From an uncultured Opitutia bacterium (GTDB lineage Bacteria > Verrucomicrobiota > Verrucomicrobiia > Opitutales > Opitutaceae), in contig CAIJZY010000007.1 of assembly GCA_903825285.1 (NCBI GenBank), forward strand, positions 124,001-188,000: a stretch of DNA of 64,000 nucleotides. Direction: 5' to 3'. Made by a program: the position numbers and the translations under genes. Positions 1 through 64,000 of the stretch are shown piece after piece. The notes under the pieces are model-generated. The model was given only the letters and a program-made list of their open reading frames with translations, searched no databases and was not told the DNA's origin. Numbering within the stretch: the stretch's first letter is position 1; each line of letters begins with the position of its first letter.

Positions 1-620
1 AGCATCGCCCAGATGGACTTCACGCCCCGGCCGATCCACTCGTCGGCCCGCGCGAAGGAGTCGAGCACGCTGGCGTCCTCCGACCCTTCCTGGAGCAGGA
101 TGTCGTTGGGCAGCGGGATCACGGCGTCGCACACCCGCCGGAGCGCGCCCAGTCCCTCCTCGGCCTGCTTCAGGCGGCGGCCGCCCTCGAAGCTGAAGGG
201 CAGCGTGACGAAGGCGATGACGAGGGCGCCCTGCTCCGCGGCCAGCTCGGCGACGACGGGCAGCGCGCCGCTGCCGGTGCCGCCGCCCATGCCGCCGATG
301 AGGAACACGAGGTCGCAGTCCTTGACCACCGCGGTGATCTTCTCCCGGTCGGCCTCGGCCGCCTCGCGGCCGAGTTCGGGGTCGCCGCCGGCGCCGAGCC
401 CGCGGGTCACGCTCATGCCGATCAGCACCTTGTCCTGCACCGGCGAGCTGGCCAGCGCCTGGTAGTCGGTGTTGAGGACCGCGAGCTGCAGGCGCTCGAG
501 ATTCTCCATCTTGAGCCGGTCGACGGCGTTGGCGCCGGCGCCGCCGACGCCCACCAGCTTGATGGCGAGGTTGCGGTCGGTGAGCAGGGCGTGCTCGAGC
601 GGCAGTTCGTTCAGGTCCAT
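1..620 (-). CDS. ftsZ: Cell division protein FtsZ (N-terminal part, truncated by window edge)
   Basis: Minus-strand translation from ATG at 620: MDLNELPLEHALLTDRNLAIKLVGVGGAGANAVDRL...GGMGGGTGSGALP; the tubulin signature GGGTGSG is present; position at the end of the dcw cluster. Confidence 0.95.
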   Translation of the reverse strand, partial: MDLNELPLEHALLTDRNLAIKLVGVGGAGANAVDRLKMENLERLQLAVLNTDYQALASSPVQDKVLIGMSVTRGLGAGGDPELGREAAEADREKITAVVKDCDLVFLIGGMGGGTGSGALPVVAELAAEQGALVIAFVTLPFSFEGGRRLKQAEEGLGALRRVCDAVIPLPNDILLQEGSEDASVLDSFARADEWIGRGVKSIWAM

Positions 621-666
621 GGGCGCAGGCGGTGGGTCGGGTGGAAAATCGCGGGGCGGGCCGGCA

Positions 667-1881
667 TCAGCTGCTCGCAAAGAGCCGCTTCACATTGGCA
701 AGGAAGCCGCCGCGGCGGCGGGCGGTGGGCGCGCGCTCGTGCTGGGCGCTGACGCCGTAATAGAGCAGGCCGAGGGCGGTGTTGTTGCCGGGGTCGCGGA
801 GGTTCTCGGCGACCCAGGAGGGCGTCTCGCCGAGATGGGCGGGGACGCCGAAGACCTTCGCGGCGGTCTCGGCGATGCCGGCGAGCTTGGCGGTGCCGCC
901 GGTGAGGACGACGCCGGCGGCGCAGGTCTCGGGGGAGAAGGACGAGCCGAGCTTCTTCTTCACGACCTCCAGCAGCTCCCAGGTGCGCGCCGCGGTGATC
1001 TGCTCGATCGCCTGGCGGGGAAACTGGCGGTCGCCGATGGAGAAGTTGCCGTCGAGCCAGACCTTGTCGGCCTTGTCCCGGGCCTGCACGGTGGCGCGGC
1101 CGAAGCGCAGCTTGAGCTTCTCCGCCTGGCTCTCGGTGAGCCGGAGGCCGATGCTGAGGTCGTTGGTCAGATGCGAGCCGCCCACCGGCACCACGCCGGT
1201 GGTGTGCGGGCTGCCGTCGCGGTAGAGCACGTAGTCCGTCGTGCCCGCCCCGAGGTCGATCGCGAGCACGCCGTGCTGGCGGTCCTCCGGGGTCGTGATC
1301 ATGTGGCCCGAGGCGAGGCTGGAGAGCACGAGCTCGCGCACCTCGAGGTTGAAGCCGCGGATGACGTGGATGTTGTCGGCAAGGCGCTGCTCCTGGCCGT
1401 GCACGGTCCAGTAGCCGACGTCCAGGCGCTGCCCGACGAGGTTCTCCGGCGTACCGGGGACAAGGCGGCCGTCCACCCGGAACGGACGGCGGATGTGGTG
1501 CACGACCATGCGGCCGGCGGGCAGCTCCTTGGCCTTCGCCAGGTCGCTCACCGTGCGGATGTCGGTCGCGTCGATCATGTTGTCCGCGGCCTTCACGTTC
1601 ACCGCCGCCTCGTTGTAGAAGCCCTCGAGGTGCCCTCCGGTCTGCGCGAGGAAGACGACCTCGATGCGCTCGCCGGCGTCGCGCTCCGCCTGCTCCAGCG
1701 CGCTGTGCGTGCACTCGCTCGCGGCCTTGTAGTCGACGACGGCGCCCTTGATGACGCCGCGCGAGGAGCATTCGCCGTGGCCGATGATCGCGAGCTCGCG
1801 GCCGTTGTACTCGCCGACGAGCGTGGTGATCTTGGAGGTGCCGATCTCGACGGCGCCGATGAAAAGGGGACGGGAACTCAC
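667..1881 (-). CDS. ftsA: Cell division protein FtsA
   Basis: ORF 667..2082; probable GTG start at 1881 (VSSRPLFIGAVEIGTSKITTLVGEY); actin-like ATPase motifs (AIDLGAGTTDY, VVLTGGTAKL); C-terminal amphipathic tail GGFLANVKRLFASS; next to ftsZ. Confidence 0.93.
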   Translation of the reverse strand: MSSRPLFIGAVEIGTSKITTLVGEYNGRELAIIGHGECSSRGVIKGAVVDYKAASECTHSALEQAERDAGERIEVVFLAQTGGHLEGFYNEAAVNVKAADNMIDATDIRTVSDLAKAKELPAGRMVVHHIRRPFRVDGRLVPGTPENLVGQRLDVGYWTVHGQEQRLADNIHVIRGFNLEVRELVLSSLASGHMITTPEDRQHGVLAIDLGAGTTDYVLYRDGSPHTTGVVPVGGSHLTNDLSIGLRLTESQAEKLKLRFGRATVQARDKADKVWLDGNFSIGDRQFPRQAIEQITAARTWELLEVVKKKLGSSFSPETCAAGVVLTGGTAKLAGIAETAAKVFGVPAHLGETPSWVAENLRDPGNNTALGLLYYGVSAQHERAPTARRRGGFLANVKRLFASS

Positions 1882-1897
1882 GGTGTGGGGAAAGGGG

Positions 1898-2875
1898 TCA
1901 GTTGCGGTGCAGGCCGGTGAAGAGCGGGCGGGGCGACGACGCCGGGGTGCGGCTCGGCGGGGCCGCGACCGGGTCCGTTGCGGCCGGCGCAAACGCCACC
2001 GGCACCTGCCCGCCGACAGCGAGGTTGATCTCGCGCAGCGCCTTCTCGGGATGCGCCCGGGCGGCGTCGAGGATCGCGTCAAGGTTGGCGAGCTGCCGGA
2101 AAAAGTCCTCGTTCGTGCCGAAGGTCACCGTGAGGCCGTCCTGGGTGAACACGGCGATCTCGCCGTCCGACGCCAGGCGCTCCAGCGACACGCGGCGCCA
2201 CCCGGCATACAGGTGCTCGGCCTCCAGCTTGGCCTTCGCCAGCAGGTCGGACACCGCCGCCATCCCGGCGATGGGCTGGATGACCCCGCCCTGCCGCGAG
2301 AGCGTCACACCGGCGAGCCACGGCAGCGTCTCCACCATCTTCGGATCGTACCCCACGCCCTCGTACACCACGCCGTCGCGCGCGACGAGGAGCGTCAGGC
2401 GGTCGTCCGGGCCCGCCTGCACCTGCAGCCGCGCCACGGGCATGCGCTCGGCGAGCGTGACCGCGAGCGTCGCGGGAAAATTGCGGGTGAGGTTCGCCGT
2501 GCGCACCTGGCCGGAGGCGAGCAGGCGGCCCCGCAGCTGGAAAAGGTCGAGCTCCATCAGCGACGCGCCCTTCGGCACGGCGAGCGTGCGGGCGAGCCAG
2601 GGCTGGTCGAGGACACCGTCGGTGACGAGCACCAGGTCGTGGAGCGGCGCCGATTTCACGGACCCGGGCATTTTCCCGGACGAGTCCGGCAGCGCCGAGA
2701 CCACGCCGTACGCGCCCCAGGCGAGCGCGGCGACGGTCAGGCCGAGCCCGATCGTCTTCACCGCGTGCCGCAGCACGCGCCGGCGGCCCTCCGACGACAT
2801 GGCCCGCGGACTCACCTGCTGGGGGATGTCCTTCCAGTGGCGGGTGGGCGTGAGGTGGGAGGCGGGCGGGTTCAA
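1898..2875 (-). CDS. ftsQ: FtsQ/DivIB-like cell division protein (POTRA-type)
   Basis: 325 aa; N-terminal TM segment then a POTRA-like domain (VLVTDGVLDQPWLARTLAVPKGASLMELDL); located between ddl and ftsA. Confidence 0.8.
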   Translation of the reverse strand: MNPPASHLTPTRHWKDIPQQVSPRAMSSEGRRRVLRHAVKTIGLGLTVAALAWGAYGVVSALPDSSGKMPGSVKSAPLHDLVLVTDGVLDQPWLARTLAVPKGASLMELDLFQLRGRLLASGQVRTANLTRNFPATLAVTLAERMPVARLQVQAGPDDRLTLLVARDGVVYEGVGYDPKMVETLPWLAGVTLSRQGGVIQPIAGMAAVSDLLAKAKLEAEHLYAGWRRVSLERLASDGEIAVFTQDGLTVTFGTNEDFFRQLANLDAILDAARAHPEKALREINLAVGGQVPVAFAPAATDPVAAPPSRTPASSPRPLFTGLHRN

Positions 2876-3807
2876 GGTGAGACGGAGGCGGCCGCTGCGC
2901 CAAAGCGCTGCACCGCGGGTGTGACCATTTCCCTGACCAAGGCCGTGAAATCCAACCCCTCGCAGCGCGCGCTCATCGGCAGCAAGCTCGTTTCCTTCAT
3001 GCCGGGCAGTGTGTTGATTTCCAGCAAATAAAGCTCGCTCGTCCCGGCCAGCATGAAGTCCACGCGCGCGTAGTCGCGGCAGCCGCAGGCCGCGTACGCC
3101 GCCTCGGCCGCGGCGCGCACCGCGGCGGTCGTGGCCGGCTCGAGCGGCGCCGGCGCAAAATACTCCGAGGCGCCCTTGGTGTACTTGCTCGCGTAGTCGT
3201 AAACGCCGGACTTCGGGCGGATCTCCACCACGCCGAGCGCGCGGCGGCCGAGCACGCCGACGGAAAGCTCGCGGCCGAGGATGCGCTGCTCCACCAGCCA
3301 GTCGCCCTGCGTGATCTTCCCCAGCGCCGCGCCGAGCTCGTCCCGGCTCGCCACCAGGCTGAGCCCGACGCTGCTGCCCTCGGCGTTGGGCTTCACCACA
3401 AGATTCGTCCCGAGCTGCGCCACCACGTCCTCGACCGCGGGCTTGGCCCCCGCCATGAACCGCAGGCCCTTCGCCACGCGCACGCCGCGCGCGGCGGCCG
3501 CTTCCTTGGTCCGGGTCTTGTCCATCGTCAGCGCGCTGGCCTCGACGCCGCAGCCGGCGTAGGCGACGCGCGCCGCCTCGAGCAGGCGCTGCATGCCGCC
3601 GTCCTCGCCGAAGGTGCCGTGCAGCGTGGAGAACACCACGTGCCGGGCCGGGTCGAGCCCGGGCGGGAGGGCGTTGGCGGTGAGGTCAAACCACTGCGTG
3701 GGAAACGAGCGGGCAAGGGCGAGCGCGCAGGCCCGGCCGGAGCCGAGGGAGACCTCGCGCTCGGCGGACGTGCCGCCGGCAAACACGGCGATGACGGGGG
3801 TATTCAT
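2872..3807 (-). CDS. ddl: D-alanine--D-alanine ligase
   Basis: MNTPVIAVFAGGTSAEREVSLGSG...VVKPNAEGSSVGLSLV...LLEINTLPGMKETSLLPMSA; ATP-grasp; 4-bp overlaps with both neighbours. Confidence 0.95.
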   Translation of the reverse strand: MNTPVIAVFAGGTSAEREVSLGSGRACALALARSFPTQWFDLTANALPPGLDPARHVVFSTLHGTFGEDGGMQRLLEAARVAYAGCGVEASALTMDKTRTKEAAAARGVRVAKGLRFMAGAKPAVEDVVAQLGTNLVVKPNAEGSSVGLSLVASRDELGAALGKITQGDWLVEQRILGRELSVGVLGRRALGVVEIRPKSGVYDYASKYTKGASEYFAPAPLEPATTAAVRAAAEAAYAACGCRDYARVDFMLAGTSELYLLEINTLPGMKETSLLPMSARCEGLDFTALVREMVTPAVQRFGAAAASVSP

Positions 3808-6092
3808 AGGACATCCTTCCAGTTGCGGCCGTACAGGAGCACCTCGGGCTCGAGGTCCACGCCCTTGGCCTCGCGCACGCGCGCCCGCACGCGGCGGACG
3901 AGCTCGAGCACGTCGCCCGCGGTGGCGGCGCCGCGGTTGACAATGAAGTTGGCATGGACGGGCGAGACCTCGGCGTCCCCCACCCGCGCGCCCTTCAGGC
4001 CGCTCTCGTCGATGAGGCGGCCGGCGGACTGGCCCGGCGGGTTCTTGAAGACGCACCCGGCGCTGGGCTCGCGGGGCTGGGACTCCTGGCGCTTGCGGCG
4101 GTAGACGTCAATCTGGCGCGCCACGGCCTCGCTGGCCGCGGCCGCCGCCGGCCGGAGCCACGCGCCCAGCGCGATGGCGTCGTGCAGCTCGGCGCAGTGG
4201 CGGTAGTCCACGTGCATCGCGGACTTCGGCAGCAGGCGCACCGTGCCGTCGCGGTCCATGACCTGGACGGCGTCCACCACGTCAAACATCCACCCGCCCA
4301 TCGCGCCAGCGTTCATGCGCAGCGCGCCGCCGACGTTGCCGGGGATGCCCTCGAGGAACTCGAACCCGGTCAACCCGGCCTTCGTCGCGAGCCCGCAGAG
4401 ATTCTTCAGGCGCAGCCCCGCGCCGGCCCAGATGCGGCCGTCGGCCGCGGGCGCGAACTCGGCCCACGCCTCGTGCGCCAGCGACACCACCAGGCCTTCC
4501 ACCCCCTCGTCGGGCACGATGAGGTTGGATCCGCGGCCGAGCAGGAACAGCTCCACGCCGTGCGCCGTCGCCGCGCGCCGCAGCTCGGCCAGGTCCGCCA
4601 CCGTCGCGGGCTCGGCGTAGACCCGCGCCGCGCCCCCCACGCGCATGGTCGTCTTCGGCCCGAGCGGCTCCTCGCGCCGGAGGCGGGTCGCCGGCCCGAG
4701 CCGGGGTTGCACCGCCGTCACAAAGGCATCCCAGCGCCGCGCCGCGAGCCACGCGCGCGCCCGGCGGTCAAGGTCGCCCGCCCCGACAAACGCCACCAGA
4801 TCCCCGGGCCGCACCGCGCGTTCCAGCGCCGCAATCACCGCCGCGTCGTCGCCCGGCCGCGCCTCCACCGCCAATGTGGGCGCCACGTGCCGTAGCTCGG
4901 CCGCGAGGTCTGCCGCGCCGCCGCCGCCGGCCGCCGTCTCGCCCGCGGCATAGGTCTCAAGCAGGAACACCGCGTCCGCCACGGCCAGTGCGGCGGCGAA
5001 CTCGGCGCGGAATTGCGCCGTGCGGCTGAAACGGTGCGATTGAAAGACCACCAGGAGCCGGCCGCCGGCGTCCACCCGGCCGCGCAGGTCGCCGAGCAGC
5101 GCCCGGATCTCCGCGGGATGGTGCGCATAGTCCTCGATCACCGTGAGGCCGTCCGCGCGATGCAGCACCGTCTGCCGGCGCCGCACGCCCGCGTAGTCCG
5201 CCAGCAGGTCGGGCCGCAGCCCCGCGCCCATCCGCTGCGCGGCGGCCAGCGCCGCGGTGGCGTTGGCGGCGTTGTAGTCGCCGCGGGCCCGGACCGAGGC
5301 GCTGGTGATGGCAAATTCCCCGCCCAGGCGCAGCCGCATCCGGCCGGCGTCCTCGCCGGCGGGCTCGCCCGCGAACGTGCCGCCGGGCCCGAAGGTCGTG
5401 GCACCCGGCGCGATCCGCGCCGAGCGCGCGCAGCCGGCATGGACGAGCACGCCGCCCGTGGTCCGCGCGAACAGCGCGGCAAACGCCGCCTCGAGCTCCT
5501 CCGGACGGCGGTAGTGGTCGGGATGGTCCCAGTCGAGGTTCACGGCCACGGTGAGCTCGGGGGTGAAATGCGCGATGGTGCCGTCGCTCTCGTCGATCTC
5601 CGCCACCACCCAGTCGCCGCTTCCGGCCTGCGCCGGGGGCGTGTCGTCGGCGAAGAGCCCGCCCAGGATCCAGCCGGCGGGAAACCCCGCGCGGCGCAGG
5701 GCCGTGACCAGCATCGCGGTCGTGGTGGTCTTGCCATGCGCGCCGCAGACGGCGACCAGCCGCCGGCCGCGCAGCACCTCCGCGAGCAGCTCGCCGCGGC
5801 GGACGAGCGGCACGCCCGCCGCAACGGCGGCGGCGTAGGCCGGATGCGCCGGGGCGATCGCGGAGGAATAGGCCACGAGGTCGCAGGCCGCGGGCCGCGG
5901 GCCGACGGCCACGCCGGCGCGGCCGAGCAGCGTGCGCACCTCCGCGCCGAGCGCGTCGTCCTCGCCGCTGACCCGGAAGCCGGACTGCGCGAGGTAGACG
6001 GCCAGCGGTGCCACGCCCATGCCGCCGACGCCAAGGCAGTGGATGCGCTCGACCGGCCGCGCGCAGAGAAGGGGCCGGACGGCGGCGCTCAT
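3804..6092 (-). CDS. murC-murB: Fused UDP-N-acetylmuramate--L-alanine ligase (MurC) / UDP-N-acetylenolpyruvoylglucosamine reductase (MurB)
   Basis: Single frame of about 762 aa from MSAAVRPLLCARPVERIHCLGVGGMGVAPLA; MurC motif CGAHGKTTTTAMLV, then MurB motifs LGRGSNLIVPDEG, EFLEGIPGNVGGALRMNAGA and PSAGCVFKNPPGQSAGRLIDESGLKG with no intervening stop. Confidence 0.93.
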   Translation of the reverse strand: MSAAVRPLLCARPVERIHCLGVGGMGVAPLAVYLAQSGFRVSGEDDALGAEVRTLLGRAGVAVGPRPAACDLVAYSSAIAPAHPAYAAAVAAGVPLVRRGELLAEVLRGRRLVAVCGAHGKTTTTAMLVTALRRAGFPAGWILGGLFADDTPPAQAGSGDWVVAEIDESDGTIAHFTPELTVAVNLDWDHPDHYRRPEELEAAFAALFARTTGGVLVHAGCARSARIAPGATTFGPGGTFAGEPAGEDAGRMRLRLGGEFAITSASVRARGDYNAANATAALAAAQRMGAGLRPDLLADYAGVRRRQTVLHRADGLTVIEDYAHHPAEIRALLGDLRGRVDAGGRLLVVFQSHRFSRTAQFRAEFAAALAVADAVFLLETYAAGETAAGGGGAADLAAELRHVAPTLAVEARPGDDAAVIAALERAVRPGDLVAFVGAGDLDRRARAWLAARRWDAFVTAVQPRLGPATRLRREEPLGPKTTMRVGGAARVYAEPATVADLAELRRAATAHGVELFLLGRGSNLIVPDEGVEGLVVSLAHEAWAEFAPAADGRIWAGAGLRLKNLCGLATKAGLTGFEFLEGIPGNVGGALRMNAGAMGGWMFDVVDAVQVMDRDGTVRLLPKSAMHVDYRHCAELHDAIALGAWLRPAAAAASEAVARQIDVYRRKRQESQPREPSAGCVFKNPPGQSAGRLIDESGLKGARVGDAEVSPVHANFIVNRGAATAGDVLELVRRVRARVREAKGVDLEPEVLLYGRNWKDVL

Positions 6093-7219
6093 GCGGTGGA
6101 GGGCACCGGGGCGGCGGGCGCCGCCGGCGGCGCGCGGACGATGTCCTCGAGGTCGCGGAGCATCAGGTCCAGGGAGTTCTCGCGGTCCATGCGCTCCAGG
6201 TTCGCCCGGAACTTGCGCAGGAGCCAGTCGTTGAAAATCGTGTCCAGCACCTCCGCGTGCAGCGTCGCGAGGCCGTCCTGCTCGACGGCGAGCCCGCCGC
6301 CCTGGCACTCGAAGAACGCGGCGTTGGCCCGCTGGTGGTCGTCGGCCGCCTGCGGGTACGGCACGAGGATCGCGGGCGTCGCGCAGCGGATCAGCTCCGC
6401 GATCGTGCCCGCGCCCGCCCGCGCCACCACGAGGTCGGCGGCGGAGAGCAGCTCGGCGACCTGGTCGCAGAACGGCGTGAAGCGCGCGCGCACCGGTGCG
6501 CCGGTGCGGCTCGGGAGCTCGCGCGACTCGGCGGCGGCGCCCTTGTCGAGGCCGGTGACGCAGTAGACCTGGATGCCCTCGGTGGCGAAGCGGGCCAGGT
6601 GGGCCCGGACCCAGTCGTTGAGCGGGCCGGCGCCCTGGCTGCCGCCGAAGACGACCAGGACCTTCTGGTTGGGATCCAGCCCGAGCGTGGCGCGCGCGGC
6701 GGCCTGGGGCAGCCGGCGGATCTCGCGGCGCACCGGCATGCCCGCGTGGCGCGTGGCCGCGGAATGGACGCTCGCCAGCCGGATGCCCGCCGGGAGATAG
6801 ACGCGGGTGGCGAGGCGGCCCAGAATGCGGATGGCCAGGCCGGGGACGCGGTTCGACTCGTGCAGCGCGACCGGCACGTGGCGCAGGCCCCCGGCGAGCG
6901 CGATGCCGGCGGAGGTGAAGCCGCCGAAGCCGACGATCCCGTCGGGCTGCCGGTCGCGGACCAGGCGGAGGCAGAACAGGAACCCGCGCCCCTGCGAGAC
7001 GAGGCAGCGCACCAGCCGGACCGGCGACCAGGAGAAGCCGGTGCCGGGCACGCGGATGAACTCGAAGTGCGGGTACTTCTCGACCAGCCGCGCATCCACC
7101 CGCTTGTGGCTGATGAGCAGCGCGACGCTGTGACCGCGGTCAACCAGACCCTCGGCCAGCGAGATGCCCGGGGAGAGGTGCCCGCCGGTGCCACCGCAGG
7201 AGATCAGAAAGCGACTCAT
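6089..7219 (-). CDS. murG: UDP-N-acetylglucosamine--N-acetylmuramyl-(pentapeptide) pyrophosphoryl-undecaprenol N-acetylglucosamine transferase
   Basis: MSRFLISCGGTGGHLSPGISLAEGL...VFGGSQGAGPLNDWV...VVARAGAGTIAELI. Confidence 0.95.
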   Translation of the reverse strand: MSRFLISCGGTGGHLSPGISLAEGLVDRGHSVALLISHKRVDARLVEKYPHFEFIRVPGTGFSWSPVRLVRCLVSQGRGFLFCLRLVRDRQPDGIVGFGGFTSAGIALAGGLRHVPVALHESNRVPGLAIRILGRLATRVYLPAGIRLASVHSAATRHAGMPVRREIRRLPQAAARATLGLDPNQKVLVVFGGSQGAGPLNDWVRAHLARFATEGIQVYCVTGLDKGAAAESRELPSRTGAPVRARFTPFCDQVAELLSAADLVVARAGAGTIAELIRCATPAILVPYPQAADDHQRANAAFFECQGGGLAVEQDGLATLHAEVLDTIFNDWLLRKFRANLERMDRENSLDLMLRDLEDIVRAPPAAPAAPVPSTA

Positions 7220-7230
7220 GTTGGGAAAAA

Positions 7231-7312
7231 TTCGAAGCCCGAGGCACGAAATTCGAGGGAAGGATCAGGCGTCGGCAGAATTTCGGATTTCGTGCTGTGG
7301 CCTGCGAAATTC
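7231..7312. repeat. Imperfect inverted repeat with 7-nt phased CGA units, between murG and ftsW
   Basis: Left arm AATTCGA-AGCCCGA-GGCACGA-AATTCGA, right arm AATTTCG-GATTTCG-TGCTGTG-GCCTGCG-AAATTCT; core stem GCACGAAATTCG (7244-7255) / CGGATTTCGTGC (7284-7295), 12 bp with one G-T. Confidence 0.8.
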
Positions 7313-8476
7313 TTAAACAAAGACCTCCTGCATCGCCCGGTCGCGGCCGCCGAGCGTCGCCCGGCCCCACGTCCGCTGCGTGTTCAGGAGCACGCCCAGC
7401 AGCAGGCCCATCAGCAGGAGGTTCGAGAGCCCCGCGCTGATGAACGGCAGCGACATGCCCTTGGTCGGAAAGAGCCCGGTGACGACCCCGAGGTTGATGA
7501 CCGCCTGCAGGCAGATCAGGAGCAGGCAGCCGGTCACGAGCAGGAACTGGAACAGGTTCGGCGCGCGGCGCAGGTGGATGAGCCCGGCGACGAACATCAC
7601 GGTGAACACGACCACCACGCCGAGCGTGAACCACAGGCCGAGTTCCTCGCCCACCACGGCGAAGATCATGTCGGTGTGCGCCTCGGGCAGGAAGTTGAGC
7701 TGCTGGCGCCCCTGCCCCAGCCCGGCGCCGTCCACGCCGCCGGCGGCGAAGGCGGCGAGCGACTGGTAGAGCTGGTAGGTGCCGGCGTTCTTGTTGCCCT
7801 CGACGTCCATGAACGCGGTGATGCGCCGCAGGCGGTTCGGGTTGTGGATGACCAGCACGGTGAAGGCGAGGGCCACCGCGCCGACCGTGGGGAGGATGTA
7901 GCGCCACTTGGCGCCGGCGAGGAAGAGCAGCGCGAGCCCCACCGCGACGAGCAGCGCGGTCGTGCCGAAGTCGGGCTCGAGGATGACCAGCCCGGCGAAC
8001 GCGCCGATGATGCCGAGCGGGTACAGGTAGCCGGGCTTGAACTCGCCGAGGCGCGTCTGGTTGATCGCCAGGTAGTGCGCCACGCAGAAGACCATGGTGA
8101 GCTTGGCGAACTCCGAGACCTGCAGGCGCGCCCCGCCGTAGCCGAGCCAGCGCTTGCTGCCCTTCACCGCGATGCCGAGGTGCGGGATGAGCACGAGGGC
8201 CAGCAGGAAGAGCGTGACCCCGGCGATCCACCACACGTGCCGGCGCAGGTAATCAAGGTTGAGCCGGCTCACGACGAGGCAGAGCGCCGCCGCCGCCGCC
8301 ACGCCGAGCAGCTGCTTGTTGAGGTAGAAGTACGCGCCCTGCTTGTAGGAGGCGCTCGCGCTGAAGAGGATGGTCAGGCCGAGGAACGTCAGGCCGACGG
8401 CGCAGACGATGATGATGGCCACGGGATTGACGACAAACCGGGCACGGGGGGCGCCGGCAGGCAGTTCCAGGGCCAT
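7313..8476 (-). CDS. ftsW: FtsW lipid II polymerase (SEDS family)
   Basis: 387 aa polytopic protein; YLNKQLLGVAAA..., RQQLNFLPEAHTDMIFAVVGEELG, GLFPTKGMSLPFISAGLSNLL. Confidence 0.95.
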   Translation of the reverse strand: MALELPAGAPRARFVVNPVAIIIVCAVGLTFLGLTILFSASASYKQGAYFYLNKQLLGVAAAAALCLVVSRLNLDYLRRHVWWIAGVTLFLLALVLIPHLGIAVKGSKRWLGYGGARLQVSEFAKLTMVFCVAHYLAINQTRLGEFKPGYLYPLGIIGAFAGLVILEPDFGTTALLVAVGLALLFLAGAKWRYILPTVGAVALAFTVLVIHNPNRLRRITAFMDVEGNKNAGTYQLYQSLAAFAAGGVDGAGLGQGRQQLNFLPEAHTDMIFAVVGEELGLWFTLGVVVVFTVMFVAGLIHLRRAPNLFQFLLVTGCLLLICLQAVINLGVVTGLFPTKGMSLPFISAGLSNLLLMGLLLGVLLNTQRTWGRATLGGRDRAMQEVFV

Positions 8477-8489
8477 GATCGCGGGGCGG

Positions 8490-9386
8490 TCAGGGTTTCT
8501 TCGGGGCGGCGGTGTCCTCGACGCTGATCACCGGCGCGTCGTTCGCGGGCTTGGTGCCCGGGCCGGCCTCCGGCGTGTCGGCGGAGACGGAAATCGTCGG
8601 GATCACCGGCGCGGCCGGGGCCGCGGACGCCTTGGCGCCCTTGCCGGACTTCGACGTGGGCGCCTGCCAGCCGGGAATCACCAGCTCCATGCCCGGGCGG
8701 ATCTTCGCGGGGTCCGAGATGTTGTTCGCGGTGGCGAGGTCGCCCATGCGGACCTGGTACTTGCGCGCGATCGCGCCGAGGGTCTCGCCGGGACGCACGG
8801 TGTGCTTCACGGCATCGCCGGCGGCGACGGGAGTCGCGGCCGGGCCGGCCGGGACCTTGGCGGCGCTGGTGGAAACAGCGGTCCTCGCGGCGGCGGTGCC
8901 GGGCGGCAGGGCCTTGCCGGGGATGATGATCTTCTGGCCGAGGCGGACGGAGGCGCCGGGCTTGAGGTTGTTCGCGGCGGCGAGGTCGGAGACGGTCAGG
9001 TGGTTCTTTTTGGCGATGGTCCAGAGGCTGTCGCCCCGGCCCACGGAGTAGGTGCTGGCGGGCGTCACGTCGGCGACAGGCTCGGCCTCGAGCGCGCTCG
9101 CGGCGGTCGTGTTGGGCCGCGTCGGGCTGTAGCGGATGGTCGCGGGCGAGGAGACGGCGGGGGCGTTGGGATCAAAGCCGCCCGGCGCCGCCGCGATGGG
9201 CGAGTCGGCGGACGCGGCCGGGCCCGGCACCGTGATGGCGGGGGGCGGCGGGTCGGACTTCGCGACGGTGTCGGCGGGAGTCGGGGTGGGTTGGGCCGTC
9301 GAACTGCAGCCGGGATTGGCGAAGATCAGGATCAGGGCGAACACGTGGATGCCGACCACGATGCCGAAGACTTTGAGCAGTTTCAT
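8490..9386 (-). CDS. LysM-domain protein with two LysM repeats and an N-terminal lipoprotein-like signal
   Basis: TYSVGRGDSLWTIAKKNHLTVSDLAAANNL and KHTVRPGETLGAIARKYQVRMGDLATANNI; N-terminus MKLLKVFGIVVGIHVFALILIFANPGC (lipobox-like). Confidence 0.88.
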   Translation of the reverse strand: MKLLKVFGIVVGIHVFALILIFANPGCSSTAQPTPTPADTVAKSDPPPPAITVPGPAASADSPIAAAPGGFDPNAPAVSSPATIRYSPTRPNTTAASALEAEPVADVTPASTYSVGRGDSLWTIAKKNHLTVSDLAAANNLKPGASVRLGQKIIIPGKALPPGTAAARTAVSTSAAKVPAGPAATPVAAGDAVKHTVRPGETLGAIARKYQVRMGDLATANNISDPAKIRPGMELVIPGWQAPTSKSGKGAKASAAPAAPVIPTISVSADTPEAGPGTKPANDAPVISVEDTAAPKKP

Positions 9387-9422
9387 AGGGTGAAGTGATG
9401 GTGGGTTGCGTGGGGAATGCTA

Positions 9423-10703
9423 TCAAAAATTCGCGGCCGCGCGGAGGCCGCGAACGAGTTTCTCGAATTGGTCGCCGCGGTCCTCGTAGTTGCGGAACTG
9501 GTCGAAGCTGGCGAAGCCCGGGCTCAGCAGCACGTGCTCGCCCGGCGCCGCCAGCTCGGCGGCGCGGCGCACGGCCTCCTCGAGCGAGGCGCAGGAGGTG
9601 TGGGCGACGCGGAAGGTCGAGCAGTGGAACGCCAGCTCCGCGCTGCGCTCGCCGATCAGCACCGCGTGCTTCACGCGCGGCGCGATGCGGTGCACGAAGC
9701 CGGCGAGGTCGCCGCCCTTGCCCTTGCCGCCGGCGATGAGCACCACCGGCGCGGCAAACCGCGCGAGCGCGGCCTCGACCGCGTGGAAGTTCGTCGCCTT
9801 CGAGTCGTTCCAGTAGGTCACGCCCTCCGCCTCCAGCACGCGGGCCAGCCGATGGCGGCCGAGGGTGAAGGTCTTCGCCGCGGCCACCAGCGCGCGCTCC
9901 TCGTGTCCGGCCGCGCGCCACCAGGCCGCGGCCAACAGGTAGTTCTCCCGCTGCGGGTACTCGGCGAACACCGTGCCCGCGAGCCGCGGGTCGGCCGGCT
10001 GCCCCTCCGTCGCCACCGCGGCCGCCGCCGGCAACGGCCGGTCAAATTTCGCCGCGAAGCGCTGCACCGAGCTGCCCGCGAACACTCCGCCCGACGTGGT
10101 GCGCGCGACGAGGTTCCACTTGGCTGAGAAGTACGCCTCCAGCCCCGGATGCCGCTCCAGGTGGTCCTCCGCGAAGTTGGTCCAGAGCGCGGCATCCGCG
10201 TGGAAATGCCGCAGCGCCTCCGCCTGGAAGGAGCTCACCTCGCAGAGGGCAATCGCGTCGCGTGTCCCGCCGGCCAGGTCCGCCACCAGCTTCGAGAAGG
10301 GGTGACCGATGTTGCCCGTCGCCACCGCCGTCCGGCCGATTGACCGCAGGGCGTGCGTGAGAAATTCCGTCAGCGTGGTCTTGCCGTTCGTGCCCGTGAC
10401 CGCCACGACGCGCCCAGTCCACGCCAGCGCCGCGAAGTCGAGTTCCGGCAGCACCTCCGCGCCGGCCGCGCGCGCACGCGCGAGCCAGGGATGCTCCGGC
10501 GCAAAGCCCGGCGAGTAGACGACCAGCGCATGCCCCGCCGCCGCCTTGGCGGTGAAGTCGGTGCCCTTCGCGTCGTACACGCGGCCCGTGGCCCCGAGTG
10601 CCGCGACCAGCGCCTGCACGCCCGCGCCGCTCACGCCGCCGCCGAGGATGGCGACGGGGGCGGCGAGCCGGGGCTTCAGGAGGGCTGGAATCGCGAGGGG
10701 CAT
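9423..10703 (-). CDS. murD: UDP-N-acetylmuramoylalanine--D-glutamate ligase
   Basis: VAVTGTNGKTTLTEFLTHAL, FHAVEAALARF, LLSPGFASFDQFRNYEDRGDQFEKLV. Confidence 0.94.
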   Translation of the reverse strand: MPLAIPALLKPRLAAPVAILGGGVSGAGVQALVAALGATGRVYDAKGTDFTAKAAAGHALVVYSPGFAPEHPWLARARAAGAEVLPELDFAALAWTGRVVAVTGTNGKTTLTEFLTHALRSIGRTAVATGNIGHPFSKLVADLAGGTRDAIALCEVSSFQAEALRHFHADAALWTNFAEDHLERHPGLEAYFSAKWNLVARTTSGGVFAGSSVQRFAAKFDRPLPAAAAVATEGQPADPRLAGTVFAEYPQRENYLLAAAWWRAAGHEERALVAAAKTFTLGRHRLARVLEAEGVTYWNDSKATNFHAVEAALARFAAPVVLIAGGKGKGGDLAGFVHRIAPRVKHAVLIGERSAELAFHCSTFRVAHTSCASLEEAVRRAAELAAPGEHVLLSPGFASFDQFRNYEDRGDQFEKLVRGLRAAANF

Positions 10704-10704
10704 G

Positions 10705-11823
10705 TCAGCGGAGCTTGAGCGTGCCGAGCCCGGCCAGCGCGCAGATGAGCGAGAGCACCCAGAAGCGCAGGACCACCTTCGTCTCCGGCCAGCCCTGCTT
10801 CTGGAAATGGTGGTGGATCGGCGCCATGAGGAAGAACCGCTTCCCCTCCCCCGTCGGGCTCTGGCGCTTGGTGTACTTGAAATAGCCGACCTGGATGATC
10901 ACCGAGACGGCCTCCCAGACGAACACGCCGCCGACGATCACGAGCGTGAGCGGCTGCTGGACCATGAATGCGATCAGGCCGAGCAGCCCGCCGATCGCCA
11001 GCGAGCCCGTGTCGCCCATGAACACCTCGGCCGGGTGCGAGTTGTACCAGAGGAAGGCCAGGCCTGCGCCGACCAGCGCGCCGCAGAGCACGGTGAGCTC
11101 GCCGGTGCCGGGCACGTAGCTGATCAGGAGGTAGTCGGAGATGATGATGTTGCCCGCCGCGTAGGCCAGGATCCCGTAGACCAGCGCCACGGAGATCGTG
11201 CAGCCGATCGCCAGCCCGTCGAGGCCGTCGGTGAGGTTGATCGCGTTGCTGAAGCCGACGAGCCAGAGGTAGACGAAGATGAAGAGCGCCGCGATTGGCA
11301 GGCTCGCCACCACGGGGTGCTTGACGAACGGCACCCACAGCTCGCGGATCTTGACCGCGCTCACCGGGTGCCAGAGCAGCGCCGCCAGGGCGAGCACCGT
11401 GATCAGGGTCTGCCAGATGATCTTCTCGCGCGAGGAGAGGCCGTTGCGGCTCTTGCGCACGACCTTGAGGTAGTCGTCGCGGAAGCCCACCGCGGTCAGC
11501 GCGGCGTAGACGAAGAGCGCGACGCAGACCCAGATGTTAGGCGCGGCCCAGAGGACGGAGCTGCCGAACACCGCGGCGAAGATGAGCAGCCCGCCCATCG
11601 TGGGCGTGTTCTTCTTGTCGAACCGATGCGCCAGGTCGCCCGTGCGGTCGTCGTCGTAGTGCTGCCCGAACTTCAGCACCCGCAGCCGGGTGATGAGCTT
11701 GGGCCCGATGAGAAAGCCGATGAGCGCGGCGCAGACGGCCGCGCCGATGGTGCGGAACGTCAGCGAGTGGAACACCCGCAGCGGGCCGAAGTACTCCTCG
11801 AACTGGGCGAGCAGGCTAAGCAT
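10705..11823 (-). CDS. mraY: Phospho-N-acetylmuramoyl-pentapeptide transferase
   Basis: MLSLLAQFEEYFGPLRVFHSLTFR..., NTPTMGGLLIF, NAINLTDGLDGLAIG, FMGDTGSLAIGG, APIHHHFQKQGWPETKVVLRFW. Confidence 0.96.
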   Translation of the reverse strand: MLSLLAQFEEYFGPLRVFHSLTFRTIGAAVCAALIGFLIGPKLITRLRVLKFGQHYDDDRTGDLAHRFDKKNTPTMGGLLIFAAVFGSSVLWAAPNIWVCVALFVYAALTAVGFRDDYLKVVRKSRNGLSSREKIIWQTLITVLALAALLWHPVSAVKIRELWVPFVKHPVVASLPIAALFIFVYLWLVGFSNAINLTDGLDGLAIGCTISVALVYGILAYAAGNIIISDYLLISYVPGTGELTVLCGALVGAGLAFLWYNSHPAEVFMGDTGSLAIGGLLGLIAFMVQQPLTLVIVGGVFVWEAVSVIIQVGYFKYTKRQSPTGEGKRFFLMAPIHHHFQKQGWPETKVVLRFWVLSLICALAGLGTLKLR

Positions 11824-13207
11824 GGACGGCCTCCGGGTTGACGGCCCGCTCAAGCTGGTAGCGGCGGCTGCCCTTCAGGAACACGGCACCCCGCCACTCG
11901 GCGAGCACCGGGGCGATGGTCTCCACCGACGACACAATCTGGATCTGCCGCGAGAAGTCGCCCTGCTCCAGGATCCCGGAGCAGACCTCGCTGGCCTGCG
12001 TGCCGATCACCAGGACGCGGTCCCCGCCGCGCAGCCCGAGCGCGCGGCCGAGCGCCCGGTGCAGCCCGGCCGACTCGGCGCCAAGCTCCTCCATGCAGCC
12101 CAGCACGTAGAGCCGCGCCACGCCCGCAGGGGCGATGGCCTGGAACGCCCCGAGCGCGTCCGCCATCGAGGCGGGGTTGGCATTGTAGCAGTCGAGGTAA
12201 AGCAGCCGGTCGCCCTCGCGTCGGATCTCGCCGCGCAGCGGCGCGGGCGCCCAGCCCGCGAGCCGCGCCTGCAGCACCGCGGGCGCCATCCCGAGGTAAA
12301 GCGCGGCGGTGAGCGCGAGCGCGGCGTTCTGCGCCATGCCGTCCGACACGCGCGCCAGCTTGAACATCGCCGGGGGCGGCGGGCCGTAGGCGATCACGAT
12401 CACCGTCTCGCCACCGCGCTGGAGGATGTTGAAATGGATGGTGTGGCGCGGCTGGGTCGCGGGCCGCAGGACGTCCGAGCGCTCGAGCACGAGCTGGTTC
12501 ACGAACATGTCGCGGAACGGCGCGAAGTGCGTGCATGCCTTCGGGAAGATCGCCACGCCGTCCGGTCGCACGGCGGCCGGGAGCACGGCCTTCTCGCGGG
12601 CCACGCCCTCGAGCCCGCCCAGCTCGGCGGTGTGCGCCGCGGCCACGAGCGTGATCAGCGCGACAGTCGGCTCAATCATGCCCGCCAGCACCTTCATCTC
12701 GCCGGGGGCGCTGATGCCCGCCTCGATCACGGCAAATTTGTGCCGCGCGGGGTCCAGCTGCGTGAGCGTGAGCGGCACGCCGATGTGATTGTTGAGATTG
12801 CCCTCCGTCGCCAGCACCCCCGCCCCCTCGCCGCCGAGCAGCAGGGCCAGCAGGTTCTTGGTCGAGGTCTTGCCGGCGCTGCCGGAGATGCCGATGACCG
12901 GGCCGCGGAAGGTCCGCCGGTGCTCACGCGCGATCGCCTGGAACGCGGCCAGCGGGTCGGCCACGACCAGCTGCGGCAGAGCCAGCGCCGGGTTGGGCGT
13001 GGCGACCAGCGCCGCGCTCGCGCCCGCGGCCTGCGCGGCGGGCAGAAACTCGTGGCCGTCGCGCTTCTCCGTGCGCAGCGCGACGAACACCTGGCCCGCG
13101 CGCAGCTGGCGCGTGTCCATCGTGAACCCGGTCAGCGGCGCCGTCGGCCGGGCGCTCCAGCGCCCGCCGGTCCAAGCCGCCAACTGGTCTGGAGTGAAGG
13201 TGGGCAT
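11816..13207 (-). CDS. murF: UDP-N-acetylmuramoyl-tripeptide--D-alanyl-D-alanine ligase
   Basis: MPTFTPDQLAAWTGGRW...VIGISGSAGKTSTKNLLALLLG...YLDCYNANPASMADALGAFQ. Confidence 0.94.
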   Translation of the reverse strand: MPTFTPDQLAAWTGGRWSARPTAPLTGFTMDTRQLRAGQVFVALRTEKRDGHEFLPAAQAAGASAALVATPNPALALPQLVVADPLAAFQAIAREHRRTFRGPVIGISGSAGKTSTKNLLALLLGGEGAGVLATEGNLNNHIGVPLTLTQLDPARHKFAVIEAGISAPGEMKVLAGMIEPTVALITLVAAAHTAELGGLEGVAREKAVLPAAVRPDGVAIFPKACTHFAPFRDMFVNQLVLERSDVLRPATQPRHTIHFNILQRGGETVIVIAYGPPPPAMFKLARVSDGMAQNAALALTAALYLGMAPAVLQARLAGWAPAPLRGEIRREGDRLLYLDCYNANPASMADALGAFQAIAPAGVARLYVLGCMEELGAESAGLHRALGRALGLRGGDRVLVIGTQASEVCSGILEQGDFSRQIQIVSSVETIAPVLAEWRGAVFLKGSRRYQLERAVNPEAVHA

Positions 13208-14688
13208 CAGGTCTTGAGCGCCTTGATCCCGATGAGTTCCCGCACGACCTGGCGGTCGTCGAAGGGAATCACGGTGTCGGCGAACTCCTGGTAGCTTTCG
13301 TGGCCCTTGCCCGCGATGAGCAGGCAGTCCCCCGCCTTCGCGCCGTCGAGCGCCAGGCTGATCGCGCGGCGGCGGTCCTCGGTCCAGGAAATCTTGTCCG
13401 GCGCGGTCACGCCCGCCTGCATGTCGGCGAAGATCTGCCCGATCGCCTCGCCGCGGGGGTTGTCCGCGGTCGCGAAGGCGAAGTCGGCGAACTCCTGCAC
13501 CGCCTTCACCATCAGCGGCCGCTTGGTGCGGTCGCGGTTGCCGCCGCAGCCGAAGACGACGAAGAGCCGGCCGGGCGTGATGGCGCGGAGCATGCCGAGC
13601 GCGTTGCGCAGCGCGTCGTCGGTGTGCGCGTAGTCCACGAGCACGTTGAAGGGCTGGCCCTCCTCGATGCGCTCCATGCGGCCCGGGACGCCGGCGAAGG
13701 CGCGGAGCCGCGCGAGGAACACCCGCGGGTCGCGGCCGAGGCCCCAGGCGGTGGCGATGGCGGCGAGGAGGTTGCTGACATTGTAGCGGCCGATGAGGGG
13801 CGAATCGACGTCGAGCGTGCCGTCCGGCCACACCAGGCGGAACGTGCTGTTCTTGAAGTTCAGCGTCACGGCCTCGGCCCGTACCAGCGCGGCGGGATGC
13901 TCGCCGAACGTCACGGTCCGCACGCACGCCGGGATGCGCGCGGCGAGGGCCGCGCCATAGGGATCGTCGAGGTTGACCACCGCCACCTGCGGCGCCGCGC
14001 CGGTGGCGCCGGTGAAGAGCTTCGCCTTCACCTCGAAGTACGCCTCGAGGGTCTTGTGGTAGTCGAGGTGATCGCGGGTGAGGTTGGTGAACACCGCCGC
14101 GCCGAACTGCAGGCCGAGCACGCGCTGCTGGTCGATGCCGTGGGAGCTGACCTCCATCACCGCCTGGCGGCAGCCGGCGTCGCGCATCTGCGCCATCATG
14201 CCGTAGATGTCGAGCGACTCGGGCGTGGTGCGGAACGACGGCACGGTGCGCGCGCCAAGGTCGTAGTTGATCGTGCCGAGCAGGCCGACGCGCCGGTCGC
14301 CGTTGAGGAAGTGCTTGAGCAGGTGCGTGACGGTCGTCTTGCCGTTGGTGCCGGTGACGCCGACGACGGCCATGTCGCGGTCCGGGAACTTGTAGTAGCG
14401 CTGGGCGACCCGGGCCAGGGCGGTGCGGGCGTCGGCGACCTCGACGAACGTGACCCGGGCCGGGGCGTGGGCGGGGAGCTTCTGGGTGACGATGGCGACG
14501 GCGCCGCGGCTGACCGCCTCGTCGATGAAGCTGGCGCCGTCGGCCCGGCGGCCGGGCAGCGCGAAGAAGAGGTTGCCGGGGACGACGCGGCGGCTGTCGA
14601 TGGCGAGGCCGGAGATCGGGCGGTCGAGGGCGCCCTTGGCGGCGAGGATTTCGCCGTCATGGAAATAGTCGGACAGTTTCGGGGCCAT
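13207..14688 (-). CDS. murE: UDP-N-acetylmuramoyl-L-alanyl-D-glutamate--2,6-diaminopimelate ligase
   Basis: ORF up to 14793; likely start MAPKLSDYFHDGE at 14688; VVGVTGTNGKTTVTHLLKHFL, NVLVDYAHTDDALRNAL, VFGCGGNRDRTKRPLM. Confidence 0.94.
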   Translation of the reverse strand: MAPKLSDYFHDGEILAAKGALDRPISGLAIDSRRVVPGNLFFALPGRRADGASFIDEAVSRGAVAIVTQKLPAHAPARVTFVEVADARTALARVAQRYYKFPDRDMAVVGVTGTNGKTTVTHLLKHFLNGDRRVGLLGTINYDLGARTVPSFRTTPESLDIYGMMAQMRDAGCRQAVMEVSSHGIDQQRVLGLQFGAAVFTNLTRDHLDYHKTLEAYFEVKAKLFTGATGAAPQVAVVNLDDPYGAALAARIPACVRTVTFGEHPAALVRAEAVTLNFKNSTFRLVWPDGTLDVDSPLIGRYNVSNLLAAIATAWGLGRDPRVFLARLRAFAGVPGRMERIEEGQPFNVLVDYAHTDDALRNALGMLRAITPGRLFVVFGCGGNRDRTKRPLMVKAVQEFADFAFATADNPRGEAIGQIFADMQAGVTAPDKISWTEDRRRAISLALDGAKAGDCLLIAGKGHESYQEFADTVIPFDDRQVVRELIGIKALKT

Positions 14689-14789
14689 TTTAAAAACGCG
14701 GTTGAGGGCGAGGGTTTCGCGGCGCGTGCGGCGCGCGGGCCGCGGCGAGAACGCGTGGATGAGCGCGGCATTGGAGGTGAGGTAACCGA

Positions 14790-16808
14790 TCATCGGCGGC
14801 CTCCTTCCATCGCCAGCACGGGACGGCCGGTGGCGGAGTACACGGGCTTGATGTCGAGGTACGGGATCAATTTCTCGGCGAGGCGCTTGAAGACCGGGGC
14901 CGCGACCGTCTTGCCGTACGCCACCCCACCCTGCGCATGGGCGTCGGCGTCATCCACGATCACGGAGATCGCGACCTGCGGCCGGCTCGCCGGGAGGAAC
15001 CCGACGAACGAGGCAACGTGGTGCGTCTTCGAGGGCAGCAGCCGCACGTTGCCGTTGGCCAGCGTCACGGGCATGTACTTCTGCGCCGTGCCGGTCTTGC
15101 CCGCGACCTCGTAGTCGGGGATGGCCGCCTCGGGCGCGGTGCCCTCGGCGCCGTACCGCGTGGGCCGGTTCGAGACCACGCCCATCAGCAGCCGCGCCAT
15201 CGTGCGCGCGGTCTCGGTGGTGATCACCCGCTGCTTGGCGACCTCGCCGTACCGGTAGACCACCTCGCCCGAGGCGTCGCTGATCCGGCTGATGATCTGC
15301 GGCCGCATGAGGTAGCCGCCGCTGGCGATGACGCTCATCGCCATGTGCATCTGCAGCGGGGTCGCGGCGATGGACTGCCCCATCGGCATGCGCGTGATGG
15401 TGAGGCCGTCCCACTTCGCGGGGGACGCCATCGAGCCAGCGATCTCGCCGCCGACTGGGAAGCCGGCGGGCTGGCCGAAGCCGAAGGCCCGCGCGTAATT
15501 GTAGAAGCGCTGGTCGCCGAGCCGCATCGCCAGCTGCGCGGCGCCGCGGTTGCTCGAGTGGGAGATGATCTCCGCCACGGACAGCGGCTCGTCAAAGTGG
15601 TGATCCTCGCCCGGCAGGCTCCGGGTCCGGCCGAGGTAATCGATCTTGTCGATCGAGCAGTCGAAGCGCGTGGCCGGGTTGACCAGGCCCTCGTTCAGCG
15701 CGCCGGAGGCGGCGACGATCTTGAAGACCGAGCCCGGCTCGTACATGTCGGCGACGGCGACGTTGCGCATCGCGCCCTGCTCCTCCTTCGGGACCTTGTT
15801 GTAGTCGTTCAGGTTGAAGGTGGGATAGTTCGCCATCGCGAGGATGAAGCCGGTCTTCGGGTCGCTCACGATGATGGTCGCCTTCACGGGCTCATACTGC
15901 CGGGCGATCGCGGCCAGCTCCTCCTCGGCCATGCTCTGGACGTTGCTGTCGATCGAGAGCGTCACGCTGTAGCCGTCCGACGCCGGGACGTCGCGCGTGC
16001 GGAACTGCGCCAGCTCGCGCCGCAGACCGTCGCGCTCGCCCTCGCGCCAGCCGTCGCGGCCGTGGAGGTAGAAGTCGGCATAGCGCTCGATGCCGGCGGC
16101 GGACTCGCCCTCCTTGTTGACGTAGCCGATGAGATGCGCCGCGAGCGAGTTGTGCGGGTAGGCCCGGCGGTAGATGCGCTGGCCGTACACGCCCTTGACG
16201 TCGAGGGCCTGGATCTGGGCGTAGGTGGACTCCTCGACGGCCTCGCTCAGCTTGGCCCAGCGGATCTGCCGCCGGCCCTGCTCGTCCGCGGAGTCGTCCA
16301 ACACCGTGTCGTCCGCCGGCGTGGCGGTCGCGGCCGCCGGCGCGGGCGCCGGGGCGGCCAGCGGCGCGGTCACCGCCGCGGCGCGATCGGCGGAGAAGGT
16401 AATGACCAGGCCCTGGTTCGCCGCCGGCGTGGCGGGGGCCGGGGCGGCGGGGGTGGCCGTGCGGTACTTCGTGAGGAAGATGCGGCTCAGCTCGTCGGGC
16501 GACATCCCGAGCAGCGCGGCCAGGCGCGGCCACTTCTTCTCGTCCTCCGGGCGCAGGGACTGCGGGTCGACGCCGAGGACGATGAGCGAGCGGCTCGTGG
16601 CGAGGATCTTGCCGCGCGCGTCAAGGATGTCGCCCCGGCGGGCGCTCTCGACGATGATCTGGCGGCGGGCCTTGTCCACGTACCGGACCAGCTCCTCGCG
16701 GTCGATCACGTGCAGGTACACCAGCCGCGCGCCCAGCGCGGAGAAGCCCGCCATCATCCCGGCCGCGACGAGGACAATGCGGTAGGTGGAGGCGAAGCCC
16801 TTGGACAT
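14790..16808 (-). CDS. ftsI: Penicillin-binding protein, FtsI/PBP2-type transpeptidase
   Basis: 672 aa; EPGSVFKIVAASGALN (SxxK), SHSSNRGAAQLAM (SxN), VAGKTGTAQKYMP (KTG); N-terminal TM; dcw location. Confidence 0.92.
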   Translation of the reverse strand: MSKGFASTYRIVLVAAGMMAGFSALGARLVYLHVIDREELVRYVDKARRQIIVESARRGDILDARGKILATSRSLIVLGVDPQSLRPEDEKKWPRLAALLGMSPDELSRIFLTKYRTATPAAPAPATPAANQGLVITFSADRAAAVTAPLAAPAPAPAAATATPADDTVLDDSADEQGRRQIRWAKLSEAVEESTYAQIQALDVKGVYGQRIYRRAYPHNSLAAHLIGYVNKEGESAAGIERYADFYLHGRDGWREGERDGLRRELAQFRTRDVPASDGYSVTLSIDSNVQSMAEEELAAIARQYEPVKATIIVSDPKTGFILAMANYPTFNLNDYNKVPKEEQGAMRNVAVADMYEPGSVFKIVAASGALNEGLVNPATRFDCSIDKIDYLGRTRSLPGEDHHFDEPLSVAEIISHSSNRGAAQLAMRLGDQRFYNYARAFGFGQPAGFPVGGEIAGSMASPAKWDGLTITRMPMGQSIAATPLQMHMAMSVIASGGYLMRPQIISRISDASGEVVYRYGEVAKQRVITTETARTMARLLMGVVSNRPTRYGAEGTAPEAAIPDYEVAGKTGTAQKYMPVTLANGNVRLLPSKTHHVASFVGFLPASRPQVAISVIVDDADAHAQGGVAYGKTVAAPVFKRLAEKLIPYLDIKPVYSATGRPVLAMEGGRR

Positions 16809-16812
16809 GGGG

Positions 16813-17211
16813 TCAGGGATTCAGGCCGGCCATGCGGAGCGAGACGGCGACGGGGGCGGCCTCGTCGGAAAAGAGGCCGCGGTTGTGCTTGGCCGCGAGG
16901 CGGCGCACCGGGTCGCCCGGCATGTCGACGAACTGCTCCTTGGCCGGGCTCACCAGGCCGAGGTGCCACTGGGTGTTGCGCTCCTGGAGCACGACCGGGT
17001 CCTGCTCGGCCTCGATCACCGTGGTTGTCTCGCTCACCTGGCGCTCCACCTCGGCAATGCGGGCGTCGAGCACCTTCGTGGCGTTCGCCGTCAGCGAGAT
17101 CTGGTGGCGCATCCATACGGTGCCGAGGCCGATCGTGCCGCTGAAACAGATCATCACGAGCGTGTAGACGAGCAGCTGGTTCACGAAGGCGTGGCTGGAG
17201 GAGCGGTTCAT
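16813..17211 (-). CDS. FtsL-like small bitopic membrane protein
   Basis: 132 aa; one N-terminal TM (NQLLVYTLVMICFSGTIGLGTVWM) followed by a predicted coiled coil; located between rsmH and ftsI where ftsL is normally found. Confidence 0.65.
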   Translation of the reverse strand: MNRSSSHAFVNQLLVYTLVMICFSGTIGLGTVWMRHQISLTANATKVLDARIAEVERQVSETTTVIEAEQDPVVLQERNTQWHLGLVSPAKEQFVDMPGDPVRRLAAKHNRGLFSDEAAPVAVSLRMAGLNP

Positions 17212-17233
17212 CGGCGGGGGGTGGCGGGGCGGG

Positions 17234-18190
17234 TCAGAGTTTGCGGAGGGCGCGCAGCTTGGCGGAGCGGCTGCGGGGGTTGCCGGCGAGCTCCTCGTCG
17301 CCGGGCGTCACGGGCTTGCGCGTCAGCGGCGCGGCGAGCGCGACGCGGAAGTCCTGCGGCGTGGCGTCGTCGGCGCCCGCGGGCTGGCCGCACTGGCGGC
17401 GGAAGAACTGCTTCACCGGCCGGTCCTCGAGGGAGTGGAAGCTGATGACGCACAGCACGCCGCCGGAGCGGAGCTTGGCGAAGGCCGCGGGCAGCGCGCG
17501 CTCGAGGGCGCCGAGCTCGTCGTTGACCGCGATGCGGATCCCCTGGAAGGCGCGCGTCGCGGGATGGATCTTCATCGTCCGCCGGTCGCGGGCCGGGATC
17601 GCGTCGGCGATCACGGCCGCCAGCGAGGCGGTGCGGGCCAGCGCGCCCGTGCCGCGGGCCGCGAGCAGCGCGCGGACCACCCGGCGCCAGTGCGTTTCCT
17701 CGCCCAGCTCGCGGATCGCGCGGACCAGCATCTCCTCGGTCGCCGTCTCCAGCCAGCGGCTGGCCGGCACGCCCGCCCGCGGGTCCATGCGCATGTCGGC
17801 CGGGGCGTCGTGACGAAAGGAGAAGCCGCGCTCGACGTCGTCGAGCTGGAAGGACGACACGCCGAGGTCGAAGAGCACGCCGTCGAAGTCCGCGGCGGGC
17901 AGGTCCCCCAGCCGGCCGAAGTCCTGGCTGACCAGCTCAAGCCGGCCGGCGAACTCCGCCGCCAGTTCCGCCGCCCGCGGCTGGGCCGCGGGGTCGCGGT
18001 CGAACGCGGTCACGGAGACGTCCGGCGCCGCGGCGAGCAGCGCGCGCGCATGGCCGCCGCCGCCGAAGGTGGCGTCGAGGTAGCGGCCGCCGGCGCGCGG
18101 GGCCAGGAAGCCCAGCACCTCGCGCAGCAGGACGGGCTGGTGGCCGGGCGTCATCGTCGCGGCCGGGGCGTCAGCGGGCGCCGTGGGCAT
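17234..18190 (-). CDS. rsmH: 16S rRNA (cytosine(1402)-N(4))-methyltransferase
   Basis: [88 protein letters not shown]. Confidence 0.95.
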
Positions 18191-18401
18191 AGGAGGGCGT
18201 CCGCAGCCCGTGGGGCTTCTTGCGCTCCACGAGTCGGAGGATCAGGCAGTCGCGCACGCGGGGCGTGACGGTGGCGGGATACGAGATTCCTTGCTCGGCA
18301 TCGATCCAAGCGGGAAAGGCCGGACGCAGCGCGAGCGCGGCGGCGACCTGGCGCAGTGACGCTCGCACTGCGGAAACCTTGGCAGGGGCGGAACGTTTCA
18401 T
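18171..18401 (-). CDS. Small hypothetical protein (76 aa) between mraZ and rsmH
   Basis: ORF with ATG at 18401: [76 protein letters not shown]; tightly packed between two dcw genes. Confidence 0.55.
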
Positions 18402-18403
18402 GG

Positions 18404-18856
18404 TCAGATTCCGATGCGGCGCATGAGGTCGCCGAAGTTCTCGCCGGACGTGCGGTCCTCCACCTTGCCCCACCGGGCGGGCGCATAGATGTTGAACTTC
18501 GTCAGCGAGCCCACCAGCACCGCGTCGTGCTTCAGGCCCGCGTGCGCGATCAGCGCCGCGTCGAGCATGATGCGCCCGGCCTTGTCGAACGAGAACGACT
18601 GCGTCTGGGCAAAAAACCGCGCGACGAAATCCTGGCCCGCGCCGTCGCTCAGCGCCATCGCCGCGACCTTCGCGTGGAGCTTCTCCACCTCGGCCGGCGG
18701 CAGCACCGCCACGTAGCCGTCCGGGTGCGGCGTCGCCAAAAACATGTCCGCTTCCTCATGCGCGTACCGCCACGCCGACGGAATCGTCAGGCGATTCTTG
18801 TCGTCGAGGGTGTGCCTGAAAAGGCCGGTATAAAAAGCTCTGCCGGGTTGCGCCAT
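18404..18856 (-). CDS. mraZ: Transcriptional regulator MraZ
   Basis: MAQPGRAFYTGLFRHTLDDKNRLTIPSAWRY...FSFDKAGRIMLDAALIAHAGLKHDAVLVGSLTKFNIYAPARW; AbrB-type repeats; first gene of the dcw cluster. Confidence 0.94.
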   Translation of the reverse strand: MAQPGRAFYTGLFRHTLDDKNRLTIPSAWRYAHEEADMFLATPHPDGYVAVLPPAEVEKLHAKVAAMALSDGAGQDFVARFFAQTQSFSFDKAGRIMLDAALIAHAGLKHDAVLVGSLTKFNIYAPARWGKVEDRTSGENFGDLMRRIGI

Positions 18857-18879
18857 GTGGGAGGTGAAGCGCCAGGCGC

Positions 18880-18913
18880 CCCACAACGCCCCATTTCAAC
18901 CCATTTTCACCCA
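18880..18913 (-). promoter_or_regulatory. Putative MraZ operator: four TGGG repeats with exact 10-bp spacing
   Basis: Minus strand TGGGTGAAAA-TGGGTTGAAA-TGGGGCGTTG-TGGG; on the plus strand CCCA at 18880-83, 18890-93, 18900-03 and 18910-13. Confidence 0.8.
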
Positions 18914-18974
18914 CCAGCGTCAAGCCCAGACGTGTTAAAAATCCAAGAATTTATTCACAATTTACCCACGGGAA

Positions 18975-20660
18975 TTGCCGACGGATGAAGACTTTCGGGG
19001 CGGCGCCCGAAATCCGGACCGATGGTACGCGAACTGCATGGTGGCGGGCGTGACGCACGGTTTCGCCATGGCTGCATCCGGGTTTGCCCGGCCCGCCCCG
19101 GCTGCGTCGGGTCCCGGCCCGGCGCCGGGCGGGCGCCGCCTGCGCCGACGCGAGGACTGGCTGGCGCGGCCGGCCTCGTTCGCCAGCGAATGCGCCGAGG
19201 TGGTGGTCGTCGTCGCCGCGCTCGCCTTCGCCGGCTGGTTCGTGCCGGTGAGCTACCACTTCTTCGGCTACGTCTACCTCCTTACCGTGACCGCGCTCAG
19301 CCTGCGCGTCGGGCGCTGGCCGGTGCTGCTGGCGGCCATCATCAGTGCGGTGACGTGGAACTTCGTGTTCATCCCGCCGCGCCTGTCGTTCTCGGTCCTG
19401 GACGCGGAGGACAGCCTGATGCTCGGCGCGTACCTGTTCGCCGCGCTGATCGGCGGGCAGCTCACCGCGCGGATCCGCGCGCAGGAGCGCGAGGAGCGCC
19501 GGCGGGAGCAGCGCGCGACGGCGCTGCTGGACCTCAGTCGCGCGCTGGCGGGCGCGCCCACCTTCGACGCGGCGGCCGCGGCGGCGCGGCACGAGGCGGA
19601 CGAGCTCTTCGGGGCGCAGACGACGCTGCTGCTGCCGGACGGCGGCGGCGGGCTGGCGCCCCACCCGGCCGGCAGCTTCCGCCTCAACGAGTCCGAGCGC
19701 GCGGTGGCGGCGGTGGCGCGGCAGAGCGGCCGAGCGGCGGGCCGCACGACGGAGCAGCTGCCGGCGGCCGCGGGCCTGTACCTGCCGCTGCGGCGCGCCG
19801 ACGCCGTGCTCGGCCTCTTCGCCGTGCAGCTGCCCCCCGCTGTCACGGAGCTGACCGCGCGGCAGCGGGAGCTGCTGGACGGCTTCGCGGCGCAGGTTGC
19901 GCTGCTGGTGGAGCGCGAGCAGCTCCGCGCCGCCGGCGAGCGCGAGCAGCTCCTGGCCGTGTCGGACCGGCTGCACCGCACCCTGCTCGACAGCGTCTCG
20001 CACGAGCTGAAAACCCCGCTCGCCGTGCTGCGCTCGGCCGTGGAAAAACTGGATACGGACGACGCGCCCAAGCGCGCGCGGCTCACCGCCGAGGTCCGCA
20101 CCGCCACGCGCCGGCTCGACCACCTGGTCGCCAACCTGCTGAACCAGACCCGGCTCGCGGCCGGCGCGCTGCAGCCGCAGCTCGACTGGTGCGACGCGTG
20201 CGACCTGGTGAGCGTGGCGCGGCGCGCGGTCGGCGACGCGCTCGCGGGCCGGCCGGTGCAGGTGGACATTCCCGCGGGCCTGCCGCTGGTTCGCGCCGAC
20301 GCGGTGCTGATGGAGCAGGTGCTCTCGAACCTGCTGCTGAACGCCGCGCGGCACACGCCGCCCGCCACGCCGGTCCGGATCATGGCGCGCGTGACCGCGG
20401 ACGGGACGCAGGTCGCGCTCGCGGTGGCGGACGAGGGACCGGGCCTCGCCCCCGAGCTGCAGGGCAGCCTGTTCCAGAAATTCTCGCGCGGCGCGGGCGC
20501 GCGCGCGGGCGGCCTCGGGCTGGGTCTCTCGATCGTGAAGGGTTTCATGCTCGCGCAGGGCGGCGACGTGGCCGCCGGCCCCGGCCCCGCCGGCGGCGCG
20601 TGCTTCACCGTGTTCCTCCCCCATGCGCCGCACGGCGCGATCCCCGGCGATGACCACTGA
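18975..20660 (+). CDS. Sensor histidine kinase resembling the C-terminal part of KdpD (DUF4118 + GAF-like + HisKA/HATPase)
   Basis: YHFFGYVYLLTVTALSLRVGRWPVLLAAIISAVTWNFVFIPPR; SVSHELKTPLAVLRSAVEKL (H-box); NLLLNAARHTPP (N-box); GGLGLGLSIVKGF (G-box). Start uncertain (alternative ATG at 19038). Confidence 0.85.
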   Translation: MPTDEDFRGGARNPDRWYANCMVAGVTHGFAMAASGFARPAPAASGPGPAPGGRRLRRREDWLARPASFASECAEVVVVVAALAFAGWFVPVSYHFFGYVYLLTVTALSLRVGRWPVLLAAIISAVTWNFVFIPPRLSFSVLDAEDSLMLGAYLFAALIGGQLTARIRAQEREERRREQRATALLDLSRALAGAPTFDAAAAAARHEADELFGAQTTLLLPDGGGGLAPHPAGSFRLNESERAVAAVARQSGRAAGRTTEQLPAAAGLYLPLRRADAVLGLFAVQLPPAVTELTARQRELLDGFAAQVALLVEREQLRAAGEREQLLAVSDRLHRTLLDSVSHELKTPLAVLRSAVEKLDTDDAPKRARLTAEVRTATRRLDHLVANLLNQTRLAAGALQPQLDWCDACDLVSVARRAVGDALAGRPVQVDIPAGLPLVRADAVLMEQVLSNLLLNAARHTPPATPVRIMARVTADGTQVALAVADEGPGLAPELQGSLFQKFSRGAGARAGGLGLGLSIVKGFMLAQGGDVAAGPGPAGGACFTVFLPHAPHGAIPGDDH

Positions 20661-21360
20661 CCCCACCAAGCCCGAGATCCTCGTGATCGAGGACGAGGTC
20701 CAGCTCCGCCGGCTGCTGCGCCTCTCGCTGGAGGAGGCGGGCTACGCCGTGCGCGAGGCGGAGACGGCGAAGTCGGGCCTGCACGAGCTGGTGCACCACA
20801 TCCCCGACGTGGTCATCCTCGACCTCGGGCTGCCCGACGCGTCCGGCGAGACCGTGCTGCGGCGGCTGCGGGAGTGGAGTCCCGTGCCCGTGCTCATCCT
20901 CTCGGTCTTCAGCCAGGAGGGCAGCAAGGTGGCCGGGCTCGACGCCGGGGCCGACGATTACCTGACCAAGCCCTTCGGCTGCAGCGAGCTGCTCGCGCGG
21001 CTCCGCGCGCTGCAGCGGCGCATCAAGCCCGCGGTCGCCGCCAGCCGGTTCAAGTTCGGTTCCGTCGAGGTGGACCTCGCGCACCGCCGCGTGCGCCGCG
21101 CGGGCCACCTGCTCAAGCTCACCGCGATGGAGTACGCGCTGCTGCAGCTGCTCATCACACACCGCGACAAGGTCCTCACGCACCGCCAGATCCTGCGCGA
21201 GCTCTGGGGGCCAAACGCCGAGGGGCAGACCCATTACCTGCGCACTTATATGCTGCGGCTGCGCCGCAAGCTCGAGGAGGACCTCGACACGCCGCGGTAT
21301 TTCCAGACGGAGTCAGGCGTCGGCTACCGGTTCACGAGCGAGCCGGCGGAAGCCGTCTAG
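20650..21360 (+). CDS. KdpE-like OmpR-family response regulator
   Basis: MTTDPTKPEILVIEDEVQLRRLLRLSLEEAGY...VVILDLGLPDASG...DYLTKPFGCSELLARLRAL; winged helix HRQILRELWGPNAEGQTHYLRTYMLRLRRKLE; overlaps the kinase stop codon. Confidence 0.9.
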   Translation: MTTDPTKPEILVIEDEVQLRRLLRLSLEEAGYAVREAETAKSGLHELVHHIPDVVILDLGLPDASGETVLRRLREWSPVPVLILSVFSQEGSKVAGLDAGADDYLTKPFGCSELLARLRALQRRIKPAVAASRFKFGSVEVDLAHRRVRRAGHLLKLTAMEYALLQLLITHRDKVLTHRQILRELWGPNAEGQTHYLRTYMLRLRRKLEEDLDTPRYFQTESGVGYRFTSEPAEAV

Positions 21361-21487
21361 CAAAAACCCGCGCGACGCGCGCGGCCTGGCCCATAGTCCA
21401 CGGCCCCGACGGCGGGACGCCCGCACCGGGCGGTATACGTTTTGTTCATAATTCCGGGCCAACTATCAACGGCCTGTCTATCAGCGC

Positions 21488-21503
21488 TGGTACGTCGGGT
21501 GCT
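21488..21503 (+). promoter_or_regulatory. Weak candidate sigma-54 (-24/-12) element upstream of amt
   Basis: TGGTACGtcggGTGCT fits TGGYRYRN4TTGCW with one mismatch; 128 bp after the response regulator and 273 bp before the amt ATG. Confidence 0.25.
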
Positions 21504-21621
21504 AAATCTGCGGCGTTCTCATGCACCTCGCGCCCACGACTCTCCCGCTGCTTCCGCCGGCCACGATCGTCGCGCGTTCGTCCCTTTCCGCCGGTACTGT
21601 AGGGGTCCGGTTGAAAATGCA

Positions 21622-21670
21622 ACGTCATCATCAGGCGGCCCCCGGGCCATTGGGGGCCGCCTCATGACGT
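21622..21670 (+). promoter_or_regulatory. Long stem-loop in the amt upstream region
   Basis: AGGCGGCCCCC (21633-21643) - loop GGGCCATT - GGGGGCCGCCT (21652-21662), flanked by complementary ACGTCAT (21622-28) / ATGACGT (21664-70). Confidence 0.6.
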
Positions 21671-21775
21671 CGCCGCTCGGCCAGCACGCGCCGACCACCC
21701 TTTCGCGGGCTTCGTCCCGTTTCGTCCACAACCCGTAACCCGCGCGTCCGCCCTGGGACCGCACCTACATCGATA

Positions 21776-23458
21776 ATGACAACACACTACCCTGGCCCGA
21801 AATGGTTGCGCAGGTCCCTGCTGGGAATTGCGCTGGTTTGCAGTCTCGGTGCGCCGTATGCGCACGCGGATGATCCCAAGCCGGATCCCGCCGGCACCGC
21901 CACCGGCGTGGCCGCCGATGTGCCCGGCTTCATCGTCTCCGCCCCCGCCGACCTTAGTGCGGACGACCGCAAGGACGCCTACAAGGTCAAGGCCTTCCAA
22001 GACGCGAAGAAGGCGGCCGATGACTATGCGAAGCAGGCCGCGGCCGAGCCGCTCGCCGTGAAGCTGGCGGACAACGTCGGCCACAACCGCGTCGCGATCA
22101 ACTTCATGTGGACGCTCGTCACGGGCTTCCTCGTGATGTTCATGCAGGCGGGCTTCGCCCTCGTGGAAACGGGCCTCTGCCGGGCCAAGAACGCGGGCCA
22201 CACCATGGCGATGAACTTCATGATCTACCCGATGGGCATGCTCGGGTTCTATCTCTGCGGTTTCGCCTTCATGTTCGGCGGCATCGGAGCGCTCGGGACC
22301 TTGGGCAATTATGCGGGCCTGAACAATGAATTCACCGTGACGCTTTTTGGCCATCCATTCGGCCTCATCGGCCTGAAGGGCTTCCTCCTCCAAGGCGCGG
22401 GCTATGACACGGCCGCATTCGCGCTCTTCCTCTTCCAGATGGTGTTCATGGACACGACTGCCACCATCCCCACCGGCGCGGCGGCCGAGCGGTGGAAGTT
22501 CTCGGCCTTCATGATCTACGGCTGCTGCATCGGCACCTTCGTCTACCCCCTGTTCGGCAACTGGGTGTGGGGCGGCGGCTGGCTCGCGCAGCTGGGCACA
22601 AACTTCGGCCTCGGCCACGGGCACGTGGACTTCGCCGGCTCCTCGGTCGTGCACATGCAGGGCGGCGTGATCGCCCTCGTCTTCGCCTGGCTGATCGGAC
22701 CACGCCACGGCAAGTACGACAAGACGGGCAAGCTGGTGCACCCGATCACGCCGCACAGCATCCCGATGGTGATGCTCGGCACGTTCATCCTCGCGTTCGG
22801 CTGGTTCGGCTTCAACCCCGGCTCGTCGCTGGCCGGCACCGACCTGCGCATCGCGGTTGTCGCGGTTAACACCATGCTCGCCTCCGCCACCGGCGCCCTC
22901 GCGACCACACTCTACATGTGGTGGTTCAAGACCAAGAAGCCCGATCCCTCCATGATGTGCAACGGCATGCTCGCCGGCCTCGTCGCCATCACGGCGCCCT
23001 GCGCCTTTGTCACCGCGGGCGGCGCCTCGCTCATCGGCGCGATCTCGGGCATCCTCGTGGTCGAGGCCGTGTTCTTCTTCGACAAGCACCGCATCGACGA
23101 CGCGGTCGGCGCGATCTCGGTCCATGGCGTCAACGGCGCCTGGGGCTGCCTCTCGATCGGCCTCTTCGCCGACGGCACCTATGGCGACGGCTGGAACGGA
23201 GTGGCCGGCACCGTCCGCGGCCTGTTCTACGGGGGCGGCATGAGCCAGTTTTGGGCCGAGCTGATTGGCGTTGTCACGTGCTTCGTCACACTCACGGTCC
23301 TCTCTTTCATCACCTATTATATCGCGGAGTGGACCGTAGGCAACCGCGTCTCGCTCGAAGTCGAGATCGAGGGCCTCGACGTGCCCGAGATGGGCATCAC
23401 CGGCTACGCCGGCATGGTCATGGACAAGCAGTCCGAAACCCCCATGCCGCGCGGCTGA
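21776..23458 (+). CDS. amt: Ammonium transporter (Amt/MEP/Rh family) with extended N-terminus
   Basis: 560 aa; MNFMIYPMGMLGFYLCGFAFMFGG; FVYPLFGNWVWGGGWLAQLG; DFAGSSVVHMQGGVIALVFAWLIGPR; VNGAWGCLSIGLFADGTYG. Confidence 0.95.
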   Translation: MTTHYPGPKWLRRSLLGIALVCSLGAPYAHADDPKPDPAGTATGVAADVPGFIVSAPADLSADDRKDAYKVKAFQDAKKAADDYAKQAAAEPLAVKLADNVGHNRVAINFMWTLVTGFLVMFMQAGFALVETGLCRAKNAGHTMAMNFMIYPMGMLGFYLCGFAFMFGGIGALGTLGNYAGLNNEFTVTLFGHPFGLIGLKGFLLQGAGYDTAAFALFLFQMVFMDTTATIPTGAAAERWKFSAFMIYGCCIGTFVYPLFGNWVWGGGWLAQLGTNFGLGHGHVDFAGSSVVHMQGGVIALVFAWLIGPRHGKYDKTGKLVHPITPHSIPMVMLGTFILAFGWFGFNPGSSLAGTDLRIAVVAVNTMLASATGALATTLYMWWFKTKKPDPSMMCNGMLAGLVAITAPCAFVTAGGASLIGAISGILVVEAVFFFDKHRIDDAVGAISVHGVNGAWGCLSIGLFADGTYGDGWNGVAGTVRGLFYGGGMSQFWAELIGVVTCFVTLTVLSFITYYIAEWTVGNRVSLEVEIEGLDVPEMGITGYAGMVMDKQSETPMPRG

Positions 23459-23527
23459 TCATATCGCGGATTCGGCCGGCGGCACACCCTGCGCCGCCGG
23501 CCCATCCCCACCGCAACCCCTCCTCCC

Positions 23528-24248
<721 letters not shown>

Positions 24249-24270
24249 GTTCGTGAGCCCGTGCTTTCCC

Positions 24271-24304
24271 GCCGGCGCACCCCTGGGGTGCGCCGGCTTT
24301 TCTT
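24271..24304 (+). terminator. Rho-independent terminator after the PII gene
   Basis: GCCGGCGCACCCC-T-GGGGTGCGCCGGC followed by TTTTCTT. Confidence 0.85.
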
Positions 24305-24337
24305 GCCTACGCCCGGCCTGAGCCGCCCCGCTGCCCC

Positions 24338-25651
24338 GTGCCGCCCCCGCCCCTGCCAGCCATCCCGGCCGCCGCCCTCGCGCCGTTCGGCCTGCTGCTC
24401 CTGCTGATCGCGGTGATGCCGCTCACGCCGCCGCGCGTGAAGCACGTCTGGGACCGGTTCTATCCGGCCGTTTCCCTCGGGCTGGCCGCGCTCGTCGCCG
24501 CCTACTACCTCGTCGTCGTGCCCGGCGGCGCCCTCGCCCTCGACCACACGCTCGGCGACTACGCGTCGTTCATCTGCCTCATCGGCTCGCTGTTCGTCGT
24601 CGCCGGCGGCATCCACCTGCGCGTGAAGGGCGAGGCGACGCCCGCGGTCAACGTCGCCTTCCTCGCCGTCGGCGCGGTGATCGCCAACCTGATCGGCACG
24701 ACCGGCGCGTCGATGGTGCTCGTGCGCCCGTGGATCCGCATGAACAAGGTGCGCGCCAGCGCCTACCACGTGGTGTTCTTCATCTTCCTGGTCTCGAACG
24801 TCGGGGGCTCGCTCACGCCGATCGGCGACCCGCCGCTGTTCCTCGGCTACCTGCGCGGCGTGCCGTTCTTCTGGCTCGCGCAGCACGTGCTGGGGCCGTG
24901 GTTCGCCGCGGTCGGCCTGATCCTCGCCGCCTTCTACGTGCTCGACCGGCGCAGCTTCCACCGGATGCCGGCGCGGCTGCAGGCCACGGCCGCCGCCGAG
25001 GGCGAGACCTGGCGGTTCGAGGGCGCCGTGAACCTCCTGTTCCTGCTCGTGATCATCGCCGCGGTCTTCCTGCCCCCGCGCCCGCTGCTGCGCGAGGCCG
25101 TGATGCTCGCCGCGGCCGCGTTCAGCTACCTCGTGACGCCGCGGGCGGTGCACGAGGAGAACCAGTTCAGCTTCGGCCCGGTGAAGGAGGTGGCGCTGCT
25201 CTTCGCCGGCATCTTCGTCACGATGCTCCCGGCCCTCGACTACCTCACCGCCCACGGGCCCGCCTTCGGGCTGGTGCATCCGCTCCAGTACTATTTCGCC
25301 AGCGGCGCGCTGTCCTCGGTCCTCGACAACGCCCCGACCTACGTGAACTTCCTGCAGCTCGCGCAGGCGACCGCGGCGACCCAGTTTCCCGCCGCGTTCG
25401 CCGGGGCGGCCACGCCCTTCGCCCAGACCGCCGCGCTGCTGGCGCACCAGCCGCGCTACGTCATCGGCGTCAGCCTGGGCTCCGTGTTCTTCGGGGCCAT
25501 GACCTACATCGGCAACGGGCCCAACTTCATGGTCAAGTCGATCGCCCACGAGGCCGGCGTGCACTGCCCCTCGTTCGTGGCCTACCTCGCGCGGTACAGC
25601 CTGCCGATCCTGCTCCCGATCCTTGCCCTGGTGGGCTGGCTCTTCCTCTGA
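24338..25651 (+). CDS. Sodium:proton antiporter / ArsB-NhaD-type permease
   Basis: 437 aa polytopic protein; LIGTTGASMVLVRPWIRMN, NVGGSLTPIGDPPLFLGYLRGVPFFW, SSVLDNAPTYVNFLQ, YIGNGPNFMVKSIAHEAGV. Confidence 0.82.
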   Translation: MPPPPLPAIPAAALAPFGLLLLLIAVMPLTPPRVKHVWDRFYPAVSLGLAALVAAYYLVVVPGGALALDHTLGDYASFICLIGSLFVVAGGIHLRVKGEATPAVNVAFLAVGAVIANLIGTTGASMVLVRPWIRMNKVRASAYHVVFFIFLVSNVGGSLTPIGDPPLFLGYLRGVPFFWLAQHVLGPWFAAVGLILAAFYVLDRRSFHRMPARLQATAAAEGETWRFEGAVNLLFLLVIIAAVFLPPRPLLREAVMLAAAAFSYLVTPRAVHEENQFSFGPVKEVALLFAGIFVTMLPALDYLTAHGPAFGLVHPLQYYFASGALSSVLDNAPTYVNFLQLAQATAATQFPAAFAGAATPFAQTAALLAHQPRYVIGVSLGSVFFGAMTYIGNGPNFMVKSIAHEAGVHCPSFVAYLARYSLPILLPILALVGWLFL

Positions 25652-25729
25652 GTTTCGGCGCCCGCCGGGGAATTTTCTCGCCTGCCGGTGGGGTGGAATT
25701 ACATCTGCCCCTCCGTCCGTCCTCCCCGC

Positions 25730-26275
25730 ATGTTCGTCGTCCACACCACCCCCGGCGCCAGCAAGGCCGACCAGTACCGCGAACTGGCCGCGCAGCTCGC
25801 GGCGCTGCTGGCGGAGGAGCGCAACCCCCTCGCCAACGCGGCCAACGCCGCCGCGCTGATCCACCAGGGGCTGCCGGACCTCAACTGGGCCGGGTTCTAC
25901 TTCCTCGTCGGCCGCGAGCTGGTGCTCGGGCCCTTCCAGGGCAGGGTCGCCTGCGTCCGCCTCGCCCTCGGGCGCGGCGTCTGCGGCACCGCGGCGCAGC
26001 GGCGCGCGACGGTGGTCGTGCCGGAAGTGACCCAGTTCCCCGGCCACGTCGCCTGCGACCACGCCTCGCGCTCCGAGATCGTCGTCCCGCTGCTCCGCGA
26101 CGGCCGCCTGCTGGGGGTGCTCGACCTCGACAGCCCGTCGCCTGCGCGCTTCGACGCCGCCGACGCCGCCGGGCTGGAGGCGCTGGCCGCGATCCTGCTC
26201 GGCAGCGCGGACTTCCTGGCCTTCGTCACCGCGCTGGCCGCGGCCGAGGCCGCCACCCCGGCGCCCGCCGCCTGA
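25730..26275 (+). CDS. GAF-domain protein, free methionine-(R)-sulfoxide reductase type
   Basis: NWAGFYFLVGRELVLGPFQGRVACVRLALGRGVCGTAAQRRATVVVPEVTQFPGHVACDHASRSEIVVPL; fRMsr cysteine pattern. Confidence 0.85.
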   Translation: MFVVHTTPGASKADQYRELAAQLAALLAEERNPLANAANAAALIHQGLPDLNWAGFYFLVGRELVLGPFQGRVACVRLALGRGVCGTAAQRRATVVVPEVTQFPGHVACDHASRSEIVVPLLRDGRLLGVLDLDSPSPARFDAADAAGLEALAAILLGSADFLAFVTALAAAEAATPAPAA

Positions 26276-26291
26276 CCGCGCGAATCCGACC

Positions 26292-26822
26292 ATGCCGGCC
26301 GCCCCTCTCCCTCTCGTGCTTGGCGGCGGCTGCTTCTGGTGCCTGGAGGCCGCGTTCCGGCTGCTGCCGGGCGTGACCCGGGTGACCTGCGGCTATGCCG
26401 GCGGCACGGTGGCCGCGCCGACCTACGAGCAGGTCTACACCGACACGACCGGCCACGCGGAGGTGGTCCAGCTCGAGTACGATCCGGCGCGGCTCACGCT
26501 CGCCGGGCTGCTGGCGTACTTCTGGCAGTCCCACGACCCGACGCAGGCCGACGGCCAGGGCGGGGATCTCGGCATGCGCTACCGCTCGGTCATTTTTTTC
26601 GCCGACGCCGCCCAGCAGGCCGCCGCGGAAAGCTCCCGGACCGCCGCGCAGGCCGGGCTGGCCGCGCCGATCACAACGCAGATCCTCCTGCTGCGCGAAT
26701 TCTGGCCCGCCGAGGCGTACCACCAGGACTATTTCACCCGCCACCCCGAGCGCGCCTACTGCGCCACGGTGATCCGGCCCAAGCTCAGGAAGCTCCAGTC
26801 CCACCTGGCGCCCGGCGCCTGA
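26292..26822 (+). CDS. msrA: Peptide-methionine (S)-S-oxide reductase
   Basis: LGGGCFWCLEAAFRLLPGVTRVTCGYAGGTVAAPTYEQVYTDTTGHAEVVQLEYDP...YHQDYFTRHPERAYC. Confidence 0.95.
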   Translation: MPAAPLPLVLGGGCFWCLEAAFRLLPGVTRVTCGYAGGTVAAPTYEQVYTDTTGHAEVVQLEYDPARLTLAGLLAYFWQSHDPTQADGQGGDLGMRYRSVIFFADAAQQAAAESSRTAAQAGLAAPITTQILLLREFWPAEAYHQDYFTRHPERAYCATVIRPKLRKLQSHLAPGA

Positions 26823-26850
26823 GTCACGGGCTGGCGATCACTTTTTCCCC

Positions 26851-29001
26851 ATGAAACGTCCCCCCCGCCCCGCCCCGGCTCCCCGCACGCCGGCCAATGT
26901 CCCGCACGAGCTGACGTTCACCGCCCAAGGGCGGTACGCCGACCCGTTCAACGCCGTCGTCCTCGACGTGGTGTTCACCGACCCGGCGGGGGCGACCTTC
27001 CGCGTCCCGGCCTTCTGGGCCGGCGGCCGGACCTGGAAGGTCCGCTACGCCTCGCCCGTGACCGGCGCGCACACCTACCGCACCGAGTGCACGCCCGCGA
27101 ACGACGCCGGCCTGCACGGGCTCACCGGCACGCTGACGGTGGTGCCGTACACCGGGACGAACCCGCTCTACGCGCATGGCCCCGTGCGCGTGGCCGGGGA
27201 CCGCCGCCACTTCGAGCACGAGGACGGCACGCCGTTCTTCTGGCTCGGCGACACCTGGTGGATGGGACTGTGCCGGCGCATGCGCTGGCCCACGGGTTTC
27301 AAGCAGCTCGCCGCCGACCGGAAGCGAAAGGGATTCAACGTCGTGCAGATCGTCGCCGGCCTCTACCCCGACATGCATGGTTTCGATCCCCGCGGCGCGA
27401 ATGAGGCGGGTTTCCCCTGGGAAGAAGGCTATGCGCACATCCGCCCCGAGTACTTTGACGCCGCGGACCGCAAGCTCGCCCACCTCGTGGCCCAGGGCAT
27501 CACGCCCTGCCTCGTCGGCGCGTGGGGCTACTTCGTCGCCTGGATGACGGAGGACCAGCTCAAGGCCCACTGGCGCTACCTGATCGCGCGCTACGGCGCC
27601 TGGCCCATGATCTGGTGCGTCGCGGGCGAGGCGAACCTGCCGTGGTACCTCGCGAAGAATTTCCCCGAGGACGACCGCGGGATGGTGAAGGTGTGGACGC
27701 GACTCATGCGCTACGTGCATGCGACCGACCCGTTCCACCGCCCCGTCACCATCCACCCGACCGCGATCAACCGCTACACCGCGCGCAACGCGACGGAGGA
27801 CGAGACCCTGCTCGACTTCGACCTGCTGCAGGTCGCCCACGCGCAGAACGAGTCGGTGCCGATGGCGGTCAAGGCCGTGCGCGAAACCTACGGCGCCACG
27901 CCGCGGATGCCGGTGATCAACGGCGAGCCGTGCTACGAGATGCTGTTGGGCACGATCACGTCGCCCTGGCCGCGCCGCGCGTTCTGGTCCTGCGTCCTCA
28001 ACGGCGCGATGGGCCACACCTACGGCGGCAACGGCATCTGGCAGGCCAACCAGCCCGGCATCCCGCACGGCTCGTCGCCCCACGGCGGCAACTACGGCAA
28101 CACGCCGTGGCAGGAGGCGATGCGCTTCCCCGGCTCCGCGGAGTGCGGCCATGGCAAGCGCCTGCTCGCGAGTCTGCCCTGGACGCGGTTTGCGCCGCAT
28201 CCCGAGTGGGCCGCGTACACCGGCGACGTCTGGCTCCCGCTCGACGACGCCCGCTGGATCTGGCCGAACCGCGACGTCCCGGCGAAGGACGCGCCCAATC
28301 ATCGCGCGTTTTTCCGCCGCACGTTCGACCTGCCGGCCGGCCGGAAGATCGCCTCGGCCCGGCTGCGGATCGCGGGCGTGCACCACTGCGAGACCCAGCT
28401 CAACGGCGCGCCGTCCGGCGGCGGCTTCGAGTGGCGCCACGGCCTGCAGTTCAACGACCGCGCCGCCCTCCTGCGCCCCGGCCGCAACTCCCTCACCGCC
28501 TGGTGCGAACACCGGCCCGTCAACGGCGACGCCCCCGGATTTCTCGCGTGCCTCGAGGTGCGCTTCGTCGACGGCGGCCTGCTGCGCATCGTCACCGACG
28601 GCGCGTGGAAGGCCTACACCTCCCGCGTCAGCGGGTGCGACGAGCGCGACTACGACGACGCCGGCTGGCCCGCCGCCGTCGTGCTGGGCGAGCTGGGTGA
28701 CGCGCCGTGGGGCCCGCTCACGCCGCCCGACCTCAGCCTGCACGGCCCGCAGACCGCCGGCATCGCCGGCGAGGTCCGTGTGACCTACGTGCCGTTCCAC
28801 GAGCCCATCGTGGTCCAGGCGCTGCCGCCTCGCACCCTCCACCTCGCCACGGTCTTCGATCCCGTCACCGGCCGCCGCGGCACTCCCCGCCGGGTGCGGT
28901 CCGACGCGGAGGGACGCCTGTCCTGTCCACCGCCCGCCGGCCACGCCCATGACTGGGTGCTGGTGCTGGAGACGCTGCAGCGCGCCAAGTCCTCCGGCTG
29001 A
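26851..29001 (+). CDS. Glycoside hydrolase-like protein: DUF5060 + DUF4038 (apiosidase-like TIM barrel) + C-terminal beta-sandwich
   Basis: ELTFTAQGRYADPFNAVVLDVVFTDPAGATFRVPAFW; HFEHEDGTPFFWLGDTWWMGL...RKGFNVVQIVAGLYPD; C-terminal FFRRTFDLPAGRKIASARLRIAGVHHCETQLNG...VTDGAWKAY resembles the GH78 N-terminal domain. Confidence 0.78.
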   Translation: MKRPPRPAPAPRTPANVPHELTFTAQGRYADPFNAVVLDVVFTDPAGATFRVPAFWAGGRTWKVRYASPVTGAHTYRTECTPANDAGLHGLTGTLTVVPYTGTNPLYAHGPVRVAGDRRHFEHEDGTPFFWLGDTWWMGLCRRMRWPTGFKQLAADRKRKGFNVVQIVAGLYPDMHGFDPRGANEAGFPWEEGYAHIRPEYFDAADRKLAHLVAQGITPCLVGAWGYFVAWMTEDQLKAHWRYLIARYGAWPMIWCVAGEANLPWYLAKNFPEDDRGMVKVWTRLMRYVHATDPFHRPVTIHPTAINRYTARNATEDETLLDFDLLQVAHAQNESVPMAVKAVRETYGATPRMPVINGEPCYEMLLGTITSPWPRRAFWSCVLNGAMGHTYGGNGIWQANQPGIPHGSSPHGGNYGNTPWQEAMRFPGSAECGHGKRLLASLPWTRFAPHPEWAAYTGDVWLPLDDARWIWPNRDVPAKDAPNHRAFFRRTFDLPAGRKIASARLRIAGVHHCETQLNGAPSGGGFEWRHGLQFNDRAALLRPGRNSLTAWCEHRPVNGDAPGFLACLEVRFVDGGLLRIVTDGAWKAYTSRVSGCDERDYDDAGWPAAVVLGELGDAPWGPLTPPDLSLHGPQTAGIAGEVRVTYVPFHEPIVVQALPPRTLHLATVFDPVTGRRGTPRRVRSDAEGRLSCPPPAGHAHDWVLVLETLQRAKSSG

Positions 29002-29006
29002 CCGCG

Positions 29007-31511
29007 ATGAAAGCCCCAGCCGCCCCGGCCACCTCGCTCACGCTCGCCACGCCGCACCTCGCCTGGCATTTCCGCTGGGACGACGGGCGGCTGGCGTCCG
29101 AGCGATGGGAAAATCTCCCCCGCGGCCGGTCAGCGGCGCCCGTCGGCGGGCGCGAGCTGGCCCTGGTCTTCTCGGCGGCGCCGGACCGCATCGCGGAACC
29201 GCAGCTCCGGGTCGAGGACTTCGTCGTGCGCGCCATGCGTCGGCGCGGGCCGGCGGGCGCGGTGTTCACCCTGCACAGCGCCTCCGCCGACCTCACCGTC
29301 GCCCTGCACGTGCAGCTCGAGGGTCCGACCCGGCGCAAGTGGGTCGAGTTCACCTCCGCGGCGGATGGCGAGCGGCTGCTGCTCGATGTGGTGCTGGATG
29401 ACTTCGGCTTCACGGGCGCCGCGACCGGTGGCGGCGCGGGCCAGCCGGTGTACCTTGACGCCGAGGCCTTCGCCGCGATCGAGCATCCGTCGGGTGAGAA
29501 CCTCGCGGCCGATGGCCGCGTGCGGCTGGCGCACTACCCTGGCCGGCGGCTGGCGCCCGGCGCGCGGTTCCGCAGCCACGTCGCGCTCGTCAGTGTGGCG
29601 CCGGCCGGAGGCGCGCAGGCGCACTTCGTCGAATACCTCGAATCCAAGGCCCGGCCCCGCCCGGGCTTCATCGGCATCTACACGCCCTTCGGCATCAACA
29701 ACCAGTGGGGCGCGTGTCCCGCGCTCGACGACGAGCAGACGCTCGACGTGCTCGGCCACCTCGGGGAACTGCGGCGGCGCGGCGTGCGCTTCGACTACTT
29801 CACCCTCGACACCGGCTGGGTGGACCCGGCGTCGGACCTCACGCGGTTCAAGCCCACCGCCTTCCCCCGCGGCCCGGCCGAGGTGATCCGCCGCGTGCGG
29901 GGGCTGCACCTGAAGTTCGGCCTGTGGTTCGCGACCAGCTGGGGGCTGCAGTCGTGCTGGGACTATCCCGGCGCGTTCGCCGACGGGCTCCCGCCCGCGC
30001 AAGCCTACCGCGAGGGCTATCCGCCCGGGGCGGAAGGGCTGATGTTCTGCCTCGGCGAAAAGAGCTACCAGTCGATCCTCGGCCGCGCGGTGCTGCACCA
30101 CGTGCGGAAGAACGGCGTGAGTTTCCTGAAGTTCGACGGCGGCGCGTACCAGTGCGACAATCCCGCGCACGGTCACCTGCCGGGCAAGTACGCCACGGAG
30201 GCGATGCACGAGTGGCTGATCGACCTCGCGGACCGCGCCCGCGCGATCAACCCCGACGTGTTCATCATGTGGTACTGGGGCCTGCGCTCGCCCTTCTGGG
30301 TGCTGCACGGCGACGCGCTGTTCGAGTCGGGCCTGTTCATGGAGGGCTCGGGCACGAGCTCCTGGCCGACGCTGCACTACCGCGATTCCGTCACGCTCGC
30401 CCAGGACCAGAACGCGCACCACGCGCGGAACATCCCGCCGCGTTTCAAGGACAGCCTCGGCGTCTGGCTGTCCGACAGCCGCTGGGGCAATTTCATGGGC
30501 GGCGAGCGCTGGCGCGAGAGCCTGGTGATGGACCTTGGCCGCGGCAGCCGGCTCTTCCCCAACCTCTGGGGCAACCTGCGGCACCTGACCGACGACGACG
30601 TGAAGTTTCTCGCCGGGATCACCGCGCTCGCGCGGCGGCGCGCGGGGCTCTTCGCGCACCGCCGCCTCGTTGGGGGCGAGCCGTTCCGCAACGAGCCCTA
30701 CGGCTACGCCCACGGCCGCGGCGCGCGGAGCCTCGTCTGCCTGCACAACGCTCATTTCGCCGCGCGGCGGATCGACCTGCGGCTCGACGCGTCCCTCGGC
30801 CTCGATGCGCGGACCGGCACGCCGGTCCAGGTGCTCTCGCATTTCCCCGAGTCCCGCCAGCTGCGGCCCGCGGGCGGCGGACGCTTCCAGCTCGGCGAGC
30901 CGCTCGGGCTCTGGCTGCGGCCGTTCGAGACGCTCATGCTGGAGGTCACGCCGACGCTCGCCACGGGCGCGCGCCGCCCGCGCCGGGACCTCGGTGCCGC
31001 CGCGGCCAATGCGCTGGGCGTGGCCCTGGCCCTCCGCGACGTGCCGGCCGAGCCCCGGCTCGACGTGAAGTTCGCGGACGCGGCGCTGTTCGCCCAGAAG
31101 AACCTCGTCCGGAAAACCCGCACCTACGCCGCCACCCTGCCCCGCCTCGACGGCGACGTGCCGATGCTGGCGATCGTCCTCCGCCTCCGGCAGGGCGAGG
31201 CCGAGTGGAAATATGCGCCGACCGTCGTGCAGATCGTGCAGGCCGTGGCCCGCGTGGGCGACGTGAAGGTCCCGCTGATCCCGATGCCCGACGGCCGGCA
31301 GCACGGCAACACCCAGTCGTTCGGCTGCTCGTGGCTCGTGTACAAGGTCCGGCTCACTCCCGACTGGTCCGGCCAGACCCTGCAGTTCGCCATCCACGCC
31401 AACCTCCCCGAGAACGTCGAGGCGGTCGCCGAGGCCTGGGTCGTCAAGCGCTGGTGGCAGGAGAACCACCGCCCCACCGCCGACGGCTACTACACCTACG
31501 CGCCGTCCTGA
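29007..31511 (+). CDS. Alpha-galactosidase-like (GH36/GH27-clan) glycoside hydrolase
   Basis: RGVRFDYFTLDTGWVDPASDLTRFKP...LKFGLWFATSWG...GVSFLKFDGGAYQCDNPAHGHLPGKYATEAMHEWLIDLADRARAINPDVFIMWYWG. Confidence 0.7.
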   Translation: MKAPAAPATSLTLATPHLAWHFRWDDGRLASERWENLPRGRSAAPVGGRELALVFSAAPDRIAEPQLRVEDFVVRAMRRRGPAGAVFTLHSASADLTVALHVQLEGPTRRKWVEFTSAADGERLLLDVVLDDFGFTGAATGGGAGQPVYLDAEAFAAIEHPSGENLAADGRVRLAHYPGRRLAPGARFRSHVALVSVAPAGGAQAHFVEYLESKARPRPGFIGIYTPFGINNQWGACPALDDEQTLDVLGHLGELRRRGVRFDYFTLDTGWVDPASDLTRFKPTAFPRGPAEVIRRVRGLHLKFGLWFATSWGLQSCWDYPGAFADGLPPAQAYREGYPPGAEGLMFCLGEKSYQSILGRAVLHHVRKNGVSFLKFDGGAYQCDNPAHGHLPGKYATEAMHEWLIDLADRARAINPDVFIMWYWGLRSPFWVLHGDALFESGLFMEGSGTSSWPTLHYRDSVTLAQDQNAHHARNIPPRFKDSLGVWLSDSRWGNFMGGERWRESLVMDLGRGSRLFPNLWGNLRHLTDDDVKFLAGITALARRRAGLFAHRRLVGGEPFRNEPYGYAHGRGARSLVCLHNAHFAARRIDLRLDASLGLDARTGTPVQVLSHFPESRQLRPAGGGRFQLGEPLGLWLRPFETLMLEVTPTLATGARRPRRDLGAAAANALGVALALRDVPAEPRLDVKFADAALFAQKNLVRKTRTYAATLPRLDGDVPMLAIVLRLRQGEAEWKYAPTVVQIVQAVARVGDVKVPLIPMPDGRQHGNTQSFGCSWLVYKVRLTPDWSGQTLQFAIHANLPENVEAVAEAWVVKRWWQENHRPTADGYYTYAPS

Positions 31512-31518
31512 GCGCATG

Positions 31519-31608
31519 TTCACCACGAAGGACACGAAGCGCGCGAAGGGAAATCCTCCGGCCGGTGCCGGTCCTGACCTTCGCGCGCTTCGTGTCCTTC
31601 GTGGTGAA
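31519..31608. repeat. Perfect 31-bp inverted repeat built of 9-nt CGAAG units, between convergent genes
   Basis: TTCACCACGAAGGACACGAAGCGCGCGAAGG (31519-31549) and its exact reverse complement CCTTCGCGCGCTTCGTGTCCTTCGTGGTGAA (31578-31608), 28-nt spacer. Confidence 0.97.
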
Positions 31609-31619
31609 ATCCGTTCCGG

Positions 31620-32915
31620 CTAGGATGAGTGGGCCGGCGGTCCCGCAGTACCGCTGATGACCCGGGCGCCACGCCGGTAGGTGAAGTACGAGTAGGTCCA
31701 CTGGAGCAGGACGGAGAGCTTGTTCCGGAAGCCGATAAGGAACAGCAGGTGGACGCCGAGCCAGGCGATCCACGCGGGGAAGCCGCTGAACTTGAACCGT
31801 CCGATCTCCGCCACCGCCGCCGAGCGGCCGATGGTCGCCATGTTTCCCTTGTCCAAGTAGACAAACGGCTCGCGCTCGCCCCCGGCGGGACGCGCGCCGC
31901 CCAGCTCGCGGTCGATCAGCTTCGCCACAAACGCGCCGGCTTGGATCGCGCCCGGCGCGATGCCCGGGACCGTCACGCCGTGCGCGTCCACCAGGGAGAT
32001 GAGGTCGCCAATCGCGAACACCTCCGGGTGTCCCGGCACGCTGAGGTCGGGCCGCACCTTCACCCGGCCCGCGCGGTCGGATTCCATCCCCAGCTGCCGC
32101 GCCAACGGCACGGCCGCGACGCCGGCGCTCCACACGATGTTGTCGGACCGCAGCGTCTGCCCGCCCGCCACGACCTGTCCCGCGGAGATGGCCTCGACCC
32201 GCGTGGCGGTGCGCACCTCGACGCCGAGATGCTCGAGCTGACGCTGCGCGCTGGCCGAGAGCTCGGGCGGATAGGCGGCGAGGACGCGCGGGCTGCCCTC
32301 GAGGAGGATCACCCGCGCCTTCGAGGGGTCGATGTGGTCGAAGTCCCGATTAAGCACCGTGCGCGTGAGCTCCGCGAACGTGCCCGCCAGCTCCACGCCC
32401 GTCGGACCGCCGCCGATCACCACGATCGTCATTGCCGCGTCGCGCTTCGCGGGATCCGGCTCCGTCTCGGCCCGCTCGAACGAAAGCAGCACCCGGCGCC
32501 GGATCGCCAGCGCATCGTCGAGCGTCTTGAGCCCCGGCGCGAACTGCTCCCACTCCGGATGGCCGAAGTAGCTCGTCATCCCGCCCGCCGCCACCACGAG
32601 GTAATCGTAGGTCAGCTCGCCGCGCGCGTGGACGACCCGGCGCGCCACGAGGTCGAGGCCGGTGACCTCCGCCATGACCACCTCGAAGTCGGGCCGGTTG
32701 CCAAAGATCGCGCGGATCGGCTGCGCGATGTCCACGGCCGAGAGCCCGGCGGTGGCGACCTGGTAGAGCAGCGGCTGGAACAGGTGGTGATTCTGCCGAT
32801 CGATCAGCGTGATGCGCGCGCGGCCGACGGGAAACTTCTGGCAGAAGGTCAGCCCGCCAAAGCCCGCGCCGATCACGACGATGTGCGGAAGGGAAGCCGG
32901 ACGCCCATTGGTCAT
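31620..32915 (-). CDS. Type II NADH:quinone oxidoreductase (NDH-2-like FAD protein)
   Basis: HIVVIGAGFGGLTFCQKF...TLIDRQNHHLFQPLLYQVATAGLSAVDIAQPIR...VVIGGGPTGVELAGTFAEL...VFAIGDLISL. Confidence 0.92.
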   Translation of the reverse strand: MTNGRPASLPHIVVIGAGFGGLTFCQKFPVGRARITLIDRQNHHLFQPLLYQVATAGLSAVDIAQPIRAIFGNRPDFEVVMAEVTGLDLVARRVVHARGELTYDYLVVAAGGMTSYFGHPEWEQFAPGLKTLDDALAIRRRVLLSFERAETEPDPAKRDAAMTIVVIGGGPTGVELAGTFAELTRTVLNRDFDHIDPSKARVILLEGSPRVLAAYPPELSASAQRQLEHLGVEVRTATRVEAISAGQVVAGGQTLRSDNIVWSAGVAAVPLARQLGMESDRAGRVKVRPDLSVPGHPEVFAIGDLISLVDAHGVTVPGIAPGAIQAGAFVAKLIDRELGGARPAGGEREPFVYLDKGNMATIGRSAAVAEIGRFKFSGFPAWIAWLGVHLLFLIGFRNKLSVLLQWTYSYFTYRRGARVISGTAGPPAHSS

Positions 32916-33030
32916 GGCGGCACCGTGTTCAGACCCGGAAATTTTGCAACGGGCCCGGCCTCCCGCCACCCGTGACGCGCAATTTGCTGTTCACGGCCGG
33001 GCAAAGCACGTTAGTCCTCCGAACCTTCGC

Positions 33031-33333
33031 ATGCAGACGCCCGTGGACATCCAACTGATCGGTCCGGAGGTCGCCATCCGCTGGGATGACGGCGCCGAGA
33101 CCTATTACGCCTCCGACAAGCTCCGTGCGGCGTCGCCGAGCGCCGAGACGCAGGGCGAGCGCGACATCTTCGGCCACCAGTACGGCGGGAACGGCCCGCG
33201 GAACTTCGACGGCGTGCAGGTGACCGGCTGGGCGCAGGTCGGCAACTACGCGATCCGCTTCGATTTCAGCGACGGCCACCGCACCGGACTTTACAGCTAC
33301 GACTATCTGCGGAAACTCGCCGCCGACGCCTGA
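33031..33333 (+). CDS. DUF971 domain protein
   Basis: VDIQLIGPEVAIRWDDGAETYYASDKLRAASPSAETQGE...WAQVGNYAIRFDFSDGHRTGLYSYDYLRKLA. Confidence 0.8.
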   Translation: MQTPVDIQLIGPEVAIRWDDGAETYYASDKLRAASPSAETQGERDIFGHQYGGNGPRNFDGVQVTGWAQVGNYAIRFDFSDGHRTGLYSYDYLRKLAADA

Positions 33334-33344
33334 TCCCTTTTCCC

Positions 33345-33803
33345 ATGAGCGCCCACGTCTTCCCCGCCCGCACCACGACCGCCGAGATCGAGCTCGGCAC
33401 GACGCTGCAGCCCAAGTTCGGCCCCGACGGGCTGATCCCCTGCATCGCCCAGGACGCCCACTCCGGCGAGGTCCTGATGTTCGCCTTTATGAACGCCGAG
33501 TCGCTCGCGCACACGCTGCGGACGCGGAAGGCGACCTACTGGAGCCGCTCGCGGAACAAGCTCTGGGTGAAGGGCGAGGAGTCGGGCAACGTGCAGGTCG
33601 TGCAGGAGGTCCGCACCGACTGCGACCAGGACGTGCTCCTCATCAAGGTCGAGCAGACCGGCGCGGCCAACGCCGCGTGCCACAACGGCTACAAGTCCTG
33701 TTTCTACCGCAAGCTCGGCGACCTCGCCGATCCCGCGCTGAAGCTCCAGTTCACCGCCCAGCGGCTCTTCGACCCGGCGACGGTGTACAAGAAAAAGCCG
33801 TAA
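33345..33803 (+). CDS. hisI: Phosphoribosyl-AMP cyclohydrolase
   Basis: GLIPCIAQDAHSGEVLMFAFMNAESLAHTLRTRKATYWSRSRNKLWVKGEESGN...DCDQDVLLIKVEQTGAANAACHNGYKSCFYRKL. Confidence 0.95.
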   Translation: MSAHVFPARTTTAEIELGTTLQPKFGPDGLIPCIAQDAHSGEVLMFAFMNAESLAHTLRTRKATYWSRSRNKLWVKGEESGNVQVVQEVRTDCDQDVLLIKVEQTGAANAACHNGYKSCFYRKLGDLADPALKLQFTAQRLFDPATVYKKKP

Positions 33804-33821
33804 GGGTCCACCGCACTGGGC

Positions 33822-36425
33822 TCACGGCACCTCGTAGACTTCCACGAGGGCCACACCGGTGGTGCCGTTGGCGCCGCTGACGTGGAGCGTGTAGACCCCC
33901 GGCGTGACCGTGACCAGCAGGGCGGCGTCCGCGCTGCCCGCCGGCAGCGGAAAGCCGCCGACCTGGCGCGCGGCCTCGGCGACGTCGGCGGCGTTCGCCG
34001 CGGTGTCCCAGCCCTGGTTCCGGGCCAGCGGCGTGGACCCGCTCAGCAGCGTCAGCACCGGGCGGGCGAGCACGCCGTCCACGCCGTACTGCGTGAGGGT
34101 CGGTCCCACCGCTCGGGCCAGGATGCGCCGCGGCGCATCCCCGGTGATCACCAGTCCCGGAATCAGCACGTCGGCCCCGGTCCCGACATTCGCGCGGGAC
34201 GACATGGCGATCACCTTGCTGGCGTTCGCGCCCACCTCGTAGACCTCGACCAGCGCCACGCCGGTCGCCGCGGTGTCGCTCCGCACATGGGCGGTGTAGA
34301 CGCCGGGCGGGAGCGTCAGCAGCAGCGCGGAATCCGCGCCGGGGTCGCGCAGCGCGAAAGCCCCGACGGATTTCGCCGCCGCCACAAGCGCCGCCGGGTC
34401 GGAGGCCGTGCGCCAGCCGCGGTTCGTGGCGAGGAGGGAACCGGTCGCGTTGTCGAACACCTGGAGGGTCGGCGTCGCCAGCGCATCGGTCACCTGGTAA
34501 TCCGCCAGCGTCGGCCCGACGCCGCGGATCAGCAGCGTCTTGGACTGGCTGCCGGTCACGACAAATCCGGCGATCAGCGTGCCGCTGCCGGCGGTGACCC
34601 GCGCGCGGGTGGAGTTGCCCACGAAGCGCGCGGCCCCGGTCTGCCAGATGGCGCCGGCGTTGCCGACCGCGATGACCTGGTCCCCGCCGCTCGCGATGTA
34701 CCACATCATGCCCGAGCCGGAGAAATCCTCGGTCGACCAGTTGATGCCGTCGTCCGAGGTCACGATCTTCCCGTAAAACGTCGAGCCGACCAGCCGGGTG
34801 CCGAGGGCGGTCAGGGCCGAGGGCGCGCCCGCCGCCATGAGGGGCTGGCCCTGATGCGTCCAGGTCACGCCATCCGGCGAGGTCCAGACATCGCCGATCA
34901 GCCCGGCCACCACATAAAGCCCGCTGCGTCCGCCCACGGCATACGCGGCACGGTCGAACTCGGCGGTGAGCGTCCAGCTGACGCCGTCCGTCGAGCGCGC
35001 GACGACGGTGTGCTCGTCCGCGCCCTTCGTCCCGATCGCCAGGAACGCACCGTCCGAGAAAATGATGTCGCGCCAGGCGCCGGTGTCGCCGGGCAGGCGG
35101 AACCCCGGGGTCCAGGCCACGCCATCCACGGAGCTGATGAGCTCGCTGTAGAACACGCCGTTGACCCAGTTCTGGGAGTTGGTGGTGGCCACGAACCGGC
35201 CGTTGCCAAAGACGACGCGCAACAGCGCGGTGGGCCGGGTGACGCCCCGCGTCCAGGTCGCGCCCCCATCGAGGGAGAAGCCGATGCCGCCATCGCTGGC
35301 GCCGGCGACAAACCTGCCGTTGCCATAGGCGATCGTGCCACCGTCGTAGCCGGCCGCGGACGGCAGCATCTGCCACGTCACCGCGTCCGTCGACGACGCC
35401 AGGCCCTGCGTCCCCGCCACGAGCCACCGCCCCGCCCCGTAGGCCGCCCCGCGCAGGTCGCCCTGCACGGTGCTGCCGGTGTGATTGACCCACGTCGTGC
35501 CGTCGGCCGAGGACCGCAGCCCGCCGAAGCGACCCGCGGCGACGATCCGGTCCGCGCTGGCCGCCAGGGAATTGGGGTAGAAAAGCGGGTTGGGCGCCGG
35601 CAGGTACACGCGCCACGTGTTGCCGTCCTCCGAGGACAGCAGCGGCAGGTTGGCCCCCCAGGCATAGAACCGACCCTTGAACCAAGTCAGGGCATCATAG
35701 GTCCAGCCGAGGTCATTCTTCATGTTCGCCGGGCTGGAGGTCCAGGTGACGCTGTCGACCGACGTCGCCACATGCCCGGCGCCGAGCGCGAGCCACCGTC
35801 CGTTGCCATAGGCCACGTGCACGGTGAAATCGATGATCCCGGTGGAGCCGCCGGCGGTCCACTGGAGGCCATCGGTCGAGTAAACCGTCCCTCCCGAGTC
35901 GAGGATCCCGACAAAGCGGTCGCCCCCGAAGGCGATATCGGTGATGCGCGCGATCGTGCCGCTGTAGCCGGTCGTCCAGGTCAGGCCGTCACTTGAGCTC
36001 GCCACGTAGCCGATGTCGCCGGCGACGACAAACCGGCCGGCTCCGAACGCGAGGTGGGTGGCACGCAGCCACTCCACCGAGGCGGGGATCGCGGGCCGCG
36101 TCCAAGTTCGCCCGTCCGTGGAGACCAACACGCCGTTGAGGGCGTAACTGGCGACGACGAAGCATCCGTTGCCGTAAACGACGTCGGTCAGTTCGACCGT
36201 CACGCCCGAGACCGCGGTCGTCCACGTCTGTCCATCTGGCGAGACGCTGATGCAGCCACCGCGGCCGACTGCCACAAACTGCGCGCCGCCGTAGGCGACG
36301 GAATTGAAGTCGTTGCCGTGCGGCAGCGGATTGCGCCAGTTCCAGTACGGGCCGGTCGTCACCGCCCCCAGCGAGAGCGTGGCGGCCAGCCAGAGACCGG
36401 CGAGTCCCAGCCAGGAGGTCTTCAT
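33822..36425 (-). CDS. Secreted WD40/BNR-like beta-propeller protein with two tandem C-terminal modules
   Basis: Signal peptide MKTSWLGLAGLWLAATLSLGA; many repeats of the form GxFVAVGxxGxxxxSxDGxTWT; two C-terminal modules GVGPTLADYQV...PGVYTAHVRSDTAATGVALVEVYEV and AVGPTLTQYGV...PGVYTLHVSGANGTTGVALVEVYEV. Confidence 0.82.
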   Translation of the reverse strand: MKTSWLGLAGLWLAATLSLGAVTTGPYWNWRNPLPHGNDFNSVAYGGAQFVAVGRGGCISVSPDGQTWTTAVSGVTVELTDVVYGNGCFVVASYALNGVLVSTDGRTWTRPAIPASVEWLRATHLAFGAGRFVVAGDIGYVASSSDGLTWTTGYSGTIARITDIAFGGDRFVGILDSGGTVYSTDGLQWTAGGSTGIIDFTVHVAYGNGRWLALGAGHVATSVDSVTWTSSPANMKNDLGWTYDALTWFKGRFYAWGANLPLLSSEDGNTWRVYLPAPNPLFYPNSLAASADRIVAAGRFGGLRSSADGTTWVNHTGSTVQGDLRGAAYGAGRWLVAGTQGLASSTDAVTWQMLPSAAGYDGGTIAYGNGRFVAGASDGGIGFSLDGGATWTRGVTRPTALLRVVFGNGRFVATTNSQNWVNGVFYSELISSVDGVAWTPGFRLPGDTGAWRDIIFSDGAFLAIGTKGADEHTVVARSTDGVSWTLTAEFDRAAYAVGGRSGLYVVAGLIGDVWTSPDGVTWTHQGQPLMAAGAPSALTALGTRLVGSTFYGKIVTSDDGINWSTEDFSGSGMMWYIASGGDQVIAVGNAGAIWQTGAARFVGNSTRARVTAGSGTLIAGFVVTGSQSKTLLIRGVGPTLADYQVTDALATPTLQVFDNATGSLLATNRGWRTASDPAALVAAAKSVGAFALRDPGADSALLLTLPPGVYTAHVRSDTAATGVALVEVYEVGANASKVIAMSSRANVGTGADVLIPGLVITGDAPRRILARAVGPTLTQYGVDGVLARPVLTLLSGSTPLARNQGWDTAANAADVAEAARQVGGFPLPAGSADAALLVTVTPGVYTLHVSGANGTTGVALVEVYEVP

Positions 36426-36491
36426 CGGGAGGAAGGGCCCTGCGGCCCACCTGCTATGACAACCCGCGGGGCCTTTCCCGCCATCCGGCGC

Positions 36492-36806
36492 TCAAGCGTC
36501 GGCGGTGAAGCTCACGCGGAAATCGGTGACCAGGCCGAGGAGATCGCCGTGGGCGCCCTCGCGCACCCGGCCCGGCTGGCGCATGAAGGCCAGGGAAGCC
36601 TCTTGCTCCGCGGGGGTGGCATAGTCCACGATGACCTGAAAGCGCGGCAGCCCGGTGAAACTCGCGCGGTCGGTCACACGCAGGATGCGGTAGCCGCGGA
36701 GCTGGCCCTCGGCGCGCAGGCCGTCAAGCAGGCGCCGCACCGCGGCGACCACCGTGGCATCCTCGACCCCCGGCCGCGGCGAAAAGAAGACGTTGTAGGA
36801 GACCAT
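36492..36806 (-). CDS. Conserved hypothetical protein (104 aa)
   Basis: MVSYNVFFSPRPGVEDATVVAAVRRLLDGLRAEGQLRGYRILRVTDRASFTGLPRFQVIVDYATPAEQEASLAFM; compact alpha/beta-like. Confidence 0.6.
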   Translation of the reverse strand: MVSYNVFFSPRPGVEDATVVAAVRRLLDGLRAEGQLRGYRILRVTDRASFTGLPRFQVIVDYATPAEQEASLAFMRQPGRVREGAHGDLLGLVTDFRVSFTADA

Positions 36807-36827
36807 CGGTGACGGGCCCCGGCGGAT

Positions 36828-37613
36828 TCAGCCGCCCGGGGCGAGGCCGCGCTCGCTCGTCTGGGCGAACGTGATCATGCGCTGGAACTCCGGGCTGGCG
36901 GCCTGCGGGTGGGCGCGGAGCCGCTCCATGGCCTGCGAGCGGTTGAGGCCGTCGCGGTACAGCAGCCGGTAGAGCTGGCGGACACGGTCGAGCTGCTCGG
37001 CGGTGTAGCCGTGGCGCTCGAGCCCGACCTTGTTGTAGGCCCGCACGGTGGCGGGCGAGCCGTCGGCGATGAAGTATGGCGGGATGTCCTGCACCAGCTT
37101 GGAGCAGGCCGAGAGCATGGCGTGGGTGCCGATGCGGCAGAACTGGTGCACGCCGCCGAAGGCGCCGACGACGACGGCGTCCTCGACCACGACGTGGCCG
37201 GCGAGCCCGGCGTAGTTGCTCATGATGATCCGGTTGCCGAGCACGCAGTCGTGCGCGACGTGGCTGTAGGCGAGGATGAGGTTGTCGGAGCCGATGACGG
37301 TGTACTCGCCGTCCTTCGTCGCCTCATGGACGCTGACGTACTCGCGGAAGACGTTGCGGTCGCCGATGCGCACGCCGGGTTTTCCGCCCTGGTACTTCAA
37401 GTCCTGCGTCTTGCCGCCGATGCAGGCGTAGGGGAAGACCTGACACTGCGCGCCCAGGACGGTGTGGCCCTCGACGGTGGCGTGGTGGTGGAGCCGCGTG
37501 CCGGCGCCGAGCACCGCGGTGGCGCCGACGTAGGCGTAGGCGCCGACCGCGACGTCGGGGCCCAGCTGCGCGCCGGACTCGATGATCGCGGTGGGATGGA
37601 TCAACCCGGCCAT
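36828..37613 (-). CDS. lpxA: Acyl-ACP--UDP-N-acetylglucosamine O-acyltransferase
   Basis: IHPTAIIESGAQLGPDVAVGAYAYVGATAVLGAGTRLHHHATVEGHTVLGAQCQVFPYACIGGKTQDLKY...hexapeptide repeats...NKVGLERHGYTAEQLDRVRQLYRLLYR. Confidence 0.95.
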   Translation of the reverse strand: MAGLIHPTAIIESGAQLGPDVAVGAYAYVGATAVLGAGTRLHHHATVEGHTVLGAQCQVFPYACIGGKTQDLKYQGGKPGVRIGDRNVFREYVSVHEATKDGEYTVIGSDNLILAYSHVAHDCVLGNRIIMSNYAGLAGHVVVEDAVVVGAFGGVHQFCRIGTHAMLSACSKLVQDIPPYFIADGSPATVRAYNKVGLERHGYTAEQLDRVRQLYRLLYRDGLNRSQAMERLRAHPQAASPEFQRMITFAQTSERGLAPGG

Positions 37614-37616
37614 GGC

Positions 37617-38942
37617 TTATTCCCCGTCCTCGGCCACGAGGGCGAACATCATCTCGGCGGAGGAGACGACCTGGCCGTCCACGGTGCAGTTGCACTCGGC
37701 GGCGGCGAGCTTGTCGCCGCGGTATTTGACGATCTTGGCGTTGATGATGATCTGGTCGCCGGGCCGCACCGGCTTGCGGAACTTCACCTTGTCCGCGCTC
37801 ATGAAGAACGCGGTCTTGCCGGTGTTGCCGCTGCGGCGGAGCATCACGATGCCCGCGGCCTGGGCCATGGCCTCGAGCTGGAGGACGCCGGGCATGACGG
37901 GGTTGTCGGGGAAGTGGCCGGTGAAGTACGGCTCGTTGATGGTGACGTTCTTGATCGCGACGAGCTCGTCCTGGCCAATGAACTCGACGATGCGGTCGAT
38001 CATCACGAACGGGTAGCGGTGCGGGATCGTGTCGAGGATCCGGCGGATATCGAGGGACGTTTCGGTGGGCAGCACCGTCGTCGGCCGCGGCTTCTTCTTC
38101 GGGCCCTTGCGGCGCTCCTCGAGCTTGACGAAGAGGGCCTTGGTCAGCTCGGCGTTGATGGCATGGCCGGGCCGCGTGGCGATGATGTGCGCCTTGAGCG
38201 GCAGGCCCAGCAGGACCACGTCGCCGATGATATCGAGGATCTTGTGGCGGACGAACTCGTCCTTAAAGCGCAGCGGCTCCTTCGAGATGATCTTGTCGCC
38301 GCGGATGACCACGGCGCAGTCGAGCGAGCCGCCCTTGATCTTGCCGAGCTTCAGCAGCTCCTCGATGTCCTCGTAGATCGTGAACGTCCGGGCCGCGGCC
38401 ACCTGGGTCATGTAGACGTCGGGGTCGATCGTGAGCGAGAGGTGCTGCGTGTGGATGCCGCGGTTGTCGGCCGAGGTGCACGAGATCTTCAGCTCGTCGC
38501 ACGGCAGGGCGATGATGGAGGAGTCGCCCTTGGTGACGGAGACGGGGGCGTCGAGCGTGAAGTACTCGCGCTCCTTGTCCTGCTCGAGGGGCTCGCCCTG
38601 CAGGATCATGTTCACGTACGGCTTGGCCGAGCCGTCCATGATCGGCGGCTCGGAGGCGTTCATCTCGAGGATCACGTTGTCGATGCCGCAGCCGTGCAGG
38701 GCGCTGAGGACATGCTCGACGGTGTGAATCTTGGCGTGCCCGGACTGGATGGTGGTGGCGCGGACCAGGTCGGTCACCTGGTCGATCCGCGGCCGCAGCT
38801 CCGGGCTGCCGTTGAGGTCGATCCGCCGGAACACAATGCCGTGGTCCGCCGGCGCGGGTTTCATCGTCAGCGTGACCGCCTCTCCCGTATGCAGCGCGTT
38901 GCCGGTAATGGAGACCTCGCGCGCGAGGGTGCGTTGTTTCAT
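37617..38942 (-). CDS. lpxC-fabZ: Bifunctional UDP-3-O-acyl-N-acetylglucosamine deacetylase / 3-hydroxyacyl-ACP dehydratase (LpxC-FabZ fusion)
   Basis: [42 protein letters not shown]...[17 protein letters not shown]...[14 protein letters not shown], then FabZ part [18 protein letters not shown]...[27 protein letters not shown]. Confidence 0.95.
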
Positions 38943-39011
38943 AGGGTTAGCGTAGTCTCGGCACCCCGTCCGCCGGAGCGCAAGCGCGGAGATGCAGGCG
39001 AGCGGTCCAGA

Positions 39012-39133
39012 CGAACATCGAATGTCGAACACCCAGCTCCCAACCTCGAACCTCGCTGCAGCCTCCCGCAGTGTGGCCACGTGCAGGAATCCACTTCGGC
39101 GTTGGACGTTGGGCGTTCGGCGTTCGATGTTCG
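39012..39133. repeat. Imperfect inverted repeat made of 7-nt phased CGAAC/CCAAC units, between lpxC-fabZ and efp
   Basis: Left arm CGAACAT-CGAATGT-CGAACAC-CCAGCTC-CCAACCT-CGAACCT (39012-39053); right arm CACTTCG-GCGTTGG-ACGTTGG-GCGTTCG-GCGTTCG-ATGTTCG (39092-39133), reverse-complementary heptad by heptad with wobbles and mismatches. Confidence 0.9.
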
Positions 39134-39240
39134 GATTGACCCCGGGCCCCTTCCCCACGCCCGGCCTTGACACCGCTGAGGGCGTTTCTTCTGCTGACCC
39201 CTTTCACACCGCAAAACCGCATCCCTTCGACCCTCCCGTC

Positions 39241-39798
39241 ATGCCCGCCGCCAACGACATTCGCAAAGGCCAAGTCATCAAATTCAACGGTGAACCGCAC
39301 CTCGTCATGGAGACGCAGCACCGCACGCCCGGCAACCTCCGCGCGTTCGTGCAGATCAAGATGCGCAATCTCCGCTACGGCAAGGCCCTCGACCAGCGCT
39401 TCGCCTCGACCGACACGATCGAGGTGATGCCGACCGAGAAAAAGAGCCTGGAGTTCAGCTACGCCGACCGCGACAGCTTCGCGTTCATCGACCCGGAGAC
39501 GTTCGAGCAGATCGAGCTGAGCGCCGAGACGCTGGGCGACGTGAAGCACTACCTCACCGCCGGCGGCAAGGTGGACGTCCTCTTCGTTGACGAGAAGCCG
39601 CTCACCGTGGAGCTCCCCTCCACCGTCGCGCTGAAGGTCATCGAGAGCTCCGAGGGCATCAAGGGCGACACCGCGAGCAACGTCCAGAAGCCTGCCAAGC
39701 TCGAGACCGGCCTCACGGTGCAGGTCCCGCTCTTTATCAAGGAAGGCGAGATTATCAAGGTCAGCACGGCGGACGGCTCGTACCTGGGCCGCCAGTAA
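39241..39798 (+). CDS. efp: Elongation factor P
   Basis: MPAANDIRKGQVIKFNGEPHLVMETQHRTPGNLRAFVQIKMRNLRYGKALDQRFASTDTIE...GLTVQVPLFIKEGEIIKVSTADGSYLGRQ. Confidence 0.95.
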   Translation: MPAANDIRKGQVIKFNGEPHLVMETQHRTPGNLRAFVQIKMRNLRYGKALDQRFASTDTIEVMPTEKKSLEFSYADRDSFAFIDPETFEQIELSAETLGDVKHYLTAGGKVDVLFVDEKPLTVELPSTVALKVIESSEGIKGDTASNVQKPAKLETGLTVQVPLFIKEGEIIKVSTADGSYLGRQ

Positions 39799-39829
39799 TC
39801 CTCCGGTCCCACCGGACTCCCCTCTCCCA

Positions 39830-39857
39830 CCCGCGGCTTCGGCCGCGGGTTTTTTTT
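39830..39857 (+). terminator. Rho-independent terminator with UUCG tetraloop after efp
   Basis: CCCGCGGC-TTCG-GCCGCGGG-TTTTTTTT. Confidence 0.95.
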
Positions 39858-39872
39858 GCGCCCCCGGCGGGC

Positions 39873-40520
39873 CTAGGCGGTCACCGCGGCGATCGCCGCC
39901 CGGTGGTTCTGCGCGGCCTCCGTCGGATTGCTGCCCGAGCACTGGAGGTCGCGGAGCCGGCCGTCGCGCAGGCCGTAGATCCAGCCGTGCACCGTGACGG
40001 GCTGCCCGCGGGCCCAGGCGTCGCGGACGATCGTGGTCTGCCAGACGTTGGCCACCTGCTCGATGACGTTCAGCTCGCACAGCCGGGCGCTGCGGGCGCC
40101 CTCATCGGGCATCGCGCACAGGCAGGCGTCGTGCTTCTCCCGCACGTCCTGCACGTGGCGCAGCCAGTTGTCGGCCAGCCCGACGCGCTCGCAGCGCAGC
40201 ACGGCGCGGACGCCACCGCAGCCGTAGTGGCCGACCACCATGATGTGCCGCACCTTCAGCACATCGACGGCGAACTGGATGACGGAAAGGCAGTTCAGGT
40301 CCGTGTGGACCACGACGTTGGCGATGTTGCGGTGGACGAAGACCTCGCCGGGCAGCAACCCGATGATCTCGTTCGCCGGCACGCGGCTGTCGGAGCACCC
40401 GATCCACAGGTATTCCGGGCTCTGCTGGTGGGACAGTTTCTCGAAAAACTGCGGGTCGCGCCGCCGGATGTCGTCCGCCCACGCCTTGTTCTGGTCGAAC
40501 AGATGAGTCAGGGGGTCCAT
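39873..40520 (-). CDS. Beta-class carbonic anhydrase
   Basis: MDPLTHLFDQNKAWADDIRRRDPQFFEKLSHQQSPEYLWIGCSDSRVPANEIIGLLPGEVFVHRNIANVV...HIMVVGHYGCGGVRAVL; zinc ligands C, D/R, H, C. Confidence 0.95.
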   Translation of the reverse strand: MDPLTHLFDQNKAWADDIRRRDPQFFEKLSHQQSPEYLWIGCSDSRVPANEIIGLLPGEVFVHRNIANVVVHTDLNCLSVIQFAVDVLKVRHIMVVGHYGCGGVRAVLRCERVGLADNWLRHVQDVREKHDACLCAMPDEGARSARLCELNVIEQVANVWQTTIVRDAWARGQPVTVHGWIYGLRDGRLRDLQCSGSNPTEAAQNHRAAIAAVTA

Positions 40521-40629
40521 GCGCGTCGCGATGGTCGAAACTCCCGCGCGAATGTCCATCCCGAATGCGGCCCGGCCCGGCATGTTCGGCATTGCCGGGC
40601 CCGGCCCCGCCGCCACACTCGCGGGTCTT

Positions 40630-41361
40630 ATGGGACGCCAGTGGCTCCACGCCAAACGCGCGATCGTCAACCTCAAGAAGGGTCAGACGGTCGGCAAACT
40701 CGTGAAGGAAATGACCGTCGCCGCCAAGCTGGGCGGCGGCGACCTGGCGGCCAACGCCCGGCTGTTTGCCGCGGTGGAGAAGGCGCGGAAGGCGAGCGTC
40801 ACGCGCGAGGTCATCGAGCGCGCCATCGCCAAGGGCTCCGGCGTCGGCGGCGACAAGACCGCCCTGGAGCACGTGGTCTTCGAGGGCTACGCGCCGCACA
40901 AGGTGCCCGTGATCGTCGAGGCCTACACCGACAACCACCAGCGCATCGCGCCGGAGATCCGCGCGCTCTTCCGCCGCGGCGTGCTCGGCCAGGCCGGCAG
41001 CAACAAGTTCCTCTTTGAGCACGTGGGCCTTGTCGAGGCCCACCACGCCGACGCCGCCGTGGACCGCGAGGCGGCCGCGATCGAGGCGGGCGCGAACGAC
41101 TTCGAGGTCCTCACCGCCGAGCAGAACGACGACATCCCGGCCGATCGCGCCGGTGCGCGCTTCATCACCGAGCGCAGCGCCGTCCACGCCGTCTCGAGCT
41201 GGCTGGCAAAGCACGGCTGGACCGTGGTCACCAGCGAGCTCGGCTACCTCGCCAAGACCTACCCGGAGCTCGACGACACCGCGCGCGCCGAGGTCGGCGA
41301 GTTCCTGCAGACCCTCGAGGACCACGATGACGTCCAGCGCGTCTGGGCCGCCGTCCGGTAG
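40630..41361 (+). CDS. YebC/TACO1-family protein
   Basis: MGRQWLHAKRAIVNLKKGQTVGKLVKEMTVAAKLGGGDLAANARLFAAVEKARKASVTREVIERAIAKGSG...YEGYAPHKVPVIVEAYTDN-like region...NKFLFEHVG. Confidence 0.9.
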   Translation: MGRQWLHAKRAIVNLKKGQTVGKLVKEMTVAAKLGGGDLAANARLFAAVEKARKASVTREVIERAIAKGSGVGGDKTALEHVVFEGYAPHKVPVIVEAYTDNHQRIAPEIRALFRRGVLGQAGSNKFLFEHVGLVEAHHADAAVDREAAAIEAGANDFEVLTAEQNDDIPADRAGARFITERSAVHAVSSWLAKHGWTVVTSELGYLAKTYPELDDTARAEVGEFLQTLEDHDDVQRVWAAVR

Positions 41362-41377
41362 GCCCTCCCCACCCCTT

Positions 41378-41614
41378 ATGCCCACGCCCAACATTCCCCA
41401 GAAATCACCGATCGTGAAGGAAATGGCCCCGGGCACCTACTGGTGGTGCACCTGTGGCCACTCCAAGGGCCAGCCGTTCTGCGACGGCAGCCACAAGGGC
41501 ACGGGGTTCGCCCCGCGCAAGGCCGAGATCACGGAGACAAAGACCGTCGCGTGGTGCGCCTGCAAGCACACCAAGAACGGCGCGTTCTGCGACGGCTCGC
41601 ACAAGTCGTGCTGA
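41378..41614 (+). CDS. CDGSH iron-sulfur domain protein (two CDGSH motifs)
   Basis: MPTPNIPQKSPIVKEMAPGTYWWCTCGHSKGQPFCDGSHKGTGFAPRKAEITETKTVAWCACKHTKNGAFCDGSHKSC. Confidence 0.92.
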   Translation: MPTPNIPQKSPIVKEMAPGTYWWCTCGHSKGQPFCDGSHKGTGFAPRKAEITETKTVAWCACKHTKNGAFCDGSHKSC

Positions 41615-41659
41615 GGCCGTCCGGTCCGACCCGATATACGCGACGCTCGCCGCGTCGCC

Positions 41660-42220
41660 TCAGCGGGTGCCCGCCGCAATGGCGGGGTACAGCTCGGCAA
41701 ACCGAAGCCAGGTGTCGTCCACGGCCTCCGGCGCGTTCGAGCGCACGATGTTCAGCGTGACCTGCAGCTCGGCCAGGGCTTTCGCGAAGGCCGTGCGGCG
41801 GGTTCGGTCACCCTGCAGCACCGCCTTGCGCAGCGCGGGGGTCGTCATCGGCTCCACCTTCACCAGCGCATGGATCTTCCGCGCGAGTGGCGAGCACTGC
41901 TCGATCGGCCGGTGGTATTTGGGGTAATGCTCGCCGGCCAGGTGGTCCAGGGTCATGAGCACGGCCCGGCCGGACTCGTCCTTGCCGTAGAAGATTTCGT
42001 CCGGGTAGTCCGCCGGCAGCTGGTTCTTCCAGCTCCAGACGGCCCCGATCTTGCGCCCCCACCCGCGCTCACCGGGCTTCCGGTCCGGCAGGTCCACGGC
42101 ATCCCACAGCGACGGCCCGCCGCGCTTCTGGTCCGCGAAGATGGCGCACCGGCGCACTGCGAGGACGAACGCGCGGGCCTGCTCGAGCGTGCGGACGCGG
42201 ACGGGACGGCGTGGTTTCAT
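41660..42220 (-). CDS. Hypothetical protein; possibly related to YcaQ/AlkZ-type proteins
   Basis: 186 aa; WSWKNQLPADYPDEIFYGKDESGRAVLMTLDHLA...ARKIHALVKVEPMTTPALRKAVLQGDRTRRTAFAKALAELQVTLNIVRS; family call is from memory only. Confidence 0.55.
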   Translation of the reverse strand: MKPRRPVRVRTLEQARAFVLAVRRCAIFADQKRGGPSLWDAVDLPDRKPGERGWGRKIGAVWSWKNQLPADYPDEIFYGKDESGRAVLMTLDHLAGEHYPKYHRPIEQCSPLARKIHALVKVEPMTTPALRKAVLQGDRTRRTAFAKALAELQVTLNIVRSNAPEAVDDTWLRFAELYPAIAAGTR

Positions 42221-42233
42221 GGTGTTGATCGCC

Positions 42234-43496
42234 TTATGCGACCCGCGCCCACAGGACCTTGAGGTAGCGGCTCTCGAGGCAATTGGAGTAGACCGGGTGG
42301 TCCGGACCCGGGCCGGTGCGGTCGAAGAACTGCAGCCGGCGGTTCTGGCGGTGCGCGGCCTTGATCACGTGCGCCTCGAAATCCTCGAGGCTCAGGAGAC
42401 CCGAGCAGGAGCAGGTCACGAAGATCCCGCCCGGCTTCACGAGCGAGATCGCGAGCAGGTTGAGGTCCTCGTACTTCTGGCGCCCCTCCCAGTTGCCATG
42501 GTCGTCGCGCGTGAAGATGAACTTCGGCGGGTCGAGCATCACCACGTCCCATTTCTCCCCGTTCTGCTGCATCTGCCGCGCGTAGGCGAAGGCGTCGGCG
42601 TGGACGAACTTCAGCCGCGCCTGGTTCAGGTTGGCGTTGCGCTTCGCCTGGGCGATCGCGGCCTCGTCGAGGTCCACGCTCGTGACGTCCTCCGCCCCGC
42701 CGAGCACCTTGGCGTTGAGCGAGAACCCGCCGGTGTAGCAGCAGAGGTCGAGCACGCGCGCGCCGCGCGTGAAGCGGGCGAACTCGCGGCGGTTGTCGCG
42801 CTGGTCGCAGAAGAACCCGGTCTTGTGGCCCTCGGCGAAGTCCACCTCGTAGCGCACGCCGTGCTCGCGGATCTTCACCTTCGTCGGGGCGGCGGCGTTG
42901 GTCTCCTTGAAGGTCGAGGGCTTGATGCCCTCGAGGCTGCCGAGGTCGTGGTCGACATGGACCCGCGCGAACTTGGTGCCGGCCAGCTCGTGGAGCAGCG
43001 GCAGCCACGCGGGCAGGCGCTGCGCGATGCCGAGGCTGTAGACCTCGCAGAGCAGCGTGTCGCCGTAGCGGTCGATCGTCAGGCCGCTGAGGCCGTCGCC
43101 GTCGGAGTTGATCAGCCGGTAGGCGTCGGTCGTCTCGTCGAGCTTGAACAGGTCCCGGCGCAGCGCGACCGCGCGGCGGAGGGCTGTCTCGAAGTAGGCC
43201 TCGGTGACCGGCTCGGTCGAGTGGCAGACGACGCGGAGCGGGATCTTGGCGCGGGGGTTGAACAGCCCGCCGCCGGTGAGGTTGCCGTTCTTGTCGTAGA
43301 CGTTGACGAAGTCGCCGGGCCGGGCGTCGGACGAGACCTGGCCGAGCAGCCGGGGAAAGATTGCGGGCGCGAAGGTGAAGTACTTGAGTTGGGCCCACGG
43401 CTTGGGCCAGGCCGACCGGTCGATGGCGGCGCGTTCGGCGGGCTCGGGACGAACCGCGGTTCTCGCAGGATATTCCGTGGGCAGCGGGTCAGGCAT
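42234..43496 (-). CDS. RlmI-like 23S rRNA (cytosine-C5)-methyltransferase (PUA + class I SAM-MTase)
   Basis: FVNVYDKNGNLTGGGLFNPRAKIPLRVVC...KTGFFCDQRDNRREFARFTRGARVLDLCCYTGGFSLNAKVLG...DVVMLDPPKFIF. Confidence 0.88.
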   Translation of the reverse strand: MPDPLPTEYPARTAVRPEPAERAAIDRSAWPKPWAQLKYFTFAPAIFPRLLGQVSSDARPGDFVNVYDKNGNLTGGGLFNPRAKIPLRVVCHSTEPVTEAYFETALRRAVALRRDLFKLDETTDAYRLINSDGDGLSGLTIDRYGDTLLCEVYSLGIAQRLPAWLPLLHELAGTKFARVHVDHDLGSLEGIKPSTFKETNAAAPTKVKIREHGVRYEVDFAEGHKTGFFCDQRDNRREFARFTRGARVLDLCCYTGGFSLNAKVLGGAEDVTSVDLDEAAIAQAKRNANLNQARLKFVHADAFAYARQMQQNGEKWDVVMLDPPKFIFTRDDHGNWEGRQKYEDLNLLAISLVKPGGIFVTCSCSGLLSLEDFEAHVIKAAHRQNRRLQFFDRTGPGPDHPVYSNCLESRYLKVLWARVA

Positions 43497-43599
43497 CCGG
43501 GCTAGATGGCACCTTCTTCACCTCGTCGGCAATTTTTTTGCGCACGGCTGAATCCAAACGGCCGGCGCGGGACACTCATCTCCAGAACCCCTCCTCATC

Positions 43600-44049
43600 A
43601 TGATCCACTCCCTCAGTTCCCAACCGCTCCTGCCCCTGCTCGAAATTGATCCCGGCATCCTGCTGGGCCTGATCCTGCCCCTGGCCGGCATCGCCCTGGC
43701 CGGCGTTGTCGTGGTCTGCTCGCTTTATTTTCAGCACCGCCGGCGCGAGATGTGGCACGAGACCGCCCGGGTCGCCCTGGAAAAGGGCCAGCCGCTGCCC
43801 CCGTGGTCGGCCAACTCCTCCGACGCGGCGACCGGGAACCAGGAGGTGCGCAACGACCTGCGCGCTGGCTTCGTGCTGCTGGGCGTGGGCGTCGGGCTGT
43901 TCTTCTTCTTCCACCTCATGAACCTCCGTCCCCTGGCCGGCATCGGCGCGATCCCCGCCTTCATCGGGGTGGCCTTGCTGCTCTACTCGCTGCTCGCCGC
44001 GATCTTTGGCTGGAAGCACCGGGCCGAGTCCATTCCGCCGAAGTCGTGA
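43600..44049 (+). CDS. Hypothetical membrane protein upstream of an ECF sigma factor
   Basis: 149 aa with three hydrophobic segments; stop overlaps the sigma-factor GTG start. Confidence 0.7.
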   Translation: MIHSLSSQPLLPLLEIDPGILLGLILPLAGIALAGVVVVCSLYFQHRRREMWHETARVALEKGQPLPPWSANSSDAATGNQEVRNDLRAGFVLLGVGVGLFFFFHLMNLRPLAGIGAIPAFIGVALLLYSLLAAIFGWKHRAESIPPKS

Positions 44050-44588
44050 ACCCGTCCGACGCCGCGCTGATCTCCCAGGCGGTCGCAGCCGGTGATCCCG
44101 CCGCGTACGGCGAACTGGTGCTCCGTCACCAGTCCGCCGTGCGCCAGTTCCTGCGGCACCTGGCCCGCGGCGACGCCGCGCTCGCGGACGACCTGGCCCA
44201 GGACACGTTCGTGCAGGCCTACCGGAGCCTGGCCGGGTTTCGCGGCGACTCCGGCTTCCGCACCTGGCTGCTCGGCATCGCCCACAACCGCTGGCGCAAC
44301 GCCCGCCGCCAGCAGCGGCCCCAGCTGCCGCTGGATGACCCGCGCGTGCCGGAAGGCTCCGTGCCCGCCGCCGCCGCCAATTCGGACCTCCGCCACGACC
44401 TGACCGCGGCGCTGCGTCAGCTCTCCCCCGACGAACAGACGGTCCTGCACCTCGGCTACCAGCAGGGCCTCACCCACCCGGAAATCGCCACGCTGCTGGA
44501 TCTCCCGCTCGGCACCGTGAAAACCCACCTCACGCGGGGCAAAGCCAAGCTCCGCGAACTCCTCGCCCCATGGAACCCGAACACCTGA
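44046..44588 (+). CDS. ECF-type RNA polymerase sigma factor
   Basis: GTG start; SDAALISQAVAAGDPAAYGELVLRHQ...LADDLAQDTFVQAYRSLAGFRGDSGFRTWLLGIAHNRWRN...LSPDEQTVLHLGYQQGLTHPEIATLLDLPLGTVKTHLTRGKAKLRELL. Confidence 0.93.
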   Translation: MNPSDAALISQAVAAGDPAAYGELVLRHQSAVRQFLRHLARGDAALADDLAQDTFVQAYRSLAGFRGDSGFRTWLLGIAHNRWRNARRQQRPQLPLDDPRVPEGSVPAAAANSDLRHDLTAALRQLSPDEQTVLHLGYQQGLTHPEIATLLDLPLGTVKTHLTRGKAKLRELLAPWNPNT

Positions 44589-44962
44589 TTCCTCCGTCTG
44601 AAGACGACTCCCGCCTGGAAGCCCTGCTGCGCCAGCCGGCCTCACCCCTGCCCGACCATGGGTTCACCGCACGAGTGCTCGCCGCCCTGCCGCCGCCGCG
44701 GGCGCCCCGCTCCCAGGCCCGCATGCTGGCCGCCGTCGCAGGCGGGCTGGCCGGACTGCTGGTCGCGCTGCTTTCGCTCGGCCCGACGCCCGATCTCACC
44801 CCGGACGTTGCCATGCTGGGTCAAGCGCTGCTGGCCCTCGGCACCCTTTGCTTCGACCCGACGGTCATGCTGGCCGTGGGTGTTGCGGCCGGCTCCATGG
44901 TCCTGGTCCTCTGGCGCAACTCCCCGTTGAACACCCCGGCATCAGTCCGGAATTGGTTCTGA
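44570..44962 (+). CDS. Putative membrane-bound anti-sigma factor
   Basis: Overlaps the sigma-factor 3' end; soluble N-terminus (LEALLRQPASPLPDHGFTARVLAALPP) then two to three TM segments. Confidence 0.6.
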   Translation: MEPEHLIPPSEDDSRLEALLRQPASPLPDHGFTARVLAALPPPRAPRSQARMLAAVAGGLAGLLVALLSLGPTPDLTPDVAMLGQALLALGTLCFDPTVMLAVGVAAGSMVLVLWRNSPLNTPASVRNWF

Positions 44963-44980
44963 CGCGCGCAGGGCGTGGCG

Positions 44981-46510
44981 TCAGGATTTCGCGGGCTCGG
45001 TTACACGGACCTCGCGCCGCGCCGTGTAGACTTGGCCAGCAGGATCCGACGCCCTCACCTCGACGACATGCACGCCGAGGCCGAGGTCGGCCGGCACATA
45101 GCTTCGCCAGAGATGGTAGCAGACCACCGGATCCGGCAGGCGCGGCGTGGCCAGCGGGGTCGGCAGCGTGTCCTGCGCGAGGTAGAGCTGCGCATACTCG
45201 GGGTCCCAGTCGAGCACCCGGCGCATGTCGTTCCATTCGCGGCTGTCCACGCGGGTCTCAACCTTCCAGCCGTCGTGGCCGTTGAAGACATTGGCGTAAT
45301 AGGAAATGTAGCCGGTCCGCGGCTTGACCGCCGCCGGGACGTGCAGGCCGATCTGGAAGTCGGACGGGTGCCGCGCGGCGCGGTAGTCCATCCGGACCTC
45401 CGTGCCGCCCACCGTGAGGAAGGCGTAGCCGTGCGGCGTGCCGTCCGCCATGGTCGCGATCGGGATGCCGTTCGCATCCGCCGGCCCGCCCCAGAAGCTG
45501 CCGCTGGCCGCCGCGACGTTGTACTCGTGCAGCGGCTGCGCGCCGCGCCAGCCCTCGGCCGCGCCGTGGAACACATGGCGCTGGTAGTGCGTGTGGCCCG
45601 AGAGCCAGAGGTTGTGCGGCCGGTCCTGCAGCAGGGCAAAGAGCCGGGCGCGGTCCGCCGCGCGGAAGGTCTCGGCGTTCATCGGATTCGGCGAGAACCA
45701 GGGGATGTGCACCAGCAGCACCACCAGCTCGTCGCGCGGCGTCAGGCGGAGCAGGTTCTCGAGGAACGTGAACTGGTCCGGCCGCACGCCGCCGATGTAG
45801 CGCGGGCCGCCGAGGAAGCGGACATCGTTCAGCGCCACGAACAGCACGCCGCCATAATGGAACGCGTAGGTCGAGGGGCCGAACGCCGCCTCGAAGCTGG
45901 CCGTCGCGTGGCGGTCATCCTTCGCCCCGAGGTCGAGGTCGTGGTTGCCGTTCACGCGGTACGCCGGCGCGCCGATGCGCGCCATTGCCGCCGCGAGCGG
46001 CGCGTACAGCTCGTGCCGGTCGAAGGTGATGTCGCCGAGCGAGACGCTGAACGCCAGGTCGCGCGCCCCGGCCAGGCCGTCCACGATCGTGCGGTCGAAG
46101 TAGCCGACCTCCTTCGCTGACGCGGGCTGCGGGTCGGCGAAGAGCAGCACCCGGAAATGGTCGGGCTCCGCCTGCGCCTGCAGCGGGAAGTCCGCGGACC
46201 CGTCCGGGCCCGGCGCGCGGTAGAAGCCGGGCCGCTGCTGCGCGTCCACGGGCGGATGCCAGCCGCGGGGCTTGATCACGAAGAGTGTGGCGCCGTCGAC
46301 GGCGGAAAATTCATAATGTCCCGCCGCGTCCGTGCGGACGACCGCGACGCCGTCGGACACGGCGACCTCCGGCAGGCCCGGCTCGCCGGGCTGGCGCACG
46401 CCGTCGCCGTTGCGGTCGTCAAAGACCACGCCGTGCACCGGCGCGGCCGCCGCCGCTGTGCCCAGGGCCAGGACCAGACCGGCCGCCATCCACCGCCGAA
46501 GCATGCTCAT
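44981..46510 (-). CDS. Secreted calcineurin-like metallophosphoesterase with SdrD-B-like N-terminal domain
   Basis: Signal peptide; VHGVVFDDRNGDGVRQPGEPGLPEVAVSDG; metal motifs LLFADPQP, VSLGDITFDRHELYAPL, RVNGNHDLDLG, LWLSGHTHYQ. Confidence 0.88.
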   Translation of the reverse strand: MSMLRRWMAAGLVLALGTAAAAAPVHGVVFDDRNGDGVRQPGEPGLPEVAVSDGVAVVRTDAAGHYEFSAVDGATLFVIKPRGWHPPVDAQQRPGFYRAPGPDGSADFPLQAQAEPDHFRVLLFADPQPASAKEVGYFDRTIVDGLAGARDLAFSVSLGDITFDRHELYAPLAAAMARIGAPAYRVNGNHDLDLGAKDDRHATASFEAAFGPSTYAFHYGGVLFVALNDVRFLGGPRYIGGVRPDQFTFLENLLRLTPRDELVVLLVHIPWFSPNPMNAETFRAADRARLFALLQDRPHNLWLSGHTHYQRHVFHGAAEGWRGAQPLHEYNVAAASGSFWGGPADANGIPIATMADGTPHGYAFLTVGGTEVRMDYRAARHPSDFQIGLHVPAAVKPRTGYISYYANVFNGHDGWKVETRVDSREWNDMRRVLDWDPEYAQLYLAQDTLPTPLATPRLPDPVVCYHLWRSYVPADLGLGVHVVEVRASDPAGQVYTARREVRVTEPAKS

Positions 46511-46607
46511 GCCGCGAGCAAAGCGGCCGCGCGCGTCGGGTCGAGTCCGGATGCGGCGCCTGCGGGCTTGTCCTGCCGCCGGTTTTTCGTGTCTGCTCGT
46601 CTCCGGC

Positions 46608-47453
46608 ATGCGCTCCACTCCGCCCCCCCGCGCCGGCCCACGTCCCCCGGGCCCGCCGATCCGCGTCCTGCTGGCGGTCGTGGGGGTCCTGGCCGGCGCC
46701 GCCATCGGACGGGCCGCCGAGCCGGCCCCGGCCTCCGCCGAGGCCTGGCAGACGCTTTCGCTCGGGGATGACACCCAGGCCGCGAGCCAGTTTGCCGGCA
46801 TTGGCGCCACCCGGGAGGCGGAGCTCGGCGCCGCGCTCGCGGCGATCAATCGCCCGCCGGTCACGCCGACCTCGTTGCATGACGCCCAGCGGCAGCTCAC
46901 CGAGCTCGCGCGCACCGCCGACGACCCCGGCCACGCCGCGCATTATTTCCTCGGCCGGCTGCTGCAGCTGCACCCGTTCGCACCCGATCCCGCGGCCGCC
47001 GTCCGCGAGTACGAGGCCCTGGTGGCCACCGGCGCGGACGACCGCTGGTGCCGCCTCGCGCTCATCAAGCTCGTCATCCTCCGCCTCACCCTCGTGCCCG
47101 GCCCCGGCGACCTCGCCGCGCGGCAGGCGGCGGTCGAGGCCGCGCTCACGCGGACCGCCGATGCCGGCACGCGGCGCGACCTCCACCTCGTGATCGCGGA
47201 GGCGCGGCTGGGCGACGAGCGGTACGACGCCGTCACGCTCGGCCACCTGCGGGCGGCGCTCGCGGCGACGGCGCCGGCGGACATCCTCCGGCCCGACCTG
47301 CTGATCCAGACCGGCCGGCTCGCGTCGCGCCTCGGCGACCGCCCGGTGGCGCGCGCAAGCTACGCCGCGTTCCTGCGGGATTACCCCAAGGAACGACGGA
47401 CCTTCACCGTGAGCTCCGCGCTGGAGCATCTCGACGGCCCCTTCCCGCCATGA
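46608..47453 (+). CDS. Secreted TPR-like hypothetical protein
   Basis: 282 aa; signal peptide region IRVLLAVVGVLAGAAIGRAAE; helical repeats; TGA overlaps the next ATG. Confidence 0.65.
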   Translation: MRSTPPPRAGPRPPGPPIRVLLAVVGVLAGAAIGRAAEPAPASAEAWQTLSLGDDTQAASQFAGIGATREAELGAALAAINRPPVTPTSLHDAQRQLTELARTADDPGHAAHYFLGRLLQLHPFAPDPAAAVREYEALVATGADDRWCRLALIKLVILRLTLVPGPGDLAARQAAVEAALTRTADAGTRRDLHLVIAEARLGDERYDAVTLGHLRAALAATAPADILRPDLLIQTGRLASRLGDRPVARASYAAFLRDYPKERRTFTVSSALEHLDGPFPP

Positions 47454-49048
47454 GCCGCCGTCCCCGTTCCATCCTCGCGGCCCTGGCGCTGCTCGCCGCA
47501 GCCTATGCGGTCTCGGCGCTGTACGTCCTGCATCACGCCCCGGCGAAGGCGACCGGCGGGCATCCGCCGGTCGTGATCCGGTTCGTCCACTGGCAGCTCG
47601 AGTCCGGGATGCGCGAGGCGTTTGACCTCGTCGCCCGCCGCTACATGGCGCTCCACCCCGGGATCCGCGTCGAGCAGTACGCCGTGCCCGGCAACGTCTA
47701 CCCGCAATGGCTCAGCACGCAGCTGATCGGCGACGACGTGCCCGACCTGATCTCGTTCAACTCCACGGACCAGTCGCAGATCGCGCTGCTGCCGCGGCAT
47801 TTTCAGCCCATCACGCGCTGGCTCGACGAGCCCAACCCCTACAATGCCGGCACGAAGCTCGCGGGCCTGCCCTGGCGGTTGACCTTCATCGACGGGGGCC
47901 GCAACCGCGCCACCTACATCGACCAGTTCCGGAACTACTACGCGGTGGGGCTCAGCGCGCACTCGATGCGGATGTTCTACAACCGCGACCTGCTCGTGGC
48001 GATCACGGGCAAGGACGAGCCGCCGCGCAATTTCCGGGAGTGGCTGGAGCTCGGCCGCAAGGTCCGGGCGCACCGGCCCGGGCTGGTCCATGTCGCCGGC
48101 GCGCATGACAACACCCTCTGGCTGATGCCGACCCTGGTGAACCAGGCGCTCGCGCGCTGGCTGCTGGCGAGCGACCGCGAGCTGCGCTTCTCCACCACCT
48201 CGTTCGACTTCTACCGCGACCAGCTCGAGGGCCGGTGGAATCTCCGCAGCCCGCCGATGCAGGCCGCACTGCGCATCATGCAGGCCTTCGGCGGCGAGAT
48301 GAGCCCGGGCTTCCTCCAGCTGCACCGCGACAGCGCCATGCGGGCGTTCCTGCGGGGCGAGGCGTTTTCCATCCCGAACGGCACCTGGGATTATCCCACC
48401 ATGCGCGCGCTGGCCACCTTCCGCATCGGCGCCTTCAGCCTGCCCCTGCCGGCGGCCGACGACCCCGACTTCGGCGCCTACGCGCTGCAGCCCGCCTCGG
48501 ACGGCGGGTTCAACAGCGCGATGCCCTTCTACCTCACGCGGCGGTCGCGCCACCCCGAGGCCGCGATCGATTTCCTGCGGTACGTGACCAGCCTCGAGGG
48601 CAACCGGCTCTTCTCGCTCGCCAGCCATTGGATGCCCTCGGTGGAGGGCGTGGAGATCGAGCCGGAGCTCCGGCCGTTCCGCCAGAACGGGTCCGGGTAC
48701 CTGGTGATCGACTTCCAGAACGGCCCGATGCTGCTGAACGGCCCCGGCGAGGAATACACCCACCTGTTCGAGACCAACCTCCACGTGCTCTACGCCCCCA
48801 ACGGCGGCGTCGAGGCCTATACCCGCGCGCTGGAGGGCGACTTTCACGAGGCGCTCGTGCACGACCTCCAGAAGCAGGTCCATGTGCAGACCGAGAACCT
48901 CCGCCGCCGCGATGTCGCCCTGGCCGCCCAGCTGCACCTCGACGCCGAGGAGCAGGCCGAGGGCCGCCGCCAGGAATCCGCCCTGCATCTCCAGGAGGTG
49001 CAGCTCTGCCTGATGACCGCCACGCTCGCGCGGGCGGCGCCGCCCTGA
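47450..49048 (+). CDS. Extracellular solute-binding protein (family 1-like) with N-terminal anchor and C-terminal coiled coil
   Basis: ALALLAAAYAVSALYVLHHAP (anchor); IRFVHWQLESGMREAFDLVARRYMALHPGIRVEQYAVPGNVYPQWLSTQLIGDDVPDLISF...GEAFSIPNGTWDYPTM...HPEAAIDFLRYVTSLEGNRLFS. Confidence 0.8.
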   Translation: MSRRPRSILAALALLAAAYAVSALYVLHHAPAKATGGHPPVVIRFVHWQLESGMREAFDLVARRYMALHPGIRVEQYAVPGNVYPQWLSTQLIGDDVPDLISFNSTDQSQIALLPRHFQPITRWLDEPNPYNAGTKLAGLPWRLTFIDGGRNRATYIDQFRNYYAVGLSAHSMRMFYNRDLLVAITGKDEPPRNFREWLELGRKVRAHRPGLVHVAGAHDNTLWLMPTLVNQALARWLLASDRELRFSTTSFDFYRDQLEGRWNLRSPPMQAALRIMQAFGGEMSPGFLQLHRDSAMRAFLRGEAFSIPNGTWDYPTMRALATFRIGAFSLPLPAADDPDFGAYALQPASDGGFNSAMPFYLTRRSRHPEAAIDFLRYVTSLEGNRLFSLASHWMPSVEGVEIEPELRPFRQNGSGYLVIDFQNGPMLLNGPGEEYTHLFETNLHVLYAPNGGVEAYTRALEGDFHEALVHDLQKQVHVQTENLRRRDVALAAQLHLDAEEQAEGRRQESALHLQEVQLCLMTATLARAAPP

Positions 49049-49066
49049 GGCTTCCACCCATCCTTC

Positions 49067-51400
49067 ATGAGACCCACCCCCATCAACAGCGCCGAGGCCG
49101 TGTTCGAGGCCTTCCACGATCCCCAGCTCAGCGAACTCAGCCAGTGGCGCGTCACCCGCGACGGCGTCGCCGGCTTCAAGGTCTGGCAGAACTGGATCTG
49201 GGTCGAGCTCGCCTGGGAGCAGCCCGCCGCCAACGGCGTCGTGGCCCGCTTCACGCGGCCGCTCGACCTCGACTGCACCGGCTACGACCGGCTGATCGTG
49301 TGCGCGGCGCTGCCCGAGGGCGGCTGCTACACCCTGCGCGCCGAGACCGACGCCGGGCCGCGCACGCGGCGCGGCGAGCCGATGGGCGCGACGAAGCGCG
49401 AGGAGTGGCTGCCGCTCGACGGCGCCAAGCGCGTCACGCAGCTCACGGTCGAGGCGTCGTTCCCGCCGCGCGGGTCCGGCCACGGCTGGATCTACTGGAT
49501 GGCGCTGCAGAGCACCGCCCGGCTGCCCGCGCACCTCGCGCAGTGGCGGGGCCACGACGAGCGCTGGGAAAAATACCTCCAGCCCGCGGACTTCCAGCCG
49601 ACCTTCCAGCCCGCGCACGGCCTGCTGCTCACCGCCGAGGAGCTCGACGCGGTGCGGCGCGAGTTCGCCGCCTCGCCCGCGGCGGACGCGCTGCGGGAGG
49701 CGGGCCAGGACGCCCGTGCGATCCGGCCCGAGGACCTCATCGGGCAGTTCGTGAACTTCTGGAACTCCAACTCGCTCCGCCGCGAGCGCGACCACGGGAA
49801 GGTCATCACGATCCACGGCGCGAATGCCGCGCAGGCCGGCATGCTCCTGCGCGACCCCGCGCTGTGCCGCCTGGCCGCGCGTTTTGCGATCAGCCTCGCG
49901 CACTGCGAGCGCTGGGACGACTGCTTCGTCTGCTACCTGCCCGGCAGCACGTGGGAGCAGCGGAGCTTCGTCCAGGCCGTCTGCGTCTATGAGACGGCGC
50001 TGATCCTCGACCTCTGCGGCGAGTGGTTCACCGAGGTCGGCCGCCAGCTCGTGCTGCGCCGCATCGCCGAGGAGGGGCTGGGCAACCTGAACTTCACCAA
50101 CTGGTGGTGGGAGTACATCTTCCACTGCAACCAGCTCGCCTGGTTCGCCCCCGGCCGCATCCTCGGCTACCTGCTGCTCGAGCGCACCATGCCCGCGCGC
50201 GTCGAGGGCTATCCCCGGCCGCAGCCCTCGCGCGTCGCGCCGTACACCGACCTCGCGGTGAAGGACCTCCTCGAGAACCTCGACCGCATCCTCCTGCCCG
50301 ACGGCGGCTACGTGGAGGGCCCCGCGTACTTCACCTGGGTCGCCCGCCAGGCCTTCGTCGCGCTGCACCTCTACGCCCGCGCCCGGGGCCGGCAGCTCGC
50401 CGACCTGATGCCCGCGGCGATGCGGCAGACGGCGCGGATGGCGGAGATGCTGTGCTCGACCGACGACCAGGTGGACATGATCCCGATCTGCGACGCGATG
50501 TACGCGTTTCCCGAGGCGCTCGCCTTCCTCGCGGCCTTCCTCCCCGACAGCCACTGGGTCACCATCTATCACAAGCAGCTGCGCCGCGCCGGCGCCGCGC
50601 CGTCCCTGCTGGCCATGGGCCTGGCCCCGGCCATCCCCGCCGCGGGCCCGGCGCTGCGGCCGTTCGCGGACATGCCCGACACCGGCATGATGTGCTCCGT
50701 GCGCCGGTTGCAGGGCGAGATCGTGAAGCTCTTCCTCATGGGCAACAAGGCGGGCGCCGGCCACACGCACGAGGACAAGGGCAGCTTCGTGCTCGAGTTC
50801 GCGGGCGACAGCTTCGCGTTCGACTTCGGCGTGGTGGACTACAGCAACCCGCTCGTGGCCGAGCTGAAGACCGCGCAGCGCCACAACATGCTCACGCCCT
50901 GGGTGCCCGGGCAGCGGCCTCAGCCCGCCAACCCGATCGCCGCCGACATCCGCGCCGAGGGCCGGGGCGACGCCACGGCGTTTTACGCCGCGATGGACGC
51001 CACCGCCGGCTGGGAGGGCTGGTTCCGGCGCTGGCGGCGCACCTGGGACTCGCCCACGCCCGACACGCTGGTGATCGAGGACGACTGGGCCATCGAGCAG
51101 GGCGAGGGCGTCGTGTTCCACTGGACCACCCCGCTGCCGATGCGGCGCGAGGGCGACCGCATCATCATCGAGGGCCGCCGCGGCCAGGCGGAGATTACCC
51201 TCCCGCCGGGCACCGAGGCCGTGCTGGAAGCGCTGCCCCTCATGAACGCCGGCCGCCGGGAGATCGACCAGCTGCGCCGAGAACTCGTGCGGTTCGGCCT
51301 CCGCCATGGCGACACCCAGCCCCGCCTTTCCATCCGCCAGCGCGGCCGCAGCGGCACGCTGCGCGTCGCGGTCCGGCTGCGGCTCAAACCCACCGCCTGA
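49067..51400 (+). CDS. Heparinase II/III-like polysaccharide lyase family protein
   Basis: 777 aa; LLTAEELDAVRREFAA; NFTNWWWEY..., LLPDGGYVEGPAYFTWVARQAF; HTHEDKGSFVLEFAGDSFAFDFGVVDYSNPL. Confidence 0.75.
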   Translation: MRPTPINSAEAVFEAFHDPQLSELSQWRVTRDGVAGFKVWQNWIWVELAWEQPAANGVVARFTRPLDLDCTGYDRLIVCAALPEGGCYTLRAETDAGPRTRRGEPMGATKREEWLPLDGAKRVTQLTVEASFPPRGSGHGWIYWMALQSTARLPAHLAQWRGHDERWEKYLQPADFQPTFQPAHGLLLTAEELDAVRREFAASPAADALREAGQDARAIRPEDLIGQFVNFWNSNSLRRERDHGKVITIHGANAAQAGMLLRDPALCRLAARFAISLAHCERWDDCFVCYLPGSTWEQRSFVQAVCVYETALILDLCGEWFTEVGRQLVLRRIAEEGLGNLNFTNWWWEYIFHCNQLAWFAPGRILGYLLLERTMPARVEGYPRPQPSRVAPYTDLAVKDLLENLDRILLPDGGYVEGPAYFTWVARQAFVALHLYARARGRQLADLMPAAMRQTARMAEMLCSTDDQVDMIPICDAMYAFPEALAFLAAFLPDSHWVTIYHKQLRRAGAAPSLLAMGLAPAIPAAGPALRPFADMPDTGMMCSVRRLQGEIVKLFLMGNKAGAGHTHEDKGSFVLEFAGDSFAFDFGVVDYSNPLVAELKTAQRHNMLTPWVPGQRPQPANPIAADIRAEGRGDATAFYAAMDATAGWEGWFRRWRRTWDSPTPDTLVIEDDWAIEQGEGVVFHWTTPLPMRREGDRIIIEGRRGQAEITLPPGTEAVLEALPLMNAGRREIDQLRRELVRFGLRHGDTQPRLSIRQRGRSGTLRVAVRLRLKPTA

Positions 51401-51524
51401 GCCGGCCGCCCTTGTGCCTCTCCCACCCTTGGTTACGGCCCCCGGGAGGCCCCTCCGGCCCGGCAAAAAATAACGAAACCTTAGGTGGCATGGCGGAGTC
51501 ATACGCTGTAGATTCTGACCCACC

Positions 51525-52079
51525 ATGAAAACAAGACTCACCACCGTCCTCGTTCTCACGGCCGGCCTGCTGGCGCTCGGAGCCCGCGCCCAGTCGCCGA
51601 CCCCGGCGCCGGCGCCCGCCACCGAGCCGGCCGCCGCTCCCAGCCGCATCATTTACGCCCCGCGCCTCCCGTCGCCCGCCGAGCTGTCCAGCGTCGCCTC
51701 CGCCCAGGGGCTCAGCATCGAGCGCATTGACCAGACCGCGGCGCAGATCATCGCCACGTACAAGGCCGCCAACGGCCAGCTGACCACGGTCTCCTATCAG
51801 CTGCTCCCGAACGCCGCGACGCCCTCGGTGGTGCCGGCCGCCACGACCACGACGGTGGTCGCGACCACGACCCCGGCCCCCACGGTCGTCTACGCGCAGC
51901 CGACCCCCACGGTCGTCTACACGCAGCCGGCCCCGGCCTACTATCCGTATGTCTACGCCGACCCGTATTATCCCTGGGGCTTCTACGGTCCCGTCGCGGT
52001 GAGCCTCGGCTTCGACTTCTACGGCGGCCACGGCTACCATGGCGGCTTTTACCACGGCCACGGCGGACACCGCCGCTAA
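51525..52079 (+). CDS. Secreted Pro/Thr/Tyr/His-rich hypothetical protein
   Basis: Signal peptide MKTRLTTVLVLTAGLLALGARAQ; repeats PTVVYAQPTPTVVYTQPAP; His/Gly-rich C-terminus. Confidence 0.7.
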   Translation: MKTRLTTVLVLTAGLLALGARAQSPTPAPAPATEPAAAPSRIIYAPRLPSPAELSSVASAQGLSIERIDQTAAQIIATYKAANGQLTTVSYQLLPNAATPSVVPAATTTTVVATTTPAPTVVYAQPTPTVVYTQPAPAYYPYVYADPYYPWGFYGPVAVSLGFDFYGGHGYHGGFYHGHGGHRR

Positions 52080-52112
52080 CGCCGGTCCCGTCTCGTTCCT
52101 TTCCTCACCACC

Positions 52113-52643
52113 ATGCAAGCGAAACATCTCGCCCTGCCCGCCCTCGCCCTCGCCACCCTGCTGAGCGGCTGCGTCGGCACCGGGCCCAACACCCAACAGG
52201 GCGCCGTCTCCGGCGCCGCCCTCGGCGCACTCGCCGGGGCGATCATCGGCAACAACAGCGGCAGCCACAATGGCGCCGCGGGCGCGCTGATCGGCGCCAC
52301 GGCCGGCGCGATCGCCGGCGGCACGCTCGGCAACAGCGCCGACCACCAGAATGGCACGGTCTATGGCTATGCCGCCGAGCCGGCCCCGGTGGCCTACCGC
52401 CGCACGGTGGTCGTGGAGGGTCCGCCGCCCACGCCAGCCCCGCCGCAGTCCGCCGAGACCGTCGGCCCGGCGCCGTCGCCGAACGCCGTCTGGATCCCCG
52501 GCTACTGGGACTACAACGGCAGCGGCTACACCTGGGCCGCGGGCCACTGGGAAATTCCGCCGCCGAGCAGCCAGAGCTACGTCGCCGCCCACTGGGAAAA
52601 CCGCGGCGGCACGTACGTGTTCGTCCGGGGCTTCTGGCAGTGA
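52113..52643 (+). CDS. Glycine-zipper / YXWGXW-like lipoprotein
   Basis: Lipobox LATLLSGC; GAVSGAALGALAGAIIGNNSGSHNGAAGALIGATAGAIAGGTLG; WIPGYWDYNGSGYTWAAGHWEIPP...AHWENRGGTYVFVRGFW. Confidence 0.8.
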   Translation: MQAKHLALPALALATLLSGCVGTGPNTQQGAVSGAALGALAGAIIGNNSGSHNGAAGALIGATAGAIAGGTLGNSADHQNGTVYGYAAEPAPVAYRRTVVVEGPPPTPAPPQSAETVGPAPSPNAVWIPGYWDYNGSGYTWAAGHWEIPPPSSQSYVAAHWENRGGTYVFVRGFWQ

Positions 52644-52644
52644 A

Positions 52645-52678
52645 AACAAACACGCCCCGGCCGCAGGGCCGGGGCGTG
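52645..52678 (-). terminator. Intrinsic terminator for the minus-strand thymidine phosphorylase gene
   Basis: CACGCCCCGGCC (52651-62)/GGCCGGGGCGTG (52667-78), followed on the minus strand by TTTGTTTTC. Confidence 0.75.
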
Positions 52679-52702
52679 AGGTAAGGGTCGCGTTCGCGCG
52701 GC

Positions 52703-54046
52703 TCAGGCCACGCGCTCGACGATGAGCGGCGGCGGCGTGGGCCGCTTCGGGGCGAGACGGTAGGCGTTCTTGAAGTGGTCGAGCGCCTGCTCGAGCTTCG
52801 CCTCGTCGTTATAGTGGATCATCATGAGCGGCTCGCCCTGCTTCACCTGCGTGCCGACCTTCTTGATCTCGGACACGCCCACCGCGTAATCCAGCTTGTC
52901 GTGGGCGTTCTCCTTGCCGGCGCCGAGCAGGTGCACGCCGCGGGCGATCATCGCCGCGTTGATGGTGTGCACGTAGCCGCGCTTCGGGGCGGGCAGCTTG
53001 CGGATGTGCCGCGCGGCCGGGAATTTCTCCGGGTGGTCGATGAAGGTGGTGTCGCCGCCCTGCGCCTTGACGAGATCCTTGAACTTCGCGAGCGCGGAGC
53101 CGTCCGTCAGGTGACGCTGCACCGTCTGCTTGGCGGACAGCGTCGAGCCGGCGACGCCGGCCAGGCGGACGATCTCCATGCCGAGCTTCAGGACGAGTTC
53201 CTTCATGTCCTCCGGGCCCTCGCCCTTCAGCAGCGCGATGGCCTCCTTGACCTCAAGGGAGGTGCCGACGGTGTCGCCGAGCGGCTGGTTCATGTCGGTG
53301 ACGAGCGCGACGCAGCGGCGCTTCATGGAGCGGCCGACGCGGGTCATGGAGCGGGCGAGCTGCTTGGCCTGCTCGAGATCCTTGATGAAGGAGCCGTTGC
53401 CCCACTTCACGTCGATCACGAGACCCTCGGAGCCTTCGGCCAGCTTCTTCGACAGCACGCTGCCGGTGATGAGCGGGAGGCTCGGGATGGTGCCGGTCTC
53501 CTTGCGGAGGGCGTAGAACTTGGCGTCCGCCGGGGCCAGCGCCTCGCTCTGCGCGACGATTGCGCCGCCGATGCGGGCGAGCTGGGACGAAAACTGCTCA
53601 ATGGTCTGGTGGCTCTTGAAGCCGTGGAAGCAGCCGAGCTTGTCGAGGGTGTTGATGACGTAGTCGTGCTCGACGCCGCACATCATCGGCACCACCACGC
53701 CGCTGGCCATCGCCAGGGGCACAAGCACGAGCGAGGTCTTGTCGCCCACGCCGCCGGTGGAGTACTTGTCGATCTTCGGCTTGGCGATGTGCGAGAGATC
53801 AATCACCTCGCCGGAAAGCATCATCTCCTCGGTCAGATCGGCGGTTTCCTGCGCCGACATGTTCGAGAAGTAGATGGCCATCATCAGCGCCGACAGCTGG
53901 TGCTGCGGCATCTCGCCATCCAGCGTGCTGTCAATGATGTAACGAATTTCCTCCTGCGTGAACTCGCCGCCGTCGCGTTTCTTCTCGATTAGAAACTCGA
54001 ATGTGGGCTTGATGAATCGGCGAGTAGGAATGTTGCGTTTGCTCAT
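52703..54046 (-). CDS. Thymidine/pyrimidine-nucleoside phosphorylase family protein (divergent)
   Basis: RYIIDSTLDGEMPQHQLSALMMAIYFSNMSAQETADLTEEMMLSGE...KIDKYSTGGVGDKTSLVLVPLAMASG...YALRKETGTIPSLPLITGSVLSKKLAEGSEGLVIDVKWGNGSFIK. Confidence 0.88.
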   Translation of the reverse strand: MSKRNIPTRRFIKPTFEFLIEKKRDGGEFTQEEIRYIIDSTLDGEMPQHQLSALMMAIYFSNMSAQETADLTEEMMLSGEVIDLSHIAKPKIDKYSTGGVGDKTSLVLVPLAMASGVVVPMMCGVEHDYVINTLDKLGCFHGFKSHQTIEQFSSQLARIGGAIVAQSEALAPADAKFYALRKETGTIPSLPLITGSVLSKKLAEGSEGLVIDVKWGNGSFIKDLEQAKQLARSMTRVGRSMKRRCVALVTDMNQPLGDTVGTSLEVKEAIALLKGEGPEDMKELVLKLGMEIVRLAGVAGSTLSAKQTVQRHLTDGSALAKFKDLVKAQGGDTTFIDHPEKFPAARHIRKLPAPKRGYVHTINAAMIARGVHLLGAGKENAHDKLDYAVGVSEIKKVGTQVKQGEPLMMIHYNDEAKLEQALDHFKNAYRLAPKRPTPPPLIVERVA

Positions 54047-54373
54047 TGGGATAGGGAGGAGACCGGGGCGACGCCCGCGGTGCGGAAAAGTTTGCCATCA
54101 GACCCGGTATACAAAATTTGTCGAGCCAAAACTGCCCATTCCACCGTGGATAACACCCTGCTCCGGACGACCTTCGGACGCTGCAGGGGTCGAGAAAATC
54201 ACGAAAATTGCGCAACGAAATTGGCTTACGACGCCGGCATGCCCTGCCCGGCCCTGACCTGACACCCCCGCCCGGGGGGCCTGAGGAAATTTCACCAAAC
54301 CGCCTTGACCGGCCATAAATCCCCTCCAACTCCGCGCTTGCGCGCCTGCGGGGGCCGGCTGTGAAGTGAGGGG

Positions 54374-56131
54374 ATGCCCGTCACTTTCAATCTCGGCGAA
54401 GCCCTCGACTCGCTCCTCAAGGCTGCGGCGACCAGCGCCGGGCTCGAGGCCGCGGCCTTTGTCCCGGATGTCCGCATCGCCGACCCGCGTCACGGTGATT
54501 TCCAGGCCAATGGCGTGCTCGGCTACGCCAAGGCCCGCCGGCTCAATCCCCGCGCGGTCGCGGAGCAGCTGGTGGCCGCCCTGCCCGCCGAGGTCGCGGC
54601 CGACTACACCGTCGCCATCGCCGGACCCGGGTTCATCAATTTCACGCTCAAGCCCGCCACGCTCCTCGCCTGGCTGCGCGCCCATGACTCGGCCGCGCAC
54701 CTGCGGGCCAACGCGGCCACGGCCCGGCACGGCCAGACCTGGGTCGTGGACTACTCCTCGCCCAACACGGCGAAGCAGATGCATGTCGGCCATCTCCGCT
54801 CGGCCGTCATCGGCGAGGCCATCTGCCGGCTGCTCGAGTTCAGTGGCGCGAAGGTGATCCGCGACAACCACGTCGGCGACTGGGGCACGCAGTTCGGCAA
54901 GCTCATCTGGGCCTACCGGCGCCATCTCGATGCCGCCGCGTTTGCCGCGGACCCGCTCGAGGAGTTCGAGCGGCTTTACCAGGTCGGCAACGCCGCGGCC
55001 GACGCCGACCCGGCCGTGCTGGAGCAGGCGCGGCAGGAGCTGGTGAAGCTGCAGGCCGGCGACCCGGAAAACCTCGCCGTCTGGAAGCACATCAACGCCG
55101 TGAGCCTCGCCGCCTTCCAGCCGATCTACGACCGGCTCGGCATCCGCTTCGACCACACGCTCGGGGAAAGCTTCTACAACGACCAGGTGGAGCGGATCTA
55201 TCGGGAGCTCGCCGCCACCGGCCTCGCGCAGGAAAGCCAGGGCGCGCTCGTCGTGTTCCACCCGGAGCACCCGCGCTTCAAGACCCAGCCCTTCATCATG
55301 CGGAAGGCGGATGGCGCCAGCAACTACGCGACGACCGACCTCGCCACCGCGCTCTACCGGGCCGAGTATTTCCATGCGGACGGCATCGTGGTGGTCACGG
55401 ACTTCCGCCAGGCCGACCATTTCGAGCAGCTCTACCTCACCGTGCGGAAATGGTTTGCCGCCCGGTCCTACCGGCTGCCCGAGCTGCATCACGTCACCTT
55501 CGGCGCCGTCACCGACGCGGACGGCAAGGCCCTGCGCACGCGGGACGGCGGCACCATCAAGCTCAAGGAGCTCCTCGCCGAGGCCGAGGCCCGCGCCTAC
55601 GCGCTCGTGAGCGAGCGCAGCGCGGAGCTGCCGGAGGCCGAGCGCCGCGCCATCGCCGCGGTCGTGGGCGTGGGCTCCGTCCAGTACGCGGACCTCGCGC
55701 AGAACCGGTCCAGCGACTACGTGTTCGCGTGGGACAAGATGATCTCCCTCGAGGGAAACACCGCCGCCTACCTGCTCTACGCGGTGGCGCGCATCCATTC
55801 GATCTTCCGCAAGCTCGACGCGGTCCCCGGCGAGGCCGCCACGGAGGCGGCCGGCACCCCGCCCGAGACCCCGGCGGAGCTCGCCCTGGCGCGGAAGCTC
55901 GTGAAGTTTGCCGACGCCCTCCGGCTTGCCACCGACACGCTGCGGCCGCACTTCCTCTGTCTCTATCTGTACGAGCTGGCGGGTGACTACAGCGCCTTCT
56001 ACGCCGCGGACAAGGTCGCGGTGGACGATCCCGCGGTCCGCGCCCGCCGGCTGCTCCTCTGTGCGCGGACGCTGCTGGTGATGGAGACGGGGCTGGGCCT
56101 GCTCGGGCTGCGCACGCTGACGCGCATGTGA
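54374..56131 (+). CDS. argS: Arginine--tRNA ligase
   Basis: VVDYSSPNTAKQMHVGHLRSAVIGEAICRLLEFSGAKVIRDNHVGDWGTQFGKLIWAY...DGASNYATTDLATALYR...ENTAAYLLYAVARIHSIFRK-like region; C-terminal LLVMETGLGLLGLRTLTRM. Confidence 0.96.
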   Translation: MPVTFNLGEALDSLLKAAATSAGLEAAAFVPDVRIADPRHGDFQANGVLGYAKARRLNPRAVAEQLVAALPAEVAADYTVAIAGPGFINFTLKPATLLAWLRAHDSAAHLRANAATARHGQTWVVDYSSPNTAKQMHVGHLRSAVIGEAICRLLEFSGAKVIRDNHVGDWGTQFGKLIWAYRRHLDAAAFAADPLEEFERLYQVGNAAADADPAVLEQARQELVKLQAGDPENLAVWKHINAVSLAAFQPIYDRLGIRFDHTLGESFYNDQVERIYRELAATGLAQESQGALVVFHPEHPRFKTQPFIMRKADGASNYATTDLATALYRAEYFHADGIVVVTDFRQADHFEQLYLTVRKWFAARSYRLPELHHVTFGAVTDADGKALRTRDGGTIKLKELLAEAEARAYALVSERSAELPEAERRAIAAVVGVGSVQYADLAQNRSSDYVFAWDKMISLEGNTAAYLLYAVARIHSIFRKLDAVPGEAATEAAGTPPETPAELALARKLVKFADALRLATDTLRPHFLCLYLYELAGDYSAFYAADKVAVDDPAVRARRLLLCARTLLVMETGLGLLGLRTLTRM

Positions 56132-56162
56132 CCGTGCGCCGCGTGCGGCCACTATACTCTTG

Positions 56163-56948
56163 ATGCGTCCCGGCGCCGCGGCCACATTGCCGCCTCATAT
56201 GGCCATGGAGGAAATCTACATCCGGAGTGCGACGGAGACCGAGGCCCGCGGGCCTTTCAACCTCGAGCAGCTGGTTTCCCTCATCGATACCGGCCAGGTA
56301 ACCGCCGAGACCCTGTTCTACGACGCCACGACCGAGCAGTGGGCCCCCATCGGCTCCAATCCCGAGCTCATGGCCCAGGCCTTCCCGCAGAAGCGGAAGC
56401 TGAAGGTGAAGAGCAAGGTCAAGATGGAGACGCTGAACCAGGAGACCGACAGCGCCGCGCCGATCACCGTGGACGAGATGCTCGCCGCGGCGGAGGGCCG
56501 CACCGCCGAGACCTCCGGCCGCCAGGATCCCACCATCGCGATGGCGCGCGCCGCCGCCATCGGCCGCTGGGCCATCATCCTCATGCTCCTCCTGGCCGCC
56601 GCCGGCGAGCTGCTCCCCGCGGTGGATGCGCTGATGGCCATGGACATGCCGAAGCTGTTCAACCACCCGCTCGTGGCCCTCGGCGCCCTCGACCTCTTCC
56701 TGGCCACCGTGCTCGCGCTCGGCGTCGTGTCCTTCTACCCCTTCATCCGCTTCCGTGCGGCGCTGGGCCTCGGCTTCGTCGGGTTCTTCTTCTGGGTCCA
56801 CGGCCATCCCCTCCCCGTGATCGCCCTCGCCGCCGGCCTGTTCGGCCTCTACTGCTGCACGATCTTCGTGCGCTACCTGCCCGTGCTGGTGTTCGCCGGC
56901 CTGGGCGTCTGCGGGATCGGCGCCGTGTCCTGGCACCTGTTGTCCTGA
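56163..56948 (+). CDS. GYF_2/DUF4339 domain membrane protein
   Basis: EEIYIRSATETEARGPFNLEQLVSLIDTGQVTAETLFYDATTEQWAPI, then several TM segments; start uncertain (alternative MAMEEIYI at about 56199). Confidence 0.75.
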   Translation: MRPGAAATLPPHMAMEEIYIRSATETEARGPFNLEQLVSLIDTGQVTAETLFYDATTEQWAPIGSNPELMAQAFPQKRKLKVKSKVKMETLNQETDSAAPITVDEMLAAAEGRTAETSGRQDPTIAMARAAAIGRWAIILMLLLAAAGELLPAVDALMAMDMPKLFNHPLVALGALDLFLATVLALGVVSFYPFIRFRAALGLGFVGFFFWVHGHPLPVIALAAGLFGLYCCTIFVRYLPVLVFAGLGVCGIGAVSWHLLS

Positions 56949-56964
56949 GGCCCGCCGCGCGCCC

Positions 56965-58431
56965 ATGGCCAGCCTCGCCGACCGCGGCCGCTCGCTCGCC
57001 GGATTCTTCCACCGGGAAATCTGGGAGCCCGAGCATCTCAAGCCGTCCACGCTCCGCAGCCGCGCCTACGCGGTCTTCCGCGTCATCGCGATCACCGGCA
57101 CGGTGTTCAGCGAGACCAAGGCCGCCAGCCGCGCCGCCGCGCTCAGCTTCAGCTCGCTCCTCGGGCTCGGCCCGCTGATCGGCGCCGCCGTCCTCCTCGG
57201 CGGCTTCATGCTCGGCCAGCACAGCGACCCCGCCGTGCTCGCCGACCAGTTCAGCCGCGTGATCAAGAGCGTCGCCCCGCCGCTGCAGCAGCTCGAGACC
57301 ATCGACGGCCCGACGACCGCCGCCGCGGCCGACGCCGGCCTCACCGCGGTGATCCGCGGCATCATTGAGGGCTCGCGCTCCGGCACCGCCGGCGCCATCG
57401 GCGCCCTCACCCTCATCCTCATCGTGCTGCTGCTGTTCAAGTCGATCGAGGACACCTTCAACGAGATCTGGGGCGTGCGCACCGGCCGCACGTTCGCCAT
57501 GCGCGTCATGCTCTACTGGACCGTGCTCACGCTTGGCGCGGTCCTGTTCTTCGCCGCGCTCACCCTGCTCGGCGCGGGCGCGTTCATCAACGTGTTCCTC
57601 GAGCGCCTGCCCTACGGCCGCGAGCTGCTCCGGGCGCTGAGCTGGGCGCTGCCGCTCTTCTCCGGCCTCGCCCTCGTGCTGCTGCTCACGCTGTTCTACC
57701 GCTTCATCCCCAACACCCGGGTTTACTGGCGCGCCGCGCTGACCGGCGCCGTGGTGGTCGCCGCGCTGCTGCTCCTGAACAACTTCCTCGCGTTCCTCTA
57801 CCTGCGCCGCATCTACCTCGAGAAGAGCCTCTACGGCCCGCTGGGCATCCTCCCGATCCTCATGCTCGGACTGTATGTCTTCTGGCTGTTCGTGCTCATC
57901 GGCGGGCAGATCAGCTACGCGGTCCAGAACGCCCACATCCGCACCAGCCAGGCCGCCTGGGGCCACCTCAGCGTGGCCATGCGCGAGCGGCTCACGCTCG
58001 TCGTGCTGCTCACGCTCTGCCGCCGGTTCCGCACCGCCCTGCCGCCGGTCACCGCCGCCCACCTCGGCGACCTGCTGCGGGTCCCGACCCAGGTGCTCAA
58101 CGAGTGCCTCAACCGGCTCGTGGACATGAAGCTGATCACGCCGATCCCGCCGCCGCCCGGGAGCGCCCCGACCGACTATTTCTACCAGCCCGCGCGGCCC
58201 CTGAGCCACATCACGCTCCACGATTTCAAGTCGCTCGACGTCAACCTCGGCCACGACCCCATCGGCCAGGGCCTCGACCGCATCGACCCCGTCCTGCAGC
58301 ACTACAATGCCGCTTTGGACCGGCTCGGCGAGCAGGCCCTGTTCCGCAAGAGCTTCGAGGAGCTGCTCGCGGAGTTCGAGTTCGACAACTCCCAGCCGCC
58401 GTTCGCCATGGGCGAAAAAGCAAAGCGCTGA
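56965..58431 (+). CDS. YihY/BrkB family membrane protein
   Basis: ETKAASRAAALSFSSLLGLGPLIGAAVLL...FNEIWGVRTGRTFAMRVMLYWTVLTLGAVLF...RFIPNTRVYWRAALTGAVVVAALLLLNNFLAFLY. Confidence 0.85.
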   Translation: MASLADRGRSLAGFFHREIWEPEHLKPSTLRSRAYAVFRVIAITGTVFSETKAASRAAALSFSSLLGLGPLIGAAVLLGGFMLGQHSDPAVLADQFSRVIKSVAPPLQQLETIDGPTTAAAADAGLTAVIRGIIEGSRSGTAGAIGALTLILIVLLLFKSIEDTFNEIWGVRTGRTFAMRVMLYWTVLTLGAVLFFAALTLLGAGAFINVFLERLPYGRELLRALSWALPLFSGLALVLLLTLFYRFIPNTRVYWRAALTGAVVVAALLLLNNFLAFLYLRRIYLEKSLYGPLGILPILMLGLYVFWLFVLIGGQISYAVQNAHIRTSQAAWGHLSVAMRERLTLVVLLTLCRRFRTALPPVTAAHLGDLLRVPTQVLNECLNRLVDMKLITPIPPPPGSAPTDYFYQPARPLSHITLHDFKSLDVNLGHDPIGQGLDRIDPVLQHYNAALDRLGEQALFRKSFEELLAEFEFDNSQPPFAMGEKAKR

Positions 58432-58502
58432 GCCGGTCCCGGCGCGGCACACTTCGCCCTTGCCACCGCGGGGACGCGACCTAGCGTCGCCCTTTTCCCT
58501 CC

Positions 58503-60170
58503 ATGATTTCCTGGATCCAGAAATACTTTCAGCACCACTTCCGGACCATCTTCGCGCTGATTCTCGCCAGCACGATCATCTCGTTCATCATCGCCTTCGC
58601 CCCCGGCTCGAATTTCGGCCGGACCGAGCGCCGCAACACGATCACGCGCGAGTTCTTCGGGTACAATCTCAGTTCCCAGGATGACCAGAACCGCCTGATC
58701 GGCGACGCCGGCCTCAGCGCCAACCTCCAGGCCGGCTACAACTCCCTGGAAGGGTCCGACCTGCAGAACTACGCCTTCCAGCGCGTCGCCGCCCTCGCCC
58801 TCGCCGACCAGCTCCACGTCCCCGCCACGACCAAGGCGGAGATCGCCGATTACATCAAGGGCCTCCGCATTTTCGCCGGCGAGGACGGCCAGTTCGACCC
58901 CAAGCGCTACGCCAACTTCCGCGACAACCTCCGGACCAACCAGCGCCTGAACGAGGCCGAGGTCAGCCGCGTGCTCGCCGACGACGTCCGCGCCGACAAG
59001 GTCCAGAAGATCATCTCCGGCCCCGGCTACGTCCTCCCGCATGACGTGCAGGCCCAGCTGGAGCGCGCGGACTCGGTCTGGTCGCTCGCCACGGCGACCG
59101 CCGACCTCGCGACGTTCAACCCCTCGATCCCGGTCACCGACACGGCCCTGAACCTCTTCTTCGGCGACAATGCCTTCCGGTACACCATCGCGCCCCGGGC
59201 CGTGACCTCCGCCGCCTATTTCCCCGCGGCCGCCTACGCCGCCGCCGTGAGCGTCGCCGAGGCCGACGTGCGCGCCTACTACGACTCCCACGCGGCCAGC
59301 TTCGCGGCCCCGGCCGCCCAGCCCGCCGGCGCCAAGCCCGCGGCCGCCCCCGACTACGCCACGGTCCGCCCGCAGGTGGAGGCCGCCCTCCGCCTGGAGC
59401 GCGCCCAGCGCCTCGCGGTGAAGGCCGCGTCCGACCTCTCCTTCGCCCTCTACGACGGTAAGATCGAGCCCGGCTCCGCCGCCTTCGACAAGCTGCTGGC
59501 CTCCCAGCACCTGACGCTCCGCGCCCTCACGCCGTTCACGCATGAGGACGGCCCGGCCGAGTACGACCATTCGCCCGACATCGCCAACGAGGCCTTCAAG
59601 CTCGGCGCCGGCCGCACCTACTCCGACGCCCTGTCCGCCCCCGGCGGCGCCGTCGTGCTGTTCTGGAAGGAGACGCTGCCCTCCCGCCAGCCCGCCCTCG
59701 CCGAGGTCCGCGACAAGGTCGCGGCGGACTACGTCGCCAACGAGAAGAGCAAGCGCTTCGTCGAGTTCGGCAAGACCCTCCGCAGCCTCATCGAGAACCG
59801 GCTGAAGGCCGGCGAGACGTTCGAAAAGGCCGTCGCCTCCGCCGCCGGCGCCACGTCGGTCAAGATCGAGTGCAAGACCCTCGCGCCGTTCTCCCGCCGC
59901 AACCCGCCCAAGGACATCGACTACTCGGTGGCCGGCGCCATGGAGCGCCTGACCAAGGGCCAGATCTCGGACATGATCATCGCCAAGGACCACGGCCTGT
60001 TCGTCTACGCGGCGGACAAGAAGCTGCCCGACCTGAGCGAGTCCAGCCCCGCCTACGCGGCCATGCGCGCCCAGCTCGCCCAGCTCAACGGCCGCATCGG
60101 CGCCAGCGCCCGGCTGTCAGCCCTGGTCGCCCAGGAGCTCAAGCGCTCCGAGCCCCCGTCGGCGAAGTAA
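58503..60170 (+). CDS. SurA/PpiD-like periplasmic chaperone (SurA_N-type), membrane anchored
   Basis: MISWIQKYFQHHFRTIFALILASTIISFIIAFAP anchor; LQNYAFQRVAALALADQLHVPATTKAEIADYIKGLRIFAGEDGQFDPKRYANFRDNLRTNQRLNEAEVSRVLADDVRADKV. Confidence 0.75.
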   Translation: MISWIQKYFQHHFRTIFALILASTIISFIIAFAPGSNFGRTERRNTITREFFGYNLSSQDDQNRLIGDAGLSANLQAGYNSLEGSDLQNYAFQRVAALALADQLHVPATTKAEIADYIKGLRIFAGEDGQFDPKRYANFRDNLRTNQRLNEAEVSRVLADDVRADKVQKIISGPGYVLPHDVQAQLERADSVWSLATATADLATFNPSIPVTDTALNLFFGDNAFRYTIAPRAVTSAAYFPAAAYAAAVSVAEADVRAYYDSHAASFAAPAAQPAGAKPAAAPDYATVRPQVEAALRLERAQRLAVKAASDLSFALYDGKIEPGSAAFDKLLASQHLTLRALTPFTHEDGPAEYDHSPDIANEAFKLGAGRTYSDALSAPGGAVVLFWKETLPSRQPALAEVRDKVAADYVANEKSKRFVEFGKTLRSLIENRLKAGETFEKAVASAAGATSVKIECKTLAPFSRRNPPKDIDYSVAGAMERLTKGQISDMIIAKDHGLFVYAADKKLPDLSESSPAYAAMRAQLAQLNGRIGASARLSALVAQELKRSEPPSAK

Positions 60171-60368
60171 GCCCGGGCTCCCGCCCGCGCGCCGCTCATC
60201 CCCCTCGCGGACCGTTCAACGCGATTCGCCTCGAACCGTCGCCCCGTCGCGGCGAGCGTGGTGGCCCGGGCCCGCGCCCGGACTTCTCGCTCCAAACGCA
60301 CGATCATCAGTAACTTTTCGACTCCCGCCGTGTTCTCGTTTTCATCCGCTGATCCCTCCTTCTCCTCC

Positions 60369-61829
60369 ATGCGCCGCCCATTCGTCTGCGTCCTCCTGCT
60401 CTCCCTCGCCCTGGTCCGCCTCGCGGCCCAGGAACCCGCACCCGCCCCGGCCGCCGCGCCCGTCCTCACCCTCGAGGAGTGCGTCGCCCGGGCCCTCGAG
60501 AAAAACTTCACCCTGAAGGCGCAGGGCTTCTCGACCGACATCGCCAAGGAGTCCCTCAACGTCGCCAAGGCGAACTTCGAGCCCTCCTTCAGCGCCTCGG
60601 CCCAGCGGGCCATGACGCAGACCAGCCCGAACGTGCGGACCGACTCGGGCGACACCCGCCTCGGCGTCGACCAGAACCTGACGTCCGGCGCCGTCGTCAA
60701 CCTCAGCACCAGCGTGGCCCGGTCCAGCTCCAACCCCCTGGTCCTCCTGCCCAACCCGGTCTACAATTCCGACATGTCCCTCTCGGTCACCCAGCCCCTG
60801 CTCCGGGGCGCCGGCACCACTGTCAACCGCGCCGCCATCGAGCGCAGCCGGCTCGGACTCGGCATCGCCCACATCAACTTCAAGGGCAGCGTGCTCCAGG
60901 TGGTCCGCGACACCGAGGTCGCCTACTACAACCTGGTCTTCGCCCGCGGCCAGCTCGCCGTGAAGCAGCACAGCCTTGAGCTCGCCCAGCGGCTCTACGA
61001 CGAGAACAAGGCCCGCCGCACCACCGGGGTCGCGACCGACCTCGACGTGCTTAGCGCGGAGGTCGGCGTGGCCACCGCCAACAACGGCGTGGTCACCGCC
61101 CAGCAGCAGGTGCGCAACAGCGAGGACGCCCTCCTCGCGCTGATCGGCCAGACTGACTTCTCCACCCTCGTCGGCACCGTCAGCCTCCCCAGCCGCCCGG
61201 ATCCCATGCCGTCGTTCGACGTCTCCTACAAGCTCGCCCGCGACAACCAGCCCGACCTGCTCGCCGCCGAATCCACGATCAAGCAGTTCCAGCTCGACGC
61301 CAGCACCGCCAAGAACGGCGCGCTCCCCACCCTCAACCTCGGCGGCGCCGTCGGCTACAACGGCACCGACCACACCTACGGCTCGGCGATCAACCGCACC
61401 CCCGACGGCGACGCCCGCAACTGGCAGGTCGACCTCTCGCTCAATGTGCCGTGGGGCCTGCATGCCGACCGCGCCCGCTACCGCAGCGCCCTCGCCAGCC
61501 TCCGCCAGGAGCAGGCCCTCCTCCAGCAGATCGACCTGAACCTCGTCGTGCAGGTCCGCGGCGCGGTCCGCGCCGTCGAGACCAACCAGCAAAGCGTCGA
61601 GATCTTCACCAAGGCCACCGAGCTCGCCGTGCGGCAGTACGAGCTGGAGCTCGCCCGCTTCAAGGCCGGCCTCTCCACCAGCCGCCAGGTGCTCCAGATC
61701 CAGGACGACCTCGAGTCCGCCCGCGTCAACGAGCTCCAGGCGCGCGTCAATCTTCGCACCGCGCTCAGCAACCTGCACCAGCTTGAGAGCAGCTCCCTCG
61801 AGCGCTACCACATCACGCTGGCCGACTGA
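60369..61829 (+). CDS. TolC-family outer membrane efflux protein
   Basis: Signal peptide MRRPFVCVLLLSLALVRLAAQ; LTLEECVARALEKNFTLKAQ; VTQPLLRGAGTTVNRAAIERSRLG; DTEVAYYNLVFARGQLAVKQHSLELAQRLYDENKARRTTGVATDLDVLSAEVGVATA. Confidence 0.92.
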   Translation: MRRPFVCVLLLSLALVRLAAQEPAPAPAAAPVLTLEECVARALEKNFTLKAQGFSTDIAKESLNVAKANFEPSFSASAQRAMTQTSPNVRTDSGDTRLGVDQNLTSGAVVNLSTSVARSSSNPLVLLPNPVYNSDMSLSVTQPLLRGAGTTVNRAAIERSRLGLGIAHINFKGSVLQVVRDTEVAYYNLVFARGQLAVKQHSLELAQRLYDENKARRTTGVATDLDVLSAEVGVATANNGVVTAQQQVRNSEDALLALIGQTDFSTLVGTVSLPSRPDPMPSFDVSYKLARDNQPDLLAAESTIKQFQLDASTAKNGALPTLNLGGAVGYNGTDHTYGSAINRTPDGDARNWQVDLSLNVPWGLHADRARYRSALASLRQEQALLQQIDLNLVVQVRGAVRAVETNQQSVEIFTKATELAVRQYELELARFKAGLSTSRQVLQIQDDLESARVNELQARVNLRTALSNLHQLESSSLERYHITLAD

Positions 61830-61853
61830 TCCGGCGGCCCGGCCGCATCCGGC

Positions 61854-62444
61854 ATGACCACCCCGCTCGCGATCCGGATCACACTGTGGTGCTGGCTCCT
61901 CGCCGCCCTCGCGGCCGGCCGGCTGTTCCTGCTGGCCCGGATCCCGCCGCCCGCGGTGCAGGGCATCCTGGCCGGGCTGACCGCCCTGCTGATCCTCCTC
62001 TACCGGGCCTGGCCCGCCTGGCGCACCTGGGCCGACGGCCTCGACCTGCGCGCGGTCGTCGCGCTGCACCTCACCCGGTTCGTCGGCATCTATTTCCTCG
62101 TGCTCTACCAGCACGGCCGGCTGCCCTACGCCTTTGCCGTGCCGGGCGGCCTCGGCGACATCGGCGTCGCCGTGCTCGCCGCCGTCGTGATCCTCGTGCC
62201 GCTGGCGCCCGCCGCGCGCCTGGGCGCCATCTCCATCTGGAACATCGTGGGCCTGCTCGACCTCCTGCTCGTCGTGCTCACGGCCGGCCGCCTGGCCCTG
62301 GCCGACCCGCAGGCGATGCGCGAGCTGACGATTCTGCCGCTGAGCCTGCTGCCGACGTTCCTCGTGCCGCTGCTCCTCGCGAGCCACCTGCTGGTCTACA
62401 CGCGCGTCCGGCGCGCGCGGCTCGAGTCCGACGAGGCCTCCTGA
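61854..62444 (+). CDS. Polytopic membrane protein, hypothetical
   Basis: 196 aa with 5-6 hydrophobic segments; no recognised motif. Confidence 0.7.
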   Translation: MTTPLAIRITLWCWLLAALAAGRLFLLARIPPPAVQGILAGLTALLILLYRAWPAWRTWADGLDLRAVVALHLTRFVGIYFLVLYQHGRLPYAFAVPGGLGDIGVAVLAAVVILVPLAPAARLGAISIWNIVGLLDLLLVVLTAGRLALADPQAMRELTILPLSLLPTFLVPLLLASHLLVYTRVRRARLESDEAS

Positions 62445-62450
62445 CCCGGC

Positions 62451-63353
62451 CTACGGGCCGAACAGACCGTCCACGGTGAGATCCGCGGCCGCCACGACCC
62501 GGTGCGGTGGCAGCTGGGTGCGAAACCAGGTGCGCTGCTTCTTCACGAGCGCCCGCGTGTTCCGCGCGATCGCGGCGGCCAGGTCCGGCGCGGGCAGCCG
62601 GCCCGCCAGGCAGTCGATGACCTCCCGGTAGCCGATCGCGCGTGCCGCGCTCGGGTGGTCGGCCAGCCCGGCCGCGAGCAGGCCGCGCACCTCGTCCACG
62701 AGACCGTCGCGCAGCATCGCCGCCACGCGCTGGTCGATCCGCGCGCGCAATTCCTCCGGCGGCCGCTCGATCCGGGTCAACACGACCGGGTGGTCGGCGA
62801 ACGGCCCGGGCTGCCGGGCAAAGTCCGCCGCCAGCTCGGCCACCGTGCGGCCCGAGGCCAGGCAGCGCTCCAGCGCCCGGGCCACGCGGCGCGGGTTGGC
62901 CAGGTCCAGCCCAGCCAGTCCGCCGGGATTGAGGGTCTCCAGCCGTGCCACGGCCGCATCGGGCGCCAGCGCGGCCACCTCGGCGCGGATCGCCGCGGGC
63001 ACCGCCACCTCGTCCGCCACGGGGGCGAAAAAGCTCCGCAGGTAGAAGCCGCTGCCGCCCACGACCAGCACCGGCCGGCCCCGGGCGATGATGGCGGCGA
63101 CCGTGTCCCGGGCCAGCGCCACGTAGCGCGCCACATCCATGCGCTCCGTCACCGCGAGGAGGTCGATCAGGTGGTGCGGCACGCGCGCCTGCTCGGCGGC
63201 CGTGGGCTTCGCCGTGCCGATGTCCATGCCGCGGTAGAACAGCAGCGAGTCGCACGACACGATCTCCGCGCCCCGCGCCTCCGCCCAGCGCAGCGCCCAT
63301 TCCGTCTTGCCGGCGGCGGTGCAGCCCGTGAGGACGTGGAGCGTGGGGGGCAT
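62451..63353 (-). CDS. miaA: tRNA dimethylallyltransferase
   Basis: MPPTLHVLTGCTAAGKTEWALRWAEARGAEIVSCDSLLFYRGMDIGTAKPTAAEQARVPHHLIDLLAVTERMDVARYVALARDTVAAIIARGRPVLVVGGSGFYLRSFF. Confidence 0.95.
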   Translation of the reverse strand: MPPTLHVLTGCTAAGKTEWALRWAEARGAEIVSCDSLLFYRGMDIGTAKPTAAEQARVPHHLIDLLAVTERMDVARYVALARDTVAAIIARGRPVLVVGGSGFYLRSFFAPVADEVAVPAAIRAEVAALAPDAAVARLETLNPGGLAGLDLANPRRVARALERCLASGRTVAELAADFARQPGPFADHPVVLTRIERPPEELRARIDQRVAAMLRDGLVDEVRGLLAAGLADHPSAARAIGYREVIDCLAGRLPAPDLAAAIARNTRALVKKQRTWFRTQLPPHRVVAAADLTVDGLFGP

Positions 63354-63432
63354 GGCGGGACCTGCTAATTGACGCCCGGGTGCGGCGATGGGGAGGAAAT
63401 TCTCACGGCCCGGACGACCCGCGCCCGTCCCG

Positions 63433-64000
63433 TCACAGCTCCTCGAACCCCACCACGCGGTTGCGGCCCTGCGCCTTCGCGGCATACAGGGCCTTGTCGG
63501 CCGCGGCCACGAGCTCGTCGCGGCTGAGGGCGTCCGCCGGCATGGAGGCGACGCCCGCGCTAATGGTGATCCGCAGCTCCAGCCCGCTGTCCAGGATGAA
63601 CGGTGCCCGGCGCACGAGCTCGCAGGCCCGCTCGGCGGCCTCGCGCGCGATCTTCCGGTCGGCCTGCATGATGATGAGCGCGAACTCCTCGCCGCCGAAG
63701 CGCGCCGCCCGGTCCACGTCGCGCAGGCTGTGCACCAGCCGGCTGGCCACCTCCTGCAGCACCACGTCGCCGATGGGATGGCCGTGGGTGTCGTTGACGG
63801 ACTTGAAATGGTCGATGTCGAGCAGCACGAGTCCGAACGGGTGACCGAACCGGCGCGACCGCTCCCGCTCCTCCGCGAGGATGCGGTCGAACTCGCGGCG
63901 GTTGAGCAGGCTTGTGAGCTGGTCGTGGGTGGCCAGCTTGCGCAGGGCCTCGAGCGTGTCGCCGAGCTTGAGGGCGTAGCGCAGCGAGCGCTCGAGCGTG
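63433..64000 (-). CDS. GGDEF diguanylate cyclase domain protein (N-terminus outside window)
   Basis: ATHDQLTSLLNRREFDRILAEERERSRRFGHPFGLVLLDIDHFKSVNDTHGHPIGDVVLQEVASRLVHSLRDVDRAARFGGEEFALI; GGEEF active site and RxxD (RDVD) I-site present. Confidence 0.95.
   Translation of the reverse strand, partial: TLERSLRYALKLGDTLEALRKLATHDQLTSLLNRREFDRILAEERERSRRFGHPFGLVLLDIDHFKSVNDTHGHPIGDVVLQEVASRLVHSLRDVDRAARFGGEEFALIIMQADRKIAREAAERACELVRRAPFILDSGLELRITISAGVASMPADALSRDELVAAADKALYAAKAQGRNRVVGFEEL

Follow-up and report, generated by a model that had tools for sequence, protein, structure and literature searches.

REP/BIME elements are short, high-copy intergenic palindromes which occur singly or as dimers, often behind genes, and which fall into GTAG- and CGTC-tagged families (PMC3733652). 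GTAG families are reported from Planctomycetes as well as from Opitutus terrae in the Verrucomicrobia, and the stems of REP sequences are mostly 6-9 bp in length (PMC3733652). Direct repeats of the heptamer TAACTGA form short intergenic arrays in Beggiatoaceae, Cyanobacteria and Bacteroidetes. These are patchily distributed across distant phyla, lie mostly just upstream of start codons and spread by a mechanism that is unknown (PMC4679880).

The palindrome family described here, from an uncultured Opitutia bacterium, unites features of REP/BIME and of intergenic heptamer repeats. It shares with the former the single or dimeric palindromes behind genes, and with the latter the conserved heptamer in short arrays and the patchy occurrence across phyla. 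The arms differ from those of REP in being 25-31 bp long and in consisting of 9-nt units, each a conserved heptamer followed by two free bases. Unlike the TAACTGA repeats, the arrays are inverted, contain another heptamer and are found mostly behind stop codons. The STRR of heterocystous cyanobacteria are heptanucleotide tandem repeats with a pure 7-nt period and are not known to have a palindromic layout. Dispersal of heptanucleotide arrays through the genome is common to both. Similar to MITEs, the family is short, non-coding and bounded by terminal inverted repeats, whereas no parent transposon was found beside copies in 127 loci and no clear target duplication at the junctions compared. 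No paper printing the heptamer-array palindrome was found in an incomplete search of the literature.

The sequence-only reading of this DNA had offered a ‘REP/MITE-like element’ as one explanation. The REP-like part of this holds for behaviour: there are about 90 copies in the host genome, and the copies are, as REP sequences are, short extragenic palindromes. It does not hold for the features that define REP, as the end consensus carries neither a GTAG nor a CGTC tag and there is no linkage to RAYT. With a probability of roughly 0.6, the palindrome belongs to a non-autonomous, REP-like family of interspersed palindromes and has ended up as a 3′-end hairpin.

The window is the whole stretch of 64,000 nt that was analysed. 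The palindrome within it (Table 1) had been described as a perfect 31-bp inverted repeat with a 28-nt spacer, and an inverted-repeat search recovered it as the longest perfect repeat in the window with arms at most 200 nt apart (31 nt, 100% complementary). The strict 9-nt phasing of the units, also described earlier, is real and can be read directly from the arms. Two convergent stop codons are separated here by 108 nt, of which the palindrome makes up 90. The predicted RNA fold of positions 31505-31625 reaches -83.1 kcal/mol (z = -11.4), a value that none of the shuffled sequences equalled, and includes the proposed small spacer hairpin (CCGGC-CGGT-GCCGG). The convergent stops and the NDH-2 assignment of the right-hand gene were upheld, the latter by Pfam; the label ‘GH36-like’ for the left-hand gene found no support from Pfam, with no match at E<=1e-5. 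There were zero Rfam matches at gathering score anywhere in the window.

Table 1. Features of the palindrome locus (positions in the window).
Feature	Position	Strand	Description
Left convergent gene	29007..31511	+	‘GH36-like’ in the earlier description; stop 7 nt from palindrome
Left arm	31519..31549	+	Cap TTCAC, then three 9-nt units: CACGAAG-GA, CACGAAG-CG, CGCGAAG-G
Spacer	31550..31577	.	28 nt, with a small hairpin (CCGGC/GCCGG); full-length copies have a second heptamer-array pair here, B'/B, of CGCGAAG/CGCCAAG type
Right arm	31578..31608	-	Exact reverse complement of left arm; identical GA and CG dinucleotides between heptamers
Right convergent gene, NDH-2 (type II NADH dehydrogenase)	31620..32969	-	Pfam Pyr_redox_2, NDH2_C; stop 11 nt from palindrome

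The window palindrome is not unique. A genome-wide search in both orientations, of the kind proposed with the first description, gave 64+65 = 129 matches to the 21-mer TTCACCACGAAGGACACGAAG in the 3.74-Mb host genome (at most 3 mismatches) and 0 for the reversed control. The motif CCACGAAGNNCACGAAG was present in 71 of the 388 sampled genomes of the phylum, the genus of the host being the richest, and its reversed control was found almost never.

The repeat unit of the family is the heptamer CACGAAG (or CGCGAAG, CGCCAAG) with two nearly free bases, giving the 9-nt period. Arms are arrays of two to three units, up to four, capped by TTCACC or TTAACC, with TTCACC...GGTGAA as the outline of the whole and TTMACC/GGTKAA as the end consensus on both sides. 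Copies take the form of two facing arms, as in the window, or of a four-arm dimer of about 150 nt. Arrays of the three heptamers at 9-nt spacing were mapped in 67 loci of the host genome, the window included. Of the clusters, 17 have the order ‘+-+-’ and span roughly 140-165 nt, and a further 17 are of the simple ‘+-’ type of the window. The longer order runs from A (CACGAAG three times, cap TTCACC) through about 15 nt to B' (the CGCGAAG/CGCCAAG type, reversed), then after some 20-30 nt to B, and after about 15 nt to the reversed A'. For one such copy the fold prediction gives a single long nested hairpin (z = -14).

When one arm was used as the seed, identity of the partner arm in the host genome was 0.895 at the heptamers (n = 1365) and 0.596 at the free bases (n = 260); the values in three congeners were 0.849 and 0.464. 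Since the heptamers are kept while the free bases vary, the heptamer and its phase are conserved to a degree that base pairing would not explain. The free bases of facing arms nevertheless coincide more often than by chance (12/33 vs 5.3; 10/21 vs 2.6; in other phyla, 32/111 vs 15.3), which is to be expected if copies arise as palindromes.

Other phased arrays were noted alongside the family. At three loci (L134:2525-2665, L128 and L136), different 9-nt-phased words (CGCGGATNN, CGCGGAGNN) stand between the arms of a CACGAAG palindrome, as if palindromes insert into palindromes. A different, imperfect palindrome at 7228-7311 of the window, with CGAANNN-type units and a 7-nt period, fills almost all of a 93-nt intergenic gap. 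A third palindrome family is represented in a divergent gap at 38997-39148 by CGTTSGR units of 7-nt period, with 54-nt arms that are 74% complementary.

The genomic context was classified from gene calls made with a caller seeded with the window genes. All 87 classed clusters (of 89) are intergenic, the window copy among them, and of the 88 assessable copies 87 are intergenic. The one remaining is a possible intragenic copy, the heptamer array at L111:6767-6791, inside a long ORF which runs off its locus. Convergent junctions are enriched among the copies (28/87 vs 15/146 for gaps of 60 nt or more that lack an element, p=5e-5) and divergent junctions are depleted (13/87 vs 46/146, p=0.005). 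The median distance of copies from stops is 18-30 nt, and that from starts 88-137 nt. In other phyla, overlap with a long ORF was seen for 28 of 120 copies but for 84% of random positions.

Strict matches per genome in twelve congeners number 97, 57, 53, 25, 18, 11, 11, 8, 1, 0, 0 and 0. Eight orthologous junctions were compared across them, with flanks mostly 75-95% identical. Several congeners have short junctions with no element at S5 and S9, while at S2, S6, Sa, Sb and Sc the relatives hold a palindrome of the same type or of another family. At S6, G349 has a CACGAAG palindrome with other free bases. The relatives at S2 carry palindromes or arrays of CACGAAG, CACGAAA, CGCAAAG-like, CGAAATT-type or CAAG-type units. 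Behind the gene ending GVEVEWK (Sb), the host and G373 each carry a CACGAAG palindrome, G419, G414 and G060 have a CGAAA-type palindrome and G421 a CAGGAA-type one. Several species have CACGAAG-type arrays at Sa, and three of these also have a TGTCATTCTGA-type palindrome. The NDH-2 junction of the window holds a palindrome of the CACGAAG kind in the host, G060, G349 and G421, with a different left-hand gene in G349 and G421, and is roughly 29 nt long and free of hairpins in G373 and G419.

About 9 of 32 G349 elements lie at element sites of the host genome, against about 1 expected by chance, the exact count depending on which short matches are discounted (those of 115-121 nt, probably the element itself). 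Much of the pattern is therefore due to inheritance or to hot spots and not to recent movement. The copies as a whole show both inheritance and turnover. None of the compared junctions displayed a clean insertion flanked by an unambiguous target duplication. A possible ATGAA duplication was seen in G373 (L390), where every relative compared carries some palindrome or array. At one junction where other congeners have palindromes, G349 has two small ORFs (L418; G349 C9, ~199640-200180) which resemble by eye a HicA/HicB toxin-antitoxin pair.

The number of units at the NDH-2 junction is 3 in G349 and 2 in G421. Such gain or loss, together with the matched spacer bases of some copies, would fit an origin without transposition, in which slippage during replication and template switching (quasi-palindrome correction) build each palindrome on the spot. 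This explanation is very improbable, as it cannot yield one heptamer at dozens of unrelated sites in many phyla.

In the preferred interpretation, that of a dispersed REP-like palindrome, copies would spread via trans-acting machinery which recognises either the hairpin or the heptamers in their 9-nt phase. Insertions close to stop codons would be tolerated and perhaps targeted. Once in place, the hairpin may become the 3′ boundary of both transcripts, a role proposed for REP/BIME, by stopping exonucleases or preventing convergent read-through. With only 7 and 11 nt to the stops, the window palindrome is the only candidate 3′-end hairpin at its locus. Gene 3′ ends are probably the sites at which a mobile palindrome survives, and a secondary effect on 3′ ends or read-through is likely. 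Counting against this interpretation are the missing link to Y1 transposases or to a recurrent neighbour in the loci searched, the lack of a clean insertion at the compared junctions, the G349 sites shared with the host and, for a role at 3′ ends, the hairpin-free NDH-2 junctions of G373 and G419.

Alternatively, the hairpin may be a bidirectional terminator or mRNA 3′-end protector selected by the host and kept, whatever its origin, because convergent genes need one. The convergent enrichment and closeness to stops agree with this, and the ‘bidirectional terminator’ of the sequence-only reading stands as far as such placement is concerned. At S2 and Sb a strong hairpin (z about -4 to -12) persists in several congeners despite the change of family, and the NDH-2 junction retains its palindrome in the host, G060, G349 and G421 although the last two have a different left gene. 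The sequence around the stems speaks otherwise: the hairpin is G+C-rich and is not followed by a U-tract, T tends to precede the stems and A to come after them, and a terminator scan returned nothing at the site. An intrinsic (rho-independent) terminator was rejected for want of the U-tract. The hairpin-free NDH-2 junctions of G373 and G419, and those of several species at S5/S9, also count against a required hairpin, and identical placement would be expected if insertions elsewhere were simply harmful. Host selection for a 3′-end hairpin is possible, if on balance unlikely.

The enzyme that might move a REP-like palindrome was sought among RAYT-type proteins. A Y1_Tnp match is found in 280 of the 388 genomes of the phylum, comprising all 30 of those with at least 4 motif matches and 250 of the other 358 (Fisher p=6e-5, uncorrected for phylogeny and genome size). 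This association would suit a RAYT-mobilised REP/REPIN element, which is nonetheless extremely unlikely. G415 has 53 matches and no Y1_Tnp match at 95% completeness, G414 and G416 have Y1_Tnp and 0 palindrome matches, and none of 16 Y1_Tnp loci in 8 genomes has an array within about 1.5 kb; the GTAG tag is missing as well. RAYT as a present-day requirement for mobilisation was rejected on the first three of these grounds. An alternative source of mobility is a DDE-type transposon, unrecognised so far, of which the palindromes would be internal deletion derivatives (MITEs) with the heptamers as subterminal binding sites. The conserved inverted ends TTMACCACGAAGNN, the repeated subterminal motifs and nested palindromes such as that at L134:2525 fit this origin. 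It is unlikely, since a non-exhaustive search of 127 loci (other phyla and viral contigs) gave neither an autonomous element bounded by the palindrome ends nor a protein that recurs beside the copies, and no target duplication is clear.

A single 3-unit array beside a start codon (L139:2541-2565 / L374) is common to the host, G349 and G415. The host and G349 are identical there over all 25 nt, free bases included, with diverged flanks. This array would suit a protein-binding array, as would the heptamers that stay constant from phylum to phylum when the two bases between them do not. In such an array, also suggested in the sequence-only reading, a host protein (nucleoid, gyrase or post-transcriptional factor) sits on the 9-nt-phased heptamers in DNA or RNA. 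Such a role is rather doubtful. The patchiness of the family (71/388 genomes; 0-97 matches within the genus) ill suits a core regulator, and ten neighbouring proteins that were scanned have no function in common.

A whole-palindrome scan over 85,462 species genomes returned at least 116 stretches. Desulfobacterota/Deltaproteobacteria, Gammaproteobacteria, Planctomycetota, Chloroflexota, Acidobacteriota, Verrucomicrobia, Nitrospirae, Nitrospinota, Schekmanbacteria, Leptospiraceae and Bacillota are among the matches listed. CACGAAG-array palindromes are accordingly present in at least 10 bacterial phyla, a record of presence and not of prevalence, with taxa taken from record titles. The palindromes were read directly in the isolates Methylobacter marinus A45 (L220) and Thioalkalivibrio denitrificans ALJD (L198), and are therefore not a binning artefact. 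Plasmid and phage collections gave no convincing palindrome match, with one weak partial match on the plasmid side. Eleven IMG/VR contigs carry the palindrome (L258-L268); L261, L265 and L267 have many ORFs in common and may either form a single related group or stem from contamination by host DNA.

That one 9-nt-phased heptamer recurs in at least 10 phyla implies that a system for its recognition or mobilisation is widely shared, and that this system is not the known REP transposase. More speculatively, there may be a cross-phylum superfamily of short-period-array palindromes, each with a constant word and free bases, which are moved by novel machinery and replace one another at the 3′ ends of given genes. 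The 3′-end hairpins of bacteria would then be interchangeable mobile modules. Given the location behind stops and the exchange at orthologous junctions, congeners can be compared to test a long-standing question: whether a REP-like hairpin has a function at the 3′ end or has simply persisted there.

The translated strings FTTKDTK and ALRVLRGE, described earlier as recurring in environmental genomes, were found in the spurious minus-strand ORF 31444-32133. The suggestion that they mark a widespread family is borne out by the matches in the host genome, the phylum and many other phyla. The family explains why spurious ORFs of the FTTKDTK type keep turning up in environmental genomes, and it is probably through these ORFs that annotators already know the repeat.
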